Virus record (IMG/VR): IMGVR_UViG_3300020021_000004
Location: 22,249 to 86,248 of that record
Source of the DNA: a virus
Direction: 5' to 3' (one strand)
Length of the DNA: 64,000 bases
Shown here: positions 1 through 64,000 of the stretch, piece after piece
How positions within the stretch are numbered: the first letter of the stretch is position 1
Layout: every line of letters starts with the position of its first letter
Position numbers and translations under genes: made by a program
Notes under the pieces: model-generated
The model's input: the letters and a program-made list of their open reading frames with translations, nothing else
Database searches by the model: none
What the model was told of the DNA's origin: nothing

Positions 1-3000
1 GATTGCGGATGTTCGACTGAACTTCGCAGTGCTGCATGAGCGCTGCGTAGACGGTCGTGCTCGTCGTCAAAGGCACCAGCACGTCCGGCTTCAGGTTGCC
101 CGGAAGCGGGGTCGCTAGTTCGTTGATGGCCGACAAGAAAGCCTGATCGCTTGCCTGATTGGTGTTCGGCACCTTCAGGACCTGCTTGATGCCCACGAGG
201 ACGGCCCCGTTGAGAATCATCAAGAAAGCACCGAGAGTGACGCGGTTATCGGCCGTGAGCGTACCGAAGTTCGCTTCCACAGTCTTGAACTGCTGGTACA
301 GCTGCGTCGAGAAGTCCTGCTTCATGTAGCTGTAGCTCACGAAGTAGAAGTCGCCGATCGCAGGCTCCAGACCCGCCGGGTTGAACGACTGGAGGGTCGC
401 CGTGTCGTTGACGGTGATGCCGACCGTGTCGGTCACAATCGTCTCCAAGCCCGCCATCGAAAGGTACGGCACCGCCGGGTTGACCTTCCAAGTCGAGCTG
501 ATCTCCAGAGTGAAGGACCCCGCGCCAGAGTACCCGGCCGCTAGAGCCGGAAGGATCGTGAACCGGAGGCCCGTGTTGGCATCCGTGTACGTTTGACCCG
601 GGTACCCGACACCCGACGACCCTTGCGGGTTGTTCGAGCTAACGACGTAGTTGTCCTGAGCGTCTTCACCGTTGTCACCGCTGGTGCCGGGAACGATCCC
701 AGTGCCCGTCGTGATGTTGAAGGCAGTCGCCGAACCCGACACGAAGACCACCGACGAAGAAGCGGCGCCCGTCGTGATCGACTCGATCGTGACGTACTTC
801 TGACCCTCGATAGTGCTCACGTAAGCAACGCCATCCGTGGCGAAACTTGCCGTTGCGTTGAGACGGTCGACAACCTCGGACGCAGCCACCAACGTCTGGC
901 TGGCGATGTCGTCTTCAGTGAAGCCGAGGACGTCGTTCGCCGAACCCGCCAAGATTTGGAGAGACGAGCTGGGGTCCGCGATGTTACTGGTGAGACGGAT
1001 CTTGTTGACGTTCGCCAACGTGCCGACAGCGGCCACGCTGGTGAGGCCCGGGACCGCATTGATGGCCGTGACAATCGCTGAAGCGGCCACAGTGGCGCCC
1101 GCAGGAAGCGTGATCGCGTAATCGATCCCGTTCATGCGGATGTTCAACGCATCGTTGACATCTGCCGTGATGAGGAAGGGACCAGCGTCCGCACTCAACA
1201 AGGTAGCGGGCTTGTTGGTAGCCGTCGAAGTACCGGCCGCCGACTGGAACGTCGCAAACCCCAAGAGGTTCTCGGCCGTGCCTTGACGAATAGCCACCGT
1301 CGACACCGCGTCGAACCCGCCCGGCAAAGCTGCCGGCGTCGAGTACGACTTGATGAGGAAGAAGACGGGCCCGTTGGTGCCACCCACCTGGACGAAGCTC
1401 GCCAAGGTGTTGGGCGCCGTACCGCTGAAGGCCGCATTGGCGTCAATCGCCGTGTTGATGTCCGTGACGATTTGTGTCGGCGTACGTCCACCAGGCGTCA
1501 AAGTGACGGTGATGTTCGTGCCGTCAATCGCTAGTTCGAGGTCATTCGCAGGGGACGCCGGAACCGTGATGTGATTGCTGCCGTCCACGACCACTCGGGT
1601 GGAGACCAAGTAGCCCCTCGTGGCCACATTCAGGTTGGTCACGTAGGCGTTGCCGTTGAGGGTCGTGCGCCACTGGTCGGAGAAGCTCGTGAAGAACGAG
1701 TATGGGCTGGCTCCGTCGTTCGTGAAGGCGGCATTCTGAGCCTTCGCTTGACCGAACGTCACCGTTACGGTTTCGGCGAGAGCCGTACCCGCACCGGTGT
1801 GGAAAGCGTCCGTGATCTGCTCGACACCACGAGGCCACTGCACGATCTCGGGCAAGCTGGTCTTGGTCCCGAAACGAGCCTGCATGACGTTCTGACCCGT
1901 CAAGGTGCTGAGCACCTCGAACTGACCCGTGCCCACCGGGCCCGGGACCTTGTTGGTCAGAATGTAGGTGTCGTCACGGAGACGGTTGTACCAGAAGGTT
2001 GCGTAGACGTTGTGGTCCGGGGGGACCGCCGACTTCAACGTGATCTTGCGGTTCGCACCATCGACCTCGGTGACCTGTACGGGCGAACGCCCGAGAGCAT
2101 CGAGGAGGTTGCGGCCCGTGTAGACCGTGATGAGGTCCGGACGGTTCGTATCGAGGCCGATACGACCATTCGTCACCGCACTGTAGACAGCGCTCCCAAG
2201 GGGCGTGTCACGACCGTTACCGGTCGTGGGGACCTCGGGCAGGAGGAAGTCGGTGTCCGACACGAGAGCCGGCACCACTGTGGTGTCGATCACACGAGCC
2301 GCCGCCGTCAAGAACAGCCGGTCATCCACGAGGGTGGGAACGATCTGCGTATCGTTGAACAACGTCGAACCCGGCGAACGAAGAGCCGAGGCCACCACAT
2401 AGCTGGCACCCCAGTGAAGGATCGAGACGTCCGGGCTCGGGTTCGAGACCACGAAGTCCTGGCCTTCGATGAAGTCGCTACGTCCGGGGGCGAAACCACA
2501 ACGAGAGACGCTCGTTACCAACGTGTTGGGCAGGTAATCGAACGTGTCCTGCCAGGTGTTGGCGAAGTACTGGACCTTCACCGTAGACCCGGCGGCGGGG
2601 CTGAACGGCAAGGTCACGATACCGTTGGTACCGTCCACCGCCGAAGCCACCACCTGCACGTTGTTGACCGTCACCACCACTTTGGTGGCGTCAGTCGTCG
2701 TGATACCGCCGTCCGTGCCGTCCACGATCGGACGCTGGAACACCCGGAAACTGGCGTTTCGGGTCGTCGTCGAATTGGCCATGAAGCCCAACGCACCGTT
2801 GGCGTTTCCGACGCCGATGGTGAGGCTCTTGGCCGACATCAGGCTCAAGTGGATGCGACCCTGGTTGTCGGTGAACACCGCCGTCGCGAGCCCCGGGATG
2901 AGGTTCGAATCGATGACACTCTTGAGGCCCGTCGCCGAATAGCTGCCGGCCGCGAACGTGATCGACTTCGCCACACCATCGACGCTGAACGCGAAGGTGT

Positions 3001-3580
3001 CGGTCGTACCCGCGACAATCTCGAAGGGAGCGTACCCCGGGGTCGTCAGAACCGCCTGGGTGGGCGTTACCTGACTGGAGACGTCATCCGTGAAGGACGT
3101 GTCCGACCGGTGGAAGTAGTAGGTGCAGCGGATGTTGTCACCCGGCTGCGGAGGGATCTGTAGGAAGACGTAGCCGCTTTGACCCTGAACGGACCCGACC
3201 GCGACCGGTGTACCGTTGACGGTCACCGTGACGCTGCGGATGCTGTTGGTCACGCGGCCGAAGCCCTGACCATCCACGAGCGGGGAGTTGCGGACCTTGA
3301 ACTGAGTGATGAGCCCGTTCACAGCCCCGAGGACGGGGTTGTTGGGGTTCGTGTTGTCCACGACGAAGCGTGAAGACACATCCTCGTTGACGATCTGCTG
3401 GTCGAGGTTAGCACTCGAGCCACGCACCAACTCCAAGTCCAGCTGGTCTAGTTCTTCCTGACCCACGCCAATTTCGACGGGGATACGAAGACCAGCGACG
3501 AGATTGGCCGCGTTGGCATCCGTCAAAGTGCGGGTGTAGACACCTGGGGGGACGTACGTAGTGAAGGGGCCGAGAGCCAT
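1..3580 (-). CDS. Contractile tail sheath protein, giant form, 3' end missing
   Basis: The N-terminus reads MALGPFTTYVPPGVYTRTL, the 'PGVY' opening typical of contractile tail sheaths. The last residues in the window, around VYAALMQHCEVQSNIRN, match the conserved 'aLl.HcE...R' helix of the sheath C-terminal core. The frame is open to base 1, giving at least 1,193 residues, longer than most sheaths. The extra length is a middle insertion holding three modules that each end in an LGF motif (GALGF, ENLLGF, DVLGF) and carry an 'xTDINxA' or 'xTAINA' helix. The start is supported by AAGGAG nine bases upstream. The sheath is the contracting cylinder of the tail. The tube gene would be expected just beyond base 1. 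Family call is strong; the insertion's role is unknown. Confidence 0.85.
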   Translation of the reverse strand, partial: MALGPFTTYVPPGVYTRTLTDANAANLVAGLRIPVEIGVGQEELDQLDLELVRGSSANLDQQIVNEDVSSRFVVDNTNPNNPVLGAVNGLITQFKVRNSPLVDGQGFGRVTNSIRSVTVTVNGTPVAVGSVQGQSGYVFLQIPPQPGDNIRCTYYFHRSDTSFTDDVSSQVTPTQAVLTTPGYAPFEIVAGTTDTFAFSVDGVAKSITFAAGSYSATGLKSVIDSNLIPGLATAVFTDNQGRIHLSLMSAKSLTIGVGNANGALGFMANSTTTRNASFRVFQRPIVDGTDGGITTTDATKVVVTVNNVQVVASAVDGTNGIVTLPFSPAAGSTVKVQYFANTWQDTFDYLPNTLVTSVSRCGFAPGRSDFIEGQDFVVSNPSPDVSILHWGASYVVASALRSPGSTLFNDTQIVPTLVDDRLFLTAAARVIDTTVVPALVSDTDFLLPEVPTTGNGRDTPLGSAVYSAVTNGRIGLDTNRPDLITVYTGRNLLDALGRSPVQVTEVDGANRKITLKSAVPPDHNVYATFWYNRLRDDTYILTNKVPGPVGTGQFEVLSTLTGQNVMQARFGTKTSLPEIVQWPRGVEQITDAFHTGAGTALAETVTVTFGQAKAQNAAFTNDGASPYSFFTSFSDQWRTTLNGNAYVTNLNVATRGYLVSTRVVVDGSNHITVPASPANDLELAIDGTNITVTLTPGGRTPTQIVTDINTAIDANAAFSGTAPNTLASFVQVGGTNGPVFFLIKSYSTPAALPGGFDAVSTVAIRQGTAENLLGFATFQSAAGTSTATNKPATLLSADAGPFLITADVNDALNIRMNGIDYAITLPAGATVAASAIVTAINAVPGLTSVAAVGTLANVNKIRLTSNIADPSSSLQILAGSANDVLGFTEDDIASQTLVAASEVVDRLNATASFATDGVAYVSTIEGQKYVTIESITTGAASSSVVFVSGSATAFNITTGTGIVPGTSGDNGEDAQDNYVVSSNNPQGSSGVGYPGQTYTDANTGLRFTILPALAAGYSGAGSFTLEISSTWKVNPAVPYLSMAGLETIVTDTVGITVNDTATLQSFNPAGLEPAIGDFYFVSYSYMKQDFSTQLYQQFKTVEANFGTLTADNRVTLGAFLMILNGAVLVGIKQVLKVPNTNQASDQAFLSAINELATPLPGNLKPDVLVPLTTSTTVYAALMQHCEVQSNIRN

Positions 3581-3745
3581 CCAGAACTCCTTGTGAGCTG
3601 GCAGTCGCCAGCGAATTTCGATTCCGATTTAAATCGAGGTCTTTTTGGATCTGAATCTGGGATCTGGATCTTCATCTTGACCGCAAGGACTCGCCTCCGG
3701 CCTCTATGTCTAGCTCTGGGTCAACGAAGCATTATTGAAGGAGCG
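3581..3745 (-). promoter_or_regulatory. Leader region of the sheath gene with hairpin and repeated element
   Basis: This is the longest gap in the window (165 bases). It holds a perfect 6-bp hairpin (GCTGGC, loop GACT, GCCAGC; 3597-3612) just upstream of the sheath ribosome-binding site. It also holds a 17-base element AGATGAAGATCCAGATC (sense; 3661-3677) that recurs exactly at 31890-31906. Several short AGAT/GATCC repeats surround it. No convincing -35/-10 pair was found. Role in regulation is inferred. Confidence 0.35.
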
Positions 3746-4162
3746 TTACGCTGGCGGTCGCTTTAGGACGCTCACCAGCTCGTCCCGGACTTTCTTCCGG
3801 CCTTCGATGGTCTGGTCGCTCCCCGCCTTGTACTCGATGTAGTCCGCCCCATTTTTGCGGATTAGAGCCCGGTTTCCCCCCACTTTGCGGACCTCGGTCT
3901 TGACCTTCTCCCGCTCCCGATACTCCTCCCAGCGCTTGTCGGCGCTCGACCCCACCGCGTAATCGTCGGTCGGGTAGTCGTGCTTGGTGACGCCCGAGTT
4001 GGCGGGCGCGGACCCGCCGGCAGCAAAAGCGAACCCGAAGCCCTCAAAGACCCGAGGCGCGCTCCCCTGACAGTTGGGACACTCGTGCGTTTTGTGCTCC
4101 CCCATCTTTAGGGTGCGGGTAAATCCTAAGCCACACGTGCATTCGAAGGTGTACTTGGGCAC
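3746..4162 (-). CDS. FmdB-type zinc-ribbon protein
   Basis: 138 residues. It opens MPKYTFECTCGLGF and has a second pair in HECPNCQG, the two-knuckle CxC...CxxC zinc ribbon of the FmdB family, whose members characteristically begin MPxYxFxC. The rest is charged and has no recognised domain. FmdB-like ribbons are common as small accessory proteins in phage structural operons, but their job is unclear. It sits between the sheath and a 78-residue protein with only a 3-base gap. A related protein without the cysteines is encoded at 34786-35193. Confidence 0.6.
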   Translation of the reverse strand: MPKYTFECTCGLGFTRTLKMGEHKTHECPNCQGSAPRVFEGFGFAFAAGGSAPANSGVTKHDYPTDDYAVGSSADKRWEEYREREKVKTEVRKVGGNRALIRKNGADYIEYKAGSDQTIEGRKKVRDELVSVLKRPPA

Positions 4163-4165
4163 GGC

Positions 4166-4402
4166 TTACAGCTCTTGAGGGCCTTGGAACCCTCTAAAAT
4201 TGATAGTGTTGATCAGAGGAGCAGACTCCAGAGACCTCAACTTTTCGTAGTAATCCTCGAGGCTTTGCGGCTCCCCAAGAGACTGCCAGTAGGTGTAGGA
4301 GATGTGGATCGTCTGCGGAGGCGTATTGCCTCCCGTGTATCGAGGGTCCGGCTGCCAACCCTTGGGAGCCAACTTCACCATGGGGATCAAAATGTCGGTC
4401 AT
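4166..4402 (-). CDS. Hypothetical protein, 78 aa
   Basis: Not recognised. It starts MTDILIPMVKLAPKGW and is Pro- and Tyr-rich in the middle, with no cysteines, membrane segment or repeat. Its ATG overlaps the stop of the upstream gene by four bases, and it lies three bases before the zinc-ribbon gene, so it is translated as part of the tail operon. The tight coupling is the main evidence that it is real. Confidence 0.55.
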   Translation of the reverse strand: MTDILIPMVKLAPKGWQPDPRYTGGNTPPQTIHISYTYWQSLGEPQSLEDYYEKLRSLESAPLINTINFRGFQGPQEL

Positions 4403-5580
4403 CCGATCCTCTCGTACGAATCGTTACGACCCTCAAGAATAGGGTGGGTCTCGAAGAAGAGGTCGCTAGCGACAGCCTTGATGCCAGGACCGCCGTCAGC
4501 CGTCGTCTGTGACATCTTGGAAATGGTGAGGGGGAGCGGGACGTGAGCCTCCCAATCGGCTCGAAGCTGTACCGACAAGGACGCCTGGTAGAAGAACTCC
4601 TCGCCCGTCTCGTCCGCGATCTCCTCTGCCTCGCCGCCCATCGAGACATCCAGGATCTCGATACCCTCAAACTCCAAGCGCTCTTTCTTGTGAGCCCAGA
4701 GGTACATCATCGTCAGGTCCGCGATCTCCTCCATCTGCACGGTGTCCCGTGAGATGACATCGAGATCGAACGACACTTCGAACTTGCCGCCAAACGCTTT
4801 GGCGGCGTCCACTCGGTCCTGGTACACAACAACCGCTACCTTCTGCTTGTCCTCGGCACGCTTACCGAAAGCCAGCACCACACCAGGAAGCGTCGTCGAG
4901 TCCGGGGTATTCCAATAGAAGGGGATGGGACCCAACGTGGCGCCGGGGTAGCGATAGTCAGCCGAAAGCGTCGAGCCCTTCCCGAAGTTCGTCAGTAGGG
5001 TGATGGCTCCCGTTTCGTAGTCGACCGAGTAGTCGGTGTTTTCCTTCAGGAGGAAGTTGCGGTTCTCGTAAAGCCGAAGCGTTTCCCGGACAGGGATCTG
5101 CTGAAGCTGCGCCTCCCGCTCGACGCCCGTCTGAAACATCAAGACGGGCTCTTCCGTGACGGTCAGCAACGGGTCGACCATGAAGGCCCCCTGCTCGCCC
5201 GGGTCCGTAGGAGCCTTCACGATCTCCACGTAATAGACGCCAGGAGCGGTCGGCATGCCTCCGAACTTCTGCACCGTCTTCAGGTCCTCACGGACCCACT
5301 CGAGCGGATAAGCGGGCTGGCCCACGTAAGCCAACATGACGTGGCTCTGGATGATGCCCACGTAATTGTCGGCCGCCAACGCCACCTTGTTAGCGCTCGA
5401 ACCCTTCACCACAATGCCGAACTGAGGCCGTTCACTGAACGAGAAGCGGTTCTGAATGAAAGGCGTGATCTTGCGATAAACTGGGTGACGCCCGAAGCTA
5501 TCCTTCAGCTCCAAGATCAACCTTCGCTTCAGCGAGTGGACGAGGTAATAATACACCTCAGCCGCCTTCGTGTTCTTCAA
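4399..5580 (-). CDS. Putative tail or neck structural protein, 393 aa
   Basis: 393 residues with no clear family match by eye. A central stretch (NTDYSVDYETGAITLL at about 190-210) resembles the beta-rich 'xDYxVDYxxGxIxL' segment found in many phage structural proteins, and the C-terminal part ends in beta-rich LQLRADWEAHVPLP-like text. No catalytic motif, membrane segment or signal peptide is visible. It overlaps the end of the actin-like gene by 23 bases and precedes the sheath by two small genes, so a tail-assembly role is inferred from position. It could be a tail terminator or a tail-tip component. Confidence 0.5.
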   Translation of the reverse strand: MKNTKAAEVYYYLVHSLKRRLILELKDSFGRHPVYRKITPFIQNRFSFSERPQFGIVVKGSSANKVALAADNYVGIIQSHVMLAYVGQPAYPLEWVREDLKTVQKFGGMPTAPGVYYVEIVKAPTDPGEQGAFMVDPLLTVTEEPVLMFQTGVEREAQLQQIPVRETLRLYENRNFLLKENTDYSVDYETGAITLLTNFGKGSTLSADYRYPGATLGPIPFYWNTPDSTTLPGVVLAFGKRAEDKQKVAVVVYQDRVDAAKAFGGKFEVSFDLDVISRDTVQMEEIADLTMMYLWAHKKERLEFEGIEILDVSMGGEAEEIADETGEEFFYQASLSVQLRADWEAHVPLPLTISKMSQTTADGGPGIKAVASDLFFETHPILEGRNDSYERIG

Positions 5581-6571
5581 GGGCTAGCACGAGCATGCCC
5601 TCCGCCACCGCTTGCAAGGGATCCTTGGCTTGACGGACTTCAGTGATCTGGATCGGGAATTTCTTCCGGACTAGTTCGAACTCTTCCCTAAAGATGTCCA
5701 TGAAGCCCTCGGCTTTCGTGGTCCCTCCCGATACGATGAACGGAATGGGTTCCGGGAGTGAAACATCGTTCGACACCTTCTTGAATTGAGCGGCGATGTT
5801 TTGGAGGCTGTAGTTGATGAGCGAGCGAACGTAGAGCACGATCGCCTGTTCCTCACGGCCCGCGGGAGCCAAAAGGTTGATGCCCTTCTCTTTGACGGCA
5901 CACATCTGACTCGCCGTCTTACCGACCGCCTTAGCCGATTGTGCGTCGATCCAGTCACCGCCACGAGCGAGAGCGAACTCCATGCCCTTGCTGGCTTGGT
6001 AGCTCAAAGCGATATTGGCCATACCGGCTCCAAAGCTCACGGCGAGACCCGAAAAGGTCTCGTCAGCGCATTGGCTGTAAATGATAGCCATCGCCTCATT
6101 CATCGGGTGAGCGTTGTAGCCCCGGTCCCGGATGATCTTTCGAAAGACTTCCGTGTGGAAGATGACGTCCTGAGAAGGGTCGTCGATAGGAGGAGCAGGC
6201 ACGCTGTAGAAGCAGTGCTCCCCTTCTTCGGAGGGTTCGTCGAGGACGTTATGGACCAGCAGACCTAGGATGGCTTGAGCATCCATCTCACCAGCAGAGA
6301 TCACGCCTCGGCTGAGGGGACGGCGAGCCTCTCGTTTGAAGAGGTTGGCCATCGTAAGGGCTGAGTCACCGAGGACAACCAAGTTGCCGTCCTGCTCGAT
6401 GTAGTTCACCTTCGACATCTTGAGGGAGCGCTTGGCATCCATCTCCAAGTCGAGGAAGGCGTCTCGGACACGCTTGTAGGCCGTCTTGCCGCTCTTCTTG
6501 CGGGCAGAGACAATGTTCATCGTCCCGATGTCGAGGCCCACCCCCAACTGGTCTTGCTCAGCTTTGCTCAT
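5558..6571 (-). CDS. Actin-like ATPase (ParM/MreB/Alp superfamily)
   Basis: 337 residues with the actin-fold signature. Phosphate-1 loop is GVGLDIGTMNIV (Asp14, Gly16). A connect-like helix NEAMAIIYS lies at 158-166. Phosphate-2 loop is VSFGAGMANIAL (178-189). The adenosine motif FIVSGGTTKAEG lies near 275. Length fits ParM-type actins. The usual first Asp of phosphate-2 is Ser179 here, so hydrolysis may be altered. Known relatives (ParM, AlpC, Alp6A, MamK) form nucleotide-dependent filaments that move plasmids, prophages or organelles. This one is placed unusually, between a Dps-like gene and sheath-proximal genes. Its leader shares AATCAGAGGAAAT with that of the glycosyltransferase gene near 30.2 kb. 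Fold call is good; role is open. Confidence 0.7.
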   Translation of the reverse strand: MSKAEQDQLGVGLDIGTMNIVSARKKSGKTAYKRVRDAFLDLEMDAKRSLKMSKVNYIEQDGNLVVLGDSALTMANLFKREARRPLSRGVISAGEMDAQAILGLLVHNVLDEPSEEGEHCFYSVPAPPIDDPSQDVIFHTEVFRKIIRDRGYNAHPMNEAMAIIYSQCADETFSGLAVSFGAGMANIALSYQASKGMEFALARGGDWIDAQSAKAVGKTASQMCAVKEKGINLLAPAGREEQAIVLYVRSLINYSLQNIAAQFKKVSNDVSLPEPIPFIVSGGTTKAEGFMDIFREEFELVRKKFPIQITEVRQAKDPLQAVAEGMLVLALEEHEGG

Positions 6572-6602
6572 TTTGAATTTCCTCTGATCTGTGTTTCTGA
6601 TT

Positions 6603-7259
6603 TCAGCCGCGGTTGTAGCTGTAGATCGCGACTGGTGGAGCTGTGAGGGCCTCAGGAGTCCCCCGCTGCTGAAGCAAGTAGACGAAGCCCTCGTGCTTGT
6701 CCGCTACCCCTTCAAGCAGATTTGAAGTGCCGTGTGTCAACGCATCGGCACTATCGAAAGCCGCTATCACAAGGCCCACGAGCCTTAGAATGGCTAGCTC
6801 ACCCCGAAGGCTCGACGACACCATCTCGTCCGGAGTGCTGGGCTGCCCGCATTGCTGCACGAACGTCAAAGCAAGGGATGCCTGCACGTGCGCCAAGATG
6901 GCCGGCTTACCTAGCCCCACCATACGTTCCGCCACCTGGTCGATGAACTCCAAGGACTCGTTGTACAGCCGCTCGAAGAGCAGGTGGTCGGCATAGAAGG
7001 CTCGACCCTTGGTGCTCCAGTGATGGGTCTGGTGCAAAAGAGCCGCTCCCTGAAGGGCACCCAGGAGAGATGTCATGGACGCCCCTTCAGGAACCGCAGC
7101 CACTTTGGCGCTCTTGACGAACGCCTTGATGTCGGACCGTTGCTTCGAGCTGAGGACCACCGGCTGATAGGGCATTCCCGGCAAATAGGGCGGCCCGTGC
7201 CTGAGGGCGTCGTATTCGGTCGGGGTGTGCCAAAGCACTCGGGAGGTCTCGTCGTCCAT
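6603..7259 (-). CDS. Dps/ferritin-like protein
   Basis: 218 residues. The core matches the Dps four-helix bundle: THHWSTKGRAFYADHLLFE at 78-96 and IDQVAERMVGLG at 106-117, corresponding to the Dps pattern AHWNVKG...LHxLFDE...DxxAERxxxLG. Candidate ferroxidase residues His80, His92, Glu96, Asp107 and Glu111 are all present. A later helix (NLLEGVADKHEGFVYLL) resembles the last Dps helix. An N-terminal extension of about 60 residues is not part of the fold. Dps proteins bind iron and protect DNA, but the fold alone does not prove ferroxidase activity. It may be a virion or scaffold protein that reuses the bundle. Confidence 0.6.
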   Translation of the reverse strand: MDDETSRVLWHTPTEYDALRHGPPYLPGMPYQPVVLSSKQRSDIKAFVKSAKVAAVPEGASMTSLLGALQGAALLHQTHHWSTKGRAFYADHLLFERLYNESLEFIDQVAERMVGLGKPAILAHVQASLALTFVQQCGQPSTPDEMVSSSLRGELAILRLVGLVIAAFDSADALTHGTSNLLEGVADKHEGFVYLLQQRGTPEALTAPPVAIYSYNRG

Positions 7260-7285
7260 CTGCTAACCTCGATCCATCAAAAGAA

Positions 7286-7840
7286 TCAGCCTGCCGAGCC
7301 CTTTCGGAGCTGGCGGAGCTTGCTCCGGGCGTCTGAAACGCTGTCGCCTTCCGAGAGCACTTCCTGCACACGGATCTGCACATCTCCCGTGGGGGCGACC
7401 GTATCGGGAAGGAACATCGGAATCTCCCCGCCCACCACCTCAGAAACCGGCTGGACCGCCACGGTGGAAACGGCTTGAAGGGTCACCTGCTGAGTCCCCA
7501 TCTTGGTTACCGCAGCCGCCAAGGCGCCCACCTGCTTGGCCATATCGTTCACGCTCTGCTGAAGCGCGGTGCTCTGCTGGGTGGACTTCATCAGGGCTTC
7601 CCGGAGCTGACGATTCTCGTCTTCCAGGACCCCCTTCTGATCTTGAGGTTTGCCGGTATGCATGGTGTTCAACATCTGAAAAATAGCCTTGCTGCCGATA
7701 GCCCTGTGGAGATCTGTTGAGTTCAAAACCTGATCGGCAGGGATGAAGGTCGGGATCTGATGGTGCACCATCACTTGGATGTCAGGGATCAGCAGTGACC
7801 CTGTAGTGGTCTTCGTAACTGTGATGCCGCCGTCACTCAT
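7286..7840 (-). CDS. Coiled-coil structural protein, 184 aa
   Basis: Not recognised at family level. The N-terminal 60 residues are beta-like, followed by a heptad-rich helix (about 70-115, from LEDENRQLREALMKST onward) and a polar C-terminus that ends in basic KLRQLRKGSAG. A trimeric or dimeric coiled coil is likely. It overlaps the preceding tail-completion gene by four bases (ATGA) and is followed by the Dps-like gene after 26 bases. Position suggests a tail or neck component. Confidence 0.5.
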   Translation of the reverse strand: MSDGGITVTKTTTGSLLIPDIQVMVHHQIPTFIPADQVLNSTDLHRAIGSKAIFQMLNTMHTGKPQDQKGVLEDENRQLREALMKSTQQSTALQQSVNDMAKQVGALAAAVTKMGTQQVTLQAVSTVAVQPVSEVVGGEIPMFLPDTVAPTGDVQIRVQEVLSEGDSVSDARSKLRQLRKGSAG

Positions 7841-8337
7841 CTGGACCCCATCGAAGCCCTAAGCTTCCGTTGAATTTCTTTCGTCAGTCGCTTCTTGATG
7901 ATCTCGCGAGCACTCTTGCGAGCCCTCTCGAGAATCGTCGAAGGCTGACGCCCGGGGTGGTACCAACGTCCCCGAGACATCGACCGTGGAGTAGCGCTCC
8001 GAAAGATCAGCTCGCCGTTGTCGAGGATGATGGGGATCGGACGTTTGGCTTTAGTGAGCCAGACCATTTGCTGCTTCTTCTGACCCTCAATCAAAGGGAA
8101 GAAGGCCGGATGCTTGGCAATGATCCGAACACTGTTGGTGCCGACCTTCGTTCCAATACCTGCCGCCAAGGCTCTCTTGGCTCGAGAAGAGAAGGCCGAC
8201 TTCTGGACCTCGTCCCGGACGGCTTTCAGAATCTCGCGCTGCACACTCTGAAGAACCTTCTTCGTGCTGATCTCACCCCCGCCGTTGGTCGAAACCAACG
8301 GCTTGAGGTTGATGCGAAAGATGGGTGGGACGAACAT
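7837..8337 (-). CDS. Tail-completion / HK97 gp10-like neck protein
   Basis: 166 residues. The C-terminal text WYHPGRQPSTILERARKSAR is the hallmark of the gp10-like family ('hPGtkp..fl..A...a...i'), which occupies the head-tail joint or tail terminator position. The protein is strongly basic. I choose the ATG at 8337 because it overlaps the stop codon of the upstream endonuclease as TGATG. A GTG ten codons earlier is possible but would lie inside the endonuclease gene. Confidence 0.6.
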   Translation of the reverse strand: MFVPPIFRINLKPLVSTNGGGEISTKKVLQSVQREILKAVRDEVQKSAFSSRAKRALAAGIGTKVGTNSVRIIAKHPAFFPLIEGQKKQQMVWLTKAKRPIPIILDNGELIFRSATPRSMSRGRWYHPGRQPSTILERARKSAREIIKKRLTKEIQRKLRASMGSR

Positions 8338-9353
8338 CAAGCCCACCGTTCCGTAAGCGGGTGCCACAAACGAAGGAGTCGTCGTTTCTCAGCACGGACG
8401 TCGGAGACCACCCCCAATAAGTGATCTAGGGCCCACCCACTTTTAAGCTCTGTCTCTGAGTATCGTATTACCGAGTACCCGAGAGCATAGTAGGCTTCTG
8501 CTGTAAGGGTGTCGTCCTGAACACGTCGAGCAGCATCTCCGAAGGCAAACCGAGGGCCATGGAAGGCTTCCCCGTCGCACAACACTACAATCTTATGCAG
8601 CCCTAGATCAATCTTGAGGTCGGCCTCACGAGGAACAAGAGTCCCTTGAATGGGTACAGCTTGCCAAACATTCAGAATAGGGTGTAGGCCGTGCTTTGAG
8701 AGGGCCTCAGCAAAGTCTGCCTCAAGCTTACAAGTCCCCCCATACAAGCGTTTGAGCCGAGCCGCCTTTGCTGAAGGAGCCAAACGTGCGTAATTCTTAT
8801 GAGCAACACTTAAGTTGATCCGCCCAACAGAAGACTTCCGCTCTTGACTCCACTTGAAGTAGCCTGCCACCCCCAAGATGTCTTCGGCAATTGTTCGAAA
8901 AACTTTGTAGGTCAGACCTAAGTCTCGCAGGACACCTTGAACAGGAGTCGTAGTTTGAAGCAAACCCCGTACGGCTTCGTAGGTGTTGTCTCCTCGGGAC
9001 CATTTGAACTGAAGGTCGTTCAAACCCACCCATCGAGCTTTGGAAGAAACTCTCACCCTAACATCGGCCGAAATCTCAGGCTTCCATTCCTCATAAGCCT
9101 TCTTACCCAAGAGTAGGTATTGAGACTCACAACGAGGACACCGCTTTGAGTGCTGCTCGGCCTTTGAGCTTACGGCCCAGACACCTCCACACTTTCTGCA
9201 TCGAAGGGTTGCCCTGTACTGTTGTCTCCAAGCCAACCAATCTGCTTTAAGCAGCAGGTGTGAAGAATCCGAATTGTGACGAAGGTGGCCTGCCAACCCA
9301 CGATAATTGTGGATCATTTTAGCACATACCCGACACGGCCCTAAAAATTGCAT
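8337..9353 (-). CDS. Zinc-finger / Vsr-like (PD-(D/E)XK) homing endonuclease candidate
   Basis: 338 residues. The N-terminus has a C2H2-like finger (Cys7, Cys10, His23/26/32) and a second four-Cys site (Cys52, Cys55, Cys72, Cys75), likely for DNA binding. The C-terminal domain (about 210-320) carries READLKIDLG, then LCDGEAFHG and YYALGYSVIRYSETEL, the layout of Vsr-type nucleases and of the EDxHD phage homing endonucleases. The start at 9353 keeps the first finger intact and overlaps the preceding structural gene by 35 bases; the stop overlaps the next gene as TGATG. Such snug insertion between two structural genes is typical of free-standing homing endonucleases. Activity is inferred. Confidence 0.65.
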   Translation of the reverse strand: MQFLGPCRVCAKMIHNYRGLAGHLRHNSDSSHLLLKADWLAWRQQYRATLRCRKCGGVWAVSSKAEQHSKRCPRCESQYLLLGKKAYEEWKPEISADVRVRVSSKARWVGLNDLQFKWSRGDNTYEAVRGLLQTTTPVQGVLRDLGLTYKVFRTIAEDILGVAGYFKWSQERKSSVGRINLSVAHKNYARLAPSAKAARLKRLYGGTCKLEADFAEALSKHGLHPILNVWQAVPIQGTLVPREADLKIDLGLHKIVVLCDGEAFHGPRFAFGDAARRVQDDTLTAEAYYALGYSVIRYSETELKSGWALDHLLGVVSDVRAEKRRLLRLWHPLTERWA

Positions 9354-10743
9354 CTACAATATGCGGGGCAAAAAGGAGAATACCGTAGGTGATGTTCTCC
9401 CAGGCGATGGTGCGGCCTCTCAGCTCACGTTCATCCGGGATGTTGGTTTTGTCAGTGATCTGAGCCGGAGAGTTAGCCGGGGGTACTGCCGCGTTGACCT
9501 GATTGGCCAAGTGCCGACTCGGGTTGTCGATCGGTACCCTGTATCGGATGTCCTTCTCGTCGAGATGGCCGAGCATCCCGTTCTGCTGAAGGACCATCCC
9601 ACGGTTGGTCTGCACCTGTACGGCTCCAACGCTGTACCGCTCACCGTTGAGCTTCACCACGAAGTCTCGTTGGGACAGTAGGGGCGAAGGGCCCGTCCAG
9701 AAGTCGTACGTGTGTTCGACCGTGCGGCCCGTGTCTTTTTGCGAGATCTTCTTCTCCCCGTTGTCGGGAGCCAGAAGGATGTCGTAAGGGCCTTCGTAGC
9801 CGCCGAGGATGCCCGTGCCGTAACATTTGAGGCAGTCGTTGAGAGGCTGTTGATTGGTGGCCGCGTAAAAGCAAGAGCAGGTAACGCCTACTTGCTTGCG
9901 GATGTAGAGCTTCACCCGCTCCCCACCCTGTTCAAGGATCCAACGATTCCTTCGAACGCCTTCACGCCAAATATAGTCGATTTTCTCGATCTCGTAGCTC
10001 GAGGTGAAGGCTGCCCTGTCCAGGGGCGTCTCCAAAAGCTCCGTGGGATCGTTGGGCCCACGCTCAGACGCAATGAGGTGACCTACCGTCGTCAGGCGGT
10101 AGAAGACCCGCTGCACCAAGTCGGTCCGCAAGAACGACCGTGTATGGCGATACGTTACCGTCACCGTCGTTCCTGGATCAGGCAGCACACTCGGGTCCCG
10201 GGTCTGAAGACCTACGTTGGGGTAATGATTGGGGTCGATTTCAATCTCCCCCGCCTCACCCAGGATGCTGAGAATCTTCACCGTCACGCCGTCGATACGG
10301 ACCTCCACGTCCTCCACGTTTGACGTAGGAAGCTTTTGCGAGCCCTCTTTGACGATGGGATAGCGAGTCGTCCGAAAGACGTACCGGGGCGCCTCTAGCT
10401 CAGCTGCGGCACCGAAGCCCCGCATGAGCCACTGGTCGTCCGTCACTTCTTCGTCGATCACCAAGACGTTGTCGGTCCGATCCCGCATGAAATTCGCTCC
10501 AAGCGGGTACTCGTTCACCCTGTCGTAGGGCCCGAACTCAGAGTCAAAGCTTCGGTAGATGTTGACCCCACAGATCTGGAACCTGCCGTTCAGGGCCATA
10601 TCTGAGGGATCGGTCCACACTAGGTCGAAAACACCAGGCTGATACCCGCTCGTGAGGAACAGGTTCAAAGGTGGAACTGGCCAAGGAGTCTTGGTCAGTT
10701 CCAGCAATGACGGCTCGCGGTCCCGATTTGAAGCGTAGGACAT
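9319..10743 (-). CDS. Virion structural protein with CxxCxGTG zinc site, 474 aa
   Basis: 474 residues. The N-terminal third (about 20-110) looks like a fibronectin-III/Ig-type beta domain (LVWTDPS, GVNIYRS). In the second half a metal site reads VTCSCFYAAT then DCLKCYGTGILGGYEG, a CxC...CxxCxGTG pattern seen in phage neck or baseplate proteins. A final hydrophobic helix (ENITYGILLFAPHIVDAIF) ends the chain and is overlapped by the endonuclease start. Located among neck proteins, so a connector or baseplate-proximal role is inferred. The role of the metal site is probably structural. Confidence 0.55.
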   Translation of the reverse strand: MSYASNRDREPSLLELTKTPWPVPPLNLFLTSGYQPGVFDLVWTDPSDMALNGRFQICGVNIYRSFDSEFGPYDRVNEYPLGANFMRDRTDNVLVIDEEVTDDQWLMRGFGAAAELEAPRYVFRTTRYPIVKEGSQKLPTSNVEDVEVRIDGVTVKILSILGEAGEIEIDPNHYPNVGLQTRDPSVLPDPGTTVTVTYRHTRSFLRTDLVQRVFYRLTTVGHLIASERGPNDPTELLETPLDRAAFTSSYEIEKIDYIWREGVRRNRWILEQGGERVKLYIRKQVGVTCSCFYAATNQQPLNDCLKCYGTGILGGYEGPYDILLAPDNGEKKISQKDTGRTVEHTYDFWTGPSPLLSQRDFVVKLNGERYSVGAVQVQTNRGMVLQQNGMLGHLDEKDIRYRVPIDNPSRHLANQVNAAVPPANSPAQITDKTNIPDERELRGRTIAWENITYGILLFAPHIVDAIFRAVSGMC

Positions 10744-10770
10744 CTTACCAGATGCCTTCCAAGAAGGGGA

Positions 10771-11082
10771 TTAGACGGCCACGGCAGGGGGCGGCACGGG
10801 GGCCGTGTCGTCCGCCGTGCGCGTGATCTTGCCCGTCCGGGCGTCGATCTCGACCTGCACGTTAGGCGCGATACCCCGCTCCACGAGGAATCCCTCGAAG
10901 AGTCGGTTGCGTTGGTCATCGAGCTTCTTCACCCCAGCTAGCAGCTGGATCTTGTCCTGCTCCAACGAAAGCAGGGTGTCGGCGAATCGCTGTCGGGCTT
11001 CCTGTACTCGGCGAAGCTGTTCAAGAGTTTCGGAGTCTACAGGGTCCTCGATTGTCAGAGGACGTTTCTCGGCTTGGCTCAT
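10771..11082 (-). CDS. Small coiled-coil protein, 103 aa
   Basis: Not recognised. A long helix (about 15-70; LEQLRRVQEARQRFADTLL onward) predicts a coiled coil, followed by a short beta-like VQVEIDARTGKITR and a Pro-Ala tail. I start at the ATG at 11082 because AAGGAG lies nine bases upstream; a TTG 17 codons earlier lies inside a strong hairpin and is unlikely. The start region is folded into that hairpin (see 11081-11135), so translation may be controlled. It could act as a small assembly chaperone, which is speculation. Confidence 0.55.
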   Translation of the reverse strand: MSQAEKRPLTIEDPVDSETLEQLRRVQEARQRFADTLLSLEQDKIQLLAGVKKLDDQRNRLFEGFLVERGIAPNVQVEIDARTGKITRTADDTAPVPPPAVAV

Positions 11083-11135
11083 TTGGCTCTCCTTTTCATC
11101 TGCCCTTCCCAAAGGGAGGGGATGAAGAGCCAAAT
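11081..11135 (-). promoter_or_regulatory. Long stem-loop enclosing the start region of the 103-aa gene
   Basis: In the mRNA sense, ATTTGGCTCT (11135-11126) pairs perfectly with AGAGCCAAAT (11090-11081), and TCATC-type bases (11125-11121 with 11100-11096) extend the stem. An inner CCCTCCC/GGGAAGGG hairpin caps it. The five unpaired bases AAAGG left in the 3' arm are the core of the Shine-Dalgarno sequence, and the last paired bases are the AT of the start codon. This geometry fits a cis-acting translational control element. Confidence 0.5.
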
Positions 11136-11146
11136 CGATAAAAGGA

Positions 11147-11440
11147 CTAGTCGATCGAAGCGCGGGCTAACCTGCGGTAATGCCTCGAAAGGACTTGCAG
11201 GAACTGCTCGAACTGCACCAAATCGATGTCGTGCTTTTGCAGCAAGCGAACCCGGCGGTCATCCTCGTTGATGTTTGGACAGTCTTTGCGATGGCGATAA
11301 TGGGCTCGTTGGCAGACCGCACACACCCCAAGCTGCCCCCGTCGTTGGACACACCCTCGCTGGTGGGCTCGAAGTTCAGGGTGGGTCGTGGCCTGAAAAC
11401 CACAAATGCATGATCCCGTCACCCCTCGGACATACACCAA
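11147..11440 (-). CDS. Small zinc-finger protein, start uncertain
   Basis: Up to 97 residues. It has a C2H2-like finger CICGFQATTHPELRAHQRGC followed by a second site CAVCQRAHYRHRKDC, then a basic helical tail. No ATG is available: the first in-frame starts are TTG (11440) or GTG (11437), without a clear ribosome-binding site. The fingers resemble in style the N-terminal DNA-binding part of the endonuclease at 8337-9353, so it could be a small DNA-binding regulator or a remnant of a homing endonuclease that lost its nuclease domain. Confidence 0.45.
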   Translation of the reverse strand: MVYVRGVTGSCICGFQATTHPELRAHQRGCVQRRGQLGVCAVCQRAHYRHRKDCPNINEDDRRVRLLQKHDIDLVQFEQFLQVLSRHYRRLARASID

Positions 11441-11516
11441 CGGACAGGATCAAGAATCCCACAAAACAAGGAATTCGTCTTGCCAAATACCCCTATGAAA
11501 CCCGCTAGTTGGCGAA

Positions 11517-12416
11517 TCAGAATCCGATGAACTTCTGAGGGCTCAAGACACCCGCCCCCACGTAAGGGCCGAACGAACTTCTGATCCCAATTCCGAACCT
11601 GGGCTGCTGCAAACCGCCGATGATCTTCACCGTCTGCTTGGCACGTTCGAGCTGACTGTCGAACTGGTCCTTGACGGTCTGGAAGGCGCTCTCGTACTTG
11701 CTCGACTTATCGATGCTGAGACTGACGCCTCCGATGCTGTACTCGAACTCGTCAGCAATCCAGTTCGACATCAAGGCCAAGAAGGCGTACATCATCGCCC
11801 CGTTGAGGACCACAGTACGCCACTCTGGATAATTGCGAACCAAGATGTCGCAGTTGGGGATCGGCGTCCTAGGCGGAGCGGCCGACACCATGTCGAGACC
11901 GTTCTGCAAGTACTCCTGTAGCTCGTAGTCCTCCCAGATGTACCCGAATACCTTGTTGTACTGCCGGATCGTCTCTTCGTGAGCTGGCGGACGAAAGTGG
12001 TAATTTCGGTCGGGATTGTTGTCCCGAAGAAGGATGCGAAGCCGGCGGATGAGGTCGGTCTCGCAGGGTGTGAAGCACCCAGCCGCTCCGTTGCTGTCCG
12101 TCGCCTTATCGATGACGTTGAACTCTTGGACCACCTGATGAACAGGGCCCCCCACCATCTCACGGAAGGTCCAGCGAACGCGGTAGCTCCCCACGTTGGC
12201 GTCCAGCGGGATGATGACGCTTGCGTAATAGTGCCCCACACTGTCGTTGGCGGGATCTCGACGAGGGATGCCCAGGAGGGCCTCTTGACCTGTCGTGACA
12301 TCGTAAAGCGCGTAGGTGATTTCCGACACGTTGGTCGGATGCCCCGCCGCGTTGTCGAGGCAAATATCGAGGTCCTTCGTACCGAGCTGCTGACCTCTGT
12401 AGAACGCTGTGGACAT
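11517..12416 (-). CDS. Neck / head-tail connector protein with N-terminal beta domain
   Basis: 299 residues in two parts. Residues 1-105 form a beta domain starting YRGQQLGTKDLDICL and ending VVQEFNVID. The same domain type closes the giant repeat protein encoded just upstream. Residues 115-299 are helical, with ETDLIRRLRILLRD and YIWEDYELQEYLQNGLD, the pattern of head-tail adaptor proteins (HK97 gp6/SPP1 gp15 type). The C-terminus is Gly- and Phe-rich. A linker between portal and tail, or between neck and fibre, is the best guess. Confidence 0.55.
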   Translation of the reverse strand: MSTAFYRGQQLGTKDLDICLDNAAGHPTNVSEITYALYDVTTGQEALLGIPRRDPANDSVGHYYASVIIPLDANVGSYRVRWTFREMVGGPVHQVVQEFNVIDKATDSNGAAGCFTPCETDLIRRLRILLRDNNPDRNYHFRPPAHEETIRQYNKVFGYIWEDYELQEYLQNGLDMVSAAPPRTPIPNCDILVRNYPEWRTVVLNGAMMYAFLALMSNWIADEFEYSIGGVSLSIDKSSKYESAFQTVKDQFDSQLERAKQTVKIIGGLQQPRFGIGIRSSFGPYVGAGVLSPQKFIGF

Positions 12417-12451
12417 GCTTCAATCCTCACGATCAATCAATAAAAAGGGCG

Positions 12452-15400
12452 TCACTCCCACCCGTGCTTGATGACGCGGGGTGGCTGGAACTTCTCGACA
12501 GGAGCTGCGTCCTGAACCAAAAAGGGCTGCTCCACGAACTGAAGAGGGGAACCGTAGGTCTTTTGGATTTCCCAACGGATGAGCCACTGACCGGGCTGAC
12601 CCTGCTCACCCGCCAAACCCACCACATAGTATTCACCCACGCCAGGGCCCACCACTGCCTTCTTACGACCTCCGACCGGCATCGGGACCCCAGAGGCTGC
12701 GATCTGGAAGAACGTGTAATAGACCGCCACAGGGCTGTACATACCCTGTCGATCCGCGAGCCGGAGACACAGATCCCTTGCCGTGAGAGTTTGAAGGTAC
12801 CGGAAGGTCTTGGAAGGTCCGACGGGGGTCGGCTTGGGCTGAACCCCGTTGTTGTACACACGTACGATGCAGTCGTCGAAGATCTGCACCGCTTCTGCGG
12901 GAAGGCGGGTGTAGTTGACCTGAACGAAGAGGGCGTCCGAAACACCCATCACGTCCGAAACTGTCCGGCTCTGCTCCTTGTCGACTAGGAGTAGATCCGT
13001 CAGATCGAGGCTGTCGATGACCCTGCGGATGTAGTCGGTCGAAGCCTGAAGCTGATCGGCAACAACCAGAGCGTCCGACAGGTCAATGAAGATCGCGAGC
13101 CCGGCCGCTACGTCATCTGTGACGCTGACCGTGTCCTGGACGGTCGCATCCTTCTCGGTAGAGAGAGTGATCGAGTCCGTGACACTGACGGTGTCTTGGC
13201 CTGCACGAATGTAATCGGTCGAAGCTTGGAACTGCTCGGTGACGACCAGAGCGTCCGAGGCCGACCGGACGTAGCTAACGATCTTCGAGAAACTATCGGT
13301 GATGTCGATCGCGTCTTGGACAGCAACCCCGCGTTCAGCAAAGATCTGAACTTCGTCCGTAACATCAACGACGTCTTGTACGGTTCGAACGTAGTCGGTC
13401 GAAGCCCTGAGGGTCTCGGTAATGCTGATCGTGTCCGTAAGATTACGGGCGTACTCAGCCACCAGAACCGCCTGGTCCGTAACACTGATGGCATCCGAAA
13501 CCGTCTTGCGGACTTCAATCGAAATGGCGTCCGTGACCGACACAATGTCGGAAGCCGTGCGGACGTACTGGCTCGAAGAAGAGAGCTGATCCGCTAGAAC
13601 CAGGGCATCCTGGAGCCTGCGGATGTAGTCGGTGTTCGGAGAGAGCTGCTCAACGACCGTGATCGTGTCGGACCCTGAGCGGCTCAGCTCTCGAGTAACC
13701 GCTACACTGTCGGTAACCGAGGCACTATCGGACGCCGCCCGCTCGTAGGTGAAGCTCGTGGCGGCACTGTCGGCAACAGCAACAGCGTCCGAAGCCGTCT
13801 TCGAGTATTGGGTGGACGGAGATAGCTGGTCCGTGATGCTAACAGCGTCAGTGACCAGGACAGAAAGACCCTGGAAAAGGTCGACCGTCAAAGTCTCGGT
13901 GACGCTGATGGTGTCGCTAACGGCACGGGCTATTTCGAACGAAGCACTCGCGGTGTCGGTGATGCTGACCGAATCCGAAAGGGTGCGGTTGTAGACCGAG
14001 CTGATCGATGTCTGGTCAGTGACCGAGACGATGTCCGAAAGGGTGCGGCCGTACTCCGCCGCCAAGGTAAGGGTGTCGGTGACGCTGGTTGCGTCAGCCA
14101 GCGTCTTGTCGACTTCGACAGAGAGGGCGTCCGTAACGCTGATGGCATCGCTGACGGTGCGGACCTTCTCCAGGCCCGCAAACACCGCTTCTGTGGTGCT
14201 GAAGGTGTCCGAAAGGGTGCGAGAGAAATCTCCATTGAGGGACGTCTGGTCAGTGACCGAGACCGTATCGGAGACGTTCTTGTGAACCTCAATAGAGGTT
14301 GCGTCGGTAACGACGATCGTGTCGTTGACGGCACGCGACACCTCGAAAGAGGCATTAGCGGTGTCAGAGGTGCTGACAGCGTCCGAGCCCGTACGGGCGT
14401 ATACCGTCGATAGTGTCGTCTGGTCGGTGACCGAAAGAGTGTCGGAAGCCGACCGGTCCTTGTCCTGGCTCGGGATGTCAGTGTCGGTGACCGAGATCGT
14501 GTCACTGAGGCTCTTGGAGAACTCCAGGGATGTGACACTTTGGTCAGTAACGCTGACGGCGTCGCTGACGGTGCGGACCTTCTCCAAGCCCGCGGAGAGG
14601 GTTTCGGTGACCGCTATGCTGTCGGAGAACGAACGCCCGTACTCTACCGAAAGAGCGGTGCTGTCGGTGACGCTGACGCTGTCATTGACTTCCGTCTCTT
14701 GTTCGGTAGAAGCCTCGTCGGTAACGCTGACCGTATCACTGAGGGTGCGGTTGTACTGTGCCGCCAACAGCAGTTGGTCGGTGACCGAAATGGCGTCCTG
14801 CGGGAACGCTTTCTCGATAAGGGCCTGATCGGTAGCCGAGAGGACATCCGAAAGGGTGCGAGAGAACTCGACGGAGCTAACCGTGGAATCTGTGACGCTG
14901 ATGGCGTCTGACCTGAAGACTTCCTCATCCAGGACCTGGTCGGTGATGCTGACCGTGTCCGAGAGGGTGCGAGAGAAATCTGCCGAACGGCTCGTGCTGT
15001 CGGTGAGCGAGACGACATCGACCCCGAAGATGGTCTCGACCAACAACTGGTCGCTGACCGTGACCGAGTCCGAAAGGGCGATGTCGTTGTTGGCGGTCTC
15101 CGACTCATCAGTGGTGCTGATGGTGTCCGCAGCACTTCTGGAAATTTCAAGCGAAAGAGTCGTGCTGTCGGTGACAGAAACAGCATCGTTGACCGTGACG
15201 GCTTCGAACGCACTGGTCGTCGCGTCCGACTCATCCGTGGTGCTGACGGTGTCCGAAAGAGTGCGGCTGTACTGGGCCGCCAACGTGAGAGTGTCGCTGA
15301 CGCTGACGGCATCCTGTGGGAACGCCTTCTCAGTCAGGGTCTGGTCAGTGGCCGAGATCGCATCACTGAGTGTGCGAGAGAACTCGACGGAACTGAAGGC

Positions 15401-18400
15401 GGAGTCCGTGGCACTGATAGCATCTTGGGGGAAGCTGGTCTCAAGGGTCGCCTGATCCGTAACGCTGATCGAATCGGTGAGCGTTCGACCATACACCGAA
15501 GCCAAGGTGGTTTGGTCGGTGACCGAAACGGCGTCCTGCGGGAAGCTGGTCTCACGGAAGAGCTGGTCCGTAGCCGAGACCGAGTCACTAGCAGACCGGC
15601 TGTACTGAATCGAAAGGGCGGTGCTGTCGGCGACCGAAACAGCGTCTTGGACGAACAGGGTTTCGATCAACAACTGGTCGGTGATCGAGATCGAATCGCT
15701 GAAGGTGCGGCTGTACTGTGCCGAAAGGGCGGTGCTGTCCGTAACGCTGACGGCGTCTTGGGGGAAGCTGGTCTCACGGAAGGTCTGATCAGTGATTGCT
15801 ACGCTATCGGAAACTGACCTACTGTACTGAATCGAAAGGGTTGTGCTATCGGTGACCGAAACGGCGTCCTGCGGGAAGGCCGTCTCACGAAGTGTCTGGT
15901 CCGTAGCCGAGACCGAGTCCGCAAGGGTCCGACCATATTCAGCTGAAGTGCTGGTGTTGTCGGTGACCGAGACCGTATCCGAAGGGAAGCTGGTCTCACG
16001 AAGGATTTGGTCCGTGACCGCCAAGGTGTCGGAGGCGGACCGAACGTAGGACGTCTCAGCAGTAAGCTGATCCGTGACAACCACGATGTCGTTAGCAAAC
16101 GCATCCAGGACTGCGTTGGTGGTGGCTTCAATGTCGTCAGTAAGGGTGATCGAGTCACTGAGAGTGATCGAATACTGTGCCGAAAGGGTCGTGCTGTCGG
16201 TGACCGAGACCGTGTCCGACCCGCTCCTACCGTACTCAGCCGAGGTGCTGGTGCTGTCGGCGGAGCTGACGCTGTCTTGAGGGAAGCTGGTCTCACGGAG
16301 GGTTTGATCCGTGACGGTGATCGAGTCGCTGAGCGACCGTCCGAACACAAATGAAGTGCTCGTCGTATCAGTGACGCTGACCGCATCCTGAACGAAACCC
16401 GTTTCGATCGTTGTTTGATCGGTGAACGTTACGCTGTCGCTGAGCGACCTGCTGTACTGGATCGAAAGGGTCGTCTGATCCGTGACACTGAAGGCGTCTT
16501 GCGGAAAGACGGTGTCGACCAGCTTCTGGTCAGTGACACTGACGTTGTCCGAGAGCGTGATCGAGTACTGAAGGGACGTCGTAGCGGTATCGGTGACGCT
16601 GACGCTGTCCTGACGGAAAACACTGTCGACCAACAACTGGTCGCTGACCGTGACCGAGTCCGCAAGCGTGCGGCCATACTCCACCGAGGTCTTGATCGTA
16701 TCGCTGACGCTAACAGCGTCTTGGGGGAAGCTGGTCTCACGAAGCGTCTGATCAGTGACCGAAACTGCGTCCGAAATGGTGCGGTTGTACTGTGCCGAAA
16801 GGGTGATGCTGTCTGTAACGCTGACAGCATCTTGGGGGAAGCTGGTCTCACGAAGCGTCTGATCAGTGACCGCTACGCTGTCGCTGAGCGACCGGCTGTA
16901 CTGGGCCGAAACAAGGGTCGAATCCGTAACGTCGATCGCATCAACGTTGAAAGTGGTCTCGACCAACAACTGGTCGCTGACCGTGACCGAATCACTTAGC
17001 GACCTAGAGAAATCTAGGGAGGCGGTGATCGAATCCGTGACAGCTGCGCTATCCGAAAGCGTCTTAGCGTACTCTAGGGACGTTGACGGGCTGTCGGTGA
17101 CCGAGACCGCGTCCGAGAGGCTGACGTCGGTGATGCGGCCTGTGGTGGCCGACACATCATCGGCAACCGAAAGACTGTCCGAAAGGCTGCGGCCGTACTC
17201 GACCGAAAGAGTTGAACTGTCGGTAACGCTGACGGCATCTTGGGGGAAGCTGGTCTCACGGAAGGTCTGATCCGCGAGGGTGATCGAATCACTGAGAGTG
17301 ATCGAGTACTGTGCCGAAAGGGTCGTGCTGTCGGTGACCGAAACAGCGTCTTGGACGAACAGGGTCTCGACCAACAACTGGTCGCTGACCGCTACACTGT
17401 CGCTAAGAGTGCGGTTGTACTGTGCCGAAAGAGTGGTGCTGTCTGTAGTCGAGACGGCGTCCTGCGGGAAGCTGGTCTCACGAAGGGTCTGGTCAGTGAC
17501 CGCCAGGGTGTCGCTGAGAGACCGGCTGTACTGAATCGAAAGGGTTGTGCTATCGGTGACCGAAACGACGTCCTGCGGGAAGCTAGTCTCGCGGAGGGTC
17601 TGGTCAGTGGCCGCTACACTGTCGCTGAGAGTGCGGTTGTAAGCGAAGGCTGTCGTCGTCGAATCCGTGACATCGATCGCATCAACGTTAAAAGTGGTCT
17701 CGATCAGCGTCTGATCAGTGACCGCTACGCTGTCATTGATCGACCGGCTGTACTGGATCGAAAGAGTCGTCGAATCCGTGACACTGGCGCTGTCCGAAAG
17801 GCTTCGATCAACAGTGATCGCCAACTGGTCGGTGACGCTCGCAGTGTCACTGAGGGTGCGGTCGTATTGGGCCGAAGTTGCGATCGAATCCGCGACCGCT
17901 ACGCTGTCCGACAGAGTACGAGCGTAAACCGTCGAGGCTGAGGTGCTGTCAGTGACGTCGGCCGCATCCGAAACACTGACGTCGGTTGCCGAGGCCAGGC
18001 TATCGGTGACGGTGATCGTGTCCGAGAGGCTGATGCTGTACGAGAGCGAAAGGCTGGTCTGGTCAGTGACCGAAATCGTCTCAGCCGGAGAAATGAGGTC
18101 GAAGTCACCCGATGTCGCGACGCTGATGCTATCGCTGAGAGACCTGGAGTACTGGATCGAGGTGCTGGTCTGGTCAGTAACGCTGACGCTGTCCTGACGG
18201 AAGACCGTTTCGACCAACAGCTGATCGCTGACCGCTATGCTGTCGCTGAGGGTGCGGTTGTACTGTGCCGAAAGGGTCGTACTATCTGTAGTCGAGACCG
18301 TGTCCTGCGGGAAGCTGGTCTCGCGGAGGATCTGATCCGTGACCGCTACGCTGTCACTGAGAGACCTGCTGTACTGGACGGACAGCGTGGTGCTGTCCGT

Positions 18401-19114
18401 GACATCGATCGCATCGATGTTGAAGCTAGTCTCGACCAACAGCTGATCAGTAATGGCTACGGTGTCACTGATCGACCTGGAGAAGGTCAGGCTCGGAGCC
18501 GCCGAATCGGTGACCGCTGCGGTATCGCTGAGGGTGATCGAGTACTGAAGGGACAGCTGAGTGCTGTCCGTGATCGAGGGTGCATCAGAGACACTGATGT
18601 CTGCGATCTGGCCCGCAGCAATCGTTAGATCCTCGGTGATGGTTACCGAGTCGCTGAGGGTGCGGTTGTACTGAGCTGAAGTGCTGGAGCTGTCGGTGAC
18701 GCTGACCGCATCCTGAGGAAAGGTCGTCTCACGCAGCGTCTGATCAGTAACCGCTACAGTGTTACTGAGAGTCCGACCATAGACCCAAGAAAGGGTCGTG
18801 CTGTCGGTGACCGAGATCGTGTCCGAGACCGACACGTCGATCGCCGACGGGTGTAGAATCTCGATGACATCACTGTCGGTGATCGAGATTTGATCGCGGG
18901 TGAACTCTTCCAGCAGAGCGCTGCTGGTGACCGCTACAGTATCGGAGAGAACTAGGCTGTAGACCGCAGCAGTGCGGACGCTGTCACTGATGCTGACATC
19001 ATCGTCGGTGATCTCCGCAAAGCCCGACGTTGATACTGAGATAGTATCCGAGACTTTGATGTCGAGTCGGCTCGCACCATTTGCGAAGAGCAGGAAGGAG
19101 CCAAGACCGGCCAT
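12452..19114 (-). CDS. Giant VTD-repeat fibre/adhesin protein, 2,220 aa
   Basis: From about residue 15 to 2,060 the chain is an almost pure array of DSVSVTD-like units, alternating 17-residue (DSVAVTDQTLRETSFPQ) and 20-residue (DAVSVTDSTTLSIQYSRSLS) spacings, so a 37-residue super-repeat dominates the first two thirds. Later units are all near 20 residues and more diverged. Composition is Ser, Thr, Asp and Val with no Cys in the array, fitting a stacked beta rod. The last ~130 residues are a non-repeat domain (FRYLQTLTARDLCLRLAD...) related to the N-terminus of the next protein, probably the anchor to the virion. A start with GAGGG precedes the ATG. A long tail fibre or whisker is inferred. 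Confidence 0.65.
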   Translation of the reverse strand: MAGLGSFLLFANGASRLDIKVSDTISVSTSGFAEITDDDVSISDSVRTAAVYSLVLSDTVAVTSSALLEEFTRDQISITDSDVIEILHPSAIDVSVSDTISVTDSTTLSWVYGRTLSNTVAVTDQTLRETTFPQDAVSVTDSSSTSAQYNRTLSDSVTITEDLTIAAGQIADISVSDAPSITDSTQLSLQYSITLSDTAAVTDSAAPSLTFSRSISDTVAITDQLLVETSFNIDAIDVTDSTTLSVQYSRSLSDSVAVTDQILRETSFPQDTVSTTDSTTLSAQYNRTLSDSIAVSDQLLVETVFRQDSVSVTDQTSTSIQYSRSLSDSISVATSGDFDLISPAETISVTDQTSLSLSYSISLSDTITVTDSLASATDVSVSDAADVTDSTSASTVYARTLSDSVAVADSIATSAQYDRTLSDTASVTDQLAITVDRSLSDSASVTDSTTLSIQYSRSINDSVAVTDQTLIETTFNVDAIDVTDSTTTAFAYNRTLSDSVAATDQTLRETSFPQDVVSVTDSTTLSIQYSRSLSDTLAVTDQTLRETSFPQDAVSTTDSTTLSAQYNRTLSDSVAVSDQLLVETLFVQDAVSVTDSTTLSAQYSITLSDSITLADQTFRETSFPQDAVSVTDSSTLSVEYGRSLSDSLSVADDVSATTGRITDVSLSDAVSVTDSPSTSLEYAKTLSDSAAVTDSITASLDFSRSLSDSVTVSDQLLVETTFNVDAIDVTDSTLVSAQYSRSLSDSVAVTDQTLRETSFPQDAVSVTDSITLSAQYNRTISDAVSVTDQTLRETSFPQDAVSVSDTIKTSVEYGRTLADSVTVSDQLLVDSVFRQDSVSVTDTATTSLQYSITLSDNVSVTDQKLVDTVFPQDAFSVTDQTTLSIQYSRSLSDSVTFTDQTTIETGFVQDAVSVTDTTSTSFVFGRSLSDSITVTDQTLRETSFPQDSVSSADSTSTSAEYGRSGSDTVSVTDSTTLSAQYSITLSDSITLTDDIEATTNAVLDAFANDIVVVTDQLTAETSYVRSASDTLAVTDQILRETSFPSDTVSVTDNTSTSAEYGRTLADSVSATDQTLRETAFPQDAVSVTDSTTLSIQYSRSVSDSVAITDQTFRETSFPQDAVSVTDSTALSAQYSRTFSDSISITDQLLIETLFVQDAVSVADSTALSIQYSRSASDSVSATDQLFRETSFPQDAVSVTDQTTLASVYGRTLTDSISVTDQATLETSFPQDAISATDSAFSSVEFSRTLSDAISATDQTLTEKAFPQDAVSVSDTLTLAAQYSRTLSDTVSTTDESDATTSAFEAVTVNDAVSVTDSTTLSLEISRSAADTISTTDESETANNDIALSDSVTVSDQLLVETIFGVDVVSLTDSTSRSADFSRTLSDTVSITDQVLDEEVFRSDAISVTDSTVSSVEFSRTLSDVLSATDQALIEKAFPQDAISVTDQLLLAAQYNRTLSDTVSVTDEASTEQETEVNDSVSVTDSTALSVEYGRSFSDSIAVTETLSAGLEKVRTVSDAVSVTDQSVTSLEFSKSLSDTISVTDTDIPSQDKDRSASDTLSVTDQTTLSTVYARTGSDAVSTSDTANASFEVSRAVNDTIVVTDATSIEVHKNVSDTVSVTDQTSLNGDFSRTLSDTFSTTEAVFAGLEKVRTVSDAISVTDALSVEVDKTLADATSVTDTLTLAAEYGRTLSDIVSVTDQTSISSVYNRTLSDSVSITDTASASFEIARAVSDTISVTETLTVDLFQGLSVLVTDAVSITDQLSPSTQYSKTASDAVAVADSAATSFTYERAASDSASVTDSVAVTRELSRSGSDTITVVEQLSPNTDYIRRLQDALVLADQLSSSSQYVRTASDIVSVTDAISIEVRKTVSDAISVTDQAVLVAEYARNLTDTISITETLRASTDYVRTVQDVVDVTDEVQIFAERGVAVQDAIDITDSFSKIVSYVRSASDALVVTEQFQASTDYIRAGQDTVSVTDSITLSTEKDATVQDTVSVTDDVAAGLAIFIDLSDALVVADQLQASTDYIRRVIDSLDLTDLLLVDKEQSRTVSDVMGVSDALFVQVNYTRLPAEAVQIFDDCIVRVYNNGVQPKPTPVGPSKTFRYLQTLTARDLCLRLADRQGMYSPVAVYYTFFQIAASGVPMPVGGRKKAVVGPGVGEYYVVGLAGEQGQPGQWLIRWEIQKTYGSPLQFVEQPFLVQDAAPVEKFQPPRVIKHGWE
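12950..19050 (-). repeat. Degenerate tandem DNA repeats encoding the fibre array
   Basis: The DNA itself is repetitive: blocks such as GGGAAGCTGGTCTCACG and CTGTACTGTGCCGAAAG (plus strand) recur many times with few changes, at 51- and 60-base steps. The middle (about 15.4-18.4 kb) is the most uniform; the two ends are more diverged. Such arrays can change length by slippage or recombination without a frameshift because the unit lengths are multiples of three. Confidence 0.75.
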
Positions 19115-19134
19115 CTAAACCCTCAAAAAAGGAC

Positions 19135-19166
19135 GGGCAGTAGCCATCGTTTGACGACCACTGCCC
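19135..19166 (-). terminator. Probable intrinsic terminator before the giant fibre gene
   Basis: In the sense strand GGGCAGTGG pairs with CTACTGCCC (one G-U), with an inner TCGT/ACGA stem in the loop, followed after GTCC by six T. It lies after the 85-aa gene and directly before the giant gene. A second hairpin (GGTCGC/GCGACC) lies next to the stop codon of the 85-aa gene. If active, the fibre gene would be reached only by read-through or would need its own promoter. Confidence 0.5.
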
Positions 19167-19215
19167 AGACGCAATCGATGTCAATGTCGATGGCGGTCGC
19201 CCAAAAAGCGACCCA

Positions 19216-19473
19216 TTACTGAGTGAACGCCGTGACCTGGTAGTACTGACTTGAGGTCAAGTTGTTGAAGATGGGCTTGATATCCGCGTCCAAGTCAAAG
19301 GCTTCAGTCAATTTGATCCAAAGCAGGGGTTCCGTAGTGATGTTCAGAAGGACTTCGGAAACATTTCCGTTGTAATCCAACGTGTACATGAGCACAGGAA
19401 TTTCGTAACCACCCGCATCTAAAGCAGAGAGCAAGGACGTAGCTTGAGCAGCGTTAACCACAACCTTGATCAT
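19216..19473 (-). CDS. Hypothetical small protein, 85 aa
   Basis: Not recognised. It begins MIKVVVNAAQATSLLSALDA and ends SSQYYQVTAFTQ, with no cysteine or membrane segment. The ATG overlaps the stop of the preceding paralogue by four bases (ATGA), which supports translation. It is the last gene before a probable terminator, so it closes the adhesin sub-block. Confidence 0.55.
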   Translation of the reverse strand: MIKVVVNAAQATSLLSALDAGGYEIPVLMYTLDYNGNVSEVLLNITTEPLLWIKLTEAFDLDADIKPIFNNLTSSQYYQVTAFTQ

Positions 19474-20105
19474 ACCGGAACCTCTTCCCAGGTCATCCCG
19501 AAGATGGCCAACGGAGTGGTGCCCGCAGCAGCAATTCCCTGCAAGGAGAGGCAGTTACCGGGCAGCACGATGAACTTGCCATCCGTACGATCCACCATCG
19601 GAGGACCTGGGGCGACAGCGCCACCTGCGAAAGCATTCAAGGTGAACACAGGACGGAGGATGGCTGAGGTAGCGGCTACAGTCGAGCCAGTGAAGATCAA
19701 GCCTTGACCCTGCGTTGGAGACCCAATGCGATTGCTCCTAGGGGTGAGCTGTGTACCACCAGTCGGGTTGGCATTCGTGGTCTGAGGGTTCCAAGCAAGT
19801 ACGACCGTGCCTGCACCCCAGGTACCCGACACATAACCCATGCTGATATCGATCAGCACCAAATTGACAGGAGATCCAATCGGGTTGTAGAGGGTGAAGG
19901 GCGGAGCCGTACCCAACGCAGTACCGGGCGCCACGCCAGCTGCGGCGTTAGTCCCTGAGTAAATGTTGCCGCGGTAGTTGGTCTCGTAGTAGCTGCCATG
20001 GGCATCGGCAACTGCGGTTGACCCATCCTTGAGGAGACGGGGATCCTGAAGAGTGCCGTCCTGAGCAACCACTACGCCAACACGGCCTTGAATTTCGATA
20101 GCCAT
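19470..20105 (-). CDS. Paralogous virion protein, copy 2
   Basis: 211 residues. It is closely similar along its full length to the product of the gene just upstream: both start MAIEIQGRVG, share the block TLQDPRLLKD, then NPQTTNANPTGGTQLTPRS and end MTWEEVPV or MVWEEVPV. It looks like a compact beta-rich domain that would oligomerise; the family is not recognised. The pair reflects a tandem duplication followed by divergence. Between adhesin and fibre genes, a tail-decoration or fibre-base role is likely. Confidence 0.55.
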   Translation of the reverse strand: MAIEIQGRVGVVVAQDGTLQDPRLLKDGSTAVADAHGSYYETNYRGNIYSGTNAAAGVAPGTALGTAPPFTLYNPIGSPVNLVLIDISMGYVSGTWGAGTVVLAWNPQTTNANPTGGTQLTPRSNRIGSPTQGQGLIFTGSTVAATSAILRPVFTLNAFAGGAVAPGPPMVDRTDGKFIVLPGNCLSLQGIAAAGTTPLAIFGMTWEEVPV

Positions 20106-20136
20106 TTTTACTTCTTCCCTTTAGAGACTTTGAAAA

Positions 20137-20775
20137 TCAGACCGGAACTTCTTCCCAGACCATGCCCAGGAGGATTAGAGGGGCAGTGCCCGCGGCACCC
20201 ACGCCTTGAATCGAAAGGCAGTTGCCGGGCAGCACAAGGAACTTGGCGTCCGAGATATCCATGACTGGAGGGAAAGGGACACCTGCGGTGGATGCCTGAG
20301 CAATCCCTACCGAAAGGAACGGGCGAAGGATCGATTGAGTGGCGGCGACGGTAGAAGCCGTGAAAGCCAAACCCTGACCCTGCGTCGGGGACCCTACGCG
20401 GCAGCTTCTAGGAGTGAGCTGAGTACCGCCGGTCGGGTTGGCGTTCGTGGTCTGAGGGTTCCAAGCAAAGACAAGGGCTACAATACCGAACAAACCCGAG
20501 ACGTACCCGAAAGAAGCCTCAAGGACTGACAAATTGACGGGAGAGCCCGCGGGATTGTAGAGGGTGAAGGGCGGGGCGGTGCCGAGAGCTGTACCGGGAG
20601 CCACGCCAGCTGCGGCAATAGATGCGCAATAGACGTTGCCGCGGTAGTTGGTCTCATAGTACTTGGAGTGAGCATCCGACACCGCCGTCGAGGCATCCTT
20701 CAGAAGGCGGGGATCCTGCAACGTGCCGTCTTGTGCGACGATCGGGCCAACACGACCTTGAATTTCGATAGCCAT
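20137..20775 (-). CDS. Paralogous virion protein, copy 1
   Basis: 212 residues, the upstream member of the tandem pair described for 19470-20105. Differences cluster in the loops around 60-115 and 165-190, which is where surface variation would be expected, while the start and the WEEVPV end are conserved. The leader has GGGAAGAAG-like text before the downstream copy, and this copy follows the 214-aa gene by only nine bases. Function not recognised. Confidence 0.55.
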   Translation of the reverse strand: MAIEIQGRVGPIVAQDGTLQDPRLLKDASTAVSDAHSKYYETNYRGNVYCASIAAAGVAPGTALGTAPPFTLYNPAGSPVNLSVLEASFGYVSGLFGIVALVFAWNPQTTNANPTGGTQLTPRSCRVGSPTQGQGLAFTASTVAATQSILRPFLSVGIAQASTAGVPFPPVMDISDAKFLVLPGNCLSIQGVGAAGTAPLILLGMVWEEVPV

Positions 20776-20784
20776 TTTGCTTCC

Positions 20785-21429
20785 TTACGCAGAACCCAAG
20801 GGTCCCTGATTGTTGCTAGAGCCGAAGGCGTTGCTGAGGATCAGGATCAACTGATCCAACTGGGCGGAGATCACATCAAGCCGGCCCATGAGGGCCAGAT
20901 CCGCCACAAGAACAGTTCCGTCGGTCCTCGTGTAGACCGTGCTAGTAATGTTTCCTGCATCCGACCCCGCCATAACGTTGGCCAAAGAAGGTTGCGGCCC
21001 GCCTTCAGCGGCGTTCGAGGCCAGTACCTGACGGCCCGAGGTGTCGGTGAGCAGCGTCCTGACTAGCTTGCCGTCCGAGCCCGCTATCAAAGATGGGGCA
21101 GCAGTCGGGTTGAGGGCGGTTCCGCTCAAGACGGGGCCCACCACCACCTGACGGTTGTAAGCATCCAACGCCAGAGCTTGGCTCAGGTTCTGGCTGACCT
21201 GCATGGTCCCCAGGGTCAGCTGGTCGAGCACCGCCTGAAAAGCCTGCCTAAGTTCGTCTATGCCCGCCCCACCGACGGGGAACGGGTTGCTGTTGCTGAC
21301 GTCCCCAAAGTCGTTGTCCTGGTGCCCAAGACGGATCTTACTGACCGGGATCTTGGCTCCAGTGCCGGGATCCTCCGTCATGATGGTGTCGCCGCCGACA
21401 CCTGGGTTCAGGACTGTGTTGTCAGCCAT
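20785..21429 (-). CDS. Putative virion protein, 214 aa
   Basis: Not recognised as a family. The opening MADNTVLNPGVGGDTIMTED and the block GAKIPVSKIRLGHQDNDFGD recall small phage structural proteins of the fibre-base type. A helical stretch (IDELRQAFQAVLDQLTLG) lies in the middle and another (LDVISAQLDQLILILSNAF) near the end, compatible with a trimeric helical bundle. Located between adhesins and the duplicated pair, so a role in mounting adhesins is inferred. Confidence 0.5.
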   Translation of the reverse strand: MADNTVLNPGVGGDTIMTEDPGTGAKIPVSKIRLGHQDNDFGDVSNSNPFPVGGAGIDELRQAFQAVLDQLTLGTMQVSQNLSQALALDAYNRQVVVGPVLSGTALNPTAAPSLIAGSDGKLVRTLLTDTSGRQVLASNAAEGGPQPSLANVMAGSDAGNITSTVYTRTDGTVLVADLALMGRLDVISAQLDQLILILSNAFGSSNNQGPLGSA

Positions 21430-21506
21430 CGAACAGGGCCTTCAATCAATGCACTATTGAGGGCATTTCTGAGGGCTTTCGTGGCCCTACGTGCCGTCCT
21501 CTGGCT

Positions 21507-22307
21507 TCAGTCGAAGCTCAGCCACCGCCGGTAGCCCCCTAGAACATCAAAAAAGAGTCCGGCATTGACGAGCGAGTCCGTGACCTTGAGGTCATCGCCC
21601 TTTTGACATTCGACCAAACCGGAGTCCGTGAGCGCTATGGTGTCGGTGCTGAGAGTCCGGTCATAGACGATCCCGACCGACATGTTGGGTTCGTCCGCAT
21701 TCGTAGTGACGGTCCCATTGATGGTCCAGTCTGAGGCGTTCCCAGACTGATCCTGTCCGACAGTGGAACCCAAGTCACAAGACAGGTAGTTGGCTAAACC
21801 TAAAGTGACGATTGGAGCCTTCTGAGTCGACTCATTGAAAATTTGTGTCGAGGTAAGGGCTGTGGGTGACGCCCATTCCTTGTAGGCCGAGCACCTTTGG
21901 TGAACCGTGTTGGACAAGAAGCTGTCGAGAAGCTCCCAAGCGTTCACGCCAGAGTTCGTAGAATCAGATTGGGTAGCGGACTGCAAGACAACGTCACCCT
22001 CTTTGCGCCAATAAACCTTGGTGCCGACGCCAGAGGTCGTGACGACGCACACGAAGACCCATCCAGGGTAGCTTCCGGAGTAGAAAGTCTGATAGCCACT
22101 AGGTGCACCTGTGACGGCTAACCCAAGGTCACCAGAAGCACCGAAGGTCCCGTCACCCGTGATGACGGCGTAGTCAGTGGTGTTTGCGGAGAACCGCATC
22201 TGCATGTTGTCACTTACGAATGACAACATGCGGAACCAGCCCATGCTGATGTTGCTGGACCCGAATCTCAGAATGAGAGAACCGGCGGACGCGCTGTCGT
22301 AGCTCAT
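21507..22307 (-). CDS. Lectin-like adhesin, smallest of four paralogues
   Basis: 266 residues. Residues 1-205 are a concanavalin/LamG-like beta-sandwich candidate. The start MSYDSASAGS, the HQRCSAYKEW block and the APIVTLGLANYLSCDLGSTV block are shared with the two larger genes upstream. The C-terminus carries one or two 'TDTIALTDS' and 'DLKVTDS' units like those of the giant fibre, then a short tail ending WLSFD. It lacks the extra beta modules of its larger relatives. A host- or glycan-binding role is inferred from the fold type and position. Confidence 0.5.
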   Translation of the reverse strand: MSYDSASAGSLILRFGSSNISMGWFRMLSFVSDNMQMRFSANTTDYAVITGDGTFGASGDLGLAVTGAPSGYQTFYSGSYPGWVFVCVVTTSGVGTKVYWRKEGDVVLQSATQSDSTNSGVNAWELLDSFLSNTVHQRCSAYKEWASPTALTSTQIFNESTQKAPIVTLGLANYLSCDLGSTVGQDQSGNASDWTINGTVTTNADEPNMSVGIVYDRTLSTDTIALTDSGLVECQKGDDLKVTDSLVNAGLFFDVLGGYRRWLSFD

Positions 22308-22332
22308 GAGGATCCTTGAAGACGTGGGGCCA

Positions 22333-23754
22333 TCAGAACATCCTGATCTGCGTCCCTAAAAAGCGCCCGAACTCAGCCGCCCGCGTTCCAGTATCGGTCA
22401 CCGCCTGAGCGTCTGTACCTGCGTCGATGTCGTAAAAGACACCCGCTTCATTGAGCTTCAGAGACAGCGTGAGGTGCCACCTGATCTGAGTATCAGTGAA
22501 CGTAGCACCCACTCCGTTGGTAGCTGTAATACGCTTAGATTCCCAACGAGCTGCGTTCTGAGCCGCGAAGGCTCCTACCAGCACACCAAAGTCTGTGAAA
22601 CCTGTCCCTGCATTAGGAGGGAACGCCGTATCCATTTGTGCACTAAAACCAATCACGAGGGCCGGTTGGGATGTATTGGTGACCGTTCCCGCATCCCAAC
22701 CATCAGAGCCTCCCGTGCCCGAAGTGCTGGCCAACCCGTTGTGACCGTCAAGAGGAGCCGTCGTGACGTTCACGCACTCCATGACCCCGATGGTCTTGTA
22801 CTGCGTGGACGTAGAGAAGGTACAAGTGACGTTGATGGTTCCGCTTGCCGTATTGGGGAAGTACGATTGGTAGGCGTCGAAGTTGTCGAACGTATCATGA
22901 ATAGTATTCAAGGGAGACCCCCACGAACCATTCACATCATCCGCGGACGTTATCGTGCGGGTCGTCTGGCTACCGTTATCGCAAGTCGTGTACATGACGA
23001 GCGTCGAGCCCGCCAAAATATTAGTCAACTGACACGTTAGGGTCGTCCCCAGCGTACCGGGACCCGGAGTGTCTTCGTGTATGAAGGCTTGGCGAACGTA
23101 AGCCTTCGTGATGCCCATAGAGGGCTCATCAGCATTCGTGGTAATTGTGCCCGAGACGGTCCAGTTGTTGGCTGCTGCCGATTGGTCGACGCCGATCGTG
23201 TGGCCCGCATCACACTGAAGATAATTGGCCAAGCCTGTGGTGACGATCGGAGCATTCTGCGTCGACTCCGCAAAGATCTGACCCGGGGAGAGGGCGTTGT
23301 AGGCGGTCCATTCCTTGTAGGCCGTGATCCGACAATGAACGTTATGGCTGGTCGGAGGGTTGTTCATTAAGAACAACTGCGTGAACCCACCAGCACTAGC
23401 GGTGCCCAACGTCCCGAAGTGCAGGGCCGTTTCACCCTCAGCCCGCCAGTAACACTGATAGTTGATCCCGACCGTGTCGTCCGCGACCACGCAGAAGAAA
23501 AGCCAAGCGGTGTTACTACCGGTCGCTACAATCTGTGTGTCTGGCGGGCCGTCGGTTGTAAACCCAACTTGGGTGGTTGTGATGTTCGTGCCGTCGGCAC
23601 CGATCACTAACTCGTTAAAGGTGGCTTCACCGTAAAGCAGCGTCCAAAGGGTGGTGCCCGGGTAGGTCACCACCTTCGCCCAAAACATGATGATGTGACC
23701 AAGACCCGCGGTGCGGCTCAGGATCGCTGTTGTGCTGGCGTTGTCGTAGCTCAT
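22333..23754 (-). CDS. Lectin-like adhesin with one extra beta module
   Basis: 473 residues. The N-terminal lectin-like domain (about 1-215, MSYDNASTTAILSRTAG..., RITAYKEWTAYNALS) is followed by one beta-sandwich module (about 230-430; ILAGSTLVMYTTC, PALVIGFSAQMD). The chain ends with FYDIDAGTDAQAVTDTGT, a short form of the VTD motif. The order lectin, module, VTD tail is the same as in the neighbour upstream but with fewer modules, so the set has grown by duplication and module gain or loss. Confidence 0.5.
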   Translation of the reverse strand: MSYDNASTTAILSRTAGLGHIIMFWAKVVTYPGTTLWTLLYGEATFNELVIGADGTNITTTQVGFTTDGPPDTQIVATGSNTAWLFFCVVADDTVGINYQCYWRAEGETALHFGTLGTASAGGFTQLFLMNNPPTSHNVHCRITAYKEWTAYNALSPGQIFAESTQNAPIVTTGLANYLQCDAGHTIGVDQSAAANNWTVSGTITTNADEPSMGITKAYVRQAFIHEDTPGPGTLGTTLTCQLTNILAGSTLVMYTTCDNGSQTTRTITSADDVNGSWGSPLNTIHDTFDNFDAYQSYFPNTASGTINVTCTFSTSTQYKTIGVMECVNVTTAPLDGHNGLASTSGTGGSDGWDAGTVTNTSQPALVIGFSAQMDTAFPPNAGTGFTDFGVLVGAFAAQNAARWESKRITATNGVGATFTDTQIRWHLTLSLKLNEAGVFYDIDAGTDAQAVTDTGTRAAEFGRFLGTQIRMF

Positions 23755-23757
23755 CGT

Positions 23758-25824
23758 TCAATCCAAAAAGGTATGGGACTTGTAGGAGAACCGAAGGTAC
23801 ACGGTGGAGCTTGTTTCAGTATCCGTAATAGCTGGGGTGTCGGTCCCCGCATCCACGTCGTAGAGGGTCCCTGAAGATGCAGGGGCTAACGCGATATGGA
23901 ACCCTACGACGCCGAACCCTGTTGCGGGTCTTGCGAAGGTACCTGTAGCCGACGGAACCACAGCCGCTGTCCCCTGTCCGTTGTCCGCAACGCAAATGAT
24001 GTCCCAACCGCTCGTGTCAGCGAACGCTACACGTTCGACGTATCCCGAAGGTGGTACGAAATCAACGGTCGTGGGGGTGGAGGTTCCCGGATCTGCAACC
24101 CCCACCCAAACGATCTGACATCCGTTAGCTGTAGTGGTCAGGGTGGGGGCTATGACGCTAGCGGGAGTCGCACGGTCATCGTCATGTGTTTCTGAGACAG
24201 GCGTCACTTGAAGAGGCGTCGTAGGGTGAACGCCAGACCACGCGGAGATCACGAGCCCTTGGTTCAAGGTGATGCCAGGAGTGAAGATATAGCTCCCGCT
24301 CCCGACTGCCGATTTCTTGTACCAAACGTAGTAAGTGGCTCCATCAGTGATCGTCAACGAGGCATTGAAGATCTGTGTCCACGTCCCATCGGGCGGGCTG
24401 CATGTCTGTCCGCCGCCGTCACATTCCCAAACTGCTAGGAGGAAGTCCCCTGCCTGCCCAGGGTCCACTGCACTGATGGTGGCCCCGCTCAAAGAGCTAG
24501 CGGTCGAGGACGCTCGATAATTAATGGTCGCAGGATTCAGGGCCGCCATGATGACGATCCACGTATCGGCACCCCCCGTGCTCGTCACATAGTTGCCAGT
24601 CGAACCAGAGCTAACTAGGGCACCATCGTAGTAGCCTGAAAACCCGCTGTCGAGATTCAGAAACGAGGTGCCGTCCACTCTGGAAATAAGAGATCCCGCA
24701 CTCCCTGAAGGAGCAGCCGTCAAAGCATTGTCGTCCCCAAACCATCCGTAAACCAAGTATTCTTTGGCTTTGGCAGCTGAGAACCCTGTGCCGGTAACGG
24801 TTGAGTTGGCACCCCCACTGTTGTTGACCGAAAAATTATCAAACGGAGTCGTGTTGTTGACGCCCGAATAGGCACAGATGATAACGTCGATGTTGCCCGC
24901 CGTACCCGTGGCGGTAAATGTGTAGCTGGAAGACTCTGACGCCCCCGCTACTTTGTACATCATCGCGCAATTGAGGTCTGACCCGCCAGGTCCGCCGCGC
25001 TCTGAAGTCGCGGCCAGAACAGTCCACCCTGTAGACGCCCACAAGCTGACGAAAGCAGAGTTGTAGTTACCTAACCACGCAACCAAGACATCGCCCGCAA
25101 CAACCTCCGTAGGTTTGTTGCACACGCCACTTGAAGCCGAGACAGTGGCGGCACCGCGGATCTCGATCCGCGAGACCAACATATTGGGCTCGTCGGTGCT
25201 GATCGTTAGCGTTGTGCCCGTGACGGTCCAGTTCTGAGCCGCCGCCGACTGGTCATGCCCGATCGTGTGTCCCGCATCGCACTGAAGATAGTTGGTCAAC
25301 CCAGTGGTGACGATCGGAGCATTCTGCTGGCTCTCAGCAAAGATCTGGTCAGGCGTTAACGCCGCAGACGTCGACCACTCCTTGTAGGCCGTGAATCGCT
25401 TATGATTGGTGGACCCACCCCCTGTTCCAACTAAAAAGAACTGATTGACAGTACTAATGTTCGTGTCTGAAACATTAGATGTGTGGAGGAAATTCTCACC
25501 CTCATGACGCCAGTAGGCGGTGACACCAACGCCGTTCACGGCGACCGTGCACACGAAAATCCACGTTGAGTCAGAACCCGTGCTAACGATTTGTAGATTG
25601 CCCCCCTGAGTGTTCACACAGGTGTCGGTGATAACAGGGATACCGCTGCCTGCGATGTCACCGATGCTGTACGACCAGTCGTCCCCGTTACCTACCGCGT
25701 ACAGGGCAGGATCCCCACCATCAACGAACTCGAAGTACCTCACCCAAAAACAAGAGGTGACGCCAAGTGTGCCAGAATTCCGATTAAGTTCGGTGTTGCC
25801 TCCAGAGGTGGTTTCGTAGCTCAT
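23758..25824 (-). CDS. Lectin-like adhesin with two extra beta modules
   Basis: 688 residues, the largest of the set. The N-terminal lectin-like domain (1-215) contains FTAYKEWSTSAALT and GLTNYLQCDAGHTIG. Two tandem modules follow, each with a 'vvaGDVLVAW ... SGVNNTTPFDN' layout: one at about 230-430 and one at 435-650 (SGVHPTTPLQ). The end is LYDVDAGTDTPAITDTETS. Only four bases separate it from the next adhesin. A receptor-binding tail protein is the likely role. The modules resemble Ig-like repeats in other phage and bacterial surface proteins, but I cannot name the family with certainty. Confidence 0.5.
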   Translation of the reverse strand: MSYETTSGGNTELNRNSGTLGVTSCFWVRYFEFVDGGDPALYAVGNGDDWSYSIGDIAGSGIPVITDTCVNTQGGNLQIVSTGSDSTWIFVCTVAVNGVGVTAYWRHEGENFLHTSNVSDTNISTVNQFFLVGTGGGSTNHKRFTAYKEWSTSAALTPDQIFAESQQNAPIVTTGLTNYLQCDAGHTIGHDQSAAAQNWTVTGTTLTISTDEPNMLVSRIEIRGAATVSASSGVCNKPTEVVAGDVLVAWLGNYNSAFVSLWASTGWTVLAATSERGGPGGSDLNCAMMYKVAGASESSSYTFTATGTAGNIDVIICAYSGVNNTTPFDNFSVNNSGGANSTVTGTGFSAAKAKEYLVYGWFGDDNALTAAPSGSAGSLISRVDGTSFLNLDSGFSGYYDGALVSSGSTGNYVTSTGGADTWIVIMAALNPATINYRASSTASSLSGATISAVDPGQAGDFLLAVWECDGGGQTCSPPDGTWTQIFNASLTITDGATYYVWYKKSAVGSGSYIFTPGITLNQGLVISAWSGVHPTTPLQVTPVSETHDDDRATPASVIAPTLTTTANGCQIVWVGVADPGTSTPTTVDFVPPSGYVERVAFADTSGWDIICVADNGQGTAAVVPSATGTFARPATGFGVVGFHIALAPASSGTLYDVDAGTDTPAITDTETSSTVYLRFSYKSHTFLD

Positions 25825-25873
25825 AGGTCCCGATCCGCGTAGGCTCCTCTACCTCTGAGGTGTCAAAAGAAAC

Positions 25874-26701
25874 TTAGTCGAGGAAAGGTCCTGTTTTACC
25901 GGGCAGGAAGATATCGAAGGAGGGCCTATTGGTTCCCGCAGTGATCGAATCCGTAACAGCTGGGGTGTCGGTCCCCGCATCCACATCGTAGAGGGTCCCC
26001 GCTGTGATTGTAGGAATCGACAACACCCACGCCATCACTCCACCAGCATCGGCCCCCGTCAACGGCGTGGACGTGATGTTCAGGGTAATGGTGCCCGTAG
26101 GACTCCCCGTAGCGGGAGCATCCATCGACAGCATGGCCAAAGAGCTGTACTCAGCAGTGCCTCCTGCGGCTCCTGACAACACGGCCCTCTGAGTAAACCC
26201 TGTGGCCGAGAACGTGAAGTCCTTGGAATTGTCGACAGCATCCAACGCGACGAAAATGAAGACCTGATCGCCGCTCGCTGTATTACAGCCGTTCAATGAA
26301 GCGGTCGTGTTGGTGACGTGATTTGTACCTAAGTTAGTGTGCTGAACGTCCGTGATCGTGGTGTCGTCCAACCCTGCCCACGTGAACAGAAGCAAGACCG
26401 TGGACGGGAAGGACTGCGAACTCGTCGTGAACGAATAGGTGCTGGGCAGGCCCGACGCCGGAGTACCGGCCCCACCGTTGCCCGTGTATTTGAAAATGCC
26501 TGCACTATTGTTGTCGAAACTACAGGTCTGGTAGCTATCAACAAGGGTGAAGTCACTTGGGATCGTCAGAGGGACGTTGACCTCGTCCGCGTTGTAGAAC
26601 GCCCACAGGCGGTCTCCCAAGGCATATGTAGGCGTAGTCCCTGTAACGGTGAGGGTCCCTCCTGCGTTGGGATCTATGGTGGCGTCCCTAAACCCCGTCA
26701 T
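25874..26701 (-). CDS. Beta-module adhesin without the lectin domain
   Basis: 275 residues. It lacks the MSYxxAS lectin domain and consists of the beta module alone (GDRLWAFYNAD, LLLFTWAGLDDTTITDV), followed by the shared tail LYDVDAGTDTPAVTDSIT and a unique end. It therefore looks like a trimmed member of the adhesin family. A short Shine-Dalgarno GGAGGGG is close to the ATG. It directly follows the HNH endonuclease gene after a 115-base gap. Confidence 0.5.
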   Translation of the reverse strand: MTGFRDATIDPNAGGTLTVTGTTPTYALGDRLWAFYNADEVNVPLTIPSDFTLVDSYQTCSFDNNSAGIFKYTGNGGAGTPASGLPSTYSFTTSSQSFPSTVLLLFTWAGLDDTTITDVQHTNLGTNHVTNTTASLNGCNTASGDQVFIFVALDAVDNSKDFTFSATGFTQRAVLSGAAGGTAEYSSLAMLSMDAPATGSPTGTITLNITSTPLTGADAGGVMAWVLSIPTITAGTLYDVDAGTDTPAVTDSITAGTNRPSFDIFLPGKTGPFLD

Positions 26702-26816
26702 GTGCCCCTCCGCTTCGCTGACAAAGTACGGCTACTGCCGGAACAGCTGGAGCGTGTCTTAGGTCCAATGAAACCTCACTTCTGAGAGATCAAAAGGACT
26801 TTAGAAAAGACGTGGC
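26702..26816 (-). other. Gap between HNH endonuclease and adhesin genes
   Basis: 115 bases without a plausible gene. It contains CTTTTGATCTC soon after the endonuclease stop, a weak CTCA/TGAG hairpin and the GGAGGGG ribosome-binding site of the next gene. No convincing promoter or terminator was seen. Confidence 0.3.
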
Positions 26817-27827
26817 TTAGCTAGCGTTCTGTAGCCGCCGACGGGCCTCTAGGTGCACTTCCATGAAGGAGACGCCGAATCGGTCACGGAGCCACTCGAT
26901 CATGACCGCCTCTTCGACCGAATGCTGACCGTTGTGACACTTCACACACAACCTTTCCAGGTTGGCGGGGTTGTTGTTCCAAGGGTTGCGATCCTTGTGG
27001 TTGATGTGCTTCCCGACCTCCCTGCACACCACACACGGACCTGGGGCTACGAGACGGCGGGCACGACCGTACATAACCTGTGACGTAACGGCATCACCTG
27101 TAACCCTCGGGCGTCCTCGGCCATCCGTGAAACCCTTGCCCACCAGGTCTGGAGATAACTCGACCCGCTTGATCCCAAGTCGATCTAAAGCCTGTTGAAC
27201 AGTTCTCGCAGCACACCCCGCCATTCGACCAACTTCAGCCTTAGACTTCCATTGGGTCACGTACTGCTCGGTCAACCACTCCTTGTTATGAAGGGTCTCT
27301 AGGAACTTAGCCCTAGGACGAGGAGCGTTGGACCCGTACTTGCGAAGTACACTGTGAGCCCGTGTGGCACTTTCACTACGTTTCGCAGGGTCGGATTCGT
27401 AGGTAGCGTGACCCGTGTGTGTCTCTACGGCTCGCTGTTTTTGAAGACAACCGCACGACTTAGCGCCACCCGTCTTTAGCGCTTGAGCGCTAATCGCCTT
27501 CTCATTGCCGCAATCGCAATGGCACCACCACCAAGCGGACCTCGTGGTCTGTTCCGTCAGCTCCCGAGTTAAGGGTGCTTCGGACCGTCGTAACACTTCC
27601 AAGCGACCAAACCGTTGGCCCGTGAGATCCTCTGCTTGACCTATCAAGCAGCCACAGGACTTCGTATGGCCAGACCTAAGCAAGGACCCTCGAACGATGT
27701 GCTCGGGCTTACCGCACGCTGAACAAAAGCAAACCCACCGAGCCTCTCCGCCCGGTGGGTACGCCGCTTCTCGAATCACCGTCAACGAACCGAATACCTG
27801 CCCAGTTAGGTCGATTTTCCTGCTCAT
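26817..27827 (-). CDS. HNH homing endonuclease candidate with two zinc modules
   Basis: 336 residues. Two N-terminal repeats, DLTGQVFGSLTVI...CFCSACGK...KSCGC (6-60) and DLTGQRFGRLEVL...CHCDCGN...KSCGC (67-127), are the Cys-rich DNA-binding modules often joined to phage HNH enzymes. A helix-turn-helix-like stretch (KAEVGRMAGCAARTVQQAL) follows. The HNH core is at about 262-300: CVVCREVGKHINHKDRNPWN, then NLERLCVKCHNGQH. It carries its own promoter-like sequence, unlike its neighbours, and is flanked by virion genes. These features fit a free-standing homing endonuclease. Confidence 0.7.
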   Translation of the reverse strand: MSRKIDLTGQVFGSLTVIREAAYPPGGEARWVCFCSACGKPEHIVRGSLLRSGHTKSCGCLIGQAEDLTGQRFGRLEVLRRSEAPLTRELTEQTTRSAWWWCHCDCGNEKAISAQALKTGGAKSCGCLQKQRAVETHTGHATYESDPAKRSESATRAHSVLRKYGSNAPRPRAKFLETLHNKEWLTEQYVTQWKSKAEVGRMAGCAARTVQQALDRLGIKRVELSPDLVGKGFTDGRGRPRVTGDAVTSQVMYGRARRLVAPGPCVVCREVGKHINHKDRNPWNNNPANLERLCVKCHNGQHSVEEAVMIEWLRDRFGVSFMEVHLEARRRLQNAS

Positions 27828-27833
27828 TTCCAG

Positions 27834-27868
27834 AGCATATCGAATTCTAACTCGACTGTCAACAGTCC
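27834..27868 (-). promoter_or_regulatory. Sigma70-like promoter with overlapping operator, upstream of the HNH gene
   Basis: Sense strand: TTGACA (27862-27857), 17-base spacer, TATGCT (27839-27834). The -35 lies inside a near-palindrome GACTGTTGACAGTC (27867-27854; 6-bp arms, 2-base centre), a possible operator. The predicted start of transcription falls at or next to the ATG, so the transcript may be nearly leaderless. This is the best promoter-like sequence I found in the window. Confidence 0.5.
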
Positions 27869-27875
27869 GATAACT

Positions 27876-28382
27876 TCAGGTTACGCGAGCCCTGTAGGTT
27901 ATTCGTAGCTTGTCTGCCGTGGTCTTGTTGACGGCCGTGAAAGTGCTGCGGCTCAACGCACTGCCACCCGGCGACGTGTGCTGGTTCATGACCACCACTT
28001 CGCGGATGTTGGTAGCCGACTTGGTGCCGCCGCCCGACTGATACGACACCACCCACTGGAAGGTACGAGTACCCGACAGAAGGGTGATGGTGTCAGCAGT
28101 GCGGAGCGTGCCCGTCACGGGGCTGACCACGTTGGTCTGTGCAGAGTTCGCCGCAACACCGGACGTACCGATGCGGAGGAACTTGAACAGACTCGTGTTC
28201 AGACCAGTGGCTTTGCGCCAGATCTGCTTCTTGCCGGTGTTGACCACCAGGTTGGGGATTGTACGACGTTGCACAACCTCAGGACCGTTCTTCCCGTCTC
28301 GGAGCACCTCGACGACGAAAACGCCCTGGGCTTGCAGCTCGTCAGACAGCCCCTGCTCGTTCTGAATGTCCTTGGCCTGCAT
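27876..28382 (-). CDS. Putative tail-associated protein, 168 aa
   Basis: The protein starts MQAKDIQNEQGLSDELQAQG. This ATG is preceded by GGAGGAG, a strong ribosome-binding site, and overlaps the end of the glycosyltransferase gene by 41 bases. A longer reading to 28613 would only be translated out of frame through that gene and is rejected. The beta-rich sequence contains IPNLVVNTGKKQIWRK, then FLRIGTSG, and a REVVVMNQ segment, which recalls phage fibre-tip or baseplate proteins of about 150-200 residues. Family not named. Confidence 0.55.
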   Translation of the reverse strand: MQAKDIQNEQGLSDELQAQGVFVVEVLRDGKNGPEVVQRRTIPNLVVNTGKKQIWRKATGLNTSLFKFLRIGTSGVAANSAQTNVVSPVTGTLRTADTITLLSGTRTFQWVVSYQSGGGTKSATNIREVVVMNQHTSPGGSALSRSTFTAVNKTTADKLRITYRARVT

Positions 28383-30198
28383 TGCTAATTGACTCCTCCA
28401 ACAGTGAGATGTTGGTTTTGGCTTCCTCAAACACGTCGGATTCGGCGTTGTCTGGAAGCAGCTCCAGCACCTTACGCGCCCAATAAAGAGAATCTTCGAA
28501 CCGACCCAACTCTCCGTGAACCATGGCCAGCCGTTGTGCTGGGATCCATGAGTACATGGGGAGGTCCACCCACCACAGGGTGAAGGGCGGCTCTCCAACT
28601 TTAGTCCCCGCATAAGTATACCATTGGAGGGCCTCTTCGAACTTGTCCTCCCGGAACGCCAAGTCCCCTAGCCGAACCCAATGTTCAGTCCGGCTCCAAT
28701 CGTCCCCGACCGCCCCTAAAAGGATGTCTCGAGCGCTGATCCAATCAGCCGCTTTCTGCTCTTCCGTTCGAGGTGGGGTAGTGGGATCCGAAGCCCTTTG
28801 GCTGTACAGCTTCGAGAGGATGAGGCGCGTGTGGTACCGCATGGGCCCGTTCTTCTTTGGGACCCTCAGGTACTCTTCCAACCGTTCGATCGCCTTATCG
28901 TTCGAGTGTTCACGCCATTCTGAGCCCAAATAGTGGAGCGACATGGCGTTGCCGTTGTGGACCCAGTCGTCCATCAACGTCACACGGTTCTGAGTCTTTC
29001 TCTGAACGTGACGAGCCATTTCACGGTCGATAGCTCGCTCGTGAAGGGTGCGGACCTGCGGCAGGTTGATGGCGTAGGTGCCGGTCGGGTAGTCCAGAAT
29101 GTTGTGCGTCTGACGGGCGTACCGGATGCGCGAGTCTTGTTTGCACAGCCAAGGGAAAGCCCACTGCTGATCGTTGCCCGTACGGAGGACGAATCCAAGC
29201 TTCGTCTGCGGGGGCATCTGGTCCAGCGAAAGCAGGGCTTCCCACCCTGAAACCAACCGCTCATGGCCCTCCGTCATGAAGATCCACTCTGAAGTGCACT
29301 TGTCCATGCACTGGTTGCGGATCCACCCGAAATGAACTCCACCCTCAGGGGTTTCGTCACCCTTGGGGCCTTCAGGGTCCTTCAAAAAGAACACCACTTC
29401 AGCGTACTTTTCGGCAATTTCCCAGGTGTTGTCGGTCGTCCGAGGATCGACACCAATGACGATTTCATCCGCCACCGCTCGGAAACTTGCAAGGGTGGCC
29501 TCGAGGTCCGCCCCCTCATCACGACAAGGCATCGTCACCGACAGGGTGAAGCCTTTTTCCCAACCGCAAACCCCCAAAAGGTACGGTCCAAGCACTTCGA
29601 TCCGTACGTGTTCGAAGTGCTGTTGCAAGTCCCTCTTGAAGGACATGGCGTTGTACTTCACCGTGTGCTGGGGCTCTTCATCAGGTCCCAAGCGATCGTT
29701 GGGTACCGAGAACAAGGCTCGCCCACGCTTGGCAGCGTGCTTGAACAACCGATGGCGGGTCTCCGCACTCAGGTGCTCGACCACCTCAGTGGCGATGCAA
29801 ACATCCAAGGGACGATCGAGAACTCGATCGAGGTCCGCATCGCTCTCCAAATCGGCGATGGCGGTCTCGAGTCCTAGTTCTCGCGCCTTCTCGAGAGCGG
29901 CCTCGCTGTGGTCCACCACAAGAGGCTCGACCTTCTTGGTGACCTTCAGACGCTCAGCCAAGATACCGGTGCCACCCCCAAGATCGACGATCTTGGACCC
30001 CGGGGTGAGAATGCGCTCGATGCGAGTGTAGACCTGGCTCAGAGCCTGCTTTCGCCACTCCTCTTGCCCCTCTTCCTTCCAGAGGCGATTCCAAAGGTCG
30101 GGGCTATTGGCAAGACGTGCTTGCCGCTCAGCTGCCTCTTCTTCTTTGGTCTTGGTCTTAGCTTCGTCGACTAGTTCCACAGCCTGAGTAGCTTCCAT
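28342..30198 (-). CDS. Methyltransferase - GT2 glycosyltransferase - TPR fusion protein
   Basis: 618 residues in three parts. Residues about 40-205 are a class I SAM methyltransferase: motif I KIVDLGGGTG (69-78), acidic strand end LVVDHSE, and CIATEVVEHL. Residues about 213-450 are a GT-A type glycosyltransferase: LSVTMPCRDEGADLEATL, then DEIVIGVDPRTTDNT, where the DxxTTDxT replaces a classic DxD. Residues about 455-605 are helical TPR-like repeats (RLGDLAFREDKFEEALQWY; WARKVLELLPDN). The enzyme could build and methylate a sugar on a virion protein or on cell-surface glycan. It sits inside the tail-adhesin block and is preceded by the leader AATCAGAGGAAAT. Confidence 0.65.
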   Translation of the reverse strand: MEATQAVELVDEAKTKTKEEEAAERQARLANSPDLWNRLWKEEGQEEWRKQALSQVYTRIERILTPGSKIVDLGGGTGILAERLKVTKKVEPLVVDHSEAALEKARELGLETAIADLESDADLDRVLDRPLDVCIATEVVEHLSAETRHRLFKHAAKRGRALFSVPNDRLGPDEEPQHTVKYNAMSFKRDLQQHFEHVRIEVLGPYLLGVCGWEKGFTLSVTMPCRDEGADLEATLASFRAVADEIVIGVDPRTTDNTWEIAEKYAEVVFFLKDPEGPKGDETPEGGVHFGWIRNQCMDKCTSEWIFMTEGHERLVSGWEALLSLDQMPPQTKLGFVLRTGNDQQWAFPWLCKQDSRIRYARQTHNILDYPTGTYAINLPQVRTLHERAIDREMARHVQRKTQNRVTLMDDWVHNGNAMSLHYLGSEWREHSNDKAIERLEEYLRVPKKNGPMRYHTRLILSKLYSQRASDPTTPPRTEEQKAADWISARDILLGAVGDDWSRTEHWVRLGDLAFREDKFEEALQWYTYAGTKVGEPPFTLWWVDLPMYSWIPAQRLAMVHGELGRFEDSLYWARKVLELLPDNAESDVFEEAKTNISLLEESISNAGQGHSERAGAV

Positions 30199-30226
30199 TC
30201 ATTTCCTCTGATTTCTGGGTTTTCAT

Positions 30227-30775
30227 TTAGCCTCCCTGTTTACGGGGAGGATTGGGATCCACAACAAAGTGTTCGGTCTGTACTGGGGCCGTCTTGGGCA
30301 GCACCTGTGCACGAGCGGGCATGCCCGCAGGAATGACAGCGACCTGCTTCTTCAACAACACCGCCCGTAGGTCCGCCGACCCATCCAGGGTAGCCATCAA
30401 GATCGAGTCGGTGCCCTTCCACGTGTGGATCGTGTCAGCCGTCCCCACGAGGTCCGAGAGTGCTTTGGCATACGACGTCTGAAGACTCACCTGATCAGCC
30501 GCCGCCATGCTGTCACCGAGCGTCGCCCAGCGTACGAAACCCGTAGAGGCTACGTCACTCGCGGCTACCGCATCCGAAACCGCGATCCCAAAGCCCTTCG
30601 AGATCAAGATGCTGTCGCTGATGTTGACGGTGTCGGTGTTGAAGGATGTCTCCACGAACATGGAGTCCCCCATCACGATGAGGTCTTGGAGGCTGTATTG
30701 GTACGACATCGCCAAGGCAATGGCATCCGCAGAGACCGAGAAGGAGTCGTTGACGACCGTGTCCAATAGAGCCAT
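30227..30775 (-). CDS. Short VTD-repeat protein
   Basis: 182 residues. The first 125 residues are diverged units of the giant fibre repeat: VVNDSFSVSADA, TFNTDTVNISDSI-like text, IAVSDAVAASDVAS and LGDSMAAADQVS. The final 55 residues are basic and Pro-rich (ILPAGMPARAQVLPK-like) and end PPRKQGG. It may be a separate short fibre, a tail-attached cap, or an ancestral single module from which the 2,220-residue protein expanded. No signal peptide or membrane segment. Confidence 0.5.
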   Translation of the reverse strand: MALLDTVVNDSFSVSADAIALAMSYQYSLQDLIVMGDSMFVETSFNTDTVNISDSILISKGFGIAVSDAVAASDVASTGFVRWATLGDSMAAADQVSLQTSYAKALSDLVGTADTIHTWKGTDSILMATLDGSADLRAVLLKKQVAVIPAGMPARAQVLPKTAPVQTEHFVVDPNPPRKQGG

Positions 30776-30787
30776 AGCGCGCCTCCT

Positions 30788-31174
30788 TTAGGTGCAGAAA
30801 CCCGCCGTCAAGCCAGACTCGACAGCAAGGGGAAGGTTCACGACATCGAAGTCGATCCCGACGATTTGAGACGTCCCAGGATAGTTGATCAGCAGGTTCC
30901 AATGCCCAAGAGAGTTGGGAAAGAACCGAAGGCCATAGCCCTGATTGGGCAGCGCATCCCAGTAGACGGAGCCCGACACCACTTGGGCATCTGACACCAC
31001 CGAGCCGTCGAGAAGGGGCCACGCCACGACGGTGTTGTTCAGGAACAACGTCAACGTCACGTCAGCGGGCACCACTCCAGCAATTCGGGTGTACTGGTTG
31101 GCCGAAAAGAGGTCCACCTGATCGTAGATCAGCTGGTTGATCTGCACTAAGCGCGTTCGAAAAGTGGCCGCCAT
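30788..31174 (-). CDS. Putative virion protein, 128 aa
   Basis: 128 residues, not firmly recognised. It begins MAATFRTRLVQINQLIYDQV, followed by a beta-rich domain: LTLFLNNTVVAW, VYWDALPNQGYGLRFF and WNLLINYPGTSQIVGIDFDV. The general layout resembles the beta domain of the 299-aa neck protein and the C-terminus of the giant fibre (short strands ending in a '...V.F.V' motif). Lies six bases from the Gp80-like gene. Confidence 0.45.
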   Translation of the reverse strand: MAATFRTRLVQINQLIYDQVDLFSANQYTRIAGVVPADVTLTLFLNNTVVAWPLLDGSVVSDAQVVSGSVYWDALPNQGYGLRFFPNSLGHWNLLINYPGTSQIVGIDFDVVNLPLAVESGLTAGFCT

Positions 31175-31179
31175 GAGGC

Positions 31180-31566
31180 TCAGCTTTCCGTGATCGAGAA
31201 GTACCCGATTGGGAAAAAGAGGGCGTCCTCCGCATACACGGTCTTCGGCGTCCCCAAGGTACCGAAGTACAGCATGTTGCCTGCCGTCAAGGCGTCGAAC
31301 ACCGCTACTCCAGGGACGTCACCCCAATCCAGCGTCGGGGTTGGGTAAGTGATGACGTTGGTGTTGTGGCTCTCGCCCGCCGAAGACGCAGAGAACACTG
31401 CTGCTCGGCGTATGTAGGACCCACCCGTCACTTCAGTGCCGCCGCCGGCACTCGTGGGCGTCACGTTGAATAACGCGACGTACCAGGCGGACGGAGGCGT
31501 GAACGTCACACCCCGAAGGACGTGGTTCGCCAAAGCGTTTCGCAGGTAGTCGGTTTTGTTCATCAT
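31180..31566 (-). CDS. Gp80-like phage tail protein
   Basis: 128 residues that fit a widespread small tail protein family. The order is an N-terminal helix (YLRNALANHVLRG), AWYVALFNVTPTSAGGGTEV, GGSYIRRAAVFSA, LDWGDVPGVAVFDALTAGNM and a C-terminal strand FFPIGYFSI. This matches the 'VyVgLft.dPtdaGsGtEVsGgsYaR' consensus. In mycobacteriophages and others it is a minor tail or fibre-associated protein. Length and motif order are complete. Function is assigned by family only. Confidence 0.65.
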   Translation of the reverse strand: MMNKTDYLRNALANHVLRGVTFTPPSAWYVALFNVTPTSAGGGTEVTGGSYIRRAAVFSASSAGESHNTNVITYPTPTLDWGDVPGVAVFDALTAGNMLYFGTLGTPKTVYAEDALFFPIGYFSITES

Positions 31567-31579
31567 GACGAAGAAGCCC

Positions 31580-31825
31580 TCATGCCATATGGCAGATCGA
31601 TTTGAGAGCCTTCACCGCGTTAGCGTACTGAAGACCCGACACTTTGCCCGTCTGTGCAAACCAAGCGTTTTTGAGTTCTTCGATGTTCGAAATCGTCGGG
31701 TCGAAAACGAAGCTGACCCGTCCCGTCCCGCTCTTTTCCGTCCGGGTCATCGCTACTCCCGCTACCTGAAGATAGGCCGCGAAATAGAGGTCGGACGTTC
31801 GAAATTCTGTATCTTTGCTCAACAT
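31580..31825 (-). CDS. DUF5659-like small protein
   Basis: 81 residues. EFRTSDLYFAAYLQVAG, then RVSFVFDP and IEELKNAWFAQT match the small DUF5659 pattern ('FrTsDlylAAfL...f.F....' followed by a helix). The ATG at 31825 is chosen; a TTG four codons upstream is less likely. A cUUCGg tetraloop hairpin lies 19 bases upstream of the start. DUF5659 proteins occur in phages with no known function. Confidence 0.55.
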   Translation of the reverse strand: MLSKDTEFRTSDLYFAAYLQVAGVAMTRTEKSGTGRVSFVFDPTISNIEELKNAWFAQTGKVSGLQYANAVKALKSICHMA

Positions 31826-31950
31826 TTTGTATCCCAATCTCGCCCCTTCCGAAGAAGGGCCGTAAAATTCGAATCTGATTTGGGGTCTCGATCTGGATCT
31901 TCATCTGGAGGACCCCGGCTAGGGGGCCCTCTTTCACGCGACAACCTGGA
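31826..31950 (-). promoter_or_regulatory. Leader with UUCG hairpin and repeated 17-base element
   Basis: Sense strand: CCCTTC-TTCG-GAAGGG (31859-31844) is a perfect 6-bp stem with the very stable UUCG loop. Upstream, GGGGTC (31916-31911) can pair with GACCCC (31887-31882). The loop between holds AGATGAAGATCCAGATC (31906-31890), identical to the element before the tail sheath gene. No T-tract follows, so these look like leader or processing structures rather than a terminator. Confidence 0.4.
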
Positions 31951-33072
31951 TCAGGTCATCGCCACCGCAGCGGTCGCCCGCTGACGGACCTGCACTCGAG
32001 CAGTCGTAGTCGTCAGCGTCGCCCCGGGGATGAGGGACGCCGGCACCACAATCGAGGTCGCCGACACCGACCCGCCAGCGGCCTCGATGGCCTTCTGGTG
32101 CAAGGTCTTGTTGATGCCCGGACCCGCTACTCGGATCTTGGTCTCCTTGTTGTCGAACCCGCCCAAGCCCGTACCCGTGAGCGTGAGCGCACCGGTGGAA
32201 GGCGTATTGAGGTCCGCCACCGAGAGGACCGGTAGGCCCGCTGCGAAGGGCGTGACGCCATCATCAGCCACCACCGAGATGGCAGCCGCACTCGGGAGGC
32301 CGCTTCGGCTGTCGGGATTGAAGGCAGCGTTCCGGTACTCGGAAATCATGCCCACCAGGTAGCTGTCGATCGCCACAGCCGTTTCAGCCAGCTTAGGTGC
32401 GACAGCGTCCGCCACTTTGCCCGTCGTCCCACGAGCGGTCGGGATGAGCGACAAGGCGTTGGTGGCCGTGCTGGCCCCCACAGCGTTGATGGTGGCGGTC
32501 GACACGTCCAAGGTGCCGTTGATGGGATTCAACGCCGTGATGAACGTCGCAGCCGACGGCATCGTGCGTTGGATGGCCGAAGAGCCAAAGCCGAGGGGCG
32601 TGTTGCCCGTCGCGCCGTTGCCCACAGAGTCGATACCAACGATGCTGTTCACACCCTTGGTCAGACTCTCGATCGACACCCGCTGCCCAGTGCCCGTGCC
32701 CTGGTAAGCCGTGATACCCGTACCCGCCAGAGCGACGTTGATAGCCGCCAAGAAGGTCGTGATACTGGCGTACACAGCGTGCACGATCGTGACAACCGTG
32801 AACGAACCCGCAGCCGTTGTGCGGACCCTCAAGGTGTCGTTCGAGCCCGTGATGGTGATCGAGAAGTTGCCCGAGATATCGGACCCCTGGATCACTGCAC
32901 CGGCGCCAGACGTCGAGTTGGCCAGAACCCCCTCGATTTCCGTGGTGGTCGGGCGCCCAATGTACAGCTCCTGACCCTTCGGTTCGGTGGGTGGATTGTA
33001 TTGAGAAACTGTCTCCAAGTCCACCAAGTGGATGGGCCCTGGAAGATCACCACGAATGACTCCGATACGCAT
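31951..33072 (-). CDS. Virion protein with IN/LGF module and IPT-like end, 373 aa
   Basis: Starts MRIGVIRGDLPGPIHLVDLE. Residues about 60-175 form a module with FLAAINVALAG, RVSIESLTKG and PLGFG, the same type repeated three times in the tail sheath insertion. Residues about 290-373 are Ig/IPT-like: LTGTGLGGFDNKETKIRV and SATSIVVPASLI. The shared N-terminal pattern 'GPIxLVDL' is seen again in the 203-aa protein two genes upstream. Likely a virion surface or tail component; exact role unknown. Confidence 0.5.
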   Translation of the reverse strand: MRIGVIRGDLPGPIHLVDLETVSQYNPPTEPKGQELYIGRPTTTEIEGVLANSTSGAGAVIQGSDISGNFSITITGSNDTLRVRTTAAGSFTVVTIVHAVYASITTFLAAINVALAGTGITAYQGTGTGQRVSIESLTKGVNSIVGIDSVGNGATGNTPLGFGSSAIQRTMPSAATFITALNPINGTLDVSTATINAVGASTATNALSLIPTARGTTGKVADAVAPKLAETAVAIDSYLVGMISEYRNAAFNPDSRSGLPSAAAISVVADDGVTPFAAGLPVLSVADLNTPSTGALTLTGTGLGGFDNKETKIRVAGPGINKTLHQKAIEAAGGSVSATSIVVPASLIPGATLTTTTARVQVRQRATAAVAMT

Positions 33073-33087
33073 TTTCAGACTCCCTGG

Positions 33088-33447
33088 TCAGGTTGCTGTG
33101 AGACGTCCCCGTGCTTGGTCAATCTTGAGGTTCTGGAGGACGATCCCATAATCACTGTAGAACTTGGCGATGTACTGAACGAAAGCGAGGTCGTCCGCCC
33201 GCCAAGCAAATTGTGCCCCCTTGACCGACCGCCGCATGCGATCGAGGAGCTTGATGTAGAGGGGAGCCCGGTCGAGTTGCTGAAGCTCGGCGATAGCTCC
33301 TTCGAGCCGGTTGAGTCTCCCCTGCGCATCCTTGAGAAGGTTTCGCCGGTACGGATCCGGAATGAGGTTCTTCGGCATCCACCGGTGGTCGACCCGGTAG
33401 AAGCTTGTGCCCTCAACTTCGAGGATGGCAGGGAGGAGGCTAAACAC
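33088..33447 (-). CDS. Hypothetical helical protein, 119 aa
   Basis: Not recognised. It starts MFSLLPAILEVEGTSFYRVD, then a basic helical stretch (RRNLLKDAQGRLNRLEGAI) and a C-terminal segment DDLAFVQYIAKFYSDYG. A competing frame over the same bases (33075-33452) gives an Arg/Ser-rich product with no hydrophobic core and is rejected. The short gaps to both neighbours (8 and 15 bases) support this gene. Confidence 0.55.
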   Translation of the reverse strand: MFSLLPAILEVEGTSFYRVDHRWMPKNLIPDPYRRNLLKDAQGRLNRLEGAIAELQQLDRAPLYIKLLDRMRRSVKGAQFAWRADDLAFVQYIAKFYSDYGIVLQNLKIDQARGRLTAT

Positions 33448-33455
33448 TTCACGGT

Positions 33456-34067
33456 TCAGGTAACGGTGAAGGTGTTGCTGGTAAGAGCGTCCGAACGAAC
33501 CGTGACGTGGTCACCAGCCGCCAAGCCCGGCACCAACAAGGTGTCGATGACGATCGACACGTCGGTGAAGGCGCCACCCGCTCCGGCCAGGATTTGCGTC
33601 CTGTTCAGAGTGATGCCGCCTACGCCTACGCCTGCACCCTGCACGAACACCGTCGAGATCTCGGGAGCCACCGAAAGGAATCCGGTACCCGTGATCGTGA
33701 CGTCGCCCGTTCCGGGTACGCCGTGTACGGCGCCTGTGACGACCGGAGTCGCAATGTCGGTCGGTACGAACGACACCGTGGTGATGAGACCGGCCTGCAC
33801 GAGCTTGGAGATCTTGCCCTTGCTGGACGACAACGTCACCCGATTGGTCTGACGAAGGTCGATGTAACCCGCGACAGTAGCGTCGGTCTTCTTGACCCTC
33901 GGAACGTAGCAAGGCTGCTTGTCCGCACCGGCATAGCCGTCGCGCTTGTAAGCCTTGGGGTCGCCCGAGCTACCTAGCCGGTGGACTTCTTTGTTGGGGA
34001 GCCCGTCATCAAGGTCGTCGACCAAAATGGGTCCCTGAACCGTTTGTGCGTGTACTAGCCTCAGCAT
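33456..34067 (-). CDS. IPT/TIG-like virion protein, 203 aa
   Basis: The N-terminus MLRLVHAQTVQGPILVDDLD resembles that of the 373-aa protein two genes downstream, suggesting a shared attachment peptide. Residues about 65-110 read AGYIDLRQTNRVTLSSSKG. Residues about 115-203 form an IPT/TIG-type Ig domain (VTITGTGFLSVAPEISTV, VRSDALTSNTFTV). Such domains are common as head or tail decorations that bind surfaces weakly. Function inferred. Confidence 0.5.
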   Translation of the reverse strand: MLRLVHAQTVQGPILVDDLDDGLPNKEVHRLGSSGDPKAYKRDGYAGADKQPCYVPRVKKTDATVAGYIDLRQTNRVTLSSSKGKISKLVQAGLITTVSFVPTDIATPVVTGAVHGVPGTGDVTITGTGFLSVAPEISTVFVQGAGVGVGGITLNRTQILAGAGGAFTDVSIVIDTLLVPGLAAGDHVTVRSDALTSNTFTVT

Positions 34068-34141
34068 TTTCGCGATACTCCTCGCTGTGGATCACAGGCG
34101 ATAAAAGGAACCTCGGAACTCAAAACTGTGCAATCTCAGCG
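34068..34141 (-). other. Gap with CCTTTTATCG motif and short hairpin
   Basis: 74 bases. It holds CCTTTTATCG (sense; 34108-34099) and a 5-bp hairpin CTGTG-ATC-CACAG upstream of the GAGGAG ribosome-binding site of the IPT-like gene. The same decamer lies at 11145-11136 and 53740-53731. Confidence 0.3.
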
Positions 34142-34789
34142 TCAAAGGGGAAGATAGTTGGTGAAGGAGGCCGAGAAGGCGGCCGTTCCACCTGCCCCAC
34201 GGACCATTAAAAGGTCGCTGGGGCCGTCGTAGTTGTGCATGACCTCTTGAGCGCTCACCTGCTGCTCGGCCCCGCCTACCGTGTAGGACACGTAAAGAGC
34301 GTTGCCCGCAGACGCATTGGCGTTCTTGATGTAGAAGTCCTGAGAATTCTGGGGAAGGTTGAGCTGAAGCGAGTTCGCAATGGCGGCTCCTTGAGGCGCC
34401 GTACCTGCGATCTGCACCCGACTGTTGCCGTAATGCTCGGCATCCGTGAGGATCAGAGTCCCGGGACCCGGAGTCCCAGGAGTACCCGAGAAGTCCACGG
34501 CAACGAACCTCATCCAGAAGTGAGCGGCATCCGCGATGCCCGCCACACCGTTGAAACTGTCAGGGTTGAATACCACCCTGATTTGGTCGTTGTTGTTGAC
34601 GGCGTTCAAAACCATCGGATTGATCGCAGGATCGAGGTATCCCGAACCAATCGGTGCCGTAATGACGGTCGTGTACGATTGGTCGAAGTTGGTGGCTACC
34701 TGAAAGCGGTAGCCCGCCACGTTCGCCCTTTTGGGGGTGAGAACGTCCACGATGTTCTTGCGGCGGCGAATGACACTGAAGTCCCTCAT
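34142..34789 (-). CDS. Putative virion protein, 215 aa
   Basis: Not recognised. It begins MRDFSVIRRRKNIVDVLTPK and is beta-rich and Asn/Gly-rich after residue 30 (YRFQVATNFDQSYTTVITA, FWMRFVAVDFSG). It ends in TAAFSASFTNYLPL. The composition and lack of Cys fit a capsid- or tail-surface beta domain. It overlaps the upstream gene by four bases and may be translationally coupled. Confidence 0.5.
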   Translation of the reverse strand: MRDFSVIRRRKNIVDVLTPKRANVAGYRFQVATNFDQSYTTVITAPIGSGYLDPAINPMVLNAVNNNDQIRVVFNPDSFNGVAGIADAAHFWMRFVAVDFSGTPGTPGPGTLILTDAEHYGNSRVQIAGTAPQGAAIANSLQLNLPQNSQDFYIKNANASAGNALYVSYTVGGAEQQVSAQEVMHNYDGPSDLLMVRGAGGTAAFSASFTNYLPL

Positions 34790-35193
34790 AACGTGCGCTC
34801 CTTGGCAACGAGGGGTGCGTAAGTGCTTGCAGCCTCAGCGCCCTTAGTGCTCCGTACGTGATCCTGAATATCGGCCCAATTGTGAGCCTCTTGACCCTGG
34901 TAATTGGGGACCAGGCGAGACTTGAAAACGTGGTCTTTTTCCTTCTGAGCCATGACCACGCCCCGCTCTTTGCGGAACTTGTTCTCCTTGTTGGCCTTGC
35001 TCATCCACCCACCCGAGACGCCGTCCTTGAGGACGAAGCCCACGGTTCCAGGGTTGAACACGATCTCCAAAGACTGTCCCGTGTCGTCCACCAAGGTGGA
35101 CTCACCGGACTTCACCTTGTCGTACTCAGTGAAGCTCATACGCTTCGAGACCAAAGCTCCGTCGGTCGTTCGTTTGAAAGTATAGGTTGGCAT
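34786..35193 (-). CDS. FmdB-related protein lacking the zinc cysteines
   Basis: 135 residues starting MPTYTFKRTTDGALVSKRMS. The MPTYTF opening and the 'MSFTEYD' that follows resemble FmdB-type proteins, but no cysteine is present, so a zinc ribbon cannot form. The middle carries EIVFNPGTVGFVLKDGVSGG and then a basic region. A longer reading begins inside the SWIM-protein gene and is rejected. Compare the zinc-bearing relative at 3746-4162. Confidence 0.5.
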   Translation of the reverse strand: MPTYTFKRTTDGALVSKRMSFTEYDKVKSGESTLVDDTGQSLEIVFNPGTVGFVLKDGVSGGWMSKANKENKFRKERGVVMAQKEKDHVFKSRLVPNYQGQEAHNWADIQDHVRSTKGAEAASTYAPLVAKERTL

Positions 35194-35201
35194 TTCTGGA
35201 T

Positions 35202-36398
35202 TTACATTTCTCGAAGCCATGCTTGCAGCTTGGGCGGGACCGATTCCCAACCCCTGTCCAACCCTAAACGACCCATGGCTCCGGCCAAGTCGCGGGTAGG
35301 AATCCATTTCGAAGACCATTCCTGGCCCTCTTTGCGAAGTTGATACTTCCCTTGCCCCTCAGCCTCTCCCTGAGCCCGTGCGTAGACGGTCAGGGGGCCG
35401 TCCTGCGCTTCGAAGGTTCGCTTCCAGCCCTTCTCTTGGTGCTGGGGATCGAGAGCGTAGAGAGCCGCACAGACCTGGCAAGCCCGCTTGTCCATGGCCC
35501 GCTTGAGGACCCGACGAACACGGTCCGCCTTCTTGACGGCCCGCTGAAGCTTAGCCTCAGGGAGAGCCCAGTTCTTGGTCATCGACAAAGCGGCGGCCAC
35601 GTGTTTGCACACCCTGTTGTCGCGCTCAGGGTCTCGAATGTCGGGCGTTGAAGCGGTCCCTACCTGCTTACCTAGCTGGTAGTCGTCCGTCCGGGCGTGG
35701 AACTCCGGCCCTAACCACTGCCACGCCTTACACGAGCACGACAACTCGAGGTCGAGCTTGGCGAACGCCAGATTGCGACCCTTCGGGATCGCTCGAACCT
35801 TCACGGCCTTGGGACCGTTCCCGCACTCTACAGCAAAGATCCAACGCAGGTTCTTGGTGTCGGCTCGCTTGAGGGCTGCCGAGCACTTTCGGGCTCGGGC
35901 TTGAAACTTGGAGTCCAGCCCGGTCAGGACCTGCGTCAGGTTCGCAGCCGACTTCTGGACTAGTTCGACCACCTCGTAAGGGGCCGAAGCCGCAACTATC
36001 CGTACAGGAGCGCCTTCGAGCTTCCACTGCTCGGCCAAGAAAGCGGCGTTGTGGGCGTTCGGCTTATCGTCCCTGTAGGGGTACTTGGTCTTGCCCCCTT
36101 CCTCAGAGGGCTTACCGCTGTTGAAGCTCGGACTCGCTTTCGAATGGTCGATGCTGTCGGGGACCGTCTGGTCCTTCGTCATGTCATCCGGACCCTCGAC
36201 ACGGTACATCGACTCGTCTTCGTTCTCAGGCTTCCGGATGTCGTCCACCGGCTTCGAGAACGTAGCCTCGCCCGGGATACTGGGATCCAGAGAGATCCCA
36301 GTATCGGCAGGACCGCCTCCAGGCAGCTCCGCTACCGCAAGAGGCATCCTTGGCTGGCCCTCTCCATAGGGCGGACGAGAAATGAGCGGTTGAGTCAA
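35202..36398 (-). CDS. SWIM zinc-finger protein, 398 aa
   Basis: A SWIM signature CxC-x(n)-CxH is visible: Cys221-Cys223 (ELSCSCKAWQW) and Cys264-His266 (NRVCKHVAAALS). The first 110 residues are disordered, Pro- and Gly-rich. The region after the finger is basic (KLQRAVKKADRVRRVLKRAM) and a further Cys pair (CQVCAAL) is near 310. SWIM domains bind DNA or proteins in transposases, helicases and ubiquitin ligases. Here it sits among virion genes, so it might be a packaged DNA-binding protein. Role uncertain. Confidence 0.55.
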   Translation of the reverse strand: MTQPLISRPPYGEGQPRMPLAVAELPGGGPADTGISLDPSIPGEATFSKPVDDIRKPENEDESMYRVEGPDDMTKDQTVPDSIDHSKASPSFNSGKPSEEGGKTKYPYRDDKPNAHNAAFLAEQWKLEGAPVRIVAASAPYEVVELVQKSAANLTQVLTGLDSKFQARARKCSAALKRADTKNLRWIFAVECGNGPKAVKVRAIPKGRNLAFAKLDLELSCSCKAWQWLGPEFHARTDDYQLGKQVGTASTPDIRDPERDNRVCKHVAAALSMTKNWALPEAKLQRAVKKADRVRRVLKRAMDKRACQVCAALYALDPQHQEKGWKRTFEAQDGPLTVYARAQGEAEGQGKYQLRKEGQEWSSKWIPTRDLAGAMGRLGLDRGWESVPPKLQAWLREM

Positions 36399-36700
36399 TC
36401 GGCCGCCTTGATCCTCACCTTGAGGCCACGCTTGAAACGGTCGTTCGAAGACTCCAGGGTGTAAGCGCCATCCTTTTCAGAGACGACCTTGAAGTCGTAG
36501 GGGCCGCCCATCACCTGCCCCTTCATCTTGAGCTTGACGGTGCTGCCTACACTGCCCCCGTCCGTCACGGTGAGGATGGAGCCACGGTTGAACATATCAG
36601 AGGGCCACTGACCTTTCCGCATCAACACCGAAAGCTCAGTGTCCTTGGAGAGGGCGTCGGAAGCCACTACCCTGAAGTTGCGACGGTCGTAGCTGTACAT
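36395..36700 (-). CDS. Hypothetical protein with MYSYDRR start, 101 aa
   Basis: The ATG at 36700 overlaps the upstream stop as TGATG, which fixes the start. The first seven residues MYSYDRR are identical to those of the 167-aa protein at 41572-42075, although the rest differ. The body is a small beta domain (LTVTDGGSVGSTVKLKMKG, DFKVVSEKDGAYTLESS) reminiscent of an SH3/KOW barrel. Function unknown. Confidence 0.5.
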   Translation of the reverse strand: MYSYDRRNFRVVASDALSKDTELSVLMRKGQWPSDMFNRGSILTVTDGGSVGSTVKLKMKGQVMGGPYDFKVVSEKDGAYTLESSNDRFKRGLKVRIKAAD

Positions 36701-38439
36701 CACGCCACATCCTCCATCCACGTCTTCTTGGTCACGTACTCGCCCTCTTTGCCGGCCGAGTAATCCCATACCTGCTGGATGACTTTGACCTTCTTGACGT
36801 CTTTGAAGTCGGTCTTGCTCTTGGCCACTGTCAAGGCAGCCGCTGCACTATTGTAAGCGCCGGTGCCGTAGCTACCGCCCTGAGGATTGACAGTGGTGAA
36901 ACGCCAACGAGAAGGGCTGTACTTCTGGACGAAGATCGTCCACTCACCCTTCTTGGCGTCAGACTTGTCGACCTCTTTTGGGCCCTCTTCGTCTTCACCC
37001 GCTACCTTCCACGCCAAAGCAGCGGACGCTTCTTTGAAGTTGTCCTTGTGGTTGTCATGCTCGACCTTCCACTTCTTGGCGTCCTCCGGCGACATATTCT
37101 CCGTCGGGTCTGCGGGCTTGCCCTCCTCGAACTTCGAGTAGTGGCCAGCGTCGGGACCCAACGCTACCTTCCACGCCAAGTCGTCAGCGGCCTTGAAGTT
37201 GTCCTTGTGGTTGTCATGCTCCGTCTTCCACTTGGCGGCATCTTCGGGCGACATATTCTCGGTCGGATCCGCCGACACGCCTTCTTCGAAGCGTGAGCGC
37301 TTGGCGTCCTCGGTGAGCGAGGCTTCAACCTTCCAAGGGTCAACCTCAGCCGACGCAGCCTGGATCGAGAACTCGCTCATCTCCTCGACGTTCTTGGCCG
37401 CCTGCGGGAGCTGCTGACGAATCTCACGCTTCAGAGCCTCGCTCTTCTGCGTGTCCATCGATCCGAGCTTCACCAGAACAGTGCCGATCTCGTCCACGAT
37501 GTAATACAGGCCCAAAAGGGCTGGCCGCCACCTGCTGACGTTCGCCGCTCGGGCGGCCGTGATGGCTTGGGTCCGAATGCCATCGAAGTTCTCCACCAAG
37601 GTCTGATCAGCGGCCGTAAGGGCTTGCTTGTCCTTGACGACGTCCTTGTTGTCCGACCACTGCTTGGCGATCTCGTTCAAGTCCTCATCCGAGATGTTCG
37701 GATTCTGCTCCTTGAACTTCTTCTTCACGTCGCCCACATCACCGAGCTGCATCATCTCCTGCGTGAGCTTTGGCTTGCCCGCCTGCTTCACCGTAGAGAA
37801 CGTGGCGTCGAACTCGGACTCCATCGCCATGCGGGAGAGGAGGGTCGCGAGCTGCTGTCGCGTCACCGACTGAGTGGTGGGAGCGTCCAAGATGCCCGCC
37901 AGCTTGTCGAGGGCGTCCGCCACCGGAAGGGCAGTACTGGCTTGACGAGTGGGGTCCAGCTCGCTGATGAAGGCCGCCACATCGTGCAAAGGCAAGGAAC
38001 CCTCTTCACGAGCAATGCGGGCAAACTCTCGTAGACGTTCAGCGGCTTGTTTGGGCGTGATCATAGGATTCTCCGAACGATGTTGTACGGGACGGATGCG
38101 GACCTCTTTGAGGACACGCTCCAGCTCTTCCACCTTTTCAGGCAGCAACTCCTGCTTCAGCTCTTCGTAGTCGATGCGGTCAGCCGCAAGGGCCACCGCC
38201 TGTAGAGCCTTCTGGAGCTTGAAGGCCGTCTCAGGCATCCCTGTAATGAGATGCCCCGCTACTTCCATGAAGTAGTCCTTCTTGCTCGATTTCTCGATGA
38301 GTTTTACCGCCTCATCGATATAGCGCATGAGCTGATCACAGCGAAGACGGGCGTCTCCCAACTCCTCCATGAGGTAGAGGGTCGCCCCGGCAGTTTTCTG
38401 CACGGGACGGCTCAAACACCCGTCACTGGATTGCGCCAT
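36700..38439 (-). CDS. Virion-associated helical protein with internal 45-residue duplication
   Basis: 579 residues. The N-terminal 350 residues are mostly helical (for example LRCDQLMRYIDEAVKLIEK). At about 375-470 a segment of some 45 residues occurs twice: F-E-E-G-x-x-A-D-P-T-E-N-M-S-P-E-D-A, then EHDNHKDNFKEA or EHDNHKDNFKAA, then DLAWKVA or ALAWKVA. The C-terminal ~90 residues are beta-rich (WTIFVQKYSPSRWRFTTVN). No enzyme motif is seen. Possibly an internal head or tail-chaperone-like protein. Confidence 0.5.
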   Translation of the reverse strand: MAQSSDGCLSRPVQKTAGATLYLMEELGDARLRCDQLMRYIDEAVKLIEKSSKKDYFMEVAGHLITGMPETAFKLQKALQAVALAADRIDYEELKQELLPEKVEELERVLKEVRIRPVQHRSENPMITPKQAAERLREFARIAREEGSLPLHDVAAFISELDPTRQASTALPVADALDKLAGILDAPTTQSVTRQQLATLLSRMAMESEFDATFSTVKQAGKPKLTQEMMQLGDVGDVKKKFKEQNPNISDEDLNEIAKQWSDNKDVVKDKQALTAADQTLVENFDGIRTQAITAARAANVSRWRPALLGLYYIVDEIGTVLVKLGSMDTQKSEALKREIRQQLPQAAKNVEEMSEFSIQAASAEVDPWKVEASLTEDAKRSRFEEGVSADPTENMSPEDAAKWKTEHDNHKDNFKAADDLAWKVALGPDAGHYSKFEEGKPADPTENMSPEDAKKWKVEHDNHKDNFKEASAALAWKVAGEDEEGPKEVDKSDAKKGEWTIFVQKYSPSRWRFTTVNPQGGSYGTGAYNSAAAALTVAKSKTDFKDVKKVKVIQQVWDYSAGKEGEYVTKKTWMEDVA

Positions 38440-38467
38440 TCACACGAAGGACGCTCACAAGAAGAAA

Positions 38468-38905
38468 CTAAGGGTTTAGCTCGATTTGCGGGTTCAGGGG
38501 TTCCGCCATCAATCGCTCACGAACACCCATGATGGCCGCCCTAGTGCTGTCGTCCGCTGCCTTGATGAGCCTTATACGGCTCTGACGGACTATCGATCGA
38601 CCCTCTTCAGGCTCGTACCGGACGAAGCCAATACAAAGCCTGCGGGGGTCGTCACACAAGGCCAGAGGGCCAGGCCCAGAGGCCAAGAAGAGCGCTAGCT
38701 CCTCGGGCTCGACCTCCGCCTTGTCGGGAGTAAGAGGTTCTTGGAATAAGGGCCACTCCAGGATTTCCGACAGGTCTTCACCGTCGTCACCCATGAAGAA
38801 GGCCAAAAAGCCCCGCATCCCACGTTCGGGATCATCCGCAGGGAGCATCATATGACCCTCCGCTGCGAGCTGCCGGGCTCTACCAAGAACCTCTTCTTGG
38901 GTCAC
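38468..38905 (-). CDS. Hypothetical protein, 145 aa, GTG start
   Basis: I choose GTG at 38905, which overlaps the stop of the upstream gene as GTGA; a longer frame to 39076 reads through that gene and gives an unlikely Arg/Pro-rich start. The product begins VTQEEVLGRARQLAAEGHMM and contains GMRGFLAFFMGDDGEDL and CIGFVRYEPEEGRSI. Acidic overall. No family recognised. Confidence 0.5.
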   Translation of the reverse strand: MTQEEVLGRARQLAAEGHMMLPADDPERGMRGFLAFFMGDDGEDLSEILEWPLFQEPLTPDKAEVEPEELALFLASGPGPLALCDDPRRLCIGFVRYEPEEGRSIVRQSRIRLIKAADDSTRAAIMGVRERLMAEPLNPQIELNP

Positions 38906-39996
38906 GCAAAAGCCCCGGGAAACTCCTCCACGAGACGCTGCCGGACTTCCAAGTCGGTGTCGGCCGCCGCTACCGCTCGAATGACGTCCGGGCGGTCGTC
39001 GAAGTCGGCCTGGAGACGAGCAATCTTCTTGCGTACCGGGTCGTCGAACACGTAATTGTTGGGGAAGTCGGGGCAAATCGCCAAAGCGATGCGACGACGA
39101 GTGTCCATGTCGGCCGCCGACGAAGCAGCCACAACCGGCCGAGCCTGGGGCTTCGGCTTCCCGACGTTCGTGTTGCGGAACACCATGCCCTCTTCGGAGA
39201 CCGTGCTCTCCACCACGTCGCCCCCCATGCCGCCCGCATCGGCGATCTCGATCCCACCACCGACCGAGTTGTTGATGTTGAAGCCCTCTTTCTGGGCATT
39301 CCTCATCGGAGCAATGTGGCCCACAATGACGGGCGCATCGACGTAGCCCGCTTTCTTGGAGTCCAAGACCGAGAGGTATTCCGCCTGTTCTTGCTCCGAC
39401 ATCTGGGCCAGCATCTCTTCACGAGTCCGCCCAATACCAGGCTGGACACGTGCCGAGTCGGCTCGACGGATGGCCTCCGCAGGGCTTTCGTACTCGAAGT
39501 TGGTTGTCTGCTTGGCGGGCGTCGTCAAATGGCGAACCGTCACACCCTCCTGAGACTCGACCGTCATGCTGGCCGTTCGACGGCCCGGCTGAGGCTGATA
39601 CAGGTTGGTGTTGCGAGCCTGCACCCCTTGAGCGTGGCTCCGGACATTACCCACTTCACGCTCTTCAGCCGCTGCGGTCGTGACGGGAATGCGAACCGGT
39701 GGATCCATGGGATTGCCACCCTTCGCCTCTCGGACCTGCACACCCGCCGGACGAGGGATTGAAGACGACAGGTCGTTGGGGTCGTAGTTAGCGGCTAGGA
39801 CAACCCAACCCGCCTTCACGGCTCCACGAAGCTGCGGCATGATCACCGGATGGCTGCCCGCGTAGCTGACGTGCGTCCCATCGAAGTCTAGTTCGGACCC
39901 CTGCTGGATGTTCATGCCCGAATTGCCCAGCGAAAAGCTGCGTGTGGCGATGAACTTTTGAGCGTGGCCAGCCCTAAATTGAATCTGAGTACTCAT
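38902..39996 (-). CDS. Putative virion protein, 364 aa
   Basis: Begins MSTQIQFRAGHAQKFIATRS, with a small beta domain at 1-75 (SYAGSHPVIMPQLRGAVKAG) that resembles a head or tail decoration. The middle is disordered (Gln/Arg-rich), and residues about 300-364 are a helical domain with ALAICPDFPNNYVFDDP. The ribosome-binding site GAGGAG is clear. Position among mid-block genes suggests a virion protein that joins two partners through a flexible linker. Family not recognised. Confidence 0.5.
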   Translation of the reverse strand: MSTQIQFRAGHAQKFIATRSFSLGNSGMNIQQGSELDFDGTHVSYAGSHPVIMPQLRGAVKAGWVVLAANYDPNDLSSSIPRPAGVQVREAKGGNPMDPPVRIPVTTAAAEEREVGNVRSHAQGVQARNTNLYQPQPGRRTASMTVESQEGVTVRHLTTPAKQTTNFEYESPAEAIRRADSARVQPGIGRTREEMLAQMSEQEQAEYLSVLDSKKAGYVDAPVIVGHIAPMRNAQKEGFNINNSVGGGIEIADAGGMGGDVVESTVSEEGMVFRNTNVGKPKPQARPVVAASSAADMDTRRRIALAICPDFPNNYVFDDPVRKKIARLQADFDDRPDVIRAVAAADTDLEVRQRLVEEFPGAFA

Positions 39997-40099
39997 CTGA
40001 ATTTATCTCCTCAGGGCACCCTGCGAACGGAAGGGGCCTCATATAGAAATGCAAACAAATGGATTAGCGGACCTTAGGCCCACCGGACGGACTCAACCT
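39997..40099 (-). other. Gap with AT-rich segment before the 364-aa gene
   Basis: 103 bases. An AT-rich stretch TTTGTTTGCATTTCTATATGA (sense, near 40047-40067) could contain a -10 (TATATG), but no properly spaced -35 is visible. The rest is GC-rich leader ending in the GAGGAG ribosome-binding site. Confidence 0.25.
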
Positions 40100-40279
40100 T
40101 CACTTCTTGCTCTTGAAGTACTCGACCTGTTCGAGCCGCTTCTCAGCCTCACCCTTTGAAGGATAGCAGCCGCCGTTCCAGTCCGCGTTGTCGGGGGACC
40201 GGACGCAGTACTCACCCTTCTCCTTGCGGATCACTGCTTCACGTTTGAAGCGAGCCACGAGGCGGCCGGCAGCTGTCAC
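40100..40279 (-). CDS. Small basic protein, 59 aa, GTG start
   Basis: 59 residues. It starts GTG, overlapping the stop of the upstream gene as GTGA. The N-terminus reads MTAAGRLVARFKREAVIRKE and the remainder contains YCVRSPDNADWNGGCYPSKG followed by a helical, charged end. This matches a common type of small phage protein with 'Y.V.s....nwnGG.y.tk.eAe.RL.qVe.fK'. The RLVARF motif recurs in the 130-aa head protein. The two Cys may be structural. Confidence 0.6.
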   Translation of the reverse strand: MTAAGRLVARFKREAVIRKEKGEYCVRSPDNADWNGGCYPSKGEAEKRLEQVEYFKSKK

Positions 40280-40881
40280 TTATCCTCAGCGAAGGCGACG
40301 ATTGCCTCACCCACGTCTTTGAACCCTGTACGGGCTCCCTCTTTCCTCAGCACCTTCGTGACGCCTTCGACAAGGCCCATGAAGAGCTTCTGGCCAGCAG
40401 GCGACTTCAGGTACGTGAAACCCGCCTCTCCCTTGTCATCCGAAGGCTCCTTGTCGGCGAACCATGCCCTGAGGACCTTGGCCACATCCCGTAGCCCGAA
40501 GATCAAGCCTTCCTTCTTGGCCGCCGCTCCCATCCCAAGTGAGAGGGTTCCGAACTTGGAATCCCGAAGGAAAGCGAACACCGCTTCCTTAACGTCGGCT
40601 TCAAGAGCGGCCGTGCGAGCTGAGACTGTCTTGATCGGCTCCAAATCATCCAAGTCGACGATGATGCGACCGTTCTTCTCACTCTCAACCCACGCCTTGT
40701 TGATCGGGATCATCTTGTCGATGGTGCCGGTGTCACCCCTGTAGTGAGCGAACCCATGGGACGGCAATACTCGAACGGAGTCCCCAGGCTTGAACCTACG
40801 ATAGGGGGTGAACTCAGCCGCACGACTGCGGGCTACTAGGTTCCTGACCGTCTTGAAGCGTGTAGCGAGATCTGAGGGCAT
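40276..40881 (-). CDS. KOW/SH3-like protein, 201 aa
   Basis: Residues about 25-85 form a small barrel candidate: RRFKPGDSVRVLPSHGFAHY, then GDTGTIDKMIPINKAWVESE, the usual KOW arrangement. The N-terminal segment RFKTVRNLVARSRAAEF has a LVAR motif also seen in neighbours. The C-terminal 110 residues are helical (ALEADVKEAVFAFLRDSKFG). A nucleic-acid or virion-binding role is possible. Not otherwise recognised. Confidence 0.5.
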   Translation of the reverse strand: MPSDLATRFKTVRNLVARSRAAEFTPYRRFKPGDSVRVLPSHGFAHYRGDTGTIDKMIPINKAWVESEKNGRIIVDLDDLEPIKTVSARTAALEADVKEAVFAFLRDSKFGTLSLGMGAAAKKEGLIFGLRDVAKVLRAWFADKEPSDDKGEAGFTYLKSPAGQKLFMGLVEGVTKVLRKEGARTGFKDVGEAIVAFAEDK

Positions 40882-40914
40882 GGTCCTATTGGACGCAACC
40901 CATTAGAAAAAACG

Positions 40915-41271
40915 TCAAGTCTTGAGGGCTCTCTGCCTTGCTGTCTCCAAGAAGGTCTGGAATTTCTCAGGATCCATCCGCTCTCGAGCGACGTCGAGGA
41001 AGTGGCCTTCTACACTGTGCTGACGAGCGGTACGCAGCCGGCCCAACTCGAACTGGATTTGCTGACACTGTCGACCCTTGATTCGAAGTGCTTGGTGAAT
41101 CTTGCACCACCACAACACCTTCGCGAAACGGCCCATCTCTCGAGACTCCCTACGGGCTCGATCGAGCTGTGTCCTGATGGACGTGATCTCCGTCTCGAGC
41201 TGCTGCTTGGTACGTAGCAACTCCTCTCGGCTCTTACCCCGCAGGTTTAGGGCGAGGGAGGTCTCGGGCAT
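40915..41271 (-). CDS. Coiled-coil protein, 118 aa
   Basis: Residues about 10-50 (REELLRTKQQLETEITSIRT) form a strong coiled coil, followed by a basic segment with WWCKIHQALRIKGRQCQQI and a helical end. Very basic overall. It overlaps the upstream small membrane-protein gene by 25 bases. Function unknown; a DNA-contacting virion or assembly protein is possible. Confidence 0.5.
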   Translation of the reverse strand: MPETSLALNLRGKSREELLRTKQQLETEITSIRTQLDRARRESREMGRFAKVLWWCKIHQALRIKGRQCQQIQFELGRLRTARQHSVEGHFLDVARERMDPEKFQTFLETARQRALKT

Positions 41272-41390
41272 CGAGCCTTATACACCCGTCGCCGGATCGC
41301 CCGGTACGCTAGGGTCGCGAAATAGCTGCCCCAACAGATCGCGAGCCAGCTACCGGCCCACATAAAGAGGATCTGCTCTCGTGCGTTCAT
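41247..41390 (-). CDS. Small single-pass membrane protein, 47 aa
   Basis: 47 residues. A hydrophobic stretch, ILFMWAGSWLAICWGSYFAT, is flanked by acidic/polar N-terminal and basic C-terminal (RAIRRRVYKARC) residues, so an N-out, C-in single membrane span is expected. Its ATG overlaps the stop of the 54-aa gene as ATGA, supporting coupled translation. Next to another tiny gene in the middle of the structural block, it could be an accessory lysis, spanin-like or membrane-docking peptide, but nothing in the sequence proves this. Confidence 0.5.
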   Translation of the reverse strand: MNAREQILFMWAGSWLAICWGSYFATLAYRAIRRRVYKARCPRPPSP

Positions 41391-41551
41391 TGATTGGGCG
41401 CTGGGGCGGGCATGGTGACCCGCTGACGTAGCTCGTCCTGTACTTCTTCACCCGTAAGACCGAACGTGCGGTAGATGTAATCCACCCGAGTCCGAAGCTC
41501 TGACAGCTCACGTTCCAGCTGAGCGATGCGGGTCTTGTCGGTATCGGCCAC
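41387..41551 (-). CDS. Small coiled-coil protein, 54 aa, GTG start
   Basis: 54 residues starting GTG, with AAGGGG seven bases upstream. It has a heptad-like helix TRIAQLERELSELRTRVDYI, then a short Pro-rich end PAPAPNQ. Its stop overlaps the ATG of the membrane peptide. The pair may act together, for example as a coiled-coil regulator and its membrane partner. Inference only. Confidence 0.5.
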   Translation of the reverse strand: MADTDKTRIAQLERELSELRTRVDYIYRTFGLTGEEVQDELRQRVTMPAPAPNQ

Positions 41552-41571
41552 AGCCCCTTATACACCAACCG

Positions 41572-42075
41572 TCAGTCGCCAAGGCGTCGCTGAAGGACCC
41601 GAAGAATCGAGGTTGTCTCCGTCATCTGCTGCTTGAGGGTCGTGCCGTGGCCCCTCTCCAGAGCGTTGACGATGCCTCCAAAGCGGTCCACCTGCGACTT
41701 CATCGACGTGACGTTGTCCAAGAGGGTCGCAATGCCCCGCTCCCAAGCCGAATTGGAGATGTTGGAGTCCGCACGCAGGTCTTGCGCGGACAGTATCTTC
41801 TGCTCGCTGATCCAATCGTTGCGGCGAGCAGCTTCACATTCTTTCCAGGAAGCCCACTTCTGTGTCTCGACCTTCACCTTCTCACGCTTGGCTCGATCGA
41901 GGAGCGCCTTCATGTGCGCTCCATCAGCCTTGCCTTCAGTGCGACCCGGCTTGCCCTTGTCGTCGATCCATTCGATGTACGCCTTCTCATCTCCAGAGTC
42001 CGAATAGGTCCGGATGTATGCCTTCGTGATCTGTTTGATGGAGGCGGTGACGGTGCGGCGGTCGTAGGAGTACAT
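41572..42075 (-). CDS. Hypothetical protein with MYSYDRR start, 167 aa
   Basis: Begins MYSYDRRTVTASIKQITKAY; the first seven residues are identical to the 101-aa protein at 36395-36700. A GTG one codon earlier is possible. A short beta region (IRTYSDSGDEKAYIEWIDD) is followed by helices, ending TTSILRVLQRRLGD. The shared opening peptide in two otherwise different proteins suggests a functional N-terminal tag. Family not recognised. Confidence 0.5.
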   Translation of the reverse strand: MYSYDRRTVTASIKQITKAYIRTYSDSGDEKAYIEWIDDKGKPGRTEGKADGAHMKALLDRAKREKVKVETQKWASWKECEAARRNDWISEQKILSAQDLRADSNISNSAWERGIATLLDNVTSMKSQVDRFGGIVNALERGHGTTLKQQMTETTSILRVLQRRLGD

Positions 42076-42096
42076 CACCTGGGCGGACCTATAAAA

Positions 42097-44031
42097 TCAT
42101 TCCACGGATGGCTTGCGGAACACAAACAAGGGCTCAGTACTCCGCATTTTACCCAAGAAGCCGAGCGGGATGTTCCAGGTGTCTTCCAGTTGGAATCCGA
42201 CCCGTTGAGCGCGGGTCTGTAGCTCTTGGGCGATGGGGTACGCTTGGCGTCCTATCCTCACGTTCTTAGTGTTGATAGCCATCACACACCCTGGCCGTAG
42301 ATGAGTCCAAGATTTCCGGATCAAAGGCTCAAGAAAACCTTCAAGCCAGTCATTCCAAGACCTGTAGCGAACCCAGCTCTGACGCGAATCTTCCGAATAA
42401 CGCTCCACCGAGAAATACGGTGGGGACGTAAAGACCAGGTCAGCTTGAAGCTGGCCTAGGTCCACGTCTTCGAAAGGTTGTCCGTGAAATGTGAAGCGGG
42501 GCTCCGACAACCCCAACAAGCGGCCCAATTGCTCGTACGCCATGCCGGCGTCGGGATGAGGGTCACACCCCACATATGGTCGACCACTTGCAAGAGTGCC
42601 CGTCGCACGACCTCCATAACCTGCGCAGGGGTCGAGGACCAAGCCCCCTTCTGGGCAAAGACTACTCACAACTGCCTTCGCAAAGCACGGCCTAAAATTA
42701 GTAGGGGCTCGAACGACTGCCTGCACGGCACGAAATATCCGGACGGGTGTCATTGGGTCTTTGACCCTCAACTGAAATCGGACGGCCTTCCGCAAAGAGG
42801 TGGGGTCGTACCAGGCTTCCCGGGCCGACAGATGTTCCCGATACCTAGCGTCCCAACGGTATGCAAACAAATGCTGGCAGAGACGGGCTCCAGCAGAGGA
42901 GATTCCAGAGAACTGACCGTCTTGGTAGTGGGCGGGAGATTTCATCAGGCGACACCAATCCAAGAGGGCTTCGTCCTGCGACGGCAATCGTAATGGGATC
43001 TCCGTCTTCAACAGGATCCCCAGCACGCTATCTTCATAGGTGGGGGAGGTTGCATCAAGACGACGAATCGCCTCCAACGCTGACCCGTCGTCCAACTCCT
43101 GACGAACGACTTTCTTAGGGCGGCCTGGGGTGTTCCGTGGAACGCCCATCCGATCCAAAGCCCTCCTCACACTGTTCCGAGATACTTGCAACAGTTCGGC
43201 GATGGCCTGTGCCGAAAAGCTTCGGTCGAGAAGAGGTTGAAGGCGTTCGGTCGTCAACAAGTCTCTTGGGGGAATGCCAGCCTTAGGTCTGTGGAAATCC
43301 AGCTTGTACAGCATGCTGGAATGCATATGAGGCTCTACCCTTTTCAGGAAGCGGTTCAAGGAGGTGCGGCTGTGAATGCAGATTTCAGCGTCCCCTGTCG
43401 TGTAGAGGTTGGCTTGGATCCCTAAATGACGCAGAGCCCGCATCAACACCTGCTGATTGGCGGGATCGGGGCTCACAGCAAATCGCACGCCGTTCTGGCC
43501 CTTAGAGCCATCGTCCATGAACCACACCGCAAGGGCAAGGTCGTCCACCCACTCCAAGGGCATCCCCGTGAACACCTTGTCTCCCAAACCTGTCGGGTAG
43601 AACGTTTGCCAGAATGGGAACAGCACCGAGCATCCATGGGTTGTGAGGACGTTTCCCGGGAAACCATGGTGCACCACATCTCGTGTGCTCAACCAGAAGG
43701 TTGCCCATTCTTGGACCTTCCAGTCGAGGTACGGGCGCTGCTTAACCGAATGATGCTCTGTGTAGGCCGCCGTCTTGGACCCAGTCTTAAACAGACGGCC
43801 ATCACCCAACATAGACCCCACAAGAATCGACCGAAGTCGAGGCTCCAGTTTTCCAGGTAACTTCAGGCGATCACTCTTACTTATCGTGAGGATCCCGAAC
43901 TGTTTTCGAAGACGGTTGATCCGCACTTGATAGGTGCCGTACAGGACTGCGATCTCAGTCTCTGTCCTGCCCTCTTCAACGTATAGACGGTAGAACTCGT
44001 CGGGACCTAAATTGGCCAAAGGCTGTGTCAC
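42097..44031 (-). CDS. LAGLIDADG homing endonuclease fused to DNA methyltransferase
   Basis: 644 residues from the GTG at 44031. Order: helix-turn-helix-like (TETEIAVLYGTYQVRINRL); LAGLIDADG endonuclease with motif 1 VGSMLGDG (about 71-78) and motif 2 VWFMDDGS (169-176); second HTH (AQAIAELLQVSRNSVRRAL); AT-hook-like PGRPKK; linker; methyltransferase with motif I LDPCAGYGGRATG (466-478) and catalytic TSPPYF (535-540). The I-then-IV order with SPPY fits an amino (N6-A or N4-C) DNA methylase. I prefer 44031 because the longer TTG start at 44145 lies inside the capsid-gene terminator and before the promoter/inverted repeat. One gene may therefore cut and protect DNA. Confidence 0.7.
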   Translation of the reverse strand: MTQPLANLGPDEFYRLYVEEGRTETEIAVLYGTYQVRINRLRKQFGILTISKSDRLKLPGKLEPRLRSILVGSMLGDGRLFKTGSKTAAYTEHHSVKQRPYLDWKVQEWATFWLSTRDVVHHGFPGNVLTTHGCSVLFPFWQTFYPTGLGDKVFTGMPLEWVDDLALAVWFMDDGSKGQNGVRFAVSPDPANQQVLMRALRHLGIQANLYTTGDAEICIHSRTSLNRFLKRVEPHMHSSMLYKLDFHRPKAGIPPRDLLTTERLQPLLDRSFSAQAIAELLQVSRNSVRRALDRMGVPRNTPGRPKKVVRQELDDGSALEAIRRLDATSPTYEDSVLGILLKTEIPLRLPSQDEALLDWCRLMKSPAHYQDGQFSGISSAGARLCQHLFAYRWDARYREHLSAREAWYDPTSLRKAVRFQLRVKDPMTPVRIFRAVQAVVRAPTNFRPCFAKAVVSSLCPEGGLVLDPCAGYGGRATGTLASGRPYVGCDPHPDAGMAYEQLGRLLGLSEPRFTFHGQPFEDVDLGQLQADLVFTSPPYFSVERYSEDSRQSWVRYRSWNDWLEGFLEPLIRKSWTHLRPGCVMAINTKNVRIGRQAYPIAQELQTRAQRVGFQLEDTWNIPLGFLGKMRSTEPLFVFRKPSVE

Positions 44032-44089
44032 TAACGTAGGTATAAACACACCACGTCGAAAAAGTCTACGTGTGTTTATACCTACGTTA
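44032..44089 (-). repeat. 20-bp perfect inverted repeat, probable operator
   Basis: TAACGTAGGTATAAACACAC is present as a perfect 20-base inverted repeat (44032-44051 and 44070-44089) with an 18-base spacer. The arm nearest the capsid gene contains the -10-like TATAAA of the promoter described next. As RNA it would also form a long hairpin just before the preferred GTG start. Two modes (protein-bound operator or RNA hairpin) are possible. Confidence 0.65.
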
Positions 44090-44102
44090 AGTTCCACCTC
44101 AA
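44075..44102 (-). promoter_or_regulatory. Promoter candidate for the endonuclease-methylase gene
   Basis: Sense: TTGAGG (44102-44097), 16-base spacer, TATAAA (44080-44075). The -10 lies inside the inverted-repeat arm, so a dimer bound there would block initiation. It follows the capsid terminator by about 20 bases, so independent expression makes sense. Confidence 0.45.
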
Positions 44103-44124
44103 AAGGGACGTTAAATAGACGAAA

Positions 44125-44152
44125 CCCCCGGCCAGCTTGCGCCAACCAGGGG
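44125..44152 (-). terminator. Strong intrinsic terminator of the major capsid gene
   Basis: Sense strand: a 12-bp stem (CCCCTGGTTGGC with GCTGGCCGGGGG, four G-U pairs) closed by a GCAA (GNRA) tetraloop, followed by TTTCGTCTATTT. It lies 34 bases after the capsid stop codon. A weaker hairpin CAGCC/GGCTG precedes it. Confidence 0.6.
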
Positions 44153-44186
44153 TCCCGACAATCAGCCCGTCAAGGCTGTTTTTGGC

Positions 44187-45065
44187 TCAGACGCGGGTCA
44201 CTACGAGACGGGTCAGAGCACGCGGGTTGAAGGCCCCGATGCCGACGTTCTCGAAGCAGCTGAAACCAATCGTGCGGGCCTTCGGGTCATCCGCCGACAG
44301 CACGGTCAGTTCCGTGCGGACGGGGAAGCGACCGAAGTTCTCCGGTTCGCCGCAGACGTACACGAAGCCGGCCGGAACGAGGCGGCTCGTGATGATCTGA
44401 GCGCCCCAGAGGGTCGCCTGGAGACCGGTCTTCAGCAAGGTTGCCTGAGACTCGATGTCCAAGATGTCGCGACCGAACTTGCGGATATCCGCGTAGTCGA
44501 CCGCGTTCATGTAGATACGAGCCACGCGCAAGTCGTGACGCTCGATCTCGGCGAAGGCGTCCGCGAGGACACTCGGCGAAATCGGGGCGACAACGGCCAC
44601 GTCGGGGTTCGTCTGACCCGGGAGAGTGTCGAAGCCCGAGACAGCGATGCTGTCCAAGACCGCGAACACGCGCTCGTCTTCCGCGGCCTGGATCTGGGCT
44701 TTCGCCAAGTCCTGGCTGCGTTCGATCAAGTCGAAGCGACGCTCCTTGATCTGCGTGAGCGGGATCTCCGGGTTCGAGGCGATCTCGAACAACGGGAAGA
44801 TCACGCGGCGAGGCTTCTGGATCGCGACGATGTTCTGGCCTTCTTCGCCGACCACGAACGCCGTAACTTCCGGGTCCTTGTCGTAGATGGGCAGAGCGCC
44901 GTCTGGCAACTGCTCGACCAAGAAGGTCTTGCGACCAACTGCCGTGTAGTCACGGCGAAGGCGGAGCGGCTGGATCATGGAGGTAGCGAGCTTGGCGCGA
45001 CCGGCGGCGGTCTTGATGTACTCGCTGATGATCTGCTGCTTGAGTTCGTTGGAAACTTGGTTCAT
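44187..45065 (-). CDS. Major capsid protein, HK97 fold
   Basis: 292 residues. Features fitting the HK97-fold capsid proteins of larger myoviruses are the N-arm (SNELKQQIISEYIKTAAGRA), a long central helix region (SVLADAFAEIERHDL then ARIYMNAVDYADIRKFG), and the conserved C-terminal TSRLVPAGFVYVCGEPENFG with RTIGFSCFENVGIGAFNP. Gene order portal, protease, scaffold, small head protein, capsid supports the call. A good AAGGAA ribosome-binding site precedes the ATG, and a strong terminator follows. Confidence 0.8.
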   Translation of the reverse strand: MNQVSNELKQQIISEYIKTAAGRAKLATSMIQPLRLRRDYTAVGRKTFLVEQLPDGALPIYDKDPEVTAFVVGEEGQNIVAIQKPRRVIFPLFEIASNPEIPLTQIKERRFDLIERSQDLAKAQIQAAEDERVFAVLDSIAVSGFDTLPGQTNPDVAVVAPISPSVLADAFAEIERHDLRVARIYMNAVDYADIRKFGRDILDIESQATLLKTGLQATLWGAQIITSRLVPAGFVYVCGEPENFGRFPVRTELTVLSADDPKARTIGFSCFENVGIGAFNPRALTRLVVTRV

Positions 45066-45107
45066 GACTTCTTTTCCTTGCGGGAATTCCCAGTTAGAGG
45101 TCGCCGC

Positions 45108-45716
45108 TCAGATGCGGAGGTCGATGACCATCAGTGAGTTGTTCGCGTCAGGAGCGATCTTGACGATGCCGATGATGGTCGGAGTCGTGCTTGCGCCCGT
45201 CTCGTAAGCATCCGCGATGTTGTTGGTCACGAAACCGTTGACGCTCGCGTACAGGAGGTTGCCCGCCGCGTACGTCAGAGCAGTTGTGTCCGCGATCTGG
45301 TCTTGGGTTTCCCAGATCGAGAGACCTACCGAGCCACGGCCGCACAGATACGGGCCACGACCGGACGCGATGCCGGGAGTGTTCTCGTAGGGGTTGCCGA
45401 GAGAGTCGTTGATGAAGATGCCGAGGGGGCGGAGCTTGGCGTCGTACGCGGTGGCAATCTTCACTGCACCGCCGTGATAGCCGTTGCCGGCGTCATAGCG
45501 CGTGAAGGCGATCGAGGCGCCGAGGACGCCCTTCTTGCTGATACCCGCGAGGGTGGTCGAGACGTTGCCGGTCGTGGTGATGACGGGGGGATTGCTCTGC
45601 GTGAAAGCATCCGCCGACAGGATTCCAAGCGAGTTGCGAATCCCTTCGTGAAAAATCTGGACACGTCCAGAAGTCTCCCTGAAGTCACCCGAGCCTTGGC
45701 CGATGGACATAGGCAT
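45108..45716 (-). CDS. Small head protein, capsid decoration candidate
   Basis: 202 residues between the scaffold-like and capsid genes, the usual place of a decoration or head-stabilising protein. It is beta-rich (GLSIWETQDQIADTTALTY, ASTTPTIIGIVKIAPDANNS) and ends MVIDLRI, without Cys-rich or enzymatic motifs apart from one Cys. The ribosome-binding site AGGAG is clear. It may alternatively be a minor capsid protein or a head-fibre subunit. Confidence 0.5.
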   Translation of the reverse strand: MPMSIGQGSGDFRETSGRVQIFHEGIRNSLGILSADAFTQSNPPVITTTGNVSTTLAGISKKGVLGASIAFTRYDAGNGYHGGAVKIATAYDAKLRPLGIFINDSLGNPYENTPGIASGRGPYLCGRGSVGLSIWETQDQIADTTALTYAAGNLLYASVNGFVTNNIADAYETGASTTPTIIGIVKIAPDANNSLMVIDLRI

Positions 45717-45806
45717 TGTTGCGTTCTCCTAATTGGCTTCGTTTGCTGGGGTGGGACGATTTACATCTGGGATTTAGGAAACTTGGGGGTCGCTTTCAGA
45801 CGCGAA
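45717..45806 (-). other. Leader of the small head protein
   Basis: 90 bases. It contains AAATCCCAGATGTAAATC, related to the ATCCCAGAT text in the sheath leader, and an AGGAG ribosome-binding site. No clear promoter or terminator. Confidence 0.25.
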
Positions 45807-47183
45807 TCACGTGTCGAACACGCTCTTCACATCCGGAGCCGACGCCCAAAGACCCGACAACTTGTCGATCTCGCCGCCCGCTGAAGGAGCCGAAGCACCA
45901 CCGAGCTGTGCAACACCACCAGTTGGACGAGTGCCAACCGTGCGTGTCGAAGCCGTACGAGTCATACCTGCCGGAACGCTCGCCTGAATGGGAGTGCCAT
46001 TCTGGAGAGAGTAAGCGTGAGCTGCTTGCTGGACTTCGTCGTGGCTCGCGAACAAGGCCGTGAGGGCCTCATCCTCAGCACCGAGACGAACTTCAGTCAT
46101 GTCCATCGACGGACCTTCGAGCTGAATGTCCATCATGGCGCCAGTGCCTGCCGTCAGCATGGAGGTGTCGGTTGAAGACGCCGTCTGCTGCTGGAGCATC
46201 TGGTCCAACATCTGGTCGTCGCCCATGGGCTGCTGCTGTTGCGGCTGGCCCTGCTGACCCTGTTGCATCATCTGCGACAGCATCTGCTGAACCTGCTGCT
46301 GAGCCTGCTCCTGGCTCATCTGCTGCTGGGGCTGTTGAGCCTGCTGAAGCTGAGCCATCTGCTGGACGGCCTGCTGAGCACCCTGCTGATCACCCGACAT
46401 GAGGGCGTCACACGCCTTCTTCTGAAGGGCAGAGATCTGAGCAGCGGCTTGCTTCTGCTGGTCGTCGTCCTGATCCTTGTCGTCGTCCTTCTTCTTGAAG
46501 TTCTCGGGGATCTGACCAGCTTCTTTGTCCTGCTGTTGGCCCTTATCCTGGCCCTTGTCCTCGTCGTCCTTCTTCTTGAAGTTCTCGGGGATCTGACCAG
46601 CTTCCTTCTTGTCCTGCTGGCCCTTGTCTTGCTGACCCTTTTCCTCGTCGTCCTTCTTCTTGAAGTTCTCGGGGATCTGGCCGGCTTCCTTCTTGTCCTG
46701 TTGTTCCTTGTCCTGCTGACCCTTGTCTTCGTCTTCTTGCGAAGAGAGACGAGCCGCAGTGGCGACGATGTCGGCGTCCGCCATGTGCATGAACGCGAAG
46801 GCCTGGTCCTCGATCATCTGAGCGGAGGCAGTCTTCGGCAACATGCGCTTGGCAAGGCTCAAGCAAACGTCGGCCTTCTTCTCCAGGAAGTCGTCTTCCT
46901 CTTCGTCCTGAGCAGCCGTCTTCTCGGGATGGTTGAAAGTGTCGCCACGCATCTCGGGCATGCCGAGTTCGTTGCGCTTCACTTCGTCGCCGCTGTACTC
47001 GGCTTGCCAAGTACCGGGCGAGACGTCCTCACCGAATTCGGAGGGGCCGCCAATCTCGTACTTGTCAGCAGCGGGTTGCTGCTTCAAGTGATCTTGGTTC
47101 ATTGCTCGGGGGTCATCAGCCTTCTTGAGGCTGTTGGCCAACTTGACGATTTGGTCTCGGTTCCAAGTAGTTCGCTCGCGCAT
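45807..47183 (-). CDS. Scaffold-like Gln-rich protein with tandem repeats
   Basis: 458 residues from the ATG at 47183, which is preceded by AGGAAGG; an upstream ATG is less well placed. The middle has three or four copies of a 25-30-residue unit KKEAGQIPENFKKKDDEDKG, followed by a Gln-rich helical stretch (QQAVQQMAQLQQAQQPQQQM). The flexible, charged helical make-up and the position between protease and capsid genes fit an internal scaffold. The repeated IPEN could be processing sites for the neighbouring protease, which is speculation. The C-terminal 100 residues are more globular. Confidence 0.55.
   Translation of the reverse strand: MRERTTWNRDQIVKLANSLKKADDPRAMNQDHLKQQPAADKYEIGGPSEFGEDVSPGTWQAEYSGDEVKRNELGMPEMRGDTFNHPEKTAAQDEEEDDFLEKKADVCLSLAKRMLPKTASAQMIEDQAFAFMHMADADIVATAARLSSQEDEDKGQQDKEQQDKKEAGQIPENFKKKDDEEKGQQDKGQQDKKEAGQIPENFKKKDDEDKGQDKGQQQDKEAGQIPENFKKKDDDKDQDDDQQKQAAAQISALQKKACDALMSGDQQGAQQAVQQMAQLQQAQQPQQQMSQEQAQQQVQQMLSQMMQQGQQGQPQQQQPMGDDQMLDQMLQQQTASSTDTSMLTAGTGAMMDIQLEGPSMDMTEVRLGAEDEALTALFASHDEVQQAAHAYSLQNGTPIQASVPAGMTRTASTRTVGTRPTGGVAQLGGASAPSAGGEIDKLSGLWASAPDVKSVFDT
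46486..46735 (-). repeat. In-frame DNA tandem repeat inside the scaffold-like gene
   Basis: Blocks containing CTTCTTGAAGTTCTCGGG and GATCTGACCAGCTTC (plus strand) recur three times at 80-90-base spacing, with only a few differences. They encode the repeated AGQIPENFKKKDD unit. Confidence 0.65.
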
Positions 47184-47226
47184 GACGGGACACCTTCCTA
47201 TGCCCTTCACAGGGTCATAAAGAGAA

Positions 47227-48783
47227 TCACGACACCCCTAGGTCGAAGATTCGACCCTTCGTGATGAGGGCGTCACGTTCTGAGGTAGTGAGTTCTCGGC
47301 CAAAAAAGCGGCGACATGCCGCTAAATAGCTATCTACATCTCCGTAGGGTGAGACTCCGCCAACCGCCAAGACAGTGCGGTAGACACGAGTCTCCCCTGC
47401 GATCATTGATCCTTGAAACACGTCCAAAAACCGAGAGATTGCGAGCACTTCGCGACCTGAGTAAGAATTCGCTTCTCGGATCGCGTGCCAACCACCGCTC
47501 TTGAACAGCATAAGACCCGTCACGATGTGACCCGCGAGAGCCCGATCCTGTAGTTTGGACAACACCACCCTGGCGATCGATCTCCAGTGTGGGCTTCTCG
47601 ACGCTTGATGAACGAGAGTGTTATTCTCGTTCTCACTGAGATCCGCACGAGGAGTGACCTCCTTCTTGGTGATCTCCCCACGTACTTTCTCCAGGGCTTT
47701 TTCCTTGAGAATGTCCGCAAGATCGTTGACCGCTTTGTTCAGCGGGTCGTCGCCTCCACCAGCCGGGGGCTTCTTGGGGGTCGCATCATCTGCACCCTCA
47801 AATTGCTCTTCACCTTGCTGACCCAACACTGTGTGGAAGTGGTGGGGAGTCTGCACTTCACGAACGACCTGACACTCGTTCGTCTGGATCTGAGCCAGAC
47901 GAGTATCGCGAGCCGCTTTGGCGCGTAGCAGCGGATCCGCCACCGGTGCGGGCATCGAGAACGCGACCTGCATGCGGTCGCCCACCGTCGCTAGTTCTTC
48001 AGGCGTGAGGATGTCACGCAGCACAGCACCCGTGAACGCCGGATTGGCGACCCACGAGGCTTCAATGAACTTGACGCTCTGGAGGTCCGTGTAGTGACCG
48101 CACAGCTCGGCGATCTTCCGGACCTTGCCCAAGCCGTCGATGAAGGAGTTGCCCTTCATGTAACGGATGTGCGAGCACAGCTGTGTCTCGTCCTCAGCGA
48201 CGTTGCCGCACTTCGAGCACATCGTGTACGCGACCGTGCAACCCATCGAAAGCGTCGAGAGCTGCTTCGAACGGATCGCAGAGATCAACGGACGGTGCTT
48301 CAGCTCCGTCGCTACGAGGATGTCGACGTAGATCGAGTCCCCAATGTCGCGAGCTGCGGCATCGATGATCCGGCCCTTCGACATCTCAGGGATCTGAAGG
48401 TGCTCGACGTAGTTCTGGCCACCAATGAAGGTCCGGAACGTGCCGAGCAAGAGCTTGCGCTCCCAGGAATCTTGGTTGTTGTTGATGTACTTCGTCGTCC
48501 CCGGAGTGATGTAGTAGTCCGAGTACCGACGATCGATCTGGAAGTTGCCGTCGATCTGACGACCCAAAGTCCCGGGACCGTTCTCAACGTCCACGGAAGC
48601 GATGATCGTGCAGTGACTCAGCATGTACTGCTGAGGATTGAACTTCTGCACCAACATCTGCGAGTGAGCTGCTCGAGTGGCGAACGCAGAGCCCGACATC
48701 GCCTTGGCACGCACGTCGTCCCAAGCCGCCATGTTGATGACAGGTTGAGCGACTGCTGCGTTCGCGAACTTGGAGAAAGCCAT
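47227..48783 (-). CDS. Prohead protease with zinc-knuckle insertion
   Basis: 518 residues. An assemblin-type protease domain is suggested by YVEHLQIPE (His128), LSTLSMGC (Ser176/Ser179 region) and FIEASWVANPAFTGAV near 230, the typical 'vSwV..PAn..A' end of phage prohead proteases. Directly after the serine motif is CSKCGNVAEDETQLCSHI (Cys189, Cys192, Cys203, His205), a zinc site inserted in the protease core. The C-terminal half (from about 300) is charged, with a further folded domain. Location next to the scaffold and capsid genes supports the role: cleaving scaffold and head proteins during maturation. Confidence 0.6.
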   Translation of the reverse strand: MAFSKFANAAVAQPVINMAAWDDVRAKAMSGSAFATRAAHSQMLVQKFNPQQYMLSHCTIIASVDVENGPGTLGRQIDGNFQIDRRYSDYYITPGTTKYINNNQDSWERKLLLGTFRTFIGGQNYVEHLQIPEMSKGRIIDAAARDIGDSIYVDILVATELKHRPLISAIRSKQLSTLSMGCTVAYTMCSKCGNVAEDETQLCSHIRYMKGNSFIDGLGKVRKIAELCGHYTDLQSVKFIEASWVANPAFTGAVLRDILTPEELATVGDRMQVAFSMPAPVADPLLRAKAARDTRLAQIQTNECQVVREVQTPHHFHTVLGQQGEEQFEGADDATPKKPPAGGGDDPLNKAVNDLADILKEKALEKVRGEITKKEVTPRADLSENENNTLVHQASRSPHWRSIARVVLSKLQDRALAGHIVTGLMLFKSGGWHAIREANSYSGREVLAISRFLDVFQGSMIAGETRVYRTVLAVGGVSPYGDVDSYLAACRRFFGRELTTSERDALITKGRIFDLGVS

Positions 48784-48785
48784 GT

Positions 48786-49178
48786 TCAGACCCCCTGGAA
48801 ACGAGCCACGAGGCGCTGAGCGGCGTTCTTGGGCTGGACGCCGTAATAGCGAGCCACTAGGCGCTGAGTCGCGTACTTGGGTGCTTTTCCGGTCGCCAAA
48901 TACTCGTCAATCATCTTCATGACGGCTTTGACGGGCGGCATGTGATCCACCAGAAACTCTTTGGTGAGAGCTTCCTTCAAAGCGTCGAGAGCCTGAGGGG
49001 TGGAGTCGTCGAGGTATCGCTTAACCCGAGCTTCGACCTTCTCTTTGGCCGCGAACAGCAACCCCAGGCGATAAATGTTGGGCTGCTTGGCATCCAACTT
49101 CTTGTCGTACTGAGTCAAGCGACCCACCAAGATGGTGAGAAACCCCTTCACAGTCGGAGGAACGCTCGACGTCACCAT
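48786..49178 (-). CDS. Head-region protein with doubled RLVAR motif, 130 aa
   Basis: The ATG at 49178 overlaps the upstream stop by a few bases; longer frames read through the neighbour and are rejected. A helical N-terminus (TVKGFLTILVGRLTQYDKKL) leads to a C-terminal repeat: TQRLVARYYGVQP and AQRLVARFQGV. The same RLVARF motif begins the 59-aa protein at 40100-40279. It could be a short virion-targeting peptide recognised by a common partner. Confidence 0.5.
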   Translation of the reverse strand: MVTSSVPPTVKGFLTILVGRLTQYDKKLDAKQPNIYRLGLLFAAKEKVEARVKRYLDDSTPQALDALKEALTKEFLVDHMPPVKAVMKMIDEYLATGKAPKYATQRLVARYYGVQPKNAAQRLVARFQGV

Positions 49179-49888
49179 GTAATGGGCTCCCCTTGCGGAC
49201 CGAGGATGTCGGTCTGCTTGATGAGGTAGAGGTCCTGCGGGCACGCAAAGAGGCGCATTCGCTGACCCTCGGCCATCTTGTAGGTGGCCTTCCTCATGGC
49301 AGATCCGCACTTCGGGCAATTAGGGCGCTTTGCCGTGACTTCGTTCTTGGTCGCCCGATGCGTGCGGTTTTGGGCGAACCAATAAGTAGCGGCTTTCTGA
49401 GCATGCTGGCTCAGGAACAACTCCAGGGACGTATCGGCAAACCGATAGAGCTTCGCCACTTCATCCCGAAGAGCCTCGTCATCCGCGTACGAAGCAAACC
49501 GGTGCCACAACTCGTCGTACGCTTGGATCTCGTTGGCACCCTTATGAACCAGCCGGGCTAGTTCTTTGTGGAAGCCAGGCGGCAGCTCGGTCGTCCTCCA
49601 AGGCAGCTTGGAAGCCAACCGAGCCCGCATCTGTTCGAGCCCCGGATAGTACGAAAAGTCGTGCATCGGAGGTAGGTACGCAGCGAACTCCTTGTTCACC
49701 TTGACCACTTCCTCAGGGCTGACCCGCTCGTTGCCGAACGGCCATTGGACGTCAAGAAACCCAATGCCACGCAGGACCGCAGTTACGCGGCCCACGTACG
49801 GCGAAAGGGTAACGTTCCGGCTCGGGACGTACTTCTGTACGAAGTCCCCGGGCGCGAAGTCCTTACTCAGCTCCCAGTAATCGATCAA
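49172..49888 (-). CDS. Zinc-ribbon head-region protein, 238 aa
   Basis: A beta domain at 10-65 (APGDFVQKYVPSRNVTLSPY, GRVTAVLRGIGFLDVQWPFG) resembles a KOW/SH3 barrel. The middle is helical. A C-terminal zinc ribbon has CPKCGSAMRKATYKM with LFACPQD. Similar proteins occur in other phages between portal and protease genes, with unknown role. It overlaps the 130-aa gene by seven bases. Confidence 0.55.
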   Translation of the reverse strand: MIDYWELSKDFAPGDFVQKYVPSRNVTLSPYVGRVTAVLRGIGFLDVQWPFGNERVSPEEVVKVNKEFAAYLPPMHDFSYYPGLEQMRARLASKLPWRTTELPPGFHKELARLVHKGANEIQAYDELWHRFASYADDEALRDEVAKLYRFADTSLELFLSQHAQKAATYWFAQNRTHRATKNEVTAKRPNCPKCGSAMRKATYKMAEGQRMRLFACPQDLYLIKQTDILGPQGEPITW

Positions 49889-49912
49889 GACGAGACCCTC
49901 CGAAGAAACGGA

Positions 49913-50308
49913 TTACGGAGCCAGTGCGCGACCCGTCTCGGACTTGCCCACTTGGACAGCCTGAGACTGGTCGTCGGCATAAGCCGACATGTAAGGCTCG
50001 TCCGCATCCGTCTGGATCGGGGCCATCGGACTGTTGAAGGTCTTCATGTAGGACTCGTCGGAGTCCTGCTGAATCACCTTCGCAGTCTTGAGGACATCGA
50101 TCTGACGACGCTGGAACGACGCCGCACCAAAGAAGCGTGTTTCCAAATCATCAGCGAGTTTGTCGATGGTCTGCACGAGCGGACGGGCATCCTCCAAGGA
50201 CATCCCCCAGCTCGCGTGATTGACCTGGATCTCGTGGGCGATTCTATCGACCCGACCCAGAAGTTCGCTGGCCGTCTTGGCCTGCTCGGCCGAAAGTTTC
50301 GTGCTCAT
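49913..50308 (-). CDS. Small helical head-region protein, 131 aa
   Basis: Helical N-terminus (AEQAKTASELLGRVDRIAHE) followed by an acidic disordered end with a doubled motif DSDESYMKTF and DADEPYMSAY. Not recognised. Located between the large charged protein and the zinc-ribbon gene in the head block. A short linear motif used twice suggests binding to a repeated partner such as the capsid or portal. Confidence 0.5.
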   Translation of the reverse strand: MSTKLSAEQAKTASELLGRVDRIAHEIQVNHASWGMSLEDARPLVQTIDKLADDLETRFFGAASFQRRQIDVLKTAKVIQQDSDESYMKTFNSPMAPIQTDADEPYMSAYADDQSQAVQVGKSETGRALAP

Positions 50309-50331
50309 GTTTCGATCCTATCCGTTGGGGG

Positions 50332-53300
50332 TTAGCCCAGGTCCTTGAGGGCCTGGAGAATTGGCAACCAAGGACCGCGTTGCGACGCTTCGACGCCTGC
50401 GGCCTGCTTGATGATCAGCGTCCGCAGAGAACCGAGCTTGATGCCCGCTTCTTTCTGCTGACCCTTGTCTTTGTCGTCGTCCTTCTTGTCCTCGACCTTG
50501 TCCTTCAACCAGGGAGGCATCGACTTCTCCTCCTCGGCGATACGGTCGGCAGTCGACAACATCTCGAAGGCGAGCTTCGAGTTGGTCTTGGCGACTTCAG
50601 CTGCAAACTTGCGGATCTCGGTAGACGCCTTCATGGATGTACTGCCTCCAGTGGGAACACTGGGTGGTGGGCTAAAAGAAGAAGCGCGAAACTGTGGGAG
50701 GTAACCAGGAGTGGTCTTCTCCACTGTGATCTGGAGCGGGGTGAGGGCCGCCTGCATGCCCCGTAGGGCCATCGACTCAGATCCTTGCGGGAAGTCGATA
50801 CGCAGGACCGTCTCTGCGACCTGCCCTGTAGGCGCGATCTCGGAGGCGGACACCGTTCGAGTCACACGAGCCGCAATTTGCCCGCCCTTACGACTCTTGC
50901 CGTCTTCGTCCGTATACGAAAACTTTTGACTCTCGACCGCTGCCAAAACATCCCGGCTGATGGGAGTCGAACCCGAAACCACGAAGTATCGAGTCTCGGT
51001 CTTGAAGTTGTGATTGGCCTGGACGGTCAACAGGGTTTCACCCGGACCGGGCTCCGGAACGCCCGCTAGTTTGGCCAGAAGCTGGTTGTACTGAACCGAG
51101 TTGATGGCCCGGTTGTAGGGGCTGTCGTAGATCGCAAGGTCGAGAGCAGCCCGATAACGAGCGTCCGGCACCATTCCGTCGATCGCCACCGAAAGCATCG
51201 GGGACTTCAACCAATCACCTGCCGAGCCCAAAATGAGCTTGAAGTCCGCCTCGCCGATATCCCGCTGGTGGGGCTGAAGCCACCCGGGATACGCAGCCGG
51301 ACCATAGGCGTAAGGGTCGATACCGTGATAGACGGCGCTTTTGCTGGCAGAACCCATCACAGGTGCTGCCGAATAAGTAAAATCGCTGGCTTGCTTGTCG
51401 TTCAGCTTCGGAGGGTCCTTGACCATCTCCTCCGCCAGCTGGTCGATCTCCGAGCTTTCAGCGTCGTCGACCGAAAGCTCCTTCGAGTCCTTCTCGGGAG
51501 CCTCTTCCTCATCCAGCTTCGGGGGCTTCTTGACCTTTTCCTCAGCCTTTTGAGCTATTTCCTCACGCTCCTGATCGTCGACCGACACCTCCCCCTTCTC
51601 GTTTTTCGCAGGGGCGGGGGGCCCTGTCTCAGGCCCCTCTGTCGGTTTATCGACCGAGGGCGGTACCTTGGCAGGAGCCTTCGCGGCAAAGACATCCGGG
51701 TTCCAAACGTCTTCACCGTTTTTCGGCTGTGTCGCGGGGGCCTTCGGTTCAACAGGTTCGGGGTCGTTGAACTCCCCCGGGGGCTTATTTCGCCCCGGGT
51801 TGTCCGTGTACTCTTGAACGGCCTTCTCATGATCGGCATTTCGGGCCGACCACTCACGGTACTTGGACTCCCATTGACGGTGATGCTCTTTGTACTCTTG
51901 CTCTTCCAACGCAGGAAGAGCCGCCGAAACCATCCTTGCTTTCTTAGGGTCGAGGGCTCGCAACCTCGTCATCACCCTTGATCTAAAGAAGGTCGAGGCA
52001 GGATGAGGTGACCCGTCTTCACCATAAAGAGCGCTACGTTGATCGAAGAACTTACTGGCCGTTCGAAGGCCATTGAGGATCTCCCTAGGATCCTGCCACT
52101 CCGAAAAGGTCTCATCGTCACCCTTTAGAAACTTGTCCTTCGCCAGACCGTAGTCATTAGCCTGCAAATAGGCGGTAGCAGCCGCCTTTGCGGCAGGGTG
52201 GTCTTTCAGCTGGTCGAGCAGCGACTTGGCCGACTTGTCACTGATGTTCGCAACGTTACCCTGTTGGATTACAGTGTCGAAAACATGAGCCGCGATCTCT
52301 CCCGACTTCTCAGGAGGAGCCTTGGTCAGGACCAGCCCCGCTAACGTAGAAGCCAAAGGCTTGGGAACCCTTGATTTGCCGGTGAGGCCGCCCTTGCCCT
52401 CAAATTTCTTCGTAAGCATCGCCTTCGCGGCAAGACTCATTGCGGCGATCTGAACCTGATGTTGACGAGTCGCTTCCGACTGCTCCTCTGGAGATAAGTC
52501 GTCAAAGGACACCAGCTGCCCCTGTTCATTCTTACCCGCAGCAGGAGGCGGAACTTGATCAGGATCCGGCTGATAGAATGACGACGCCTTAGCGATCACA
52601 TCGTCCATCGCCTTGGGCTCAACCCTCTGAGCCGCGTGATACGTCTGAACGAGCGAACGCACGTCGTCCGGATGCATGTGCTTGGCGATCAGCTCTGACG
52701 AGATCTCTGGTGGAAAAGTATCGACCAGAAGGCTCAGCGCTTCTTCACGTTCAGCTGAATTGAAGGGACGTCGCTTGGGCGGAGCTATCCCCGCCTTCTC
52801 GGCCACAGTGGGCTCAGGCTTCTCCGGCTCTTCGCCATCCTTGGGCTTCTCGCCATCTTTAGGCTTCTCGCCGTCTTTGGGCTGCTCAGCCGGCTTTTCG
52901 CCATCCTTGAGCGCTTTACCCTTGGGCGCTTTGCCCTTACCCTTTGGAGTCGCGTTCTTGAGCGCTTCGTCCAAATCCCCAACCGTATTGAGGCCCTTCG
53001 GGAGCTTCACCCCAGGGAAGAACTTCGCCACCGGAAAGTCAGGGTTGTCTTTGGCGATCGACTTGAGCTGGTTCTCAGGATCTTTGACGTAATTCTTGAG
53101 GGACCCTTTGAGTTTAGGGTCCTCCTCCGCCAACTGGTTCAAAGCATCGCCAATGCCCCGATAGTACTTCTGCTTCTCGGTCTCCTCTTGAGGAGCCGAT
53201 TCCCCAGTTTTCGGGCCTTCAGGCTCAGCCTCGGGAGACTTCGCCTTATCGGGAGCTGGGCTCTGCCCAACAGGCTTGTCCTTCTGGTCTAGCTCCTGAA

Positions 53301-53715
53301 GGCGCTTACGGCGCTTCTCAGCGCGTGACTCATCCTTGTTCTCTTCGACCGCCGGAGCTGCGGGCTCAGCCGACTCATCCTCTTCGTTTTTGAGGACCTC
53401 ATACTTGCCCGGCTCGTCCTTGAGCGTATCGGGCGAGATCATCACCGTCTCGCCCGTCTCCCGGCTCTTGGCGGGGATCCGGTCCTTACCCGCACGTTTG
53501 GCACGCTCAATGAGCGCACGTGCGGCCATGGTCTTGTAGTTGCGGCTGCGGTCCTTCTTGTCCGAGGCGTCGTCCTGGTCCTTGTCGACGTCAGGACTCA
53601 CCCGTTCCCGCCGCAAATCATGCCGGGCGGGTTTCTCGGGAGGATTGGGCCGGACTAGACGCTCGGTCTCTTCCTGCTCACGCTCTGAACGGGTCTTGGT
53701 CGCCCAAACATCCAT
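50332..53715 (-). CDS. Very large charged protein of the head block, 1,127 aa
   Basis: Between portal and small head genes. Residues 1-330 are disordered and very rich in Lys, Glu, Asp and Pro, with a short tandem repeat GEKPKDGEKPKDGEEPEKPE. Residues about 330-690 are helical; about 690-790 are again acidic linker; about 790-1,000 form a folded domain containing YHGIDPYAYGPAAYPGWLQP. The C-terminal helical part shares the DKGQQ-KEAG wording with the scaffold-like protein. No enzyme motif is seen. An internal head or ejected protein is possible. Confidence 0.5.
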   Translation of the reverse strand: MDVWATKTRSEREQEETERLVRPNPPEKPARHDLRRERVSPDVDKDQDDASDKKDRSRNYKTMAARALIERAKRAGKDRIPAKSRETGETVMISPDTLKDEPGKYEVLKNEEDESAEPAAPAVEENKDESRAEKRRKRLQELDQKDKPVGQSPAPDKAKSPEAEPEGPKTGESAPQEETEKQKYYRGIGDALNQLAEEDPKLKGSLKNYVKDPENQLKSIAKDNPDFPVAKFFPGVKLPKGLNTVGDLDEALKNATPKGKGKAPKGKALKDGEKPAEQPKDGEKPKDGEKPKDGEEPEKPEPTVAEKAGIAPPKRRPFNSAEREEALSLLVDTFPPEISSELIAKHMHPDDVRSLVQTYHAAQRVEPKAMDDVIAKASSFYQPDPDQVPPPAAGKNEQGQLVSFDDLSPEEQSEATRQHQVQIAAMSLAAKAMLTKKFEGKGGLTGKSRVPKPLASTLAGLVLTKAPPEKSGEIAAHVFDTVIQQGNVANISDKSAKSLLDQLKDHPAAKAAATAYLQANDYGLAKDKFLKGDDETFSEWQDPREILNGLRTASKFFDQRSALYGEDGSPHPASTFFRSRVMTRLRALDPKKARMVSAALPALEEQEYKEHHRQWESKYREWSARNADHEKAVQEYTDNPGRNKPPGEFNDPEPVEPKAPATQPKNGEDVWNPDVFAAKAPAKVPPSVDKPTEGPETGPPAPAKNEKGEVSVDDQEREEIAQKAEEKVKKPPKLDEEEAPEKDSKELSVDDAESSEIDQLAEEMVKDPPKLNDKQASDFTYSAAPVMGSASKSAVYHGIDPYAYGPAAYPGWLQPHQRDIGEADFKLILGSAGDWLKSPMLSVAIDGMVPDARYRAALDLAIYDSPYNRAINSVQYNQLLAKLAGVPEPGPGETLLTVQANHNFKTETRYFVVSGSTPISRDVLAAVESQKFSYTDEDGKSRKGGQIAARVTRTVSASEIAPTGQVAETVLRIDFPQGSESMALRGMQAALTPLQITVEKTTPGYLPQFRASSFSPPPSVPTGGSTSMKASTEIRKFAAEVAKTNSKLAFEMLSTADRIAEEEKSMPPWLKDKVEDKKDDDKDKGQQKEAGIKLGSLRTLIIKQAAGVEASQRGPWLPILQALKDLG

Positions 53716-53750
53716 GCAGCCCTAGAGAAACGATAAAAGGGCGACCGGAT

Positions 53751-55598
53751 TTAGAACCGTCCTTTGCCTCCGCCATCCTCGTCTTCGTCCTTTTCGGGCT
53801 TCAACTTGAGGTCCATGTACTTGGCGATGCGCTCGATGACATCGGTCTTCTCGGCCAACATACGGCCCACCTCGTTGTAGAGGGACCGAGAGATCTCGTT
53901 GAAAAGTGCGTCATTGACCGTGAACATGTCGTTCTCGATCTTCACGCGGGTGTCGTTCGGGTCGATGTTCAGCATCTCCAGGATGAGGTCGATCGAGATC
54001 GAACCCTTCGAGTAGAGGTTGTACAAGGCATCGAACGTGTCCTGGCTGTCTCGGAGCGGCAGGCGGGTGAAGCTGAGCTTGGGGAAAAGCACAACCTTTT
54101 GGCCCCACTCATCCTCTTCGACGAAGCCCATGCGCTCGGCCACCGGGCGGAACAGGTAGTCCTCCACATACTCCTGAAGGATTTCCCGCAAATGCAGGTA
54201 CCGCTGATTGATGACTTCGAGCTTCAGACGGTCGCCCGAATAGAGGCTCTCGCCGCTCATCAAACTCTCGGTCACGCCAAGACCTGCGAGCAAGCGACGC
54301 TCCGTTTGCTCGTATTCCGTCGAGAGATCGAGCAGGCGGTCTCGCGAGCCCATCTCCTCCCAGTGGATCTCATAGTTGGCGACGATCGAGTAGTCAGGGT
54401 CCACAAGTGACAAGTCGACCTGCTCACGAAGCTGATCGACGTCCGTATCAGAGAGCCCCTCGGCCCACACAATACGCTTGGGCGTCATCGCTCGGCTGGC
54501 GATCGAAGTCTGCGCCTGACGGAGCTTCTCACGGTAATACAGGGTGCGGAGACAACGGTTCAGGATCGACTGACCCAAAACCTCGTCGGCACTCTTGCTG
54601 CCCGTGAGGACATACGCAAAGGATCCCTCATCAGGATCCGTCCCGAGTGGGATGAGGCGGCCATTCTCGATGTGATCCCGCACTTCATGGGGGATCTCAT
54701 CTACCAACTCGGCGGCTGTAGGGTCACCGTTACGAGCCCTTTCGATCAAAGCCTTGTCACGATCGGACGGGATTAGTTCGAGGATCGACTTGTCGGTGTA
54801 CGAGAAGGTCGAAATCAGGACCTTGTCGATCGGCAAGACGATGAGTTTGTTCCAACCCTGGTAGTTCTTGCGATAGTACTCGAACTCCTTGTCGGCAGTG
54901 GTCTCGTCTTCTTCCCAAGTGGTGGTCTCACGCTCCCCCACGTTGCCGTCTTCATCCAAAACAGCTGTCTTGGTGATCCGCTTCTGGTGCCCCACCTCAA
55001 CGGGGGCTTGGACTTCACCGTCCTCCGCAAAGATGACCGCGATGCCGTCCAACCAAAAATGGTGGGTCATCGTAATCAGCTTCTGGAACAGCTTCACCCG
55101 CTTACACATCCGCTCGAAGCGATCGAGGATGTACTTGCCGTAGTTCTCTGGGCTGGAGAACCCTTTCGGAGCCTTGCGGGGCTTCGGGGCCGCCAGCCTG
55201 ACCTTCGAGAGGGGTAGTTCGGTGTGCAGGTCTAAAGCCTGCCCGACTAGTTCGTCCGAGTTGTAGAAGTGGCGGTAAATCTCCCGCCGCTCTCGAAGCG
55301 ACTGGGGTAGTTCGAGAAAATCGGGCGAAAGCTGCGGGCTGAAGAAGTTGCCCTGCGAACTCTGAACGGTGCCTCCACCGATACCGCCCATCCCTCCAAG
55401 GCCGATCCCGCTGCCACCCACGCCGCCAAAGCCGCCAAGCTGACCGCCGTTGGCCATGCGAAGCTGCTGACGAGCCAGCTGCTCCTTGTAGGTGAGCTGG
55501 TTCGTATAGTTGTGGGCCACGTAAGGACGGTGCTGACGAACCTGCGTTCGCACCAAATACTGTGGGGCTCCCTGTCGATTGGAGTAATTCTCAGGCAT
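53751..55598 (-). CDS. Portal protein
   Basis: 615 residues. After a Gly-rich N-terminal region (about 50-75), the text YRHFYNSDELVGQALDLHTE (about 110-130) is the conserved portal opening ('...D.lvg.aidl...'). FWLDGIAVIFAED, FSYTDKSILELIPSD and the long helical C-terminal half match portal stem, wing and crown order in T4/SPO1-like portals. It lies directly downstream of the packaging genes and upstream of the protease, as expected. Forms the dodecameric DNA channel at the capsid vertex. Confidence 0.7.
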   Translation of the reverse strand: MPENYSNRQGAPQYLVRTQVRQHRPYVAHNYTNQLTYKEQLARQQLRMANGGQLGGFGGVGGSGIGLGGMGGIGGGTVQSSQGNFFSPQLSPDFLELPQSLRERREIYRHFYNSDELVGQALDLHTELPLSKVRLAAPKPRKAPKGFSSPENYGKYILDRFERMCKRVKLFQKLITMTHHFWLDGIAVIFAEDGEVQAPVEVGHQKRITKTAVLDEDGNVGERETTTWEEDETTADKEFEYYRKNYQGWNKLIVLPIDKVLISTFSYTDKSILELIPSDRDKALIERARNGDPTAAELVDEIPHEVRDHIENGRLIPLGTDPDEGSFAYVLTGSKSADEVLGQSILNRCLRTLYYREKLRQAQTSIASRAMTPKRIVWAEGLSDTDVDQLREQVDLSLVDPDYSIVANYEIHWEEMGSRDRLLDLSTEYEQTERRLLAGLGVTESLMSGESLYSGDRLKLEVINQRYLHLREILQEYVEDYLFRPVAERMGFVEEDEWGQKVVLFPKLSFTRLPLRDSQDTFDALYNLYSKGSISIDLILEMLNIDPNDTRVKIENDMFTVNDALFNEISRSLYNEVGRMLAEKTDVIERIAKYMDLKLKPEKDEDEDGGGKGRF

Positions 55599-56040
55599 TG
55601 CTTACTACCTCTCCGTACAGCTCGTCGAAAGCATCGTTCGTAGGCAGAACCATTCTTTCGACTTGCTTTTGAGCCCGGCGGGACTCAGCCCACTGACGCT
55701 CTTGAGCTTCTCTACGCTGATTCTCTTCTTTTTCGGCTTTCGCCCGGTCCAACATCCTATCCATAGAGGACGTCCGGCGCATGCCTTGTTGGGCCGCAGC
55801 CGCAAAACGTAGATGTGCGTTGGCAAAAACCACGAGACTTGAAGACGTCTCAGGGGATCGGCGAGCCCGACTCCGCATTTCGTCCGCCAAATAGGTCAAC
55901 TTTGTGAGGGAGGATTCGACATCTTTCCTCGCCTCTCTGATCTGCCCAATCAAAGCCTCGACCTCGCGAGAGGTCGTCTCCTCAGCTCTCTGTCGAAGAG
56001 CCTCCAAGGGATTGACTTGTGGGGGTCGGACTTCAGGCAT
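55591..56040 (-). CDS. Coiled-coil protein before the portal, 149 aa
   Basis: Starts MPEVRPPQVNPLEALRQRAE (ATG at 56040; a GTG two codons earlier is possible). Two long helices, EVEALIGQIREARKDVESSL and MLDRAKAEKEENQRREAQER, predict a coiled-coil hairpin. It overlaps the portal start by eight bases. It may be a portal-assembly chaperone or an adaptor to the three paralogues upstream. Not recognised. Confidence 0.5.
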   Translation of the reverse strand: MPEVRPPQVNPLEALRQRAEETTSREVEALIGQIREARKDVESSLTKLTYLADEMRSRARRSPETSSSLVVFANAHLRFAAAAQQGMRRTSSMDRMLDRAKAEKEENQRREAQERQWAESRRAQKQVERMVLPTNDAFDELYGEVVSNA

Positions 56041-56052
56041 GATCACTCAATA

Positions 56053-56568
56053 TCACATACTGGTCTGAATACCGAGCCAGTTGTTGTTCAATGTCTTCGG
56101 GATCTGAGCTACGAAGCCAACGAAAAAAGCAGGAGCGAGCAAGCTTCCCGACAGCGTCAGTTCGTCTTCGTTCGTCCAATACCCTCGAAGGGAAAGGTAC
56201 AGGATGTCGTTCGGCTTGTAGGTGATGAGCACGAGAGGGCCGCTGAGGCGAGAAGCGTACGTGTACCTCTCGTACGTGGATGTCGAGATCAGATTCCCAC
56301 CAAAAAACATCGTAGCGTAACGATAGGTGGTCTGCTGGTCGGTCATCGCCGTGAAGCGATCCCCCGGTTCGGCTGAACCCCAAACCAAGAATCCCCCGTA
56401 AAAACCACCAGAATAGGTCACCACCCGGTCGTCTTGGGTGACACCCGTCCACTGCACGCCCTGCCCGCCTGCCCATCCGCCGGACACCATGGCGCTCGAC
56501 ACCGTCACGGTGGTGGAATCGCCTTTGAAGAAGACGATGCAGTCTCGAGTGCGGAAAATTTCGCTCAT
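56053..56568 (-). CDS. Tandem paralogue 3 of 3 (RTRDCxVFFKGD family)
   Basis: 171 residues. Shares the whole layout with the two genes upstream: opening FRTRDCIVFFKGDS, then GGWAGGQGVQWTG, VVTYSGGFYGGFLVWGS, YERYTYASRLSGPLVLITYK and LRGYWTNEDELTL. The beta-rich, Gly/Tyr/Trp-rich sequence suggests a compact surface domain. Located between the terminase and portal, an uncommon place for structural proteins. This copy is the most diverged near its end. Confidence 0.55.
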   Translation of the reverse strand: MSEIFRTRDCIVFFKGDSTTVTVSSAMVSGGWAGGQGVQWTGVTQDDRVVTYSGGFYGGFLVWGSAEPGDRFTAMTDQQTTYRYATMFFGGNLISTSTYERYTYASRLSGPLVLITYKPNDILYLSLRGYWTNEDELTLSGSLLAPAFFVGFVAQIPKTLNNNWLGIQTSM

Positions 56569-57086
56569 CAGATCGCCGTTTGGATTCCCAAGTAATTCTC
56601 GTTAAGGACGCTGGGGATCTGCACCACAGACCCCACGAAAAACCCGTTGGGCTTCCGAGGATCGTTGGCCAGTGTCCATTCATCCTCGTTCGTCCAAAAG
56701 CCTCGAAGCGAGAACAGAAGCCGCTGGCCCGTCGTGTACGTGATGGGTATGAGAGGCCCCGATTGCCGGGAAGCGTACGTGTATTTCTCGAAAGTCGTCG
56801 TCGAGATCAGCCATCCGCCCAGACACAGGACCGTGTAATTGTAGGTCGTCTGATTCTGGACGAAAGACACGTATTGGTCTGAAGGCTCGTTGGAGCCCCA
56901 GAGCATGAAACCGCCGTACAGGCCGTCCGAGTACGTGACCCGAAACTCGTCGACAGAAGAGTCGGTCCACATGGCGGCCTGACCGCCGAGCCAGCCGGTT
57001 TGATGCATGGCATCCGAAATAGTAACCGCGTACGAGTCCCCCTTGAAGAACACCACGCAGTCCCGAGTGCGAAAAATCTCGCTCAT
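56568..57086 (-). CDS. Tandem paralogue 2 of 3
   Basis: 172 residues, the middle copy. RTRDCVVFFKGDSYAVTISD and YGGFMLWGSNEPSDQYVSFV show the family pattern, and it shares TNEDEWTLANDPRKPN with copy 1. Its start codon overlaps the preceding stop by four bases, and its stop overlaps the next start by one base, so the three copies form one translational unit. Confidence 0.55.
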   Translation of the reverse strand: MSEIFRTRDCVVFFKGDSYAVTISDAMHQTGWLGGQAAMWTDSSVDEFRVTYSDGLYGGFMLWGSNEPSDQYVSFVQNQTTYNYTVLCLGGWLISTTTFEKYTYASRQSGPLIPITYTTGQRLLFSLRGFWTNEDEWTLANDPRKPNGFFVGSVVQIPSVLNENYLGIQTAI

Positions 57087-57607
57087 ATGGACACCTGAAT
57101 GGTCAGGTACTGCTCAGTAGCGACCGTCGGACCCTGCATGACGAAGCCGATGTAGTAGTTGTTGGGCTTTCGGGGGTCGTTAGCTAGGGTCCACTCGTCC
57201 TCGTTCGTCCAAAAGCCTCGAAGCGAGAACACCAGACGGTCGCTCGCATTGTAGGTGATGAGCACGAGAGGCCCCGATTGCCGGGAAGCGTACGTGTATT
57301 TCTCATACGAGGTCGTCATGATGATCCAACCCCCAGCACCAGCCGTTGCAAACTTGTACGCCGGCTGGTTGCGGGTCATCGCCGTGAAGCGATCCGAGGA
57401 CTCATCCGAACCCCAAAGAAGGAAGCCCGCGTAGTAGCCATCCGAGTACGTGACCAAGAACTCGTCTTTGGACGAACCTACCCATTGGACGCCCTGCCCG
57501 CCGCTCCAGCCACCTTTGGCCATAGTGTCGTCCACAGTGACCGGATAAGCGTCACCCTTGTACAGGATGACGCAATCCCGGGTGCGGAACTGCTCGGGCG
57601 TGGCCAT
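57083..57607 (-). CDS. Tandem paralogue 1 of 3
   Basis: 174 residues, the first copy. FRTRDCVILYKGDAYPVTVD, then GGWSGGQGVQWVGSSKDEFL and YTYASRQSGPLVLITYN. A family of three adjacent copies suggests either a hetero-oligomer of three similar subunits or a dosage need. No known family recognised by eye. The sharpest invariant positions are Arg-Thr-Arg-Asp-Cys at 7-11 and Trp-Thr-Asn-Glu-Asp-Glu near 135. Confidence 0.55.
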   Translation of the reverse strand: MATPEQFRTRDCVILYKGDAYPVTVDDTMAKGGWSGGQGVQWVGSSKDEFLVTYSDGYYAGFLLWGSDESSDRFTAMTRNQPAYKFATAGAGGWIIMTTSYEKYTYASRQSGPLVLITYNASDRLVFSLRGFWTNEDEWTLANDPRKPNNYYIGFVMQGPTVATEQYLTIQVSI

Positions 57608-57858
57608 CAGATCTCTTCCTCTTCAGGCTCGTCCGGCTTCTTCACCTTGCCCCAGTTGGTGATCACCTTCTCCAGAGTCGTGATCTGCTTGATGTCCCCG
57701 TGGATGAACGCATCCCATTGGCCCCCGAGCTTTCGGAAGACCAAGCGGATGATCATGTAGTCCCGAGGACGGATGGTCTGGGTAATGCCCAGATGGTCCG
57801 CAAACTGACGGATCACACGATTGGCGAAGACCAATGGGACTGCGGGTGCGTCGTCCAT
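57607..57858 (-). CDS. Hypothetical protein after terminase, 83 aa
   Basis: The ATG at 57858 overlaps the terminase stop as TAATG; longer frames read inside the terminase gene and are rejected. The product starts MDDAPAVPLVFANRVIRQFA, is helical with FRKLGGQWDAFIHGD in the middle, and ends in an acidic PDEPEEEEI tail. Function unknown; the coupling to the terminase gene suggests a role in packaging or head joining. Confidence 0.55.
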   Translation of the reverse strand: MDDAPAVPLVFANRVIRQFADHLGITQTIRPRDYMIIRLVFRKLGGQWDAFIHGDIKQITTLEKVITNWGKVKKPDEPEEEEI

Positions 57859-59858
57859 TATCTCGACCTTGGGCGCATACCTAGAGTGCTTCGATCCCCG
57901 ATGCCATGGTGACGAGCACGGCTCATCTGGTACCGTTGAGGGGTCATCCCGCCCGAAGAGACGGCAGGGCGGTAGGGCGTGCCGTGAGCGGTGTGCTTCT
58001 GGTTCAACAGCTGGTCGTGTGAAAGCCAAATCGCTCGCACCAACGCATCGCTCAAGTCGTCGTGCGCTCCAGCCTTCTGGGGAGCCGCTACCAACACCGT
58101 ATTCTTCGAGACGTGGTTGGCCTGTAGGGTCAACAGCTCGGCAATGAGCGGGGAGTGCCGGCCTCCATCACCCTTGGCTCGCTCAGGGAGGGGCCAGTCG
58201 TAAAGCTCAAGCTTCTTGTCGTACATGAGCATCTTCGCCGCCTGATAGATCTTGCTGGTCTGATCTCGCGTGAAGAACTCGCTCTTGAATTGACGGAGCC
58301 CTCGCTTGTGAAGCGCTTGCTCCAAAGGAATGCCGTTCCACCTGTCGAAGATAGCGGATGAAATGTGGAACTTCTTAGTAAGGGCCACGATCCAGTTGGC
58401 GATCTCATCGAAATCAAGGCGCTCTACATCTTTCAGGACCTTGGCGTAGTCGGTGGGGTACCGATTTTCGAGATGAGGATTCGCCTCTCGCCAGTCCATC
58501 CCTGCATACCAAACCTCATGGTAGTCGAGGATGACCCGGCTATCCTCGATGTGAGTGATTGCAATAGCGGTACCGTCCCCAATGAGGCCCACGTCGATCC
58601 CCATCTGGTGGGGCGTCCGCGGAGTGGCCATGATCTTGGGGCGGGCCGCAGGGTTGATGCACTCCGTGAGGTCCGTCTCTCGTTCGATCCAACCTCGTGC
58701 CTGATCCGAGAATTGAGCCCCGTGCTCAACCATGAATGAGGTGGGATTCTCGTGGTACTTCTCCTTGTAGTACGAGCTGGCGACCGTCGGGTTGATCTCC
58801 CAAGTCGGGGCCTGAATGGCGAGGATGTTGTACGCTCCCTCACCGCCCCGCATCGCAAGGTCGAACTTCTCGTAAAACTTGCCACTCTTACCTAGGGGTG
58901 ACGAAATCAGGATGATCCGGCTGTCGACCGGTACTTGCTTACCCGTCCGAGAGTCGATCGCCGGGCGACCCGTCTCGGGGTTCTTCCTCGAGTAGGCGGC
59001 AGCTGACGGCACGACAGCGTTGTAGATCTCGTCGGCCGAACTGTTGCCCTTGTCCTGAAAGTGGGCCACCTCATCAAGGATGATGACAATGTTACCTGCA
59101 CCACGAAGACCCTTGGCGATGCAGCTCTTGAAGGTGACGCGAAGGCTCGCCTTGCCGTTGAAGCTGACGAACTTACCATTGTCCTGACGTGACGTGGGAC
59201 CGAACTTCTCGATGTCGTAGGGCGTGCGAAAGTTCACGTGCGACAGAGTGTTGTTGGTCACGAAAGGCGTGAAGTAGTTGCACTTCGCCAAGTGAGTCGT
59301 CACCTCACCGAACAACAAACCGGCCTGCTCCTTGTCGGTAGCGACCGAGATGATCTGAATACGATTACCGTTCGGCAACCCGTAGTACTCTTGAGGGTTG
59401 TACAAGTTGAGGAGGCGGTAAACCTCGTAGCTAGCAAAGATGCCCGAGAGGGTCGTCTTGCCTGCTCGACGACCGATCGCGAGCACTAGTTCCCGACGCT
59501 CGTGGTCCTGCTCCCCGATGTTGCAACGACCCTCGTCGAAAAGGAACTTCAGGTACTCCCGTTCCGTGAACTCGTACCGGATCTTCGTGTTGAACATGTC
59601 CGGGATCTGGATACGCTTGAGCGGGTCCTCGGGCAGTGTCTCGTCGAGCGGCAAGTTGTAATAGAGCTTGACCAGGAAGCGCTGTGCGGGGAACAGCTTC
59701 ATGTCCAGCCCCCACGGCTGCTCGATGTAGTCCAGCACACTGAAGATGCGTGTGGGGCCGCCTTCGCTGCCGCCCGCTGCCGCTTCACCCGCCTGAAGGC
59801 GGATCTGTTGGCCCACCTGGCGGGCTAAATGGGCGATGCCCTTTTTGTTGTCGGCCAC
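57858..59858 (-). CDS. terL: Terminase large subunit (packaging ATPase-nuclease)
   Basis: 666 residues with a complete two-domain layout. ATPase: adenine-binding KLFPAQRFLVK (54-64), Walker A GRRAGKTT (129-136), Walker B IVIILDEVAHF (257-267), coupling motif ILISSPLG (316-323). Nuclease: GIDVGLIGDGTAI (420-432) with Asp422, AIFDRWNG near 520, and HDDLSDALV near 613, the acidic triad of the RNase H-like fold. It cuts concatemeric genomes and drives DNA through the portal. The gene immediately upstream is a degenerate copy of its ATPase half. Confidence 0.85.
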   Translation of the reverse strand: MADNKKGIAHLARQVGQQIRLQAGEAAAGGSEGGPTRIFSVLDYIEQPWGLDMKLFPAQRFLVKLYYNLPLDETLPEDPLKRIQIPDMFNTKIRYEFTEREYLKFLFDEGRCNIGEQDHERRELVLAIGRRAGKTTLSGIFASYEVYRLLNLYNPQEYYGLPNGNRIQIISVATDKEQAGLLFGEVTTHLAKCNYFTPFVTNNTLSHVNFRTPYDIEKFGPTSRQDNGKFVSFNGKASLRVTFKSCIAKGLRGAGNIVIILDEVAHFQDKGNSSADEIYNAVVPSAAAYSRKNPETGRPAIDSRTGKQVPVDSRIILISSPLGKSGKFYEKFDLAMRGGEGAYNILAIQAPTWEINPTVASSYYKEKYHENPTSFMVEHGAQFSDQARGWIERETDLTECINPAARPKIMATPRTPHQMGIDVGLIGDGTAIAITHIEDSRVILDYHEVWYAGMDWREANPHLENRYPTDYAKVLKDVERLDFDEIANWIVALTKKFHISSAIFDRWNGIPLEQALHKRGLRQFKSEFFTRDQTSKIYQAAKMLMYDKKLELYDWPLPERAKGDGGRHSPLIAELLTLQANHVSKNTVLVAAPQKAGAHDDLSDALVRAIWLSHDQLLNQKHTAHGTPYRPAVSSGGMTPQRYQMSRARHHGIGDRSTLGMRPRSR

Positions 59859-59861
59859 GAT

Positions 59862-60710
59862 TCACACCCGGGCCTCATACTCAAGACCGAAGCTCCGAAG
59901 ACCCAGATGGTCCCGCTCCCTTGAGTAAAAGTCTGAAGGAATGGTCGGGTTAGCATCCTGCGTAGGGATCCTCAGGGTAAGAGCACCCCGCTGTTTAGCC
60001 TGACGATAGAAATCCCTGAACGTCTTCGAGCCATCGGAGGTCGTCGTGATGGTGATCCGGCCCCCGCAGGGCGCCACTATGCTGTGGATGAGCGGGAGGT
60101 CCTGAAAATAGGCGGCATTGTCGAGCACCACTGATGATGCACGAAGGCCCCTGAGATCCTTACCCTGGGCGGACTTGAACATAGCCCTGACCCGGCCCCC
60201 GCCTTCACCTTCGAAGTTCAGGTAAGAAGCAGTCCGGTTCTTCAAGTACGGCTGAAGGTGAGATTCCGCCAAACACGCGGCATAAACGTCAAGGTGAACA
60301 CCGGCCGAAGCCCTGTCGTGAGAGACAGAGATCACACCTCTGGGCTCAGATCCTTGAGTCCGTAGGAGTTTGAGGGTCTCGTACAACTGGACCGTCTGGC
60401 CTAGCCAAGACATCCCGCCACGACGGCCCACAATGAGCACCGCCTCTTGCGAACCCTGACGAGCGGGCGTGCAACGACCTGTCCGCTCCAAGCGAACCAA
60501 GTACTGACGCTCCCGAGCATCTAGTTCGAGACCGTACATCATCTTCAGTATGAAGCGCTGTGCGGGAAACAGCTTCGGAACCCCAAGAGCACCTGAGTCC
60601 ACTAGTTCGATGATGGAGGGTTCGGAGGATTCGGGCTTCACGGAGAAGCCTGCCACCAAAGGCAATGCTGAGGTGAGCCCCAGCATCTGCATGAACGAAC
60701 GGCGGTTCAT
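59862..60710 (-). CDS. ATPase-only terminase paralogue with dead Walker motifs and Tat-like start
   Basis: 282 residues. From residue 46 it aligns with the large terminase: KLFPAQRFILKMM, GRRGGMSW (95-102), FKSAQGKDLRGLRASSVVLD and AYFQD. The Walker A Lys-Thr of the active enzyme is Met100-Ser101, and the Walker B Glu is Asn198, so ATP hydrolysis is not expected. It ends (LEYEARV) where the nuclease domain would begin. The start at 60710 overlaps the previous stop (ATGA) and gives MNRRSFMQMLGLTSALPLVA, with a twin-arginine RRxF and hydrophobic stretch like a Tat signal. It may be a regulatory partner of the terminase; export is only a possibility. Confidence 0.65.
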   Translation of the reverse strand: MNRRSFMQMLGLTSALPLVAGFSVKPESSEPSIIELVDSGALGVPKLFPAQRFILKMMYGLELDARERQYLVRLERTGRCTPARQGSQEAVLIVGRRGGMSWLGQTVQLYETLKLLRTQGSEPRGVISVSHDRASAGVHLDVYAACLAESHLQPYLKNRTASYLNFEGEGGGRVRAMFKSAQGKDLRGLRASSVVLDNAAYFQDLPLIHSIVAPCGGRITITTTSDGSKTFRDFYRQAKQRGALTLRIPTQDANPTIPSDFYSRERDHLGLRSFGLEYEARV

Positions 60711-61345
60711 AGGTTCTGAGCCTTTTCCTCCCACCCTTCGAGCTTGGTCTCCAAACGGTTGAAGAGAAGGTCGATCATCTCGGGGGAAAGCACATCACCG
60801 GCCGCTGCTCGAACGGTCTCCAAAAAGAACGCAAAGATCTTCTGGAACTTCTCACCCTTGAGGTCGATCATCGTAGCGCCCAAGCGACGAATCTCTAGTT
60901 CGAGATGGGCCACTTCACGCAAAGCCGCAATACGGCGGCTCGACATCTGCGACGTGTCCTTGCCGTACTTTTCCTCTTCGATGCGCTGGAAGTGCAGGGC
61001 CGCCGATTCACGGGCGATCTCCTCCTTCACCCTCTGAAGGGTCTCGATCGATTCTTGACGCTCACCCGTCGAACGTACGAGGGGGTCCGCGTTGATGAAC
61101 GCAGTCTTCTGGCGAATCATCTCCGCGTGATAGATGAGGTCGTCCCTTGTGGGTTCCGTTCGGATCTTCTTCGGGCGGCCGGGTCCTCGTTTGATGGCTC
61201 CGGTTGCCGCATGGATGGGCACCACCGTGCCATTGGCGTGAGCCAACGGTCGCTGAGAATCGACGGCCTTCTGCTCTTGAGCCTTCTTGGCCTCAGCTTC
61301 AGCGTCAGCCTCGTCATCGTTGTAGATCTCGGTATCGTCGGACAT
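60707..61345 (-). CDS. Terminase small subunit candidate
   Basis: 212 residues upstream of the terminase genes. An acidic N-terminus is followed by an AT-hook-like RGPGRPKKIR (about 53-62), then a helical core (EESIETLQRV-type coiled coil, LREVAHLELEIRRLGATM) and a C-terminal segment ending WEEKAQNL that could contact the large subunit. DNA-recognising small terminases vary greatly, so the call rests on position, length and a DNA-binding motif. It overlaps the inactive terminase paralogue by four bases. Confidence 0.5.
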   Translation of the reverse strand: MSDDTEIYNDDEADAEAEAKKAQEQKAVDSQRPLAHANGTVVPIHAATGAIKRGPGRPKKIRTEPTRDDLIYHAEMIRQKTAFINADPLVRSTGERQESIETLQRVKEEIARESAALHFQRIEEEKYGKDTSQMSSRRIAALREVAHLELEIRRLGATMIDLKGEKFQKIFAFFLETVRAAAGDVLSPEMIDLLFNRLETKLEGWEEKAQNL

Positions 61346-61347
61346 GG

Positions 61348-61755
61348 CTACTTCTTCTTCCCTTCTTCGGTTCCCTCACCGCCGTTGCCCTCTGTCCGGA
61401 TCAAATACTGGGACAGGTTGTAGGCAACGTCGTAACCCTTGTCTTTCGGGACTTGCTTATCCAAAGCGTTGGACAAATCCTTGCCCGATTGAACAAGGCT
61501 GAGGACCCCAGTGTTGTTGGGGGTCGCAGGAAACACGTCTTTTGGCTGAATATCTCGGCTATGAGGCTTGATGATGTCCTCACCCTTGGTTTTCGAAACG
61601 CCGTTGTCTTTGACCACGTCACGGTCGATGCCCTTAGGCTTGTTGATGGGCGTGACGTTCTGTTTGGCCTTCTGGCGAGCACCAGGAACCTGATCGGCCC
61701 GACGGTGGCGGTAAGCCGCCACCACCCGACGAACGGACTCGATGCTGTTCTTCAC
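61348..61755 (-). CDS. Hypothetical basic protein, 135 aa
   Basis: Starts MKNSIESVRRVVAAYRHRRA; the first 35 residues are strongly basic, the middle is polar and disordered (PINKPKGIDRDVVKDN), and the end is Gly-Glu-Lys-rich. Not recognised. It overlaps the Cys-rich gene by four bases and is three bases before the small-terminase candidate. Disordered basic phage proteins of this kind are often virion-associated, but no direct evidence is present. Confidence 0.5.
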   Translation of the reverse strand: MKNSIESVRRVVAAYRHRRADQVPGARQKAKQNVTPINKPKGIDRDVVKDNGVSKTKGEDIIKPHSRDIQPKDVFPATPNNTGVLSLVQSGKDLSNALDKQVPKDKGYDVAYNLSQYLIRTEGNGGEGTEEGKKK

Positions 61756-63740
61756 AGTTTGATCTCGTGACTCCCGAACTGGATCGAAGTGCTGAACTTC
61801 TGGCCTTCGGGGTTGAATTCGATCGAAGCCTCGTGATGCTGGAGCTGGTACTCCTGCATCATCGTCAAGCCGTTGTTGGCCATCAAAGCCTCAGCATTGG
61901 GCATCGTATTAGCGGGACCCGACGCCAGCATGGCCTGCTGTTCGGCGTACTTGTCGATGTAGGGCGGCTCCACCACGAGCTGCTTGTTGAGCACCGAGCA
62001 ATGCCCAATACGGGTCTGGTGCACGCAAGAGCTGCACTTGTCGCCGACCTTGGCATACTTCACGGCCCCACGTGAACGATGGAGGCTAGCGGCCCGCTGG
62101 CAGCCCTTGCCGTAGTCGTCGTACACAGTGGGGTCGATATATTTGAACCCCTGGAGGCCCTGCTCAGCCAAGACAGCTCGAAGCTCCGGTCCCGTCGCCA
62201 AGAGGGCTCGGGGATCGAACGCCTGACGGAGAGCCATCAAGAGATCGGTCCCGTAAAGGCCCTCGTTCAGGTACTCGGCCGCCTTCTTGAGGATATTGCG
62301 CTTCGTCAGCTCACCGGCGGTAACCTGATGAGAGCTTCCGTAGAAAGCGGTCTCGATGCTGCCCCGCTGCGACTGCTGCGTGATGCTAGCTACCGGCATC
62401 GAGGAGGCGTTGTGGATGTTCTTGAGAGCCTCGACAGGTGTGGACCCCCACTTCATCCGGGACGCTTCCTGGGGCAGCTTGCCAGCGATCCGCTGCTCGT
62501 CCACGACCGCTTGCACGGTTTCGTTCGTGTACAGGTCGGTCGCGTTGGCGACCAGCTTGCGGCCGTACATCATGCAGCGGCCGACCTTGTTGAAGATGCA
62601 AGAGCTGCACTTCTCGCCCGCCACAACCGCACGAACCTTCGAAGCGTGACGGTTGATGTAGTCGGCGCCCACGCGGCAGTCGTCGAACGAGTCCTGCGTC
62701 AGGTAGACGGCCCCGTACAAGCCCGCTTCCTTGTAAGTGGGACCCCACTCGGCCTTCGTGGCTTCCAGATCCCGGAGGTCGAACGCCAAACGAAGCCCGT
62801 GCGCTAGTTCAGACTCCGTCCGACCCTTGAGCATCTCCTTGCGGAGGAACGCGATAACGGGACGGGCCTTGAGGGCCGCCATCTTCTGCTGGGACTCCAG
62901 ATCCCGCTTCTTGGTCAAGCTCGAAGCCGCAATCAGCACCTGCTGAGTGTCCACCTTGGCTTGAGGCGGGGCGTACTGCTGATGGCCACTGAAAGCCTGG
63001 CCAACCGCCTCTTGAGAGGCCAGGAAAGCCCTTTGAATGCGCTCACGAGGCGTACCGGCCGAAGCTTGAACGCCCATACCCTTCGCCTGTTGGGTGCGCT
63101 CGACATCCGAAGCCAGATTGTCCGTGTACGGGACATCCATTTGGATCTGCTTGTGGAAGACCCCGCAATGGCTTGCCCCGTTCGTCACGTGACGGTGGCT
63201 GCAATCCCCGCAAGCCGTCTTGGCCACTACGAACTTGGCTTCAGGTGCGTACCTTCGCACGAAGTCCGACGCCTCTTTGGAGCCACGGTTGCAATTCGGG
63301 AAGTCCTGAGCGGCCACGTAGTAGCGACCCAAGAGTCCTCGTTCTGCGAACACCTCCGCCAACGCTGTCTTGGCGTTCGAAAGAGCTGTCCCGTCGTAGC
63401 GGGTCGCCAGAATACTTCGGATCTTCGTAGGATCGGTCGTCTGCATGATCGCCAAACGGGCGGTTCGCAGAAGGCCCGGTGAGGCCATCTCCATCGCCAA
63501 ACGACCATGAACTTCCGACAAGTCGCCCATCGTCCTAGGAGCCCCTGTGTTGGGCACGAAGTTCGAGGCCGGTTCGTCTCGATGACGCCAAAGCGCTTCG
63601 AGGTCCGGGACCACGTCGAGATTCTGCTTGGGCAGGGTGTCCAGCTCGCGATAAGCCTTCGCATCCACGTCCAACCAATCGAGGTTGGAAACGGCGGAGC
63701 CCTCTTTCAAGTAGTCCGTGAGGTCACCTAGTTCAGACAT
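61752..63740 (-). CDS. Triple Cys-repeat protein, 662 aa
   Basis: I start at the ATG at 63740 (MSELGDLTDYLKEG), which overlaps the upstream stop by eight bases and has GGGACG upstream. Three copies of a four-Cys module are visible. Copy 1: DFPNCNRGSKEAS ... KTACGDC ... HCGVFHKQI. Copy 2: FDDCRVGADYINRH ... EKCSSCIF ... RCMMYGRKLV. Copy 3: YGKGCQRAASLHR ... DKCSSCVH ... HCSVLNKQLV. Each has C-x(~35)-CxxC-x(8-10)-C, suitable for zinc or an Fe-S cluster. Between the modules are helical segments with 'L...LR.AFD.R.L'. It lies just upstream of packaging genes. Family unknown to me. Confidence 0.55.
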   Translation of the reverse strand: MSELGDLTDYLKEGSAVSNLDWLDVDAKAYRELDTLPKQNLDVVPDLEALWRHRDEPASNFVPNTGAPRTMGDLSEVHGRLAMEMASPGLLRTARLAIMQTTDPTKIRSILATRYDGTALSNAKTALAEVFAERGLLGRYYVAAQDFPNCNRGSKEASDFVRRYAPEAKFVVAKTACGDCSHRHVTNGASHCGVFHKQIQMDVPYTDNLASDVERTQQAKGMGVQASAGTPRERIQRAFLASQEAVGQAFSGHQQYAPPQAKVDTQQVLIAASSLTKKRDLESQQKMAALKARPVIAFLRKEMLKGRTESELAHGLRLAFDLRDLEATKAEWGPTYKEAGLYGAVYLTQDSFDDCRVGADYINRHASKVRAVVAGEKCSSCIFNKVGRCMMYGRKLVANATDLYTNETVQAVVDEQRIAGKLPQEASRMKWGSTPVEALKNIHNASSMPVASITQQSQRGSIETAFYGSSHQVTAGELTKRNILKKAAEYLNEGLYGTDLLMALRQAFDPRALLATGPELRAVLAEQGLQGFKYIDPTVYDDYGKGCQRAASLHRSRGAVKYAKVGDKCSSCVHQTRIGHCSVLNKQLVVEPPYIDKYAEQQAMLASGPANTMPNAEALMANNGLTMMQEYQLQHHEASIEFNPEGQKFSTSIQFGSHEIKL

Positions 63741-64000
63741 CGTTCGTCCCTGTGAGATGGCGTTGAGGCCAGTTGTGTAGGGGGTCGTCCCTATAGTCGT
63801 GTGTGGTGTCATCGTAGCGGACATAGGGGGTCGACATGTCCTGCGTCACGTAGTCGGTGTTCATCAATCCTGGAGAATACTCACCCTGAGGAGTCGCCTC
63901 GCCCGGGAGATCCGACTGCGCCATTTGGGTGTTCACCAAGTTGCCCTTGTCCCCTTGGTAATAATCGGACCGGGCCACCGGGCTCTCGGTGTCGTTGGGT
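63733..64000 (-). CDS. Hypothetical protein, 5' end beyond the window
   Basis: The frame stays open to base 64000, so the true start is outside. The visible C-terminal ~89 residues are hydrophilic, rich in Asp, Gln, Tyr and Pro (NTQMAQSDLPGEATPQGEYS; DYVTQDMSTPYVRYDDTTHD) and end LTGTNDV, with no domain recognised. It overlaps the start of the Cys-repeat gene, so it belongs to the same operon. A GTG at 63978 could be a start but nothing supports it. Confidence 0.45.
   Translation of the reverse strand, partial: PNDTESPVARSDYYQGDKGNLVNTQMAQSDLPGEATPQGEYSPGLMNTDYVTQDMSTPYVRYDDTTHDYRDDPLHNWPQRHLTGTNDV

Follow-up and report, generated by a model that had tools for sequence, protein, structure and literature searches.

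A catalytically dead terminase ATPase paralogue between a small-terminase-like gene and terL of a virus contig, with a possible role as a non-hydrolysing packaging partner

The usual assumption is that phage packaging motors are homomeric rings. A second gene resembling the ATPase half of the large terminase (TerL), located directly upstream of an intact terL, raises the question of whether such a copy is a functional gene and, if so, what it contributes. The stretch of DNA analyzed here (64,000 nucleotides, referred to as the window) belongs to an 86-kb virus contig. Relatives reach up to 512 kb, so this contig probably represents only part of a large phage. Three minus-strand genes define the locus.

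57858 to 59858, minus strand: intact large terminase gene terL (666 aa), with Walker A GRRAGKTT, the catalytic DE pair and a C-terminal nuclease half
59862 to 60710, minus strand: dead TerL ATPase-domain paralogue, hereafter the twin (282 aa), identified by BLASTP, motif map, AlphaFold and Foldseek
60707 to 61345, minus strand: small-terminase-like gene (212 aa), 5' neighbor of the twin, assigned by position and make-up only

The twin open reading frame is intact, with an ATG at 60710, 282 codons on the minus strand and a stop at 59862. A GTG at 60734 is a possible longer start, although the ATG at 60710 overlaps the stop of the 212-aa upstream gene (ATGA). The gap between the twin stop and the GTG of terL is 3 nt. 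The overlap upstream and the short gap downstream suggest co-translation, and the twin is probably translated in the same operon as the small-terminase-like gene and terL. The 212-aa product had no match in the profile search. A first-pass annotation of this DNA had described a gene directly upstream of the terminase encoding only the ATPase half; the reading frame and coordinates proved correct, and the 282-aa product stops short of the nuclease half.

Several neighboring genes were also recorded. Downstream of terL (56053-57607) lies a tandem array of three paralogous genes (171-174 aa, 56-61% identical), a three-copy arrangement also seen in the related record L003; one was checked for a family match and none was found. 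At 61752-63824 lies a 690-aa protein with repeated Cys-containing units and no family match; it is conserved in relatives, where it too precedes the packaging genes. A 682-aa ORF at 42097-44145 contains LAGLIDADG and HTH domains together with the beginning of an N6/N4 DNA methylase domain, and may represent an intein or homing endonuclease inside a methyltransferase gene.

Homology between the twin and the adjoining TerL was detected by BLASTP (27% identity over 330 columns, E 9e-24). Matches of the twin to TerL families in PHROGs were weak and a Pfam search returned none. An AlphaFold model built on a 42-row alignment composed of TerLs reached a pLDDT of 82.8, most of residues 28-270 scoring above 80, and its best PDB matches in Foldseek were all solved terminases: the P74-26 TerL ATPase (E 3.5e-10), T4 gp17 and HK97 TerL. 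A single-sequence model was unusable (pLDDT 34), and the fold call is thus based on homology and the alignment-based model. The BLASTP score, modeled fold and Foldseek matches together place the twin within the TerL ATPase fold and rule out chance resemblance, while the C-terminal RNase H-like nuclease domain is absent. We are highly confident that the twin is a real, diverged and catalytically dead TerL ATPase paralogue.

Three motifs in the twin bear upon its catalytic state.

60405 to 60428, minus strand: degenerate Walker A, GRRGGMSW (aa 95-102), versus GRRAGKTT in TerL
60117 to 60122, minus strand: degenerate Walker B, with DN replacing DE (aa 197-198)
60147 to 60155, minus strand: LRG motif (aa 186-188), with R187 aligned to R139, the P74-26 trans arginine finger

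Both Walker changes, as reported in the first-pass annotation, were confirmed, and they correspond to K134M, T135S, T136W and E263N in TerL numbering; the twin thus has neither the Walker A lysine nor the catalytic glutamate. The Walker lysine was present in 101 of 101 distinct related TerL-like ORFs, indicating that only the twin has lost it. The accompanying statement that the rest of the domain is kept holds for the LRG finger, the P-loop RR and the Walker B Asp, along with most of the LFPAQRF block, but not for motif III (ISSP) and several loops, which are lost, as is part of the QAPTWE motif. Fewer than half of the near-invariant family columns (33 of 74) are retained. The loss of motif III, the loop deletions and the retention of the LRG arginine had been overlooked.

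The identity of this arginine was established by alignment. The PDB chains of P74-26, wild type in 4zni and R139A in 4znj, are distinguished by the arginine of LRG, which marks it as R139, and in an alignment with phiFa and both P74-26 chains twin R187 occupies the same column, making it a putative trans arginine finger. R139 of P74-26 is reported as a biochemically confirmed trans arginine finger (PMC5727402), and such fingers have been called indispensable for hydrolysis (PMC7617512). By analogy, R187 would work in trans; it could also persist by descent alone. The loss of cis catalytic residues together with retention of the trans finger fits the pattern of a non-hydrolysing partner.

Maintenance of the gene was examined by simulation. 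When the TerL segment was allowed to drift neutrally until it reached 27% identity, copies acquired 6.4 stops on average and none of 200 runs remained stop-free. Furthermore, the codon-position GC and codon bias of the twin fall within the range of neighboring genes. The drift simulations argue against a simple pseudogene, and a pseudogene with a broken frame was rejected on both counts. The open frame was therefore kept by past selection, which is not proof of present function.

Conservation in other phages was sought widely. No relative of the twin was found in scans of IMG/VR and GTDB, and a profile-guided scan returned matches to TerLs at up to 31% identity. The records of 26 relatives, searched in full, contained TerL alone, and no second twin was present among the viral contigs, GTDB genomes, phage records and full relative records covered. 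This survey may miss the records nearest to the window, and close sister phages could carry the twin. A related TerL, sought in GTDB genomes as a pointer to the host, was likewise not found there. The first-pass annotation had proposed a survey of related phages for the tandem pair, and had named its absence there as grounds for abandoning its reading; no conserved tandem TerL pair occurs in the related phages examined, the nearest records possibly lying outside the scan. Conserved loss of the Lys and Glu therefore cannot be shown, and selection for the dead state is not separable from relaxed constraint.

The junction itself is informative. In 143 loci (counted with repeats) where both genes were present, the gap between the TerS-like gene and TerL was nearly always 0-26 nt, and seven contained inserts upstream of terL.

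L084-L086, L094 and L109: GIY-YIG homing endonuclease
LR745208 (L111): TnpB (OrfB_IS605)
L090: 72-aa ORF with no match found

None of the seven inserts is a twin. The GIY-YIG endonucleases and TnpB mark the junction as an insertion hotspot, and the twin looks like a singleton, either a fast-diverging or an acquired TerL ATPase paralogue.

The twin may descend from an old duplication or have been imported into this hotspot. Its branch in the tree is saturated at approximately 10 changes per column, making tree placement unreliable. An AU test weakly rejected the twin and its own TerL as sisters (p 0.046), and AU tests gave no firm placement; together with the 27% identity, a recent duplication of the adjoining terL is not favored. 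The 24 nt encoding KLFPAQRF are near-identical in the twin and terL (one mismatch), which raised the possibility of gene conversion; this was dismissed because the TerL of another phage of the family matches with two mismatches. Inteins interrupt the TerL Walker A in several relatives (GRR[AG]GK^C...HN^TT; L015, L016, L018, L019, L027 and L029, with ORFs of 1101-1120 aa), and Pfam confirmed intein splicing and LAGLIDADG domains in L015. Intein debris was rejected as a source of the twin, which contains no intein sequence.

The N-terminus of the twin is unusual for a packaging protein.

60630 to 60710, minus strand: N-terminal leader of the twin (aa 1-27), hydrophobic and Tat-like, 15.0 bits on TIGR01409, low model confidence

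The leader, MNRRSFMQMLGLTSALPLVAGFSV, carries RR-S-F-M at residues 3-7 followed by 20 uncharged residues. It passes a simple TatFind-like rule written for the present analysis and is one of only 6 of 1,466 ORFs to do so, the other passers appearing spurious. The first-pass suggestion of a twin-arginine signal is borne out by this rule but not by TIGR01409, where the score lies under the curated cutoff of 16.7. AlphaFold confidence is low over the leader, and no clear cleavage site or lipobox was seen by eye. The motif is suggestive of a Tat-like leader, which may tether the twin to the membrane or be coincidence.

Our preferred explanation, held tentatively and at somewhat under even chances, is that the twin is a non-hydrolysing accessory subunit that docks on TerL. 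Without the Walker A Lys/Thr, the catalytic Glu and motif III it would be unable to hydrolyse ATP; it would still dock on TerL via the ring interface, its arginine finger possibly completing the active site of a neighboring subunit there, and it may thereby tune or cap motor assembly. A Tat-like leader would be superfluous in a packaging partner, which counts against this reading. A hetero-oligomeric motor, in which the ATPase-dead paralogue enters or caps the TerL ring and supplies a finger without hydrolysis, positioned by the leader at the membrane, is unlikely. The first-pass observation was sound, while its inference of selection for a non-hydrolysing role overreached and is partly supported: the hydrolysis residues are gone and the frame has stayed open, but no relative has the pair.

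It is also possible, although rather doubtful, that the gene is being lost. In this view a partial copy of TerL arose at the TerS-TerL junction by duplication or acquisition, perhaps brought along by local homing-endonuclease activity, and is still expressed but does little or nothing, constraint on it having relaxed only recently. Its singleton status in the collections searched, the very long branch, the depleted invariant columns and the uptake of endonucleases and TnpB at this junction in relatives are all consistent with decay, whereas the stop-free frame, coding-like codon bias and tight operon packing are not. The twin might instead inhibit terminase-sensing immunity, acting as bait that occupies an Avs sensor without productive activation. 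Bacterial Avs proteins recognize the TerL fold. The proteins sensed by Avs1-4 are TerL, portal or a different phage protein (PMC12931631), the Foldseek matches include the terminase chain of the Avs3-bound complex 8dgc, and a fast-evolving singleton fits an arms race. However, the 8dgc match reflects the general TerL fold only, bait would trigger Avs more easily than block it, and a PADLOC search found nothing; this reading is improbable. Equally slim is the chance of an exported or membrane-tethered protein whose leader is functional and whose ATPase fold now serves for binding, either at the membrane or in the periplasm. The RR-S-F-M motif, the uncharged run and the TIGR01409 score would agree with export, yet that score is below cutoff, the leader offers no clear processing site and no relative to confirm it, and the operon position points to packaging.

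If the twin is a non-hydrolysing partner, it would provide a natural TerL copy as a ready-made probe of subunit coordination. As immune bait it would represent a new type of terminase-based counter-defence, and it may be simply an isolated outcome at a junction prone to acquiring foreign genes.

Compared with TerL ATPase domains of the P74-26 and T4 gp17 type, the twin shares the fold, the LFPAQRF (Q motif-like) block, the P-loop arginines, the Walker B Asp and the LRG arginine finger, and differs in the missing Walker A Lys/Thr, catalytic Glu, motif III and nuclease domain, in its Tat-like leader and in its low identity to the adjoining TerL. With Tat signal peptides (TIGR01409) it has in common the RRSFM motif near the N-terminus and an uncharged hydrophobic run, in contrast to its sub-threshold score, packaging-type protein and lack of an orthologue. 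Dead ring-ATPase subunits that lend an arginine finger exist, e.g. the F1 alpha subunits. A literature search for terminases that are dead, duplicated or paralogous turned up nothing pertinent at the level of titles and abstracts, and no dead-TerL example or TerL counterpart of such subunits. A hetero-ring containing the twin is hypothetical, and its likeness to F1 alpha lies in the same combination of absent cis catalysis and a retained trans finger.
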